Positions 1 through 34,628 of a stretch of DNA of 34,628 nt are shown here, one piece after another. A model generated the notes under the pieces. It made no database searches, was not told where the DNA came from, and saw only the letters and a program-made list of their open reading frames with translations. The position numbers and the translations under genes are program-made. Position 1 is the stretch's first letter, and each line of letters begins with the position of its first letter. Origin of the DNA: Alphaproteobacteria bacterium (lineage in GTDB: Bacteria > Pseudomonadota > Alphaproteobacteria > Micropepsales > Micropepsaceae); contig SHWE01000021.1 of assembly GCA_009693985.1 (NCBI GenBank), positions 1 to 34,628 on the forward strand, given 5' to 3'.

Positions 1-479
1 GCCGCTTCCGCCAATTCCTCGCGCGCGCCGTAATTGAAGGCGACGACGAGATTGAGCGCCGTGTTCTTCGCGGTCAGGCTCTCAGCCTCCTCGATAAGAC
101 CCGCGATATCGGGATCGAGGCCGCTGCGCGCACCGATGAAGCGCACCCGCACATTGTAGCGGTGCAGTTTTTCGATATCGGCCCGGCAATAGCGCCGGAA
201 CAATCCCATGAGGTGGCGCACTTCCGCTTTCGGGCGGCGCCAATTCTCGGTCGAGAAAGCGAAGAGCGTCAGATATTCAAGACCGATCTCGCTCGCCGCG
301 CGCACCACCTTGCGCACCGTGGTGATGCCTTTGACGTGTCCCGCCTCGCGCGGCAGGAAACGATTGCGCGCCCAGCGCCCGTTGCCGTCCATGATGATCG
401 CCACATGCCTCGGAAAACGCGAGGATGCGCTCGGCGGCGGCGGCTCCACAACTGGTTTGGTCAAAACGCTATTTCCCAT
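1..479 (-). CDS. uppS: Isoprenyl (undecaprenyl) diphosphate synthase, 3'-truncated by window edge
   Basis: This enzyme makes the C55 polyprenyl diphosphate carrier for peptidoglycan and other wall polymers by cis-condensation of isopentenyl diphosphate onto farnesyl diphosphate. The first 159 residues are present out of a usual length of about 240-250. The family signature [13 protein letters not shown] lies at residues 25-37, with catalytic Asp31. FSTENW is at 75-80, and an RFIGAR and an NYGAREEL motif follow near the window edge. The ATG at 479-477 opens a Pro-rich N-terminus just before the signature. An AAGGAGG overlapping the frr stop lies 21 nt upstream, longer than ideal, but a short GC-rich hairpin between them could bring it closer. 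It is the last visible gene of the rpsB-tsf-pyrH-frr-uppS series. Confidence 0.95.
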
Positions 480-505
480 CTCGCGCAGGCGAAGCCCGCG
501 CCTCC

Positions 506-1072
506 TTAAACGTGCATGATTTCCTGGTCCTTGGCGTGCAGCACCTGATCGATCTCGTGCACATTGTCGTCCGTCATCTTCTGCAACTCGTCCGCCATCT
601 TGCGGTGAGCGTCTTCGCTGATGGCGTGGTCTTTTTCCAACCGCTTCAAATGATCCATCCCGTCGCGCCGCACATTGCGCACCGCAACGCGGGCGGCCTC
701 GGCATATTTGGCGGCCAATTTGGTCAATTCGCGGCGGCGTTCCTCGTTCAGTTCAGGGATGGGAATGCGCAGAAGCTGTCCGTCCAATTGCGGATTGAGG
801 CCGAGGCCGGCATCGCGGATGGCCTTGTCGACCGCCTTGGCGAGGCTCTTGTCCCACACCTGCACGGTCAAGAGACGCGGCTCCGGTGCGTTGACCGTGC
901 CGACCTGGTTGAGCGGCATCGGGCTGCCATAGGCATCGACGGTGACGGGATCGAGTATCGATGTGTTGGCCCGCCCCGTCCTCAAGCCACCGAATTCGTG
1001 CCGTAAGGTCACGACCGCGCCCTTCATGCGCCGTTGCATATCGTCCTTGTTATATGGCGGCAGCGCAGCCAT
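506..1072 (-). CDS. frr: Ribosome recycling factor
   Basis: RRF splits post-termination 70S ribosomes together with EF-G. The 188-residue product matches the usual length of about 185. It shows the family's helical N-terminus, the [12 protein letters not shown] segment (about residues 30-41), the central beta domain with [13 protein letters not shown], and the C-terminal three-helix bundle with [21 protein letters not shown]. The ATG at 1072 is preceded by GGGAGGGCGAG, a strong ribosome binding site. It lies 62 bp downstream of pyrH, and its TAA sits inside the Shine-Dalgarno of uppS, so the two are probably translated from one mRNA. Confidence 0.97.
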
Positions 1073-1134
1073 CTCGCCCTCCCATTTGCCGAAACCTGTC
1101 GAACCGGCGATTCCGTCTCGCTCCGCGAGGCAGT

Positions 1135-1860
1135 TTACGCCTTTTCCGCGATCAACGTGCAGCGGCCTTCGCCCTTGAGCACAGCCGCCAGATTGCCCTG
1201 CTCCTGAATGGAGAACACTAGGATCGGGATGCCGTTCTCCCGCGAGAGCGAAATCGCCGAGGCATCCATCACCTTAAGATCACGCGATAATACCTCATGA
1301 TAGGTCAGAAAATCATAGCGCTCCGCGTTTTTGACCTTTTTGGGGTCGTCGCTATAGACGCCGTCCACCTGGGTCGCCTTAAGCATGGCGTCGCAGCCCA
1401 TTTCGGCAGCCCTGAGCGCGGCCGCCGTGTCGGTGGTGAAGAAGGGATTTCCGGTGCCGGCGGCAAAAATCACCGCCCGGCCCTTCTCCATGTGCCGGAC
1501 CGCGCGTCTCCTTATATAAGGCTCGCAAATCGACATCATCGGAATGGCGGTGAGCACGCGGGTCGGAAGGCCGGTGCGCTCGAGGGCTGCCTGCATCGCC
1601 AGCGCGTTCATCACGGTGGCGAGCATCCCCATATGGTCGGCGGTCGAGCGGTCGATCCCGGCCGCCGCGCCTGCAAGGCCGCGGAAAATATTGCCCCCGC
1701 CGATGACCACCGAGACCTGGCAACCCAAATTCACCGCGGATTTGATGTCGGCGGCGATGCGCTCGACGGTGCCGACGTCGATGCCATAGGCTTCTTTCCC
1801 CATCAAAGCCTCGCCGGAGACCTTCAACAATATCCGGCGGTATCTGGGGATTGCGGCCAT
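1135..1860 (-). CDS. pyrH: Uridylate kinase (UMP kinase)
   Basis: It phosphorylates UMP to UDP in pyrimidine nucleotide synthesis. The 241-residue product is an amino-acid-kinase fold protein of the bacterial hexameric PyrH type. KVSGEAL (about residues 13-19) is the N-terminal phosphate loop, [11 protein letters not shown] (about 51-61) follows, and a [16 protein letters not shown] segment forms part of the nucleotide site. A clean AGAGGAG lies 5 nt before the ATG. It sits 30 bp after tsf in the canonical rpsB-tsf-pyrH-frr order. Confidence 0.97.
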
Positions 1861-1890
1861 GAAAGCTCCTCTTGGGCGGGGCCCCGATGC

Positions 1891-2814
1891 TTATTGACCG
1901 ACGGTAGCCCGGACCTCCGCAGCGAAATCGGTCACCGGCTTGTTGATGCCCTCGCCCACCTGGAAGCGGACGAAGCCCTTGATCGTCACCTTGGCGCCCA
2001 GATCCTTCGATGCCTGTTCCAGCACCTTGTTCACCGGCGTCTCGCCGTCGATCACGAACACCTGGGAGAGTAGAACCGATTCTTCGTAGAATTTGCGCAT
2101 CCGTCCATCGACCATCTTCTCGATGATGGCTTCGGCCTTGCCGCTCTCGCGCGCCTGATCGGCATAGATAGCGCGCTCGCGCGCCACGGTGTCCGGCGCT
2201 ATGGATTCCACATTGAGTGCGAGCGGATTCGCCGCCGCGACATGCATCGCGATCTGCTTGCCGAGCGCCATGAGCTTGTCCGCTTCCGCCGCCGATTCGA
2301 GCGCAATCAGAACGCCGATCTTGCCGAGCTCCGGCGCGACCGCATTATGGATATAAGACGCGACCACGCCCGGCGAAACAGCGAGCGCCGCGGAACGGCG
2401 GATGCTCATATTCTCGCCGACTTTCGCAATGAGAGCGGTGAGCGCGTCGGCCGTCGAGGCGGTGCCAGGATACGGCGCTTTGAGGACGCGTTCGAGATCG
2501 CCATCAACGTCGAGCGCGAGTTTCGCCGCATTGCGCGCGAAGTTTTGGAAATCATCGCCACGCGCGACGAAATCGGTTTCCGAATTGATTTCGACGATGG
2601 CGCCACAGCCGGGAGCGGCGGCCGTGCCGATCAGACCGTCGGCGGCCGTACGACCAGCCTTCTTGGCGGCCTTGGCGAGACCCTTCTTGCGCAGCCAGTC
2701 GACGGCGGCTTCGATGTCGCCACTGGTTTCGCCGAGCGCGACCTTGCAATCCATCATCCCTGCGCCGGTTTTGTCGCGCAGGTCTTTCACCATACCGGCG
2801 GTGATACTGGTCAT
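1891..2814 (-). CDS. tsf: Translation elongation factor Ts
   Basis: EF-Ts is the guanine nucleotide exchange factor for EF-Tu. The product is 307 residues from the ATG at 2814. An in-frame ATG 33 bp upstream would add eleven acidic residues not typical of the family. The chosen start gives the usual [20 protein letters not shown] opening and has AGAGGAAA at Shine-Dalgarno distance. The TDFV motif that contacts EF-Tu is at residues 80-83 within [13 protein letters not shown]. The N-terminal UBA-like domain and the core dimerization-like repeats are complete. It is separated from rpsB by 42 bp containing a GC-rich inverted repeat. Confidence 0.96.
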
Positions 2815-2830
2815 GACGATTTCCTCTTCC

Positions 2831-2852
2831 GCCCCCTCAAGAACCAAGGGGC
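2831..2852 (-). other. GC-rich inverted repeat between rpsB and tsf
   Basis: GCCCC at 2831-2835 pairs with GGGGC at 2848-2852 across a loop of about 12 nt. On the transcribed strand it lies between the rpsB stop and the tsf Shine-Dalgarno. No U-run follows, so it is not a convincing intrinsic terminator. It could modulate tsf expression relative to rpsB, which is an inference from position only. Confidence 0.25.
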
Positions 2853-2856
2853 GACT

Positions 2857-3648
2857 TCAAGCTGGGAGACTTGCACCTTCGCCGCCGGCGGATGCGGGCG
2901 GGTTCAGATCCTCGATCACATGCTCGGACTCGCCGACATCGGCGCCGCCCGCGATCTGACCTTGGCCGAGCCCGTCGATCACCGCGCGCGCGGCAAGATC
3001 GCAATAGAGCGCAATGGCGCGCGAGGCGTCGTCATTGCCCGGGATCGGAAAGGTGATGCCGTCTGGATTGGAGTTCGAATCCAGGATCGCCGCGACCGGG
3101 ATGCCCAGCTTGCGCGCTTCGGCCACCGCGATCGATTCCTTGTTGGTGTCGATCACGAACAGCATGTTGGGAAGGCCGCCCATCTCCTTGATGCCGCCGA
3201 GCGAGCGTTCGAGCTTGTCGCGCTCGCGCATCATCTGCAGCAGCTCTTTCTTGGTGAGGCCGGATTGATGCATGGACTGAAGCGTCTCTTCGAACTGACG
3301 CAGACGCTTGATCGAGTGCGAGATGGTCTGCCAATTGGTCAGCGTACCGCCGAGCCAGCGATGGTTCACATGATACTGGGCGCAGCGCTTGGCAGCGCTC
3401 GCGACCGGATCGGCCGCCTGGCGCTTGGTGCCCACGAACAGCACACGGCCACCACCCGCCGCGACGTCGCGCATGGCAAGCAGGGCCTGATGCAGCAGCG
3501 GAACCGTCTGCGTCAGATCGATGATATGGATATCGTTGCGCACCCCGAAGATATAGGACGCCATTTTGGGGTTCCACCGCTGGGTGCGATGGCCGAAATG
3601 CGCGCCTGCTTCGAGAAGCTGACGCAAATTGAAGTCCGGCAATGACAT
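2857..3648 (-). CDS. rpsB: 30S ribosomal protein S2
   Basis: S2 is a small-subunit head/body protein needed for S1 docking. The 263-residue product begins [20 protein letters not shown] and shows the S2 signatures [10 protein letters not shown] near the start, [10 protein letters not shown] in the middle, and the LFVIDTNKE...[12 protein letters not shown] segment. The C-terminus has an extension rich in Gly, Ala and acidic residues after the conserved core. The ATG at 3648 follows AGGAG with 5-6 nt spacing. It is the first gene of the operon; a plausible promoter lies about 140 bp upstream, leaving a leader of about 125 nt. Confidence 0.97.
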
Positions 3649-3780
3649 ATGTGCTCCTTTTTCCGGTTCAGCCTAACGCAGGGTGTGTGATTTGCCTCGG
3701 CTCGGGAGAGACGAGACAAACACCGGAAGGGCGAACCGTTCTTCTGGGCGGCCGCCCGGCCCCGCGTGTGAGATGGGCGC

Positions 3781-3809
3781 CTTATAGGTACTTCCCGTTT
3801 GCGGCGCAA
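3781..3809 (-). promoter_or_regulatory. Predicted sigma70-type promoter of the rpsB operon
   Basis: Read on the minus strand, TTGCGC (3809-3804) and TATAAG (3786-3781) are separated by exactly 17 nt. They stand upstream of rpsB and drive transcription toward it. The predicted leader (about 3649-3775) contains the 12-base palindrome GGGCGGCCGCCC at 3746-3757, which could fold into a hairpin. In E. coli S2 represses its own operon through the leader; whether this leader does so is unknown. Confidence 0.5.
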
Positions 3810-3901
3810 GAAGTCGACCCCGGCAGCGCTGCTTGTGGCCAAGAGCCGCGCTTCACTCGATTGTCAGTGCCAATCCTAAGCGCTTCCCCCAAAATGGCTA
3901 A

Positions 3902-3918
3902 TTGGTAATCGTTCTCAT
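3902..3918 (+). promoter_or_regulatory. Fur-box-like sequence upstream of DUF5916 copy 1
   Basis: TTGGTAATCGTTCTCAT lies 41 bp before the chosen start of the first DUF5916 gene. By eye it matches 14 of 17 bases of a TTGATAATGATTCTCAT-type Fur site, although the internal dyad is incomplete. The rest of the 3649-3959 interval holds the rpsB promoter and leader on the other strand. I see no good sigma70 promoter for the plus-strand gene and no RNA gene. Confidence 0.22.
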
Positions 3919-3959
3919 CTGTGCGGCTAGGCGGCCGCTTCAGGGGCATAGCCGGGCGG

Positions 3960-6236
3960 ATGTCTAAGTTGCGATTGGCGCTGCAGACCAGCGCTCGGCG
4001 AGGCTGTGCCTTGGGCTATGCGGTCAATCGGGCCGCGATAGGCACGGCGGCAATTTTGCTGCTCGCGACACAGGCCGCCAGCGCTCAAATACCCGAGACG
4101 GCGCCGCATCCTCCCCGCGACTTCAACACCTATATCCCGACCGGCAAGGCGACCCGCATCGATCCCACCGAAGCGCCCACCATCGACGGCGACCTTTCGG
4201 ACCCCGCCTGGGCCAAGGCACAACCGATCGACGAATTTTACCAGCTCGATCCCGGCACCGGACAACCGGGGACAGAACAAACGGTCGCCCGCTTCATTTA
4301 CGACTCGAACAATCTCTATGTCAGCATCTTCGCCTATGACCGCGAGCCCGATCTTCAGGTCGCCACCACCCAGACACGCGACGCCATGCTCGGTGTCGAA
4401 GACACGGTACGCATCTATCTCGATCCCTTAAACACGCGCCGCAATTCCTATTATTTCGAGATGAACGCGCTGGGCGCCCGCGTCGAGGCGCTGATCCAGA
4501 ACAACAACGACTACATCAAGGAATGGAATACGATCTGGACCGGGCGCGCGATGCGCAACGAATTCGGCTTCTCGGTCGAGATGGCGATTCCGTTCCGCGA
4601 TCTGGCGACCGATCCGACGAAGCCCGATTGGGTGCTCGAGATATCGCGCAACATCCGCCGCAAGGGCGAGCGCCTGCGCTGGAGCTCGATCTCCGCGGCG
4701 ACCCAGTTCTCCGACATCTCGCGCTCAGGCACGCTGACCGGCATCACCGGCATCGACAATGGGCTCGGCCTCGACGTCCAGCTCTACGGCGCTATGCGCT
4801 ATAGTTTCGACTGGCCGAAGCCTGGGCACGAGACCAAGAGCTTCCGCCCGAGCGGTAACGCCTATTACAAGATCACGCCGCTGCTGACCGGCACGCTGAC
4901 CGTCAATCCGGATTTCTCCGATGCGCCGCTCGACTTGCGCCAGGTCAACACCACGCGCTTCTCGCTGTTCACGCCTGAGACCCGCAATTTCTTCCTGCAG
5001 GATGTCGCCACGTTCGAATTCGGTGGGCGCGGATTCACCACCGGCTTCAACTACAATTATTCCGCTGACAATGGGCAGGCATTTTTCTCCCGCAACATCG
5101 GCATCGCCAATGGCTTGCCGGTCAGCATCATCGGGGGCGGAAAATTCTCGGGCGAATATGCCGGGTTCAGCGTCGGCGCGCTGTCCGCCGTCACAAACGG
5201 CACCGGCCTCAACCAAAGAAGCCAGGTGCTGTCCGTCGCGCGCGTCACCAGGGATATCGGCGAATCGAAAGCCGGCTTCATCGTCACCAACGGCGATCCG
5301 ACGGGGGTGAGCGAAAACACGGTCGCGGGCATCGACTACCAATATCGCGACTCGAATTTCTTCCCCGGAAAGATCCTGCTGGCCGACACCTATTATCAGC
5401 GCAGTTTCTCGAACACAGAGGGGCAAGACGATTCATGGGGCCTCGCGCTCACCTATCCCAATGAGCGCTTGGGCGGCGAAGTGCATATCAAACAGATCGG
5501 CCGAAACTTTTCCCCGGCGCTTGGCTTCGCCAACCGCACCGGCATCCGCCAATATGACGGCCGCGTGCTATACCGCAATCGCGATCTCGGCTGGCGCTGG
5601 CTCGATTTCGGTACGCTTTTCTATGCCGTCACCAGTCTGGACAACCATCTGGAGTCGCGCGAGAACGCCATCTATGCCGGCATCAGCACGCGGCGGACCG
5701 ACGAGTTCGTTTTCCGCTTGTTCGACAATTTCGAACATGTGCCGGCGCCGTTCCGGATTGCCGGCAAGGTGCCAGTGCCGGCGGGGCGCTACGATTGGAA
5801 CAATTTCAGCTTCTATTACCGGGGATCGGAGGGGCGGCCCTATTACATCCGCGCCGATTTCTATTGTTGCAGCTTCTACAATGGCGATTATTTCAAGATC
5901 GATCTGATCACCGATTGGCGCGCCAACCGCTATCTCCAATTCTCGCCGCACTACACCTACACCTATATCAGTCTGCCGGGCGGCCTCGTGAACATCCACT
6001 TGCTCCTTTGGGATACGCAGGTGAATTTCACCCCCGACATGCAAGTCGCGGTTCAGGCGCAGTTCGACAATATCAGCGAGAAATTCCAGCTCTCGCTGCG
6101 CTATCGCTGGGAATACGAGCCGGGACAGGAACTGTTCGCGTCGTTCGGGCAGACCGGAAACATTCCCGGCGAGCCGACCTTCGTGCCGCAGACCTCGCAA
6201 GTCATCGTGCGGCTCGGGCATACATTTCGATTCTAA
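3960..6236 (+). CDS. Exported CBM9-like / DUF5916 protein, predicted outer-membrane, copy 1
   Basis: Function is unknown. The product is 758 residues from the ATG at 3960; a GTG at 3921 is in frame but adds 13 residues before the signal peptide. The N-terminus has basic residues, then a hydrophobic stretch and an AASA-Q cleavage-like site near residue 44. A CBM9-like beta-sandwich domain follows (about 60-260, with EAPTIDGDLSDPAW and LDPLNTRRNSYYFEMNALGAR). The DUF5916 part begins near FSDAPLDLRQVNTTRFSLF and is rich in alternating aromatic strands. It ends RLGHTFRF; a terminal Phe on such a strand is the usual outer-membrane barrel signal, so I infer a barrel. A vicinal Cys pair at 636-637 is shared with the other two copies. 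It is convergent with the kinase gene, with an 11-bp gap. Confidence 0.85.
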   Translation: MSKLRLALQTSARRGCALGYAVNRAAIGTAAILLLATQAASAQIPETAPHPPRDFNTYIPTGKATRIDPTEAPTIDGDLSDPAWAKAQPIDEFYQLDPGTGQPGTEQTVARFIYDSNNLYVSIFAYDREPDLQVATTQTRDAMLGVEDTVRIYLDPLNTRRNSYYFEMNALGARVEALIQNNNDYIKEWNTIWTGRAMRNEFGFSVEMAIPFRDLATDPTKPDWVLEISRNIRRKGERLRWSSISAATQFSDISRSGTLTGITGIDNGLGLDVQLYGAMRYSFDWPKPGHETKSFRPSGNAYYKITPLLTGTLTVNPDFSDAPLDLRQVNTTRFSLFTPETRNFFLQDVATFEFGGRGFTTGFNYNYSADNGQAFFSRNIGIANGLPVSIIGGGKFSGEYAGFSVGALSAVTNGTGLNQRSQVLSVARVTRDIGESKAGFIVTNGDPTGVSENTVAGIDYQYRDSNFFPGKILLADTYYQRSFSNTEGQDDSWGLALTYPNERLGGEVHIKQIGRNFSPALGFANRTGIRQYDGRVLYRNRDLGWRWLDFGTLFYAVTSLDNHLESRENAIYAGISTRRTDEFVFRLFDNFEHVPAPFRIAGKVPVPAGRYDWNNFSFYYRGSEGRPYYIRADFYCCSFYNGDYFKIDLITDWRANRYLQFSPHYTYTYISLPGGLVNIHLLLWDTQVNFTPDMQVAVQAQFDNISEKFQLSLRYRWEYEPGQELFASFGQTGNIPGEPTFVPQTSQVIVRLGHTFRF

Positions 6237-6247
6237 CCAGGTCGCCT

Positions 6248-7603
6248 TTAAGCCGGGGCGGCGCGCAACCAGCGCAAATCGACACGCAAGCCGCCGAGCG
6301 AGGAGGCGCCGAGCGCGATGATCCCCGAAGTCGCCTCCACCAGCTCGCGCGCTATCGCAAGGCCGAGACCATGGCCGTGCCCCGTTTGATCGAGGCGCAC
6401 GCCACGCACCATCGCGCTCGCGGCCTCGCTCGCCTGCAAGCCGGGGCCGTCATCTTCGACCGACAGGAGGATGCCCTCCTCCTTCGCGACACCGGCGACG
6501 CGCACTTGGCGCCGCGCGAAGCGGACGGCATTTTCGAGCAGGGGACCGAGAATTTCGCTCAAATCTTCTCCAGCGACCGGCACGCGTAAGGTCTCGGGAA
6601 CATCGAGCACATAATCGAGACGCATTCCCTTGTCGGTGCGTTCGAGCACCAGGATCAGACCTTGCGCCACCGAAAGCGGGGACGCCTGCGCGTCCTGGTG
6701 GCGGCTCGCGGCGGCGCGCGCCCGCGCGAGCTCCGCTTCGACCGCCGCGCCGGCAGCGGCAATGGCGCGGTCGAGACCATCGGCCGCCGTGCTGGGATTC
6801 GCGCCGCCCTCACGGATCAGCCGGCTTTGCGCCGCGAGCGCGGCCAGCGGTGTCTTCATGCCGTGCGCGAGATCGGCAGCGCGCTGGCGCGCCCGTTTGA
6901 CGTCCGCCTCGCGGGCGGCCGCAAGATCGTTGATCGCGCGCGTCAGCGGCTCCACTTCGGTTGGATAATCCGCGCTCAAACGTTCGGCTGCGTTGCGGCG
7001 AAGGCCCACAAGATCCCGGCGCAGATCGGCAAGCGGGCGCAAACCCATTTGAACCTGGATCCAGGCCGCGCCCGCCAGCACCACCCATAGAATAAGCAGA
7101 AACAAAGCGAGCGTGGCACCAAATTCCGAACGCGCCAGCAGCAACTCTTCCTCATCGAGCGCGACTTGAACAAGCACGGCTTCGCCGCCCCCCGCCGGCT
7201 GCACGATGCGCTCGACGAAGTACAGTCGGCTGCCGAACGGGCCATCCGCGAAACGCGTGCGCCATTCCGTGGCGTTCGCCTCGGGCGATGGCGGCAGCGC
7301 CTGATCCCATAGCGAACGCGAACGTTGGGTCTGTTTGCTGTTGCCGATCTGCCAGAACAATCCGCTCGCCGGGCTGTCGAAGCGCGGATCGGCCGGCGCG
7401 TCCAACACCATGATCGCACCGGCCGGATCGACGGTGAGGCCGGCAACGAGTTGGAGCGCGTCGCCGCGCAATTCCTGCTCCACCCGGCGTTCGAGGGCCT
7501 GCGCGAACAGCAGCGTCATCGCGAACCAGGCGATGGCGAGCGCGGCAAATATCGCGACCGCGGCGCCCGCGAGCAATCGCAGCCGCAGCGAATAGCGCGT
7601 CAC
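6248..7603 (-). CDS. PhoQ-like sensor histidine kinase
   Basis: This is an inner-membrane sensor kinase of 451 residues. TM1 (about 8-34) and TM2 (about 162-184) enclose a periplasmic sensor region of about 125 residues. A HAMP-like segment follows, then the H-box DLAHGMKTPLAAL with phospho-acceptor His247. The HxxKTPL form, rather than HELRTP, is typical of the PhoQ branch. The N-box LLENAVRFAR has Asn358, G1 is DDGPG at 384-388, and G2 is GHGLGLA at 410-416. All catalytic boxes are intact. The start is GTG, overlapping the regulator's TGA by four bases (GTGA, 7600-7603), so the pair is translationally coupled. The ligand cannot be read from the sequence; Mg2+, iron and envelope stress are known for relatives. 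Confidence 0.9.
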   Translation of the reverse strand: MTRYSLRLRLLAGAAVAIFAALAIAWFAMTLLFAQALERRVEQELRGDALQLVAGLTVDPAGAIMVLDAPADPRFDSPASGLFWQIGNSKQTQRSRSLWDQALPPSPEANATEWRTRFADGPFGSRLYFVERIVQPAGGGEAVLVQVALDEEELLLARSEFGATLALFLLILWVVLAGAAWIQVQMGLRPLADLRRDLVGLRRNAAERLSADYPTEVEPLTRAINDLAAAREADVKRARQRAADLAHGMKTPLAALAAQSRLIREGGANPSTAADGLDRAIAAAGAAVEAELARARAAASRHQDAQASPLSVAQGLILVLERTDKGMRLDYVLDVPETLRVPVAGEDLSEILGPLLENAVRFARRQVRVAGVAKEEGILLSVEDDGPGLQASEAASAMVRGVRLDQTGHGHGLGLAIARELVEATSGIIALGASSLGGLRVDLRWLRAAPA

Positions 7604-8265
7604 GTGCCCTGCCCCTTGAGCAGATAGCCGAAGCCGCGCTTGGTCTCGATCCGCTCGGCGCCGATCTTACGGCGCAGACGCACGATGAGCTGCTCGATGG
7701 CATTGGCATCGCCCGCATCGTTGGCGCCGTAGAGATGTTCGGCCAATTCGCCGGCCGGCACCGCGCGGTCCAATTGATGCGCCAGATAATTGAGCAGGCG
7801 GAATTCCAATTGCGACAAGGTCAGCGGCGCGCCGTCGAGGCTTGCCGCCATCCGCCTGGTGTCGACCTGGAGCGGGCCGATCTTCAGAAGCGCGGCCGCG
7901 TGCCCCGCCTTGCGGCGCACCAGAGCGCGAACCCGCGTGATCATCTCGCCCATCTCGAAGGGCTTGGCGAGATAATCGTCGGCGCCCGCTTCGATACCTT
8001 CTACCTTCTCGGTCCAATCGCCGCGCGCCGAAAGAATCAGAACCGGGAAATCGCGGTTATTGGCGCGCCATTTCTTCAGGACCGAGAGGCCATCGAGATG
8101 CGGCAGGCCGAGATCGAGCACGGCGATGTCGTATTCCTCCGAATCGCCCAGGAACCATGCATCGTCGCCGCGTTTTGCGAGTTCGGCGGTGAAGCCAGCC
8201 GCCTGTAGCGCGCGGACGACATCGGGCCCGACATCGGGATCATCCTCGACCACCAACGCACGCAT
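7600..8265 (-). CDS. PhoP-like OmpR-family response regulator
   Basis: A two-domain regulator of 221 residues. The receiver domain carries the acidic pocket Asp8-Asp9, phospho-acceptor Asp51 (VLDLGLP), Ser79 and Lys101 (YLAKPF). The C-terminal winged helix (about 125-220) has the family pattern LTLSQLEFRLLNYLA and the recognition helix ANAIEQLIVRLRRKIG, ending in the ETKRGFGYLL wing. Its ATG follows the PepSY gene's TGA with no gap, and its stop overlaps the kinase start, so three proteins are made from one operon. Proteins of this type bind tandem direct repeats about one helical turn apart, and such repeats lie just upstream of this operon. Confidence 0.93.
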   Translation of the reverse strand: MRALVVEDDPDVGPDVVRALQAAGFTAELAKRGDDAWFLGDSEEYDIAVLDLGLPHLDGLSVLKKWRANNRDFPVLILSARGDWTEKVEGIEAGADDYLAKPFEMGEMITRVRALVRRKAGHAAALLKIGPLQVDTRRMAASLDGAPLTLSQLEFRLLNYLAHQLDRAVPAGELAEHLYGANDAGDANAIEQLIVRLRRKIGAERIETKRGFGYLLKGQGT

Positions 8266-8571
8266 TCAGTCCTCGATGGCGATAAAGGCCCCGTCGCGCG
8301 CATCCAGTTGCAGCTCGCGCACGCGGCCTTCGGGCGTCAGCACTTTGATCTCGTAACGAAGGCGGTCGCGCCGCTCTTCCAGTTTCACTTCGATCACATC
8401 GCCCGGCAGGTGCTGGCCAACCAGCGCAAGGATACGCACGATCGGTAAGACCTCGCCGCGTTGGAGCGCCGCGCGCGCCACATCCTCGTCGCGATTGCGC
8501 TGCCTTGCAGCGGCAGCGCCCGCCGTCAGCGCCAGCGCGAGGAGGAGAATGGGAACGAGCGTCCTTCGCAT
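8266..8571 (-). CDS. Small exported PepSY-domain protein
   Basis: A 101-residue product with a Sec signal peptide (MRRTLVPILLLALALTAGAAAA, cleavage near residue 22). A single PepSY-type unit follows, recognisable by LPIVRILALVGQHLPGDVIEVKLEERRDRLRYEIKVLTPEG (described in parts: helix, then three strands) and the C-terminal ELQLDARDGAFIAIED. I chose the ATG at 8571 because it opens the signal peptide; an upstream in-frame GTG would place polar residues and a Cys before it. No strong Shine-Dalgarno is seen. PepSY proteins of this size often precede PhoP/PhoQ-like pairs and are thought to modulate the periplasmic sensor. Role here is inferred from operon position only. Confidence 0.8.
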   Translation of the reverse strand: MRRTLVPILLLALALTAGAAAARQRNRDEDVARAALQRGEVLPIVRILALVGQHLPGDVIEVKLEERRDRLRYEIKVLTPEGRVRELQLDARDGAFIAIED

Positions 8572-8594
8572 GATGCAACCATAGCAAATGGGAA

Positions 8595-8610
8595 CTGACA
8601 CCAAGCTGAC
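8595..8610 (+). promoter_or_regulatory. CTGAC-N6-CTGAC direct repeat, site 1
   Basis: CTGAC at 8595-8599 and again at 8606-8610, preceded by GAA and followed by G. The 11-bp period is the spacing used by OmpR/PhoP-family dimers. It lies 24 bp upstream of the PepSY start, inside that gene's predicted leader. Read the other way it lies 172 bp before the small membrane protein on the plus strand. Confidence 0.5.
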
Positions 8611-8638
8611 GGCCGGCTGGAGACGCTATTGGTCGTCT

Positions 8639-8683
8639 AATATAGCGCAACCGGCCAGAATTCCGAACTGACATCGCGCTGAC
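8639..8683 (-). promoter_or_regulatory. Predicted PepSY-phoPQ operon promoter with upstream direct-repeat site 2
   Basis: Site 2 is CTGAC at 8668-8672 and 8679-8683, the same 11-bp spacing and the same GAA prefix as site 1, 73 bp away. On the minus strand it reads GTCAG-N6-GTCAG. It is followed by a poor -35 (TTCGGA, 8667-8662), a 17-nt spacer and TATATT (8644-8639). A weak -35 next to a regulator site suits an activator-dependent, possibly autoregulated promoter. This is inference from layout. Confidence 0.4.
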
Positions 8684-8708
8684 GAGAGGCGGCGGCGGCA
8701 TGTCAGGC

Positions 8709-8730
8709 AGCCCCCATTAGAACAGGGGCT
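8709..8730 (+). other. Inverted repeat in the leader of the small membrane protein gene
   Basis: AGCCCC at 8709-8714 pairs with GGGGCT at 8725-8730 around a 10-nt AT-rich loop. It lies about 50 bp before the start of the 74-residue protein. A single inverted GTCAG half-site precedes it at 8702-8706. It could be an RNA hairpin or an operator dyad. Confidence 0.25.
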
Positions 8731-8782
8731 TGTCGTGGACAGCGCAATCCGGCCCTGCCCCCGGCGAACAAAGGAGCCCCCA

Positions 8783-9007
8783 ATGTCTGTCCGGTTCGAA
8801 TCACTACTGGAGACCACAACCGTCGTCGCCAGCCTGATCGCCACCGCGTTTTTCTTTGGCATCATCGCCTCGACCAGCACAATCGCCGTGCCGAAATCAT
8901 CCACGCCCGGCATTACGCAAATTCTGGAATTCCCCGCGGCTGAAATCCTGAACGCCGAGCCCGCAAAGGAATTCGCTAAAGCTAGACTGGCGTCGCGGCC
9001 CGGATGA
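8783..9007 (+). CDS. Small single-pass membrane protein coupled to DUF5916 copy 2
   Basis: I do not recognise a family. The 74-residue product has a short charged N-terminus, one strongly hydrophobic segment (about 12-35, containing SLIATAFFFGIIAST) and a polar tail. This suggests one membrane helix with a short periplasmic domain, or an uncleaved signal anchor. The start is well supported: AAAGGAG lies 6 nt before the ATG. Its TGA overlaps the ATG of DUF5916 copy 2 in an ATGA (9004-9007), which implies translational coupling and a shared transcript. No equivalent gene precedes copies 1 or 3. It is divergent from the PepSY-PhoPQ operon and shares its control region. Confidence 0.7.
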   Translation: MSVRFESLLETTTVVASLIATAFFFGIIASTSTIAVPKSSTPGITQILEFPAAEILNAEPAKEFAKARLASRPG

Positions 9008-11220
9008 TTTACGGAAGTCAGGTCGGCGTTACGCGAATTCTTTTTGCCGGTGCGCTATTGGCGCCCGCGGTCCTCGCCGATAATACGGCGAGCGCTGCCC
9101 AATCGCTTGGCCCCAATGCGCGTCCGGTTGCGGGCGCCATGCGCATCGAGGCGGCTTCCGCTCCAATCATCGACGCCGACCTTTCCGATTCCGCCTGGGC
9201 AGGCGCCACGGTGATCGACCAATTGCGCCAGCGCGAACCCGACCCCGGCGCGCCCGCCACCGAACGCACCGTGCTTCGCGTGATGTACGACGCCAACAAC
9301 ATCTATTTCAGCGTCTATGCCTATGACAGCGCACCCGGCGAGATCGCCGTGCGCACGATCGCCCGCGACGGCCGCATCGACACCGGCGATTCCATCACCA
9401 TCATGCTCGACCCCGGTCTGACGCGCCGCAACGCCTATGCCTTCACAGTAGGGCCGACCGGCGCGCGCGGCGATTCGCTGCTTCTGAACAATGCCGAGGA
9501 ACTGGATGAGTGGGACGCGATCTGGAACGCGCGCGCGCGCCGCGTCGCCGACGGCTGGGTGGCGGAGGTCGCGATACCGTTCCGCAGCCTTTCCTATGAC
9601 AGCGCCGGCAGCGATTGGGGTTTTGAATTTTCGCGCGACATCCGGCACAAGAATGAAGAGGTGCGCTGGTCGTCCACCAACCCCGCGTTGGAGGGGAGCG
9701 ACATCTCGCAGTCGGGAACGCTCACTGGGATAACGAATATCGAGCCGGGCATCGGGCTCGACGTCCAGGTCTACGGCAAGATCGGCGCCAGGAACGACTG
9801 GCATCTGCCGGGCTCCGACACCGGGCTGGATGGGACTTTCGGCGGCAACGCGTTCTATAAAATAACGCCCGCCCTCACCGGCACGCTGACGATCAATCCC
9901 GATTTCTCCGACGCGCCGCTCGATTTGCGGCAGGTCAACACGTCGCGGTTCTCCCTTTTCTTTCCGGAGACGCGCGACTTTTTCCTGCACGACGCGGCGT
10001 CCTTCGAATTCGGCGGACAAAGTTTCGCCGGCGAGAACCGCGACACCAACAATGGACGCCCCTTCTTCTCGCGCAATATCGGCCTCGTCAACGGCGCGCC
10101 GGTGAGCATCATCGCGGGAGGAAAATTGTCGGGCGAATATGGCGGCTTCAATATCGGCGCTTTGAGCGTTCTGACCGACCGCACGCCCTTCACCGATCAG
10201 CAGGTGCTTTCCACCTTGCGCGTCACCCGCCCGGTGCTGGCGGAGTCGCGGCTCGGCTTCATTCTCACCCATGGCGATCCAACGGGCGCGAGCGAGAACA
10301 GCATCGCCGGCTTGGATTTCCAATATCGCAATTCCAATTTCCTCGGAGATGCCGTTCTGATCGCCGATGCCTTCTATCAGCGCAGCTTTTCGAACTTGTG
10401 GGGCGATGACGATTCCTTCGGCACCTCGGTCTCGTTCCCAAACGAGCCGTGGATCGGCGACATCGGGTTCAAGGAAATCGGCCGCAATTTCGATCCCGCC
10501 CTCGGCTTCGTCAACCGCACCGCGATCCGGCTTTATGAAGCGCAGGCGGACTACCGCTTCCGCTTCCAGGGTTCCTTCCTGCGCAACATCGACATCGGCA
10601 CCGAAAATAAGGTGTTCACCGATTTGCACGACCGATTGGAGTCGCGCGAAAACGAGTTTGGGATCGATTTCCAAACGCGCGCCGACGACGAGCTTGAAAT
10701 CAGCGTCACCAATTATTTCGAGAACATCCCCGAGCCGTTCGATCTGCCGAACAACATCTTCGTGTTGCCGCGAAAATATCAGTGGACGAATATCGGGCTG
10801 CAGTTCGAAAGCTCCGATGCCCGCCCGCTGGCCATCGAGGCGGAAATTTCCTGCTGTAGCTTCTACAACGGCCAAGCCGTCGAGGCTGCGGTGTCAGTCA
10901 GCTACCGCCCGAACGCGTTCTTCGAATTCGTCCCGGGTTGGGAAGGAAGCTTCATCGACCTGCCGCAAGGGTCGGTCGACATCCATGTCGTGACGGTCGA
11001 TTCGGTAGTCAATTTCACGCCCGAGATGCAGCTCGCCGTCCAGGCGCAGTTCGACAACATCAGCAGGGACCTCGGCTTTCTCGCGCGCTATCGCTGGGAA
11101 TATCAGCCGGGCAGCGAATTGTTCGTGGCGCTCGGCCAAAGCGCGGTGCTGCCCAGGAGCCGCTTCGTCGTCCAGACGACCCAGTTTTCGGTGCGCCTGG
11201 GCCATACGTTCCGGTTCTAG
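9004..11220 (+). CDS. Exported CBM9-like / DUF5916 protein, predicted outer-membrane, copy 2
   Basis: Function is unknown. The 738-residue product has a signal peptide of about 30 residues. A CBM9-like domain (about 40-250) follows, with APIIDADLSDSAW, ERTVLRVMYDANNIYFSVYAYD and LDPGLTRRNAY. The DUF5916 region from GGNAFYKITPALTGTLTINP to the end carries FSDAPLDLRQVNTSRFSLF, FFSRNIGLVNG, GDPTGASEN, a Cys pair at 617-618 in EISCCSFYNG, and the terminal RLGHTFRF. It aligns end to end with copies 1 and 3. The start is fixed by the four-base overlap with the upstream small gene. The 110 bp to copy 3 hold no terminator-like structure with a T-run. Confidence 0.87.
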   Translation: MIYGSQVGVTRILFAGALLAPAVLADNTASAAQSLGPNARPVAGAMRIEAASAPIIDADLSDSAWAGATVIDQLRQREPDPGAPATERTVLRVMYDANNIYFSVYAYDSAPGEIAVRTIARDGRIDTGDSITIMLDPGLTRRNAYAFTVGPTGARGDSLLLNNAEELDEWDAIWNARARRVADGWVAEVAIPFRSLSYDSAGSDWGFEFSRDIRHKNEEVRWSSTNPALEGSDISQSGTLTGITNIEPGIGLDVQVYGKIGARNDWHLPGSDTGLDGTFGGNAFYKITPALTGTLTINPDFSDAPLDLRQVNTSRFSLFFPETRDFFLHDAASFEFGGQSFAGENRDTNNGRPFFSRNIGLVNGAPVSIIAGGKLSGEYGGFNIGALSVLTDRTPFTDQQVLSTLRVTRPVLAESRLGFILTHGDPTGASENSIAGLDFQYRNSNFLGDAVLIADAFYQRSFSNLWGDDDSFGTSVSFPNEPWIGDIGFKEIGRNFDPALGFVNRTAIRLYEAQADYRFRFQGSFLRNIDIGTENKVFTDLHDRLESRENEFGIDFQTRADDELEISVTNYFENIPEPFDLPNNIFVLPRKYQWTNIGLQFESSDARPLAIEAEISCCSFYNGQAVEAAVSVSYRPNAFFEFVPGWEGSFIDLPQGSVDIHVVTVDSVVNFTPEMQLAVQAQFDNISRDLGFLARYRWEYQPGSELFVALGQSAVLPRSRFVVQTTQFSVRLGHTFRF

Positions 11221-11330
11221 CCTGTGGCGGGCTTATGCTCAGTTCCGTGATATGCGCCGCCCGCACGATCCGGCATACTGAATTAACTAAAAAATCGCCG
11301 CGAGGCGCGGGGAAACATACCGGGGGTAAT

Positions 11331-13595
11331 GTGCGTCTGATATTTGCGTGGGGCGCTGTAGGGGCGCCCGCGCTTGTCTTTGCGTTGTTGGGCAGTTCGT
11401 TCGCCCAACCGATGGCGCCGGTCGGCCAGGCATTCGTCAGGCCGAACGTCGCGGCGGTGCGCATCGATCCGTCCGAAGCCCCGACCATCGACGGCGACGT
11501 CTCCGACGCGGTCTGGGCCAAAGCGAACGTCATCGACCGCTTCATCCAGAAATCGCCCAATCCGGGCCAGCCTGCCACCGAACGCACCGTCGTGCGCATC
11601 CTCTACGACGCGAACAATCTCTATTTCAGTTTTTACAATTACGACGCCAACCCCGACCGTATCATCGTGCGCTCGATGCAGCGCGACGGACCGCTGTTCA
11701 CCGCGGACTCGGTCGCCATCTATCTCGATCCCGGCCAGACGCGGCGCAACGCCTATAATTTCGAAATCGGCGCTTCGGGCGGCAGGACCGATCAGCTCGA
11801 ACTCAACAACACCGAAGAACTGCGCGAGTGGGACACGATCTGGGAAGCGCGCTCGCGCCGCGTCGCCGATGGCTGGACGGCCGAGTTCGCGATTCCCTTC
11901 CGTAGCCTGTCCTACGACACGAACCAGACGACATGGGGATTCGATGTTTCGCGCCGTGTCCGGCACAAGAACGAACGGCTCTATTGGTCGGGCTTTAGCC
12001 CCAATCTCGAATTCACCGATGTCAGTCAATCGGGCGACCTGACCGGCATCAGCAACGTCACGCAAGGTCTGGGACTCGACGTCCAGGTCTACGGCAAGCT
12101 CGGCGGCAAGCACGATTGGGGTGTGCCGGGAGACGGCGCCGATCTTGCCTTCACCGTCGGCGGCAACGCCTTCTACAAAGTCACACCGGCGCTGACCAAC
12201 ACGCTGACGATCAACACCGACTTCTCGGACGCGCCGCTGGACGTCCGCCAGGTCAACACGACCCGCTTCTCTCTGTTCACGCCGGAGACGCGCGACTTCT
12301 TCTTGCAGGACATCGCGGCCTTCGAGTTCGGCGGCCGCAATTTCGGCCGCAACTCGCAGGACCGCGTGTCGAACAATGGCCGCCCGTTCTTCTCGCGCAA
12401 TATCGGCATTTCCGGCGGCCAGCCGGTGAACATTGTCGTCGGCGACAAATTGTCGGGCCAATTGGGCGGATTCGATATCGGCGCGCTCAGCGTGCTCACG
12501 GCCGATACGCCGACCTCGTCGCGCGAATGCGTTCAGCCTTTGAACGAGCTCACCCGTTGCGGCGAATTGCTCTCGGTTTTGCGCGTCACCCATCCGGTGC
12601 TTTCCGAATCCAAGGTCGGCTTCATCGTCACCAATGGCGATCCTTCCGGGCTCACCGAGAACACGGTGGCGGGCATCGACCTGCAATATCGCAACTCCGA
12701 TTTCTTCGGCCGCTATATCCTTCAGGGCGACGCCTATTATCAGCGCAGCTTTTCCAACACGTTCGGCGAGGACGATTCGGCGGCCGTCTCGTTGAACTTC
12801 CCCAACGAGCCTTGGTTCGGCGATTTCGTCTTCAAGCAGATCGGCACGGATTTCACGCCCGCGCTCGGCTTCGTCAATCGCACCAGCATCAGGCAATATA
12901 CCGGTACGGTGTCGCATCTGGCGCGCTACCGGAACACCTATCTCAATCAGTTCGAGATCGGCACCAATTTCGAATACGTCACCGATCTCGACGACCGGCT
13001 GGAGTCGCGGGTGAACGACGTCTATGTGCGGCTGGTCTCCGCCATAGGCGACGAAGTCACCGCCAGGATCATCAACACCTATGAAAATGTCCCGGCCCTG
13101 TTCTTCCTGCCGCGAAAAGTGCCCGTGCTTCCCGGCCGCTACGAATGGAACAGCGTGGCTGTGCGGGTGCGCACGTTCGATGGGCGCCAGTTGCGGCTCG
13201 ACAGCGAAGTCACCTGTTGCGGCTTCTTCGATGGAACCTCGCTGCGGACGCGGGTGATCCTCGCCTACCGGCCGAACGCCTATTTCGAGTTCATTCCGAC
13301 CTATGACGGCACGTTCATCCGCATGCCGTCGGGCAATGTCGACATCCATCTTTTCTCGGTCGATTCCGTCATCAACTTCACGCCGGACATGCAGATCGCG
13401 ATGCAGCTGCAATACGACAATATCAGCGCGAATTTCGGCTTCTCGGCGCGCTATCGCTGGGAATACGAGCCGGGCAACGAAATCTTCATAGGCGTCGCAC
13501 AGGCCGCGATTATTCCTGGCCTAGTGCCGCGCTACACATTCATTCCCCGCATGACGCAGGTTTCGCTCCGGCTCGGCCACACGTTCCGTTTCTAG
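11331..13595 (+). CDS. Exported CBM9-like / DUF5916 protein, predicted outer-membrane, copy 3
   Basis: Function is unknown. The 754-residue product is read from GTG at 11331. This start follows CGGGGG by a few bases and opens directly into a signal peptide (MRLIFAWGAVGAPALVFALL, cleavage after GSSFA). An ATG at 11235 is in frame but would put about 32 polar residues before it. The CBM9-like domain contains EAPTIDGDVSDAVW and LDPGQTRRNAYNFEIGASGG. The DUF5916 region matches copies 1 and 2, including the Cys pair at 629-630 (EVTCCGFFDG) and the final RLGHTFRF. It has an extra loop with two more cysteines (SSRECVQPLNELTRCGELL). Copies 2 and 3 share identical DNA runs such as CTCGACGTCCAGGTCTACGG, consistent with tandem duplication. 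Its TAG shares CTAG with the convergent gene. Confidence 0.87.
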   Translation: MRLIFAWGAVGAPALVFALLGSSFAQPMAPVGQAFVRPNVAAVRIDPSEAPTIDGDVSDAVWAKANVIDRFIQKSPNPGQPATERTVVRILYDANNLYFSFYNYDANPDRIIVRSMQRDGPLFTADSVAIYLDPGQTRRNAYNFEIGASGGRTDQLELNNTEELREWDTIWEARSRRVADGWTAEFAIPFRSLSYDTNQTTWGFDVSRRVRHKNERLYWSGFSPNLEFTDVSQSGDLTGISNVTQGLGLDVQVYGKLGGKHDWGVPGDGADLAFTVGGNAFYKVTPALTNTLTINTDFSDAPLDVRQVNTTRFSLFTPETRDFFLQDIAAFEFGGRNFGRNSQDRVSNNGRPFFSRNIGISGGQPVNIVVGDKLSGQLGGFDIGALSVLTADTPTSSRECVQPLNELTRCGELLSVLRVTHPVLSESKVGFIVTNGDPSGLTENTVAGIDLQYRNSDFFGRYILQGDAYYQRSFSNTFGEDDSAAVSLNFPNEPWFGDFVFKQIGTDFTPALGFVNRTSIRQYTGTVSHLARYRNTYLNQFEIGTNFEYVTDLDDRLESRVNDVYVRLVSAIGDEVTARIINTYENVPALFFLPRKVPVLPGRYEWNSVAVRVRTFDGRQLRLDSEVTCCGFFDGTSLRTRVILAYRPNAYFEFIPTYDGTFIRMPSGNVDIHLFSVDSVINFTPDMQIAMQLQYDNISANFGFSARYRWEYEPGNEIFIGVAQAAIIPGLVPRYTFIPRMTQVSLRLGHTFRF

Positions 13596-13876
13596 CCGAA
13601 GACCAGCAGCACCATCAGGAACGCCGCGTAGACCATGGGCGCCACCATGAGAGCGGCGGCGTGCTCGGGACGCCCGCGCCGATAGGCTTTCGACCCCGTC
13701 ATCGCACCGGTAGCTGCGAAGACCGGAAGCGCAATAAAGAGAAACGCGATTCCCCAGGCCGTGCCGGCGCCCGAAACCCTGGCGATCTCGACGGCGCTTG
13801 CGGCCAGCCACGCGCCAAACAAAAACAGCACCGCATCGATCACCATGCAGAGCCGGAGCCAGATCGGCGGACGCAT
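13592..13876 (-). CDS. Small three-helix membrane protein coupled to dnaE
   Basis: I do not recognise a family. The 94-residue product has three hydrophobic segments (about 10-31, 40-62 and 74-93), with a basic loop (SKAYRRGRPEH) between the second and third. The ATG at 13876 overlaps the dnaE stop by one base (TGATG). A GTG one codon earlier overlaps it by four and is an equally possible start. Translation is therefore probably coupled to dnaE. It ends in CTAG (13592-13595), in which the TAG stop of DUF5916 copy 3 is also embedded on the other strand. Confidence 0.7.
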   Translation of the reverse strand: MRPPIWLRLCMVIDAVLFLFGAWLAASAVEIARVSGAGTAWGIAFLFIALPVFAATGAMTGSKAYRRGRPEHAAALMVAPMVYAAFLMVLLVFG

Positions 13877-16800
13877 CACACCGTCTCGATTTCGGCGACG
13901 CCTTTGAGCGATTGCAGCACCGATTTGAGCTGCGGCGTCACCTGTACGCGTTTTGGAATCGCGATCTCGACTTCCTGGTTGGCATGGGCGCCGGGAACGA
14001 CGAGCGTCACCAGCCCCTTGCCGGCTTTGGTCAATTGCGCGGCGATAGCCGGAATGGGCGCGGCGTCAGTGAGCCGGATCCTCAAGCCCTCGCCCGCATT
14101 GGCGGCCGCGGCATCGAGGTCTTCCACCGCGATAGCCCGCAGCTTCAATTCCCCGTCCATCCAATCGCCGACGACGCGCACCAGCAGCGAGCGCCCCGCT
14201 TCGAGAAAGCTGCGCGCCTGATTGAGCGCTTCGGAAAACACCATCACCTCGAACATGCCAGACGGGTCCGACAGGGCAATGAAAGCAAAGGGCTCGCCAT
14301 TGCGGCCGCGGCGTTCCTGTTTGCGGATCACGGTGCCCGCGACAGTGGCTTTGACCGAAGACCGCCGCGCGTCGTTGAGAATATCCACATAGTTCGCGAC
14401 CCCGAGCCGCTTCAACGCTTGCGCATAGGAATCGAGCGGATGGCCCGAAAGATAAAAACCGATGGCCGAGAATTCCTCGGTCAGCCGCTCGTGCACCGGC
14501 CAATCATTGGTGGCCGTCAGCGGCAGGGATTCGCGCGCCATGTCGGCGCCGCCGAACAGGCTCTCCTGCCCAGCGTCGCGATCGCGCGAATTGCGCGCGG
14601 CGCTGCCGAGAATGATATCGACGGATTCGACCAATTGCTTGCGGTTCTTGTTCAGCGCATCGAAGGCGCCGGCCCTGACCAGACTCTCGAAGGCGCGCTT
14701 GTTGATCAGCTTGGGATCGATGCGCTTGGCGAAATCGGCGATGGAGCGGAACGGCCCGCCCGCATCGCGCACGGCGACGACATGGTCCATCGCCTGGCGA
14801 CCGACATTCTTCACCGCGGCAAGCGCGTAATAGATGGTTCCGCCGCCGAGCCGTTCGGCGTCGGCGGCCTTTCCCGCATCGCAGGCGAAATTGGCGAGGC
14901 TGCGATTGATGTCGGGCGCGCGCATCTCGATCCCGAGCCGCGCCGCTTCCTGACGGAAGACGTTGAGCCGGTCGGTATTGCCGATATCGAGCGTCATCGA
15001 GGCGGCGAGGAACTCGATCGGGTAATTCGCCTTGAGATACGCGGTCTGATAGGCGACTTGCGCGTAAGCCGCGGCGTGACCCTTGTTGAAGCCGTAGCCG
15101 GCGAATTTCGCCGCCTGCTCGAAAATCTGTTCGGAAATGTCGGCGGCGATGTTCTTCTGCTTGCCGCCATCGATGAATTTCTGACGATGCTGCGCCATTT
15201 CGGACGCGATCTTCTTGCCCATGGCACGGCGCAAAAGATCGGCCTCGCCCATCGTGTAACCGGCCAGCTCGCGCGCGATCTGCATGACATCTTCCTGGTA
15301 CGTCATCACGCCGAAGGTTTCGGATAGGATCGGTTCGAGCAGCGGATCGAGATAATCGGGTTTCTCGCGGCCGTGCTTGCAGGCGATATATTTCGGAATC
15401 GAATCCATCGGGCCCGGACGGTACAGCGCGACAAGGGCGACCAGATCGTTGATGTGGTCGGGCTTGAGCTTCTTGATGAGGTCGCGCATGCCCTGGCTTT
15501 CGAGCTGGAACACGCCGACGCATTCGCCGCGCGCGAGCATTTCGAAAGTGGGCACATCGCCGAAATCGGCATGCTGCGTATCGACGTGAACGCCGCGCGC
15601 CTTGAGCAGTTCTTCGGTCTTGGCGATGACGGTGAGGGTCTTTAAACCGAGAAAGTCGAATTTGACGAGGCCGGCCTTCTCCGCATCCTCGTAATCGAAC
15701 TGCGTCACCGGCATTTCGGAGCGTGGGTCGCGATAGAGCGGTACGATCTCGTCGAGCGGCCGATCGCCGATGACGAGGCCGGCGGGGTGGGTCGAGGCGT
15801 GCCGGTAGAAGCCCTCGATCTTTTCGACGATGGCGAAGAGCTGGGGAACCTTATCTTCCTGTCCCGCGATCTGGTTGAGACGCGGCTCGATGGCGCGCGC
15901 ATCGCCCAAAGTGAAATGCTTGCCGGGGGGATTGGGGATCAGCTTGGCGAGCCTGTCGACCAGGCCGAAAGGCAGCTGCATGACGCGCCCAACATCGCGC
16001 ACGGCCGCGCGCGCCTGGAGCGAGCCCAGCGCGATGATCTGCCCCACGCGGTCGCGGCCATATTTTCCCTGCACGTAGCGCACGACTTCGTCGCGGCGCT
16101 CCTGACAGAAATCGATGTCGAAATCCGGCATCGAGATACGTTCGGGATTGAGGAAGCGCTCGAACACCAGGCCAAAGCGCAAAGGATCGAGATTGGTGAT
16201 GTCCAGCGCCCAGGCGACCAGCGAGGCCGCGCCGGACCCGCGCACGCCGACCGGAATGCCGTTACCGCGCGTCCATTTCATGAAGTCGGACACGATCAGA
16301 AAATAGCCCGGGAACCCCATCTTGATGATGACGCCGAACTCGAATTCCAGCCGGTCCCAATAAAGCTGTTCTTCGGCATGAAGCCCGTGTTCCGAAAGAC
16401 GGCGCTTCAAGCCGGCGCGCGCCTGGGCCCGCAATTCCTCTTCGGGCGAAAGGCCGGATTCGGGAACGAATTGCGGCAGGATGGGAGTGCGCGTCTTCGG
16501 ACGGTAGGCGCAGCGCTGCGCGATCTCCATCGTGTTCGCGATGGCCTCGGGCAGATCGGAGAATAGCGCGGCCATTTCCTCGGCGCTCTTGAAACGATGC
16601 TCGGGCGTTAGCCGGCGGCGGTCCTGAACGTCGATGAACGTGCCTTCGGCGATGCAGAGAAGCGCGTCATGGGCCTCGTACATCTCAGCGCGGCAGAAAT
16701 GCACGTCATTGGTCGCGACCAGCGGTAAGTCTTTCGCGTAAGCAAGGTCGATCAGCTTTTCCTCGACCGCCGCTTCATTGGGCAGACCGTGGCGTTGCAA

Positions 16801-17385
16801 CTCGACATAGAGCCGGTCGCTGAACGCGGCGGACAATTTGTCGAGCGCGGCGTCGGCCGCCTGCGGCTGGCCTTCGGCGATCAGGCGGTCGATCGGTCCG
16901 CGGGGACCGCCCGTAAGACAGATGAGACCCTCGGCATGGGCGCAAAGCCGCGAGAGGCTCGCATGCGGCAGATCGCCCGGTTGCACGTCGAGATAGGCGC
17001 TGGACAGAAGCTTCGAGAGATTGACGTAGCCGACATCGTCTTTGACGAGGATCGCGATCGAAGGATAGGCGTGGACCGTGTGGACATGGTTCTGGTTGGG
17101 CGATGCGGCTGTCTCGAGGTCCACCGAGAGCGTGACCCCGACGATGGGCTGAACCCCCGCCTTCGACAGCGTATCGGCGATCTCATAGACGCCGAACAGA
17201 TTGTCGGTGTCGGTGACGGCGACGGCGGGCATGCGCATCTCGCGCGCCAGACTCGCCAATTCCTGCGGCCGCACGGCACCCTCGAGCAGCGAATAGGCGC
17301 TGCGCACGCGCAAATGCACGAAACTCGAATAGCCTTCCAGCTTCGGACTGGTTGGTTTGGGGCTTGGCTTGGATTGGACGCCCAT
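13876..17385 (-). CDS. dnaE: DNA polymerase III alpha subunit (replicative, DnaE1 type)
   Basis: This is the catalytic subunit of the chromosomal replicase. The product has 1169 residues, full length. Domains in order: PHP (about 20-300), polymerase palm/fingers (about 300-850), HhH and OB-fold regions, and the C-terminal tau-binding part. Catalytic aspartates are Asp421 and Asp423 in PDFDIDF (420-426) and Asp577 in KFDFLGLKT. VRGSGAASLVAWALD precedes the first pair. The PHP opening reads HLRVRSAYSLLEG, where metal-binding His and Asp of active PHP domains are replaced, so PHP nuclease activity is unlikely. The length and the lolCD context indicate the housekeeping enzyme rather than the error-prone ImuC/DnaE2. 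The ATG follows GAGAGTGAG. A small gene overlaps downstream. Confidence 0.97.
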   Translation of the reverse strand: MGVQSKPSPKPTSPKLEGYSSFVHLRVRSAYSLLEGAVRPQELASLAREMRMPAVAVTDTDNLFGVYEIADTLSKAGVQPIVGVTLSVDLETAASPNQNHVHTVHAYPSIAILVKDDVGYVNLSKLLSSAYLDVQPGDLPHASLSRLCAHAEGLICLTGGPRGPIDRLIAEGQPQAADAALDKLSAAFSDRLYVELQRHGLPNEAAVEEKLIDLAYAKDLPLVATNDVHFCRAEMYEAHDALLCIAEGTFIDVQDRRRLTPEHRFKSAEEMAALFSDLPEAIANTMEIAQRCAYRPKTRTPILPQFVPESGLSPEEELRAQARAGLKRRLSEHGLHAEEQLYWDRLEFEFGVIIKMGFPGYFLIVSDFMKWTRGNGIPVGVRGSGAASLVAWALDITNLDPLRFGLVFERFLNPERISMPDFDIDFCQERRDEVVRYVQGKYGRDRVGQIIALGSLQARAAVRDVGRVMQLPFGLVDRLAKLIPNPPGKHFTLGDARAIEPRLNQIAGQEDKVPQLFAIVEKIEGFYRHASTHPAGLVIGDRPLDEIVPLYRDPRSEMPVTQFDYEDAEKAGLVKFDFLGLKTLTVIAKTEELLKARGVHVDTQHADFGDVPTFEMLARGECVGVFQLESQGMRDLIKKLKPDHINDLVALVALYRPGPMDSIPKYIACKHGREKPDYLDPLLEPILSETFGVMTYQEDVMQIARELAGYTMGEADLLRRAMGKKIASEMAQHRQKFIDGGKQKNIAADISEQIFEQAAKFAGYGFNKGHAAAYAQVAYQTAYLKANYPIEFLAASMTLDIGNTDRLNVFRQEAARLGIEMRAPDINRSLANFACDAGKAADAERLGGGTIYYALAAVKNVGRQAMDHVVAVRDAGGPFRSIADFAKRIDPKLINKRAFESLVRAGAFDALNKNRKQLVESVDIILGSAARNSRDRDAGQESLFGGADMARESLPLTATNDWPVHERLTEEFSAIGFYLSGHPLDSYAQALKRLGVANYVDILNDARRSSVKATVAGTVIRKQERRGRNGEPFAFIALSDPSGMFEVMVFSEALNQARSFLEAGRSLLVRVVGDWMDGELKLRAIAVEDLDAAAANAGEGLRIRLTDAAPIPAIAAQLTKAGKGLVTLVVPGAHANQEVEIAIPKRVQVTPQLKSVLQSLKGVAEIETV

Positions 17386-17483
17386 AACTCACTCTCACGC
17401 GCCGATTCAGTGCCCGACTATCGGCCAGCCTTGCCGCCCCCGCCCACACGGCCACCGTAAGAACGCCAACGCTCCACAGAAAT

Positions 17484-17585
17484 TCATGCCAGCAGCGTTT
17501 GTCCCGCGACCGCCAATATCAAGGCCGACGCCAGAAACACCAGCATGCTCAAACCCGCCAAAGCCTCTTGAATCAACAGCGACAT
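17484..17585 (-). CDS. 33-residue single-pass membrane protein under LexA-type control (SidA-like candidate)
   Basis: A short gene with a very good Shine-Dalgarno (GGGAGG, 5 nt before the ATG at 17585). The product has 33 residues: a short N-terminus with Gln6 and Glu7, one hydrophobic helix (about 9-28, LAGLSMLVFLASALILAVAG) and a short tail GQTLLA. A TTGACA promoter element overlapped by an alphaproteobacterial LexA box lies directly upstream. Caulobacter SidA is an SOS-induced single-pass inner-membrane peptide of about 29 residues that blocks division through the FtsW/FtsN complex. Size, topology and control match that description, but I cannot claim homology from so short a sequence. It lies between lolD and dnaE, same strand, 98 bp before dnaE. 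Confidence 0.7.
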   Translation of the reverse strand: MSLLIQEALAGLSMLVFLASALILAVAGQTLLA

Positions 17586-17611
17586 CGTTTCCTCCCGCCA
17601 ATTTGAGGAAT

Positions 17612-17642
17612 GTTCTTATTATGTTCTCATTAGGGCTGTCAA
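17612..17642 (-). promoter_or_regulatory. SOS promoter: TTGACA -35 with LexA box GTTC-N7-GTTC
   Basis: On the plus strand GTTC occurs at 17612-17615 and 17623-17626, exactly seven bases apart. This is the published alphaproteobacterial LexA operator (on the coding strand GAACATAATAAGAAC). A consensus -35, TTGACA, lies at 17642-17637. Any -10 at 15-18 nt spacing (for example ATAAGA at 17619-17614, 17 nt) falls inside the box, so LexA binding would occlude the polymerase. It is the only such box I noticed in the window. Confidence 0.75.
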
Positions 17643-17655
17643 GAACAAAACAGGA

Positions 17656-18348
17656 TCAAATGGCCAGACGGGTCTCGACCAGCGTGCCCTTATCGAGCAC
17701 CAGGGTACGGTCCATCTTCTCCGACAGGGCGTAATTGTGGGTGGCGATGAGAGCGGTCAGTCCTTCGGAACGGACAAGCTGGATCAGCACTTCGAACACC
17801 CCATCCGCGGTCCTCGGATCGAGATTGCCGGTGGGTTCGTCCGCCAGCAGCACGCGGGGGGAATTGGCCAGCGCGCGGGCAATGGCGACGCGCTGCTGCT
17901 CGCCGCCCGACAATTGCGAGGGGCGATGTTCGATCCGTTCGGCCAATCCGACCAGCGTCAGAAGCCGCTTCGCCTCCACCGCAGCAGGCCCCCGCTCGCG
18001 CCCGGCGATGCGCAGCGGCATGGCGACGTTTTCCTCGGCGGTGAATTCGGGCAGCAGATGATGGAATTGATAGACGAAGCCGAGCGCCTGGCGCCTAAGC
18101 TCGGTGCGCCGCTTCTCGGGGAGTTGCGAGGCCGCCTCGCCCGCCACATAGACCTCGCCCGAACTCGGCGCCTCCAGAAGTCCGGCGATATGCAGGAGCG
18201 AGGATTTTCCGGCCCCCGATTGACCGACCAGCGCGACGATCTCGCCCGGCTTGAGGATGAGCGACACGTCCTTGAACACCACGAGCTCGCGGCTCGCCTG
18301 TTTGTAGATGCGCGTGACGCGCTCCAGCGTCAGCGGTCCATTATTCAT
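17656..18348 (-). CDS. lolD: Lipoprotein-releasing ABC transporter ATP-binding protein
   Basis: LolD powers extraction of mature outer-membrane lipoproteins from the inner membrane and hands them to LolA. The product has 230 residues. Walker A is GQSGAGKSS (42-50), the Q-loop region reads VYQFHHLLPEFTAEENV (typical of LolD/MacB types), the signature is LSGGEQQRVAIARAL, Walker B is VLLADEPTGNLD, and the H-loop is ATHN. The ATG overlaps the end of lolC by eight bases, so they are coupled. Confidence 0.95.
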   Translation of the reverse strand: MNNGPLTLERVTRIYKQASRELVVFKDVSLILKPGEIVALVGQSGAGKSSLLHIAGLLEAPSSGEVYVAGEAASQLPEKRRTELRRQALGFVYQFHHLLPEFTAEENVAMPLRIAGRERGPAAVEAKRLLTLVGLAERIEHRPSQLSGGEQQRVAIARALANSPRVLLADEPTGNLDPRTADGVFEVLIQLVRSEGLTALIATHNYALSEKMDRTLVLDKGTLVETRLAI

Positions 18349-19603
18349 AACGCAGCGCCTCTACGGGATCGAGACGCGCGGCGCGCCACGACGGATAGAG
18401 CGTCGCGAAGAACGACAGCGTCAGCGCCATCGCCACCACGGCGACGACATCGCCCACCTGGATCAGCGAGGGCATCCGGCTGAGGAAATAGATTTCCGGC
18501 GGGAACAATCCGATCCCGAAGGCGGAGGACAGGAACTGGCGGATGTTCTCGACATTGGCGCTGAACACGATGCCGAGGACGACGCCCGAAAACGTGCCGA
18601 TGACGCCAATGGCGGCGCCCGCGATAAAAAAGATTCGCATCACCGAGGCCTGGCTCGCGCCCATCGTGCGCAGGATGGCGATGTCGCCGCCCTTGTCCTT
18701 CACCAGCATGATGAGGCCAGAAACGATGTTCAGCGCCGCCACCAGGATGATCAAGGTGAGGATCAGGAACATCACATTGCGCTCGACGATGAGGGCGCCG
18801 AACAGGCTCGAATTCATCTGCTGCCAATCGAGCACGCGGGCATATTCGCCGGCCGCCAGCGCGACGGAGGTGCGCAATTCGCCGACCCGGTCGGGGTCTG
18901 TCACCATCACTTCGATGCCGCCGACAACGTCGGTGAAGCCGAAGAAAAGCTGCGCCTCGGTCAGCGGCATGAAGATGACGGTCTGGTCGTATTCCGACAT
19001 GCCGACATTGAACGTGCCCGAGACGCGATAGGTCTTGATCCGGGGCGTCGTGCCGAACGGCGTCACCGCTCCCTTGGGCGCGACCAACGTCACCGTCATT
19101 CCGGGCACGAGGCCAAGCCGCTGGGCGAGCCGCAGGCCCAGGATCACCGAATCCCCGCCCTCGAAACCGTCCAGCGACCCTTGCGACAGGCTGGACGAGA
19201 CGGTCGTCAGCCGCTGCAAATCGGCAAGCTCGATGCCGCGCACCAAGGCCCCGAATGAGGTCGTTTCGGTATTGACGAGGACCGTGCCCTCGATGATCGG
19301 GATGGCGCCGGTGACGCCCGGCAGGGCGCGGATCCGCGTCGCGGCCGCATCGTAATCGGGCACCCCGCCGGTGATGCTCTGCACGATCAAATGTCCGTTC
19401 AACCCGAGGATCCGGCCCAGAAGCTCGGCGCGGAAGCCGTTCATCACGCTCATCACGGTGATGAGGGTGGCGACGCCGAGCGCGATCCCGATCAGCGAGA
19501 AGCCCGAAATGACCGATATGAAGCTTTCCTGCCGCTTGGCCCGAAGGTAGCGGCCGGCGATCATCCATTCGAATCCGGAAAAGGGGCGTGTAAAACCGGC
19601 CAT
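18341..19603 (-). CDS. lolC: Lipoprotein-releasing system transmembrane protein LolC/LolE
   Basis: This is the membrane partner of LolD. The 420-residue product has the family layout: TM1 near 30-55 (SVISGFSLIGIALGVATLIT), a large periplasmic MacB-like domain (about 60-270), then three helices (about 273-300, 318-345 and 380-400) and a short cytoplasmic tail. The N-terminal FEWMIAGRYLRAKRQESFISVIS segment is typical of LolC/E. Alphaproteobacteria usually have a single LolC/E-type subunit acting as a homodimer, so lolC and lolE are interchangeable labels here. The ATG at 19603 has no strong Shine-Dalgarno. It is divergent from proS across 86 bp. Confidence 0.93.
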   Translation of the reverse strand: MAGFTRPFSGFEWMIAGRYLRAKRQESFISVISGFSLIGIALGVATLITVMSVMNGFRAELLGRILGLNGHLIVQSITGGVPDYDAAATRIRALPGVTGAIPIIEGTVLVNTETTSFGALVRGIELADLQRLTTVSSSLSQGSLDGFEGGDSVILGLRLAQRLGLVPGMTVTLVAPKGAVTPFGTTPRIKTYRVSGTFNVGMSEYDQTVIFMPLTEAQLFFGFTDVVGGIEVMVTDPDRVGELRTSVALAAGEYARVLDWQQMNSSLFGALIVERNVMFLILTLIILVAALNIVSGLIMLVKDKGGDIAILRTMGASQASVMRIFFIAGAAIGVIGTFSGVVLGIVFSANVENIRQFLSSAFGIGLFPPEIYFLSRMPSLIQVGDVVAVVAMALTLSFFATLYPSWRAARLDPVEALRYE

Positions 19604-19628
19604 GTGGCGCTTTTATCCAGCGAATCGC

Positions 19629-19646
19629 TTCTATAGTTCTATGGAA
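19629..19646. repeat. Imperfect 18-bp palindrome between divergent lolC and proS
   Basis: TTCTATAGTTCTATGGAA is an inverted repeat with seven of eight arm positions paired around a central TT. It lies in the 86-bp divergent control region, 44 bp before the proS ATG and 26 bp before the lolC ATG. It could be an operator acting on both genes, or incidental AT-rich promoter sequence. No regulator is suggested by the sequence. Confidence 0.3.
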
Positions 19647-19689
19647 CCGATCTAATAACGCAATTTGGCGATTTACGGAGCCTATTAAG

Positions 19690-21246
19690 ATGCAAAGAGC
19701 TTTGAGCGTTCACCGGAGCGACGGAGCACGCTCGAATTTTCCCAATTGGTATCAGGCCGTAGTCAGGGAAGCCGACATGGCCGAAATTTCGCCCGTGCGC
19801 GGCTGCATGATCATCAAACCGTGGGGCTATGGGGTCTGGGAGCTTATCCAGAAGGAACTCGACAAGCGCATCAAGGACGCCGGCCACGACAATTGCTATT
19901 TCCCGCTGTTCATCCCCCTCTCCTTCATCGCCAAGGAGGCCAGCCATGTCGGAGGCTTCGCCAAGGAGATGGCGGTCGTCACCCACCACCGGCTGAAGAC
20001 GATCGACGGCAAATTGCAGCCAGACCCGGATTCGAAACTGGAGGAGCCTCTGATCGTCAGGCCGACCTCGGAAACCATCATCGGGGACGCGTTCTCGCGC
20101 TGGATCAAAAGCCACCGCGATCTGCCGATGCTGATCAATCAATGGGCGAACGTGGTGCGCTGGGAGATGCGCACGCGGCTGTTCCTGCGAACGACGGAAT
20201 TCCTCTGGCAGGAAGGCCACACCGCGCACGCCGATGGCCACGAGGCGATGGAAGAGACCTTGCGGATTCTCGACCTCTACCGCGAATTCTCGGAGAAGAT
20301 CCTCGCCATGCCGGTGATAGATGGCGAGAAATCGGCGAACGAACGTTTCCCCGGCGCCGTGAAAACCTATTCCATCGAAGCGATGATGCAGGACGGCAAA
20401 GCGCTGCAAGCCGGCACCTCGCATTATCTCGGCACGCATTTCGCCGAGGCGCAGAATATCCGCTTTCAGAACGAGACCGGCGAGCTGACGCTCTGCCACA
20501 CGACGAGCTGGGGCGTCTCCACGCGACTGATCGGCGGCGTGATCATGACGCATGGCGACGATGACGGCTTGCGCCTGCCGCCGACCATCGCGCCCAAGCA
20601 GATCGTCATCGTGCCGATGCTGCGCGGCAAGCCCGAAGACGCCGACGTGCTCGGCTTCTGCCACAGACTGACCGACGCGCTGTCGCAGATGAAGGTCTAT
20701 GGCCAGCCGATCCGCGTGCTGTTCGACACCAAGGACGTCAAATCCGCCGACAAGCGTTGGAACTGGGTGCGCCGCGGCGCCCCCATCATCGTCGAGATCG
20801 GTCCGCGCGATGTGGCCAACGGCGTCGTCAGCTTCATGCGGCGCGACAGTCTACGCGACGGCGACAAGGTGAAATCCCATTCGATGCCGCGCGACGAATT
20901 CGTCGCCGGCGCGGCGGGGCTGCTGAACCAAATCCAGGCGACGCTGTTCGCCGAAGCGAAGAACCGGCTCGAATCCAATATCAGGAGCGACATCACCAGC
21001 CCCGGCGCGCTGGCGGAATATTTCGGCGCAGGCAAAGACGACGATGAAGCGGACGAGTTCAAAGGCTGGGTGCGCGCGCCCTGGTCGAACCCGACGGGGG
21101 CCGCGCTCGCCGGAATCGAACAGCAGTTGAAGTCGCTGAAGCTGTCGATCCGCAACGCGCCGATGGATCAGGACGAAAGCCACGGGCCCTGCATCTTCAC
21201 CGGCGAAAAGGGCGTGCAGGACATCCTGATCGCGCGGTCGTACTAG
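19690..21246 (+). CDS. proS: Prolyl-tRNA synthetase, archaeal/eukaryotic type
   Basis: It charges tRNA-Pro. The 518-residue product is a class II synthetase of the archaeal/eukaryotic-like family rather than the typical bacterial form: it opens SNFPNWYQAVVREADMAE and has PVRGCMIIKPWGYGVWELIQ. Class II and proline-site motifs are RPTSET (124-129), RWE (157-159), HTAH (177-180), GTSHYLG (from 242) and HTTSWGVSTR (270-279). An anticodon-binding domain begins near APKQIVIVP. The C-terminal domain ends in Tyr518, the terminal tyrosine characteristic of this type. The zinc cysteine cluster expected there is reduced to one Cys (501), so no zinc site. GGAG lies 9 nt before the ATG. It ends in a CTAG shared with the next gene. 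Confidence 0.94.
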   Translation: MQRALSVHRSDGARSNFPNWYQAVVREADMAEISPVRGCMIIKPWGYGVWELIQKELDKRIKDAGHDNCYFPLFIPLSFIAKEASHVGGFAKEMAVVTHHRLKTIDGKLQPDPDSKLEEPLIVRPTSETIIGDAFSRWIKSHRDLPMLINQWANVVRWEMRTRLFLRTTEFLWQEGHTAHADGHEAMEETLRILDLYREFSEKILAMPVIDGEKSANERFPGAVKTYSIEAMMQDGKALQAGTSHYLGTHFAEAQNIRFQNETGELTLCHTTSWGVSTRLIGGVIMTHGDDDGLRLPPTIAPKQIVIVPMLRGKPEDADVLGFCHRLTDALSQMKVYGQPIRVLFDTKDVKSADKRWNWVRRGAPIIVEIGPRDVANGVVSFMRRDSLRDGDKVKSHSMPRDEFVAGAAGLLNQIQATLFAEAKNRLESNIRSDITSPGALAEYFGAGKDDDEADEFKGWVRAPWSNPTGAALAGIEQQLKSLKLSIRNAPMDQDESHGPCIFTGEKGVQDILIARSY

Positions 21247-22148
21247 GCGCGGGCACGCCGTCCCGCGCGCGCCAGTTCCAATTCGCGATAGAAGGTGTAA
21301 AGGCCGGAGCCGATGATGAGGAGCGTTCCGACGACGCCCCAGATATCGGGCACGTCGCCCCATACCATGAAGCCCGCGAGCGTCGCCCACACTGCGCCGG
21401 TGTAGCGGAACGGCGCCACCACCGAGATCGCGCCCATGCGCAGCGCGCTGATATAGAGAAGATTGGCAAAGGCGACGAGACAGCCCGACGCCAACAGATA
21501 AAGCGTCTGGTCACCGCTGAGCGCGCGCCAATCGCCGGCCGCGGCGCCCGGCAGTGCCACAAGGGCGCTGATAGAGACCGCGGTCAGCGCCACCATGATG
21601 GAGGGAATGTGGCCCGCGATGCGCGAGGTGATGAGATCGCGCACCGCCCAGGCAAAAGCGGTCACCAGGGTGATCAGGACATAGATATTGGAGGCGCCGC
21701 CGCCCGGCCCCGCCACCATAAAGACGCCGATGAACCCGACGATAATCGCCGTCCAGCGCCGCCAGCCGACCTGCTCCTTGAAGACAAACGCCGACAGCGC
21801 CACCAGGATGATCGGCACCGTCAGAAGGATCACCGTGCTCTGGCCGATCTGCACATGGGGCAGCGCCGTCACGAAAGCGAAAAGGCCGATCCCTTCGAGC
21901 ACGCTGCGCCACAGCACGGCCGGATCGCGGATCGCACGCCAATGCCGCAAAGCGCCGAGCCGCCAGGCTATGGCGATGAGAATCGGAAGCGCGATGGTGT
22001 TCCGCAACACCACGATCTCGCTGGCGGGAAGGCCGCCCTCTCCGGCGAGCTTGGTGAAGGTGTCGCTGGCGGCGAACACGGCGCGGCCCGCGACCATCAA
22101 GCCGATGGCGCGCAGATTCTCGCCGGCGAAAAGCAAAGCGTTGCTCAT
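21243..22148 (-). CDS. EamA/DMT-family transporter, ten-helix
   Basis: An inner-membrane carrier of the drug/metabolite transporter superfamily; the substrate is unknown. The 301-residue product has ten predicted helices in two EamA repeats. The first contains FAASDTFTKLAGEGGLPASEIVVLRN, which resembles the RhaT/RarD/YdcZ-like branch, and the EKE-like position FKEQVGWRRW ends it. The second repeat begins near NIYVLITLVTAFAWAVRDL. The C-terminal tail is basic (RELELARAGRRARA). The ATG at 22148 lacks a Shine-Dalgarno, and an ATG 18 bp upstream runs into a stop, so the start stands by default. Its TAG overlaps the proS TAG in CTAG (21243-21246). Confidence 0.88.
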   Translation of the reverse strand: MSNALLFAGENLRAIGLMVAGRAVFAASDTFTKLAGEGGLPASEIVVLRNTIALPILIAIAWRLGALRHWRAIRDPAVLWRSVLEGIGLFAFVTALPHVQIGQSTVILLTVPIILVALSAFVFKEQVGWRRWTAIIVGFIGVFMVAGPGGGASNIYVLITLVTAFAWAVRDLITSRIAGHIPSIMVALTAVSISALVALPGAAAGDWRALSGDQTLYLLASGCLVAFANLLYISALRMGAISVVAPFRYTGAVWATLAGFMVWGDVPDIWGVVGTLLIIGSGLYTFYRELELARAGRRARA

Positions 22149-22180
22149 GCGCCGCTAACGGGCATGGGCAGCGTGTGCGG

Positions 22181-22840
22181 TCAAGAGGCTGCCGAAGGCA
22201 GATCCTCGCTGAAGATGAGGTGGTTGCCCGACGGGTCGATGACGGCGAGTTGCCTTACGCCCCAAGGCATCTTTTCGATGCCTGGATTCATATAGCGGTA
22301 CTTCTTGGCCTGAAGTTCCGCGTGTAGCGCGTCGATGCCCGACATGGGCACGATGACCCTGACGCCCGGACTACCGTCGCCATGATGCTCCGAGAGATAC
22401 AGCTTCAATCCGGCCCGCGACACCTGCATGAAAAGCGGCGCGTTGTCGTGGAAGCGATGTTCCAAATCCACCGTGAAACCGAGGAAGCCGAGATAGAATT
22501 CCTTGGCCTTCTCCACCGAGAAAATTCGCAGGATCGGAACCGGTGCGCAGAGCGGCAGATTTTCCAAGCCCTTGAGCCGCACATCGACGCCGGCACGGCG
22601 CAATTGACGGTTCTGTGAGCGCAGCTCGGCGTAAATGTCCGTGCTGATTTCCACATCCGCCGTACCCGGAACATCGGCGGACGCCACGGGCCTTCCATAG
22701 GCGTCAACGCCCGGCACGTAATCGGTGGACGTCGTGGGGTCCACGCAGGCGGGCGGCGGCGGGAGCGGTTTCTTGCCGTCCGCGGCGAGCGCCGGAAGGC
22801 CGGCGGCCATCAGGATTGCGCAAAGGATGAAATGCTTCAT
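22181..22840 (-). CDS. Exported VOC / bleomycin-resistance-like protein with extra N-terminal domain
   Basis: The 219-residue product has a signal peptide (MKHFILCAILMAAGLPALAA), a Pro-rich linker, a region of about 70 residues that I cannot assign (GVDAYGRPVASADVPGTADVEIS and ELRSQNRQLRRAGVDVRLKG), and a C-terminal VOC fold from about 100. The VOC part reads VPILRIFSVEKAKEFYLGFLGF, LEHRF, LYLSEHHGDGSPGVRV and AVIDPSGNHLIFSED. That pattern resembles bleomycin-resistance-like glyoxalase proteins, which bind ligands as dimers and need no catalysis. Ble-type proteins are normally cytosolic, so a Sec signal is unusual. I chose the ATG at 22840; a GTG four codons earlier is possible. Drug resistance is not shown by the sequence. 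Confidence 0.75.
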   Translation of the reverse strand: MKHFILCAILMAAGLPALAADGKKPLPPPPACVDPTTSTDYVPGVDAYGRPVASADVPGTADVEISTDIYAELRSQNRQLRRAGVDVRLKGLENLPLCAPVPILRIFSVEKAKEFYLGFLGFTVDLEHRFHDNAPLFMQVSRAGLKLYLSEHHGDGSPGVRVIVPMSGIDALHAELQAKKYRYMNPGIEKMPWGVRQLAVIDPSGNHLIFSEDLPSAAS

Positions 22841-22925
22841 GGCCGATCCCACGAGATGAGGCCCACCCAGGATGATCGCAAAAGCTTAATTTTGCCCATA
22901 TTGTCGGCGCGAGCATGAGGGCTCG

Positions 22926-23396
22926 ATGGTTTCGAGCAGCGCCAAGACGGTAAACGAATATCTCAAATCGCTGCCCGACGACCGTCGCAAGGCCATCGCC
23001 AAGGTGCGCGGCGCAATCCGCAAGAATCTGCCCAAGGGTTATGTGGAAATCATGCAGTACGGAGGAATCTCCTACTCCGTTCCGCTGAAGATCTACCCTA
23101 AGACCTATAACGGCCAAGCATTGAGCTATGCGGGGCTCGCTTCGCAGAAGAACCACATGGCCGTCTATCTGATGGGCATCTATGGCATTGCCGACCTGCG
23201 CCGCTGGTTCGAGGCCGAATACAAAAAAACGGGCAAGCGGATGGATGTCGGAAAATGCTGCGTGCGGTTCAGGAAACTTGACGACCTGCCGCTGGAGTTG
23301 GTGGGCGAGGCCATCGCGCGCGTACCGATGAAGGATTTCATCGTGCTCTATGAAAAGGCGCGCGGCGGCTCTTTGCGCAAAGCGCGTCAGGGCTGA
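22926..23396 (+). CDS. DUF1801 (YdhG-like) protein
   Basis: A cytoplasmic protein of 156 residues. The opening TVNEYLKSLPDDRRKAIAKVRGAIRKNLPKGYVE (in parts: helix pair, then the conserved turn), IMQYGGISYSVPL, the LSYAGLASQKNHMAVYLMG core and the C-terminal GKCCVRFRKLDDLPLELVGE match the DUF1801 family. Its biochemical role is not established. A GAGGG lies about 5 nt before the ATG. It is divergent from the VOC gene and overlaps the DUF1467 gene tail to tail by ten bases. Confidence 0.85.
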   Translation: MVSSSAKTVNEYLKSLPDDRRKAIAKVRGAIRKNLPKGYVEIMQYGGISYSVPLKIYPKTYNGQALSYAGLASQKNHMAVYLMGIYGIADLRRWFEAEYKKTGKRMDVGKCCVRFRKLDDLPLELVGEAIARVPMKDFIVLYEKARGGSLRKARQG

Positions 23397-23623
23397 AGGT
23401 AATAGGTGATGTAGGCCCAGTCGGCGACGCCCCACAGGATCGCGGCGAGCACCGTATTGATAATCAATTTGCGCTTGAGGCCGTGGACGATAGGCGCGCC
23501 GGGCTCCGACCCTGGAACGATGTCTTTCGCTTCGTGCTGGCTGCGAATGCCGAAGGGCAGGATCGCGAACAGCAAGATCCACCAGATGATAAAAAACAGC
23601 GCGGTTCCGAGAGCCCAGGGCAT
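23387..23623 (-). CDS. DUF1467 small membrane protein
   Basis: A 78-residue inner-membrane protein with two helices. The first (about 5-25) is FFIIWWILLFAILPFGIRSQ; the second (about 52-72) is INTVLAAILWGVADWAYI. The polar loop between them ends GLKRKLIIN. The WWILLFAILPFGIRSQ segment is the hallmark of the alphaproteobacterial DUF1467 family, whose function is unknown. Such genes commonly sit near rnj and proS in alphaproteobacteria, as here. GGTGATC precedes the ATG. Confidence 0.85.
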   Translation of the reverse strand: MPWALGTALFFIIWWILLFAILPFGIRSQHEAKDIVPGSEPGAPIVHGLKRKLIINTVLAAILWGVADWAYITYYLQP

Positions 23624-23650
23624 GTGATCACCTTCCGTGTGGTGGCGAGA

Positions 23651-23702
23651 TTACCCCCCTTCCGGCCCTTCGGGCCACCTTCCCCCACAAGGGGGGAAGG
23701 TG
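23651..23702. repeat. Double-hairpin GC-rich intergenic element (dispersed-palindrome type)
   Basis: Two hairpins in tandem. GGCCC (23664-23668), TTC loop, GGGCC (23672-23676). Then CACCTTCCCCC (23676-23686), ACAA loop, and GGGGGGAAGGTG (23691-23702), a stem of about 11 pairs with one extra G. On the plus strand it is followed by GTTTT; on the minus strand it begins 2 nt after the rnj stop. Elements with this CCTTCCGGCCC...GGGGGAAGG layout are dispersed in many alphaproteobacterial genomes. It probably ends the long nuo-rnj transcript. Only one full copy is in the window. Confidence 0.6.
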
Positions 23703-23704
23703 TT

Positions 23705-25366
23705 TTAAATTTCGACGGTCTCGACGCGCACGACTGGCTTCTTGCCCCAAATGTCGTTGGCGGCGCGGCGCGCGGCGATGCGGACCTGTTCCTTGATGTC
23801 GCCACCGCCCTTGCGTTTGCCGTTGAGGGCGCGTTCGATGGCTTCCCTGACGGGTTCCCGCACCACATCCGGCACGCCTTCCATATGCACCACCGGATCG
23901 GCGGCGGGCCGCCCTTTGCGGTCGAGCACCAGCGTCACGCCGATGAAGCCCGCATAGGCGAGCGAGCGGCGCCCGCGGGCGAGACCCTCGTCCTCATGCA
24001 GCAGCACGTTGCCGTCAAGATGCAAGCGGCCGGCCGGCGCTTCGTCGATCACTTCGGCTTTACCGGGCGCAAGGCGCAGCATCTCGCCGTTCTGGAGCAC
24101 CACCGCTTCGGGCACTTGAAGCTCGCGGGCGAGCCGTGCGTGCTCGCTCATATGGCGCAATTCGCCGTGGACGGGGATAGCGATCCTCGGCTTCACCCAG
24201 GCATACATCGCCGCCAATTCGTCGCGGCACGGATGCCCCGAAACGTGGACGAAATGGTCCTGTTCGGTCAGCACCGCGACGCCGCGCGCCGCCAATTGGT
24301 TTTGCAGCTCGAAAATCGAAAGATCGTTCCCCGGAATGATACGCGAGGAGAAGATCACGGAATCGCCCTCGCCGAGGCTGACATAGGGATGCTCGCCGGC
24401 CGCGATACGGGCGAGCGCGGCGCGCGGCTCACCCTGACTGCCGGTGCAGAGCAGCAACGCGCGGTTGGGCGGCAGCAGCGGCGCTTCTTCCTCTTCGCGC
24501 GTCTTGGGAAAATCGCGCAAATATCCGGTCTCGCGGGCGCACATCACCATGTGGCGCATGGCGCGCCCGACCAGCACGATCTCGCGCCCATGGGCACGCG
24601 CCGCATCGGCGATGGATTGCAGCCGCGCCACGTTGGACGCGAAGGCCGTCACGGCGACGCGGCCCTTGAGCGAGCCGATCAGCGTATGCAGCGATTTTTT
24701 TACGTCGGCTTCGGAGCCGGATTCGCCGGGCACCAGTGCATTGGTGGAATCGCAGACGCAGGCGAGCACGCCCTCCTCGCCAAGCTTGCGCAAGCGCGCA
24801 TCGTTCGTCACCTCGCCCAATTGCGGATCGGGATCGAGCTTCCAATCGCCGGTATGGACGACAACGCCCAAGGGCGTGCGGATGGCGATGGCGTTGGGTT
24901 CGGGAATCGAATGGGTGATGGAGATGAATTCCATTGCGAAGGGGCCGAGCGTCAGATTGCCGCCGAGCGGCACCACCTTCACGCGCAACCGCGTTTCAAG
25001 GCCGGCCTCTTCGAGCTTGTGCCGCACCAGTCGCGCGGTGAACGGCGTCGCATAGACCGGACATCTAAGCCGCGGCCACAGATGGGCGACCGCGCCGATA
25101 TGATCCTCATGACCGTGGGTCAGCACGAGGCCGAGCACATCCTCGCGGTTCTCTTCGAGAAAGCGGATGTCGGGCATCATCACATCGACGCCGGGTGTCG
25201 TCGCCTCGCGCCCAAACAGCACGCCGCAATCGACGATGATCCATTTGCGCGCATCGGGTGGGCCATAGCCGTAGCAATTCAGATTCATGCCGATCTCGCC
25301 CGCTCCCCCTAAGGGGAGAAAGACCAGCTCGTCATTCGCGCGCGGAGCAGCCAAGTCGAAAATCAC
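23705..25366 (-). CDS. rnj: Ribonuclease J
   Basis: A metallo-beta-lactamase/beta-CASP RNase with 5'-3' exo- and endonuclease activity in RNA maturation and decay. The product has 553 residues from the GTG at 25366, which overlaps the coaX TGA in GTGA; a TTG four codons later is an alternative. [12 protein letters not shown] (17-28) opens the beta-lactamase fold, and HGHEDH (84-89) is the metal-binding motif. [18 protein letters not shown] segment and [11 protein letters not shown] belong to the beta-CASP region, and [11 protein letters not shown] supplies later metal and phosphate-site histidines. The C-terminal domain is present. It is the last gene of the nuo-birA-coaX-rnj run. Confidence 0.93.
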
Positions 25367-26148
25367 GCGGGTCGGCTGCGCGCGGCATTGCGCGCATAGA
25401 GGAGAGTCAACCCGCGCACCGTCAGATCGGGATCGGCATGGTCGATCGTGGTCACTTGACGGTGGAATATCGAAGCAAGCCCGCCGGTCGCGATCACGGT
25501 CATCGGTTTCTGATACTCCGCCTTGATCCGTGCGATCAGCCCTTCGGTGAGGCCGACATAACCCCAATACATGCCCGATTGCATCGCCGAGACGGTATCC
25601 TTGCCGATCACCGCCTGCGTGCGATGGAAACCGACGCGCGGCAGCATGGCGGCCGCCTGGTGCAGCGCTTCGGCGGAAAGATTGATACCAGGCGCGATCA
25701 CACCTCCCTCATAGTCGCCATTTTCGGCGACGACATCGAAGGTTGTGGCGGTGCCGAAATCGACGACGATCAGTGCGCCCTTATAGCGTTCATGCGCGGC
25801 GACGGCGTTGACGAGGCGGTCGGCGCCAACTGCCTCGGGGTGGTCGACATTGATGCCGATGCCGAGCTTGACGTCGGGATCGCCGATGATGACCGGCTCG
25901 CAATTGAGATAGCGGCGGCAGAGATTGCGCAGATCGAACAATGCCCCGGGCACGACCGTCGCTATGATCGCCTGATCGAGATCGGCGAAGGAAAGCCCCT
26001 GAAGTTCAAGCAAGCCCGACAGCCATACCGCATATTCGTCCGAGGTGCGGCTCGTCTTTGTCGCCGCGCGCCATTGCGTGCGGATGGTTTCCCCATCGCA
26101 GACGGCGAAGACGATATTGGTATTGCCGGCGTCGATGGCGAGCAGCAT
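25363..26148 (-). CDS. coaX: Type III pantothenate kinase
   Basis: It phosphorylates pantothenate in the first step of CoA synthesis. This ASKHA-fold type is insensitive to CoA feedback and usually requires a monovalent cation. The 261-residue product carries the phosphate-1 loop DAGNTNI (6-12), the GADR motif (about 108-111), [11 protein letters not shown] (phosphate-2) and [11 protein letters not shown]. The ATG at 26148 lies 2 nt after the birA TAG, and its TGA overlaps rnj. All signature residues are present, so it is probably active. Confidence 0.95.
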
Positions 26149-26150
26149 GT

Positions 26151-26858
26151 CTAGCCTTGAAAGAACACATCGGCGGCGGTGATGCGCCGCAATGACCCGC
26201 CCGCCTCGCGAAGGAGCAATGCACCGTCAGGGTCCAAATCTTCAAACACGCCGACAACCTCGCCGTCCAAGAGCCGCGCGCGGATGGTTTCGCCTAAGCC
26301 CGCCGCCCGCGCCAGCCAAGCTTCGCGAATGGGAGCGAAACCTTGAGCCCGCCAGACCTCATACCATGCGCACCAGCCACTCGCGAGGCGCGGCAGAACG
26401 GCGTCGGGGGTTGGCGCCGTGCCGGCGGCGGCTTTCAGGGAGATGGCCGGAAATTCGGTCTTTTCAGGATGTTGCGCGAGGTTGATGCCGATACCGATGG
26501 CAAGCGCGTCGCCCTGTTGCTCGAGCAGGATGCCGGCGGTTTTCCGCCCCTGAAGCAGCACATCGTTGGGCCATTTCAGCGTGGGCTTAGAAGCGGGCGC
26601 AAGAGCTTCGATGGTCTCGGCAACGGCAAGGCCGGCCACGAAGCAGAGTTGGTGCGCGTTCGCCGGCGCGTCGATCAGAAGCGTCGCGAAAAGATTTCCC
26701 TCTTGCGATACCCATTCGCGGCCGCGCCGCCCGCGCCCTGCCGTCTGTTCCGCCGCAACGATCCAAAGCGGACCCTGCGTGCCGGCGCGCGCAAGCCGCT
26801 TGGCTTCTTCATTGGTGGAATCGATGGACCCGTACCGGTGGAACGGCCAATCCGTCAC
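26151..26858 (-). CDS. birA: Biotin--[acetyl-CoA-carboxylase] ligase, HTH-less
   Basis: It makes biotinyl-5'-AMP and transfers biotin to carrier lysines of biotin carboxylases. The product has 235 residues from GTG at 26858, which overlaps the nuoN stop in GTGA. It starts directly at the catalytic domain ([19 protein letters not shown]), so it lacks the N-terminal DNA-binding domain of E. coli BirA and cannot act as that repressor. The biotin/ATP loop is [10 protein letters not shown] (about 48-57), KWPNDVLL and [10 protein letters not shown] follow, and a small C-terminal SH3-like domain ends the protein. Lying after nuoN is its usual place in alphaproteobacteria. Confidence 0.93.
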
Positions 26859-28285
26859 GGAAAGAGCGACGCCGCCGCCGCTGCCGCTACATTCACCAGA
26901 GGCGATGCGACGAGGATGAAGAACAGCGTGAAGATTCCGGACGCGGCGACGATGGCGGCAAGGGACGCGCCCATCTTGGGCTCGAAGACGGGCGCCGGCT
27001 CGTCGAAATAGATGATCTTGACGATGCGCAGATAATAGTAAGCCCCAACCACGCTGGCGACGACGCCGATCACGGCGAGCGGATAGAGCCCCGCTTTCAC
27101 CGCCGCGAGGAACACATAGAACTTCGCGAAGAATCCGGCCAAGGGCGGAATGCCCGCAAGGGAGAACATCAGCATGGCGAAGACGAAGGCGTAACCGGGC
27201 CGCGTCTGCGCCAGACCGGAAAGATCGGAGATCGTCTCGACCTGATGATCGCCGCGCCGCATCGCAAGGATACAGGCGAAGACACCGATATTGGTGATCA
27301 GATAGATCAGAAGATAGATGAGAATGCCCTGCACGCCTTCCGGCGTTCCCGCGGCGAGACCGACCAGTACATAGCCCATATTGGCGATGGAACTGTAGGC
27401 CATCAGGCGCTTGATGTTGTTCTGCCCGATGGCGGCGAAGGCGCCCAACACCATCGAACAGATCGAGACGAAGATGATGATCTGCTGCCATTGGTCGATG
27501 GCGCCCGGCAGTGCCTCGACCATCACGCGCACGAAGAGGGCCATGGCCGCGATCTTGGGCGATGCGGCGAAGAACGCCGTGATCGGCGTCGGCGCGCCTT
27601 CATAGACGTCGGGCGTCCACATATGGAACGGCACCGCGGAGACTTTGAAGGCAAGGCCGGAAATCAGGAACACGAGGCCGAAGATGACGCCGACCGATGC
27701 GGCGCCCCCCTCCAGGCTCATGGCGGCGCCCGCAAAGGATGTCGTGCCGGCGAAACCGTAGATCAGCGAAATGCCGTACAGCATCATGCCCGACGACAGC
27801 GCGCCGAGGACGAAATATTTGAGGCCCGCTTCGGATGAGCGGACATTGTCCCGGTCGAACGCGGCGAGCACGTAGAGCGCCAGGCTCTGCAATTCGAGCC
27901 CGAGATAAAGCGTCAGAAAATCGCCGGCCGAAGCCATCAGCATCATGCCGAGCACGGAGAAGATGACGAGGATGGGAAATTCGAAGCGGCCTATGCGGGC
28001 ACGCTCGAGGAAATCCTCCGACATCCACAGCACAAGCACGGCGCCGCCGAGCACGAGCAGCTTTATCAGACGCGCGAATTCATCGACGATCAGCGCCGTC
28101 CCAAAGGCCGCCACTCCCTGTCCCACCACCACCGCCACGCCGGTGATAAGCAGCAACACCATCGCGGCGCGCGACAGCACGCGGTGAGAGTGCTCACCGG
28201 CGAAGACGCCGAGCATCAGAAGCGCCATACCGCCGACAGCCATCATGAATTCGGGCGTAAGTACCTGGAGGTCGCGGAGCATCAT
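26855..28285 (-). CDS. nuoN: NADH-quinone oxidoreductase subunit N
   Basis: One of three antiporter-like proton-pumping subunits in the membrane arm of complex I. The 476-residue product has about fourteen helices. The core motif [20 protein letters not shown], with [10 protein letters not shown] after it, carries the family's conserved residues, and [13 protein letters not shown] contains the later helix break. The first ATG at 28285 overlaps the nuoM stop as ATGA; a second ATG follows directly. It is the last nuo gene. Confidence 0.96.
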
Positions 28286-29781
28286 GGCCGCGCCTCCGTT
28301 GCGTTTGCCTGCGCGATTGCCTGCTGGTGGAATTCAACCAAATGCGCGACCGAGGCCCGCGTCACATCGAAGACGGGTTTGGGATAGACGCCGAAGAAAA
28401 TGGTGATGATGACGAGCGGCGCGAGACAGACGATCTCGGTCGGCGTCAAATCCATGATGTCCCTCAGCGACGGCTTTTCCAGCCGCCCGAAAATGACGCG
28501 GCGATAGAGCCACAGCGCATAGGCCGCCGACAGCACCACTCCGGTGGTGCCGACGATGGCGAGCCAGGTATCGACCTTGAAGGCGGCGAGCAATGTCAGG
28601 AATTCGCCGACAAAGCCGCTGGTGCCCGGCAAGCCGACATTGGCGAGCGTGAACACCATGAAGCAGGCGGCATAGATCGGCATGCGCTCGACGAGGCCGC
28701 CATAGGCCGCGATCTCGCGCGTGTGGATGCGGTCATAAACGACGCCGACGCAGAGGAACAGCGCGCCCGAGACGATGCCGTGCGACAGCATCTGGAAGAT
28801 GCCGCCATCGATGCCTTGCTGCGTGAAGGTGAAAGTGCCGAGGCTGACAAGCCCCATATGGGCGACCGACGAATAGGCGATCAGCTTCTTCATGTCTTCT
28901 TGCGCCAGCGCCACCAGCGAGGTGTAGACGATGGCGATCAGCGACAGCGTGAAGATGAAATAGGCGAATTGCTCGCTGGCCAGCGGGAACATCGGCAGCG
29001 AGAAGCGCAAGAAGCCGTAGCCGCCCATCTTCAACAGAATGCCGGCGAGGATGACCGAGCCCGCGGTCGGGGCCTCGACATGGGCATCAGGCAGCCACGT
29101 ATGCACCGGCCACATCGGCAGCTTCACCGCGAAGGACGCTAGGAACGCGAACCACAGCCATGGCTGCATCGCGGCGGGGAATGGATGCTGGCCGTCGAGC
29201 AGCACGGCGATATCGGTGGTGCCGGCCTGCCAATACATCGCCATGATGGCGAGCAGCATCAGCACCGAGCCGAGCAGCGTGTAGAGGAAGAATTTGAACG
29301 TCGCATAGACGCGCCGCGCCCCGCCCCACACGCCGATGATGAGGAACATCGGGATCAGACCGCCCTCGAAGAAGACGTAGAACACGACGAGGTCGAGCGC
29401 ACAGAAGACGCCGATCATCAGCGTTTCGAGCACGAGGAACGCGACGATATATTCGCGCACGCGTTTGTGGATCGCATCGCTGGCGAGAATGGAGATCGGC
29501 ATCAACAGCGCGGTCAGCACCACGAACAGCACCGAAATGCCGTCGACGCCCATCTTGTAGCCGATGCCGCCGCCCAGCCAATCGGCGGTTTCGACGAATT
29601 GGAAGTCGGCGGTGCTGGTGTCGAAATTCGCCCACAGTACGAGCGACAGCACGAAATCGGCCAGCGTCACCACCAGCGCGATCAAACGCGTGGTGGAATC
29701 GCTGCTGCGCAAAGCCAGAATCAGCGCCGCACCCAACAACGGCAAAAAGGTGATGATGGAAAGGATCGGTAGGCCCGCCAT
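28282..29781 (-). CDS. nuoM: NADH-quinone oxidoreductase subunit M
   Basis: Antiporter-like membrane subunit of complex I, between NuoL and NuoN in the arm. The 499-residue product begins [20 protein letters not shown]. It contains [32 protein letters not shown] and [16 protein letters not shown], the signature segments of this subunit. The start at 29781 overlaps the nuoL TGA by one base (TGATG); the frame stays open upstream, but that part is a shadow of nuoL. Confidence 0.96.
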
Positions 29782-31718
29782 CACACCGGCCCTCCCGAGA
29801 ACAGGAACCAGGTGATGAGCGCCGCGACGCCGACCAGCATCGCGAAGGCGTAGTGGTAAACATAGCCAGATTGCAGCAGGACCGCACCGCGCGTGGCATC
29901 GAGCACGCGCTTGGAAATGCCATCGGGGCCGAGCCCGTCGATGATCATCCCATCGCAGATTTTCCATAGCTTGCGTCCCAGCCATTTGGCGGAGCGCACG
30001 AAGATAAAGTCATAGAGCTCGTCGAAATACCATTTTTTGTAGAGGAAGGTGTAGAGCATCCCGCCGCGCGCAGCCATTTGCGGCGGCAATTCGGGATGCA
30101 GGATGTAATAATAGTAGGCGACATAGAGCCCGATCAGCGAGACGACCAGGGGCGCGAGGATCACCCATTCGGGGATCGCGCCTTCGGCATGTTCATGGAC
30201 GATGAGCGCGCCGCGCCAGAACTCCGCCTGCCCTTCTCCGACGAACAGAGCGAAGAACAACATGCCGGCGAACAGCGCGCCCACCGACAGCACGACGAGC
30301 GGGATCATCATCGTGGCGGGCGATTCATGCGCCTCCTCCCAATGATGGTGATCGCCGCGAATGGGGCCGTTGAAGGTCATGAACATCAGACGCCAGGAAT
30401 AGAACGAGGTCATGCCGGCGGCGACGATGCCAAGCGTGAAGGCGTACATGCCCGGCCCCGTATGCGCCATGAAGGCCGATTCCAAGATCATGTCCTTGGA
30501 ATAGAAGCCGGCCGCGCCGATGTGCAGGAAGGGGATGCCGAGCCCGGTCAGCGCGATCGTGCCGATCAGCATCATCGCCCAGGTGTAGGGGATCTTCTTC
30601 ATCAGTGCGCCCATGTGGCGCATGTCCTGCTCGTGATGCATCGCGTGGATGACGGAACCCGCGCCCAGGAACAGCAGCGCCTTGAAGAAGGCGTGGGTGA
30701 AGAGGTGGAACATGGCGGTGTTGTAGGCCGACACGCCGGCGGCGAAGAACATGTAGCCGAGCTGCGAACAGGTCGAATAGGCAACAACGCGCTTGATGTC
30801 ATTCTGGAAGAGTCCGACCGACGCCGCGAAGAACGCGGTCGAGGCGCCGACGACCGCCACGACATCGCGCGCGATGGGCGCCAGCTCGAACAGCGGCGAG
30901 GCGCGGCAGACGAGGAACACGCCGGCCGTCACCATGGTGGCGGCATGGATCAGCGCGGAAACCGGCGTCGGGCCTTCCATCGCGTCGGGCAGCCAGGTGT
31001 GCAGGAACAATTGCGCCGATTTTCCGCACGCACCGATAAACAGAAGGATGCAGAGCGTCGTCAGGATATCGACCTGATATCCGGCGAAGGCGAACGTCTT
31101 GCCCGCCATCATCGGCGCGGCCATGAAGATCGCGTCGAAATCGAGCGTGCCGAATACCGCCCACAGGCCGAAGACGCCGAGCGCGAAACCGAAATCGCCG
31201 ACGCGATTGACGAGGAACGCCTTGATGGCGGCGGCGTTGGCGGAGGGTTTCTCGAACCAGAAGCCGATCAGGAGATAGGAGGCGAGGCCCACACCCTCCC
31301 AGCCGAAGAACATCTGCAAGAGATTGTTCGACGTCACCAGCATCAGCATGGCGAAAGTGAACAGCGACAAATAGGAGAAGAAGCGCGGCCGGTGCGGGTC
31401 TTCGTGCATGTAGCCGACGGAATAAAGATGCACGAGCGAGGAAACGCCGGTGACGACGACCAGCATCACCGCGGTCAGCGAGTCGATGCGCAAGCTCCAA
31501 TCGACCCGGAAGTCGCCGGATTCGATCCAATTAGCGATGGGCACAATCGCCGAATGGCCCAGCATCGTGACGTCGTAGAAGGCGTAACAGGAGAGCGCGG
31601 CCGAAACGAACAACAGACCGGTCGTCACCAATTCAGACGCGCGTGCGCCGATGGCGCGGCCGAAGAGGCCGGCGATGGCCGAACCCAGAAGCGGCAAGAA
31701 GACAATGGCCGTGTACAT
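29781..31718 (-). CDS. nuoL: NADH-quinone oxidoreductase subunit L
   Basis: The distal proton-pumping subunit of complex I, with the long lateral helix along the membrane arm. The 645-residue product contains [30 protein letters not shown] and [13 protein letters not shown]. The C-terminal part, from about residue 530, holds the lateral helix and a final membrane anchor. It follows nuoK by 10 bp, with GAGCAGGGG before the ATG. Confidence 0.96.
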
Positions 31719-31728
31719 GCGCCCCTGC

Positions 31729-32037
31729 TCAGCCCTTCATCATGTTGATGTCTTCCACGGCGATGGTGCCGCGGTTGCGGTGATAGACGACGAGGATGGC
31801 GAGCCCGATGGCGGCTTCGGCGGCGGCGACGGTGAGAATGAAAAGCGCGAAGACCTGCCCGACAAGATCGCCGAGGAAGGCCGAGAAGGCGACGAAATTG
31901 ATGTTCACCGCGAGCAGGATCAGCTCGATCGACATCAGGATGACGATGACGTTCTTGCGGTTGATGAAGATGCCGAACACGCCGATGGTGAACAGAGCGG
32001 CGGCGACGAAAAGGTAATGCCCGAGCCCGATGACCAT
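31729..32037 (-). CDS. nuoK: NADH-quinone oxidoreductase subunit K
   Basis: A small three-helix subunit at the junction of the complex I membrane arm, homologous to MrpC. The 102-residue product opens [19 protein letters not shown]. The conserved membrane glutamates of the proton pathway are seen in [16 protein letters not shown] (second helix) and [13 protein letters not shown] (third helix). The frame extends further upstream inside nuoJ, but the family length and the ATG just after the nuoJ stop fix the start at 32037. Confidence 0.96.
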
Positions 32038-32039
32038 GC

Positions 32040-32636
32040 TCAGCTCCCCTGCCCCGGCTTGACGTCGCGCATTTCGATGGCGTCGGCGGGCTGGCGCGCA
32101 TTCTGGCGGCTGATCGATTGGCGGCGGACATCGGGGCGGTGCCGAAGCGTCAGCACGATGGCGCCGATCATGGCGACGAGCAGGATCAGCCCGGCGGTCT
32201 GGAAGTAGAAAATATAGTCGGTGTAGAGGATACGCCCGAGAGCCTCGGTATTGGTGACGCCGGCGGGCGTCGGACGCAACGGCGCGCCGGGATCGGCCGT
32301 CCACACGAACATCACGAAGGCGAGCTCGAAGAAGATCAGCCCGCCGATCACGGCGCCGAGCGGTAGGTAGTTCATGAACCCGCGCCGGAGCTCGACGAAG
32401 TCGATGTCGAGCATCATCACGACGAAAAGGAAAAGCACCGCCACGGCGCCGACATAGACGACGATGAGGATCATCGCTAGGAACTCGGCCCCCAGCAGCA
32501 CGAACAAAGCCGCCGCATTGAAGAAGGCAAGGATCAGGAACAGCACCGAGTGCACGGGATTGCGCGCCGCGATCACCATCAACGCGGAGGCGATCATCAC
32601 GGCCGAGAAGAAGTAGAAGGCAATCCCTTGCAACAT
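32040..32636 (-). CDS. nuoJ: NADH-quinone oxidoreductase subunit J
   Basis: A five-helix membrane subunit of complex I. The 198-residue product has [20 protein letters not shown] and [21 protein letters not shown], the latter being the pi-bulge helix typical of NuoJ. After the last helix the tail is polar and basic, ending DVKPGQGS. The ATG at 32636 has only a weak ribosome site. It is separated from nuoI by 28 bp. Confidence 0.95.
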
Positions 32637-32664
32637 ACTAATCGTGTTTCACTCTGATGTGGGC

Positions 32665-33144
32665 TTAACGGTACGGCGAGTCCAATTCCAGGTTCTTCGC
32701 GATCTCACGTTCCCAGCGGTCGCCGTTCGCGAGCAGCTTCGCCTTGTCGTAATAAAGTTCTTCGCGCGTCTCGGTCGAGAATTCAAAATTAGGACCTTCG
32801 ACGATGGCATCCACCGGGCAGGCTTCCTGGCACAGCCCGCAATAGATGCATTTGACCATGTCGATGTCATAACGCGTGGTGCGGCGGCTGCCGTCTTCGC
32901 GCGGTTCCGCCTCGATGGTGATGGCCTGCGCGGGGCATACCGCCTCGCACAATTTGCAGGCGATGCAGCGTTCCTCGCCCGACGGATAACGGCGCAGCGC
33001 GTGTTCGCCGCGAAAGCGGGGCGACAGCGGGCCCTTCTCGAAGGGATAGTTCAGCGTCTTCTTCTTCGAAAAGAAATAGCGCATGCCGAGGAAAAATCCG
33101 GTGACGAATTCCCAGAGCAGGATCGTTCGCAAGTGACGGTTCAT
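32665..33144 (-). CDS. nuoI: NADH-quinone oxidoreductase subunit I
   Basis: The peripheral-arm ferredoxin-like subunit that carries clusters N6a and N6b and passes electrons toward NuoB. The 159-residue product has two complete 4Fe-4S motifs: [12 protein letters not shown] at 60-71 and [12 protein letters not shown] at 99-110. The N-terminal amphipathic helix is [19 protein letters not shown]. The frame continues upstream antisense-free inside nuoH, but the ATG at 33144 preceded by GGTGATG gives the family start. Confidence 0.97.
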
Positions 33145-33155
33145 GAGAGCATCAC

Positions 33156-34190
33156 CTATAAGGGCACGCGGCCCGAGGCGAGCAGATAGCCCGCCGTCAG
33201 CACCACCCATAGCAGCGAAATCGGCAAGAACACTTTCCAGCCCAGGCGCATCAATTGATCGTAGCGGTAGCGCGGCACAATCGAACGCACCATCGCCATC
33301 AGGAAGAAGAAGAAACAGATCTTCGCGAACAGCCACAGCACGCCCGGAACCGCGTTGAGCGGCCAGATGTCGAGCGGCGGCAGCCAACCGCCGAAGAACA
33401 GAATCGCGCACATCGCGCTCATCAGCATGATGTTCACGAACTCGGCCAGGAAGAACAGCAGGAACGGCGTCGAGGAATATTCAACCATATAACCGGCGAC
33501 GAGTTCCGATTCCGCTTCCGGCAGATCGAAGGGCGGCCGGTTGGTTTCGGCGATGGCCGAGATGAAGAAGATGACGAAGGTCGGGAAGAGGAAGCTAAAG
33601 GCGAACCAGCCGTCGCGCTGGGCGTTGACGACCTCGCTCAAATTCAGCGACCCGGCATAGAGCAATACGGTGATCAGCACGAAGCCGATGGAGACTTCGT
33701 AGGAGATCATCTGCGCGGCGGAGCGCAAACCACCAAGGAATGCATATTTTGAATTGGACGCCCAGCCGCCCATGATGATGCCGTAAACGCCAAGCGAGGA
33801 GAGCGCGAAGATATAGAGAATGCCGACATTGATGTCGGCCACCACCCAGCCATCGTCCAGCGGCACCACGGCCCAGGTGCTGAGCGCCGTTATCGCGCTG
33901 ACGAGCGGCGCCAGCAGGAAGACGCCCTTGTTGGCGCCGGACGGAATGATGACTTCCTTGACCAGGAACTTGATCAAATCCGCGAAGCTTTGCAGGAGGC
34001 CGAAAATGCCAACCACGTTCGGGCCCCGGCGCAATTGCACGGCGGCGAAAATCTTGCGGTCGGCCAAGAGCACAAAGGCAACGATCACCAGCAGGACCGA
34101 AATCATGATCGTGATGATGAGAACCTGGCTCAGCAACCACGCCGCCTCATAGGGCAGACCCAAGGACTGGAGAAGCTGGATAAAGACCAT
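33156..34190 (-). CDS. nuoH: NADH-quinone oxidoreductase subunit H
   Basis: The membrane subunit that anchors the peripheral arm and forms much of the quinone chamber. The 344-residue product has eight or nine helices. [18 protein letters not shown] lies on the first cytosolic loop, and [20 protein letters not shown] is the invariant acidic loop near the quinone site. The ATG at 34190 follows the nuoG stop by 3 bp. Confidence 0.96.
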
Positions 34191-34193
34191 CGC

Positions 34194-34628
34194 CTACTCC
34201 GCCGCCATCTGGGTGGAACCAGCGAAAAGCTTCGAACATTCGGCCATCGTCTCGCTCGAACGCGCGATTGGGTTGGTCAGATAAAAATCCGCGATGGCGG
34301 AGCGCAAAGGCGACGCATCGACCGCCCCGGCCTTGCCGATTGCGTTCCAGATCGCGGGATCGGCCCCCGGGGATTTTGGCGCTTCGTCGCGGAGCGCGAA
34401 ATGCGGCGCATCGGCAATGATGGCCTGGCGCAGAGTCTCGATGTCGTCATAGGGAAGTTTCTTACCCACGATTTCGGACAACGCGCGCAAGATAGCCCAA
34501 TCCTCCTTCGCGTCCCCGGGCGGGAAGGTGGCGCGGTTGGCAAGCTGCACGCGCCCCTCGCTGTTGACATAGAGGCCGGATTTTTCGGTGTAGGCCACGC
34601 CCGGAAGGATGACGTCGGCACGGTGCGC
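34194..34628 (-). CDS. nuoG: NADH-quinone oxidoreductase subunit G, C-terminal part
   Basis: Only the last 144 residues lie in the window; the gene runs off the right edge. The fragment opens AHRADVILPGVAYTEKSG, followed by YVNSEGRVQLANRA and GDAKEDWAILRALSE. This is the molybdopterin-oxidoreductase-like domain of NuoG, in which the cofactor is lost. The Fe-S domains of the N-terminal part lie outside. Its position before nuoH is canonical. Confidence 0.93.
   Translation of the reverse strand, partial: AHRADVILPGVAYTEKSGLYVNSEGRVQLANRATFPPGDAKEDWAILRALSEIVGKKLPYDDIETLRQAIIADAPHFALRDEAPKSPGADPAIWNAIGKAGAVDASPLRSAIADFYLTNPIARSSETMAECSKLFAGSTQMAAE

Follow-up and report, generated by a model that had tools for sequence, protein, structure and literature searches.

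The window, by which is meant the whole stretch of 34,628 nucleotides analysed here, carries a very short gene between lolD and dnaE; the features of this interval are collected in table 1. The sequence-only reading of this DNA had proposed a tiny gene with a good Shine–Dalgarno sequence and a product amounting to little more than a membrane helix. That description holds: a frame of 33 codons is preceded by GGGAGG, and the peptide is nearly all one membrane helix (best 18-residue Kyte–Doolittle mean 2.53). Scans against Pfam and NCBIfam placed the peptide in no family above the curated cut-offs, and a LysM domain of the type found in YneA and ChiZ is absent from its 33 residues. No RNA family was detected by Rfam within positions 17000–18000, where an antisense RNA of an undescribed kind could still lie.

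Table 1. Features of the lolD–dnaE interval, in the direction of transcription (positions in the window).
Feature	Position	Strand	Remarks
lolD, lipoprotein-export ABC ATPase	17656..18348	-	upstream neighbour; named by sequence type
Distal LexA-type operator	17643..17657	-	GATCCTGTTTTGTTC; one mismatch; abuts the -35 element and overlaps the lolD stop codon
-35 element	17637..17642	-	TTGACA
Proximal LexA-type operator	17612..17626	-	GAACATAATAAGAAC (GTTCTTATTATGTTC on the + strand); exact GAAC-N7-GAAC
Possible weak -10 element	17614..17619	-	ATAAGA; 17 nt after TTGACA, under the proximal operator; inferred, below scan threshold
Shine–Dalgarno sequence	17591..17596	-	GGGAGG; 5 nt 5' of the ATG
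Small gene, putative SidA type	17484..17585	-	ATG start, 33 aa + stop; MSLLIQEALAGLSMLVFLASALILAVAGQTLLA
CTGTGGA element	17473..17479	-	just 3' of the small gene; in 37/44 family loci
GATAGTC element	17416..17422	-	GATA[CG]T in 29/44 family loci
dnaE, replicative DNA polymerase III alpha subunit	13876..17385	-	next gene downstream; 98-nt gap

The promoter of the small gene contains two LexA-type operators. The proximal box starts 10 nucleotides past the end of TTGACA and occupies the -35/-10 spacer and the expected -10 position, upstream of the ATG. A GTTC-N7-GTTC operator had been reported earlier as overlapping TTGACA; the exact box is present, but it lies in the spacer and not over the hexamer. 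The one-mismatch distal box, which abuts TTGACA, is possibly the one that was meant. A consensus promoter scan returned no sigma-70 site above threshold. About 0.002 box matches are expected by chance in the 70-nucleotide gap. Genome-wide, the exact eight-letter pattern occurs 49 times in 2.0 Mb, against 54 times for a reversed control, so that a single match means little and only conservation gives the box meaning. Such conservation is found. The comparison took in 43 aligned promoters of the window's family, chosen because their proximal box is exact. In 38 of them a distal GTTC-N7-GTTC is present, matching fully or with a single mismatch, as against 3% of shuffles. Its second GTTC stands directly 5' of the -35 TTG in most of these promoters, and the proximal box mostly begins 40–54 nucleotides before the start codon. 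An operator of the same type precedes lexA itself: exact GAACN7GAAC was found in all 12 genomes checked, 59–191 nucleotides before the LexA domain, and is spelled GAACTAAAGTAGAAC in six of them, a spelling that recurs at several of the small genes. The operator had been claimed as the alphaproteobacterial LexA box, and both the two-box promoter conserved in relatives and the lexA boxes bear this out. Because distal and proximal boxes are both conserved and lexA carries the same operator type, repression by two opposite operators lying across the -35/-10 region is the likely arrangement. LexA was not found in the window's own genome, an assembly that is 64% complete. Elsewhere in that genome (L007, positions 1501–1515; G000:C5), a LexA-type box lies 36 nucleotides upstream of a gene that carries a radical-SAM-like motif, NPYRGCEHGCIYCFAR, and may be a further SOS gene.

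The survey of the DNA ahead of dnaE covered 61 genomes of the family, counting that of the window. An exact box followed by a hydrophobic small open reading frame was seen at 46 of the 61 loci; a profile search added two further genomes (G015 and G023), where the small gene lies at the margin of the surveyed DNA or slightly outside it, and this raises the count to 48. Homologues of lolD were found at relatives' loci too. By genus, the gene occurs in four of six genomes of the window's genus, in all 39 of the largest (g5), in none of five in g4, in one of seven in g6 and in all four genomes of three small genera. The single g6 case (G087, L076) is a candidate only: its dnaE is preceded by a promoter with TTGAC and an exact box and by a 33-residue frame, MPRPLELCGAAASFVMFLSGLVSVVTVLGALAA, which goes unrecognized by the SidA profile. 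Hydrophobic stretches ahead of dnaE in four other g6 genomes (G088, G089, G090 and G094) were considered as diverged copies and rejected, since each forms the C-terminal end of a longer, unrelated protein. In two genomes, one of g4 (G010, L065) and one of the window's own genus (G001, L048), lolD runs straight into dnaE without a small gene, and these loci are natural empty sites.

The reading frame is under purifying selection in the family. Across 44 family sequences, identity over 24 ungapped codons is 62, 72 and 46% at codon positions 1, 2 and 3, and pN/pS is 0.53 in frame, compared with 0.98 and 1.33 when the frame is shifted. The 24-codon core contains no insertions or deletions, and the DNA after the stop codon falls to 28% identity. 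Frame, Shine–Dalgarno sequence and LexA box upstream of dnaE, whose conservation the sequence-only reading had suggested examining in relatives, are thus kept, while the surrounding non-coding DNA is not; a frame lost amid conserved surroundings is the reverse of what is seen. Short frames and exact eight-letter boxes are both common by chance, and the frame might on that ground be taken for an accident, the LexA site next to it serving only dnaE. This reading has next to no chance of being correct: it is contradicted by the in-frame selection, and many species have kept the frame together with its promoter, spacing and place.

The Caulobacter protein SidA offers the closest parallel. SidA (gene CCNA_02004; PMC10769358) is a LexA-controlled inner-membrane protein of 29 residues that acts on FtsW as an inhibitor (PMC4211646). 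A search for MipZ in 70 genomes of the class yielded no Caulobacteraceae. Genomes of this family were reached by a scan with a MipZ bait sequence, and were then searched for DnaE. In Caulobacter, Phenylobacterium, Brevundimonas and Asticcacaulis, a gene for a peptide of 29–31 residues lies directly upstream of dnaE. The peptide of C. vibrioides OR37 has exactly 29 residues and its gene stands behind a LexA box in that position; relatives of it are present at this position in further genomes of Caulobacter, Phenylobacterium and Brevundimonas. The OR37 gene is taken to be sidA by size, place and operator. The order in Asticcacaulis is lolD–sidA–dnaE. Exceptions occur: some Caulobacter promoters have degenerate boxes only, the small gene is absent upstream of dnaE in Caulobacteraceae YX1, one locus ends at a contig end and the copy in Brevundimonas SSC2 looks diverged. 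Intermediate forms are present at the same locus in five further families (f103, f8, f108, f3 and f67), several of them with lolD upstream. Most other families sampled, by one or a few genomes each, showed no box-plus-peptide arrangement. A lolD–sidA pair, MQIWLKDTLALVSLFALTWMGMAWIAVLDLT, at one locus (L329, genome G286) has no dnaE in the downstream DNA examined, and the dnaE match of that genome is on another contig.

Sequence comparison with SidA, also proposed at the outset, gave a divided answer. Set directly against Caulobacter SidA, with no intermediates, the window's family shows weak similarity (hhalign P 0.02), as is expected for only about 30 residues. Intermediate families were therefore used. 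With a profile of the window's family, f103 and one member of f8 scored above nearly all shuffles; with a SidA profile, two f8 members and one f3 member scored above all of them. When SidA and the intermediates were combined, with the window's family left out, the window peptide reached 7.9 bits and exceeded 300 of 300 shuffles of both kinds; in the reverse profile OR37 SidA reached 9.2 bits and exceeded 300 of 300 and 299 of 300. Shuffle tests on membrane segments of 30 residues are rough, and some members of each group score no higher than shuffles. Searched genome-wide, the combined profile matched the window gene at E 4.6e-7; no other match in the genomes searched, that of the window included, was convincing as a second copy. 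The earlier suggestion of a SidA-like candidate is thereby strengthened. Given the same place upstream of dnaE in Caulobacteraceae, a gene of SidA size, the LexA box and the profile links through intermediates, the window gene is assigned to the SidA family, and a SidA-like function is predicted for it. Literature searches returned no description of SidA outside Caulobacter, though an earlier mention may exist.

The likeness extends to an acidic residue before the single helix. The window peptide differs from SidA in length (33 residues against 29) and in lacking the N-terminal arginines of SidA and, indeed, any basic residue, so that its orientation cannot be read from charge. Its two operators are well formed and opposite, unlike the SidA promoter, and dnaE begins 98 nucleotides further on, past conserved CTGTGGA and GATA elements, in contrast with a gap of about 25 nucleotides in Caulobacter. 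Other inhibitors share only the general plan. DidA of Caulobacter is likewise a small, single-helix, damage-induced division inhibitor, but it is longer (71 residues), SOS-independent, binds FtsN and is controlled by DriD rather than LexA (PMC4211646), whereas the window gene has LexA-type boxes. YneA of Bacillus subtilis, SosA of Staphylococcus aureus and ChiZ of Mycobacterium tuberculosis are also single-helix division inhibitors induced by SOS or damage; YneA and ChiZ have, in addition, a LysM domain outside the cytoplasm, and homology with the window peptide is not claimed.

Taken as a whole, the gene is very probably a sidA homologue that is repressed by LexA, induced by DNA damage and able to pause division through FtsW. 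The following sequence of events is proposed. (i) In undamaged cells, LexA would sit on the two oppositely oriented operators covering the -35/-10 region and keep the gene off. (ii) DNA damage would activate RecA, and self-cleavage of LexA would relieve repression. (iii) The strong Shine–Dalgarno sequence would then permit a quick burst of a one-helix peptide, predicted to insert into the inner membrane. (iv) By homology with SidA, the helix may bind FtsW, a member of the septal FtsW/FtsI/FtsN complex, and keep that complex inactive. (v) Constriction would wait for repair. A gene for FtsW is present in the window's genome, between murD and murG. YneA contacts transmembrane helix 7 of FtsW, and in AlphaFold 3 models of low confidence SidA docks on that helix too (PMC13396833).

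A different target has to be weighed. TisB and DinQ of Escherichia coli act on the membrane, and an SOS peptide of this kind would insert into the inner membrane, lower its potential and slow growth, with no particular component of the divisome as its target. In size, in having one helix and in its likely LexA control the window peptide resembles them, both E. coli peptides being SOS-linked and single-helix; the DinQ report describes an SOS-regulated, single-helix toxic peptide (PMC3567139). No sequence or locus relation between these peptides and the window gene was found, and the Rfam search revealed no RNA family around it. The conserved residues occupy fixed helix positions, which suits a protein–protein contact, while locus and profile links point to SidA, a published FtsW-directed inhibitor. 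Action on the membrane alone is accordingly thought improbable.

The position of the gene also bears on dnaE, which lies directly downstream in nearly all loci. A terminator scan of the window found none between the small gene and dnaE; one weak terminator-like hairpin, at chance level, lies inside the small frame. The missing terminator makes SOS read-through into dnaE plausible. The interval in the window has further elements. CTGTGGA occurs also in five of seven relatives that have no small gene (g4, G001 and G002) and for this reason probably belongs to dnaE, and the GATA[CG]T element is a candidate part of a dnaE promoter. The two may represent DnaA-linked control or dnaE's own promoter; dnaE probably has its own promoter in the window as well. 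In 14 of the 44 family loci CTGTGGA extends to the DnaA-box-like TGTGGATA.

These features invite the reading that the SOS promoter mainly yields extra dnaE, the small frame being a leader peptide or passenger that tunes dnaE expression; the short Caulobacter gap and the unterminated interval of the window agree with it. Several results are at odds with it. The amino acids themselves are conserved, beyond what mere translation would call for; the gene lies roughly 0.5–1 kb further upstream of dnaE in three genomes (G016, G020 and G015); in G286 it adjoins lolD with no dnaE in the DNA examined; and the empty sites of G010 and G001 have dnaE without it. A mere leader or passenger is therefore improbable. 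A bolder proposal retains division arrest as the function of the peptide: sidA and dnaE would form an ancient SOS-inducible pair in several alphaproteobacterial families, one read-through transcript coupling arrest with a rise in polymerase. This is doubtful, although it has some chance of being right.

Among SOS division inhibitors, SidA is the model for action on the septal wall machinery, but the protein is so short that homologues readily escape notice. Their constant position between lolD and dnaE provides a handle for finding them. Genes of apparent SidA type are now seen in a distant family and in several further families of the class, alongside clean natural absences that allow comparison, and the resulting set of homologues points to residues of possible importance for the FtsW contact. 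A possible link between division arrest and polymerase supply is raised. As a further observation, lexA and dnaE lie about 27–36 kb apart on the same contig in several members of the window's family (G005, G030, G066 and G067). The dnaE gene of Caulobacter is CC1926 (PMC1839093), and the published tag of lexA in that organism, CC1902, suggests a similar closeness.
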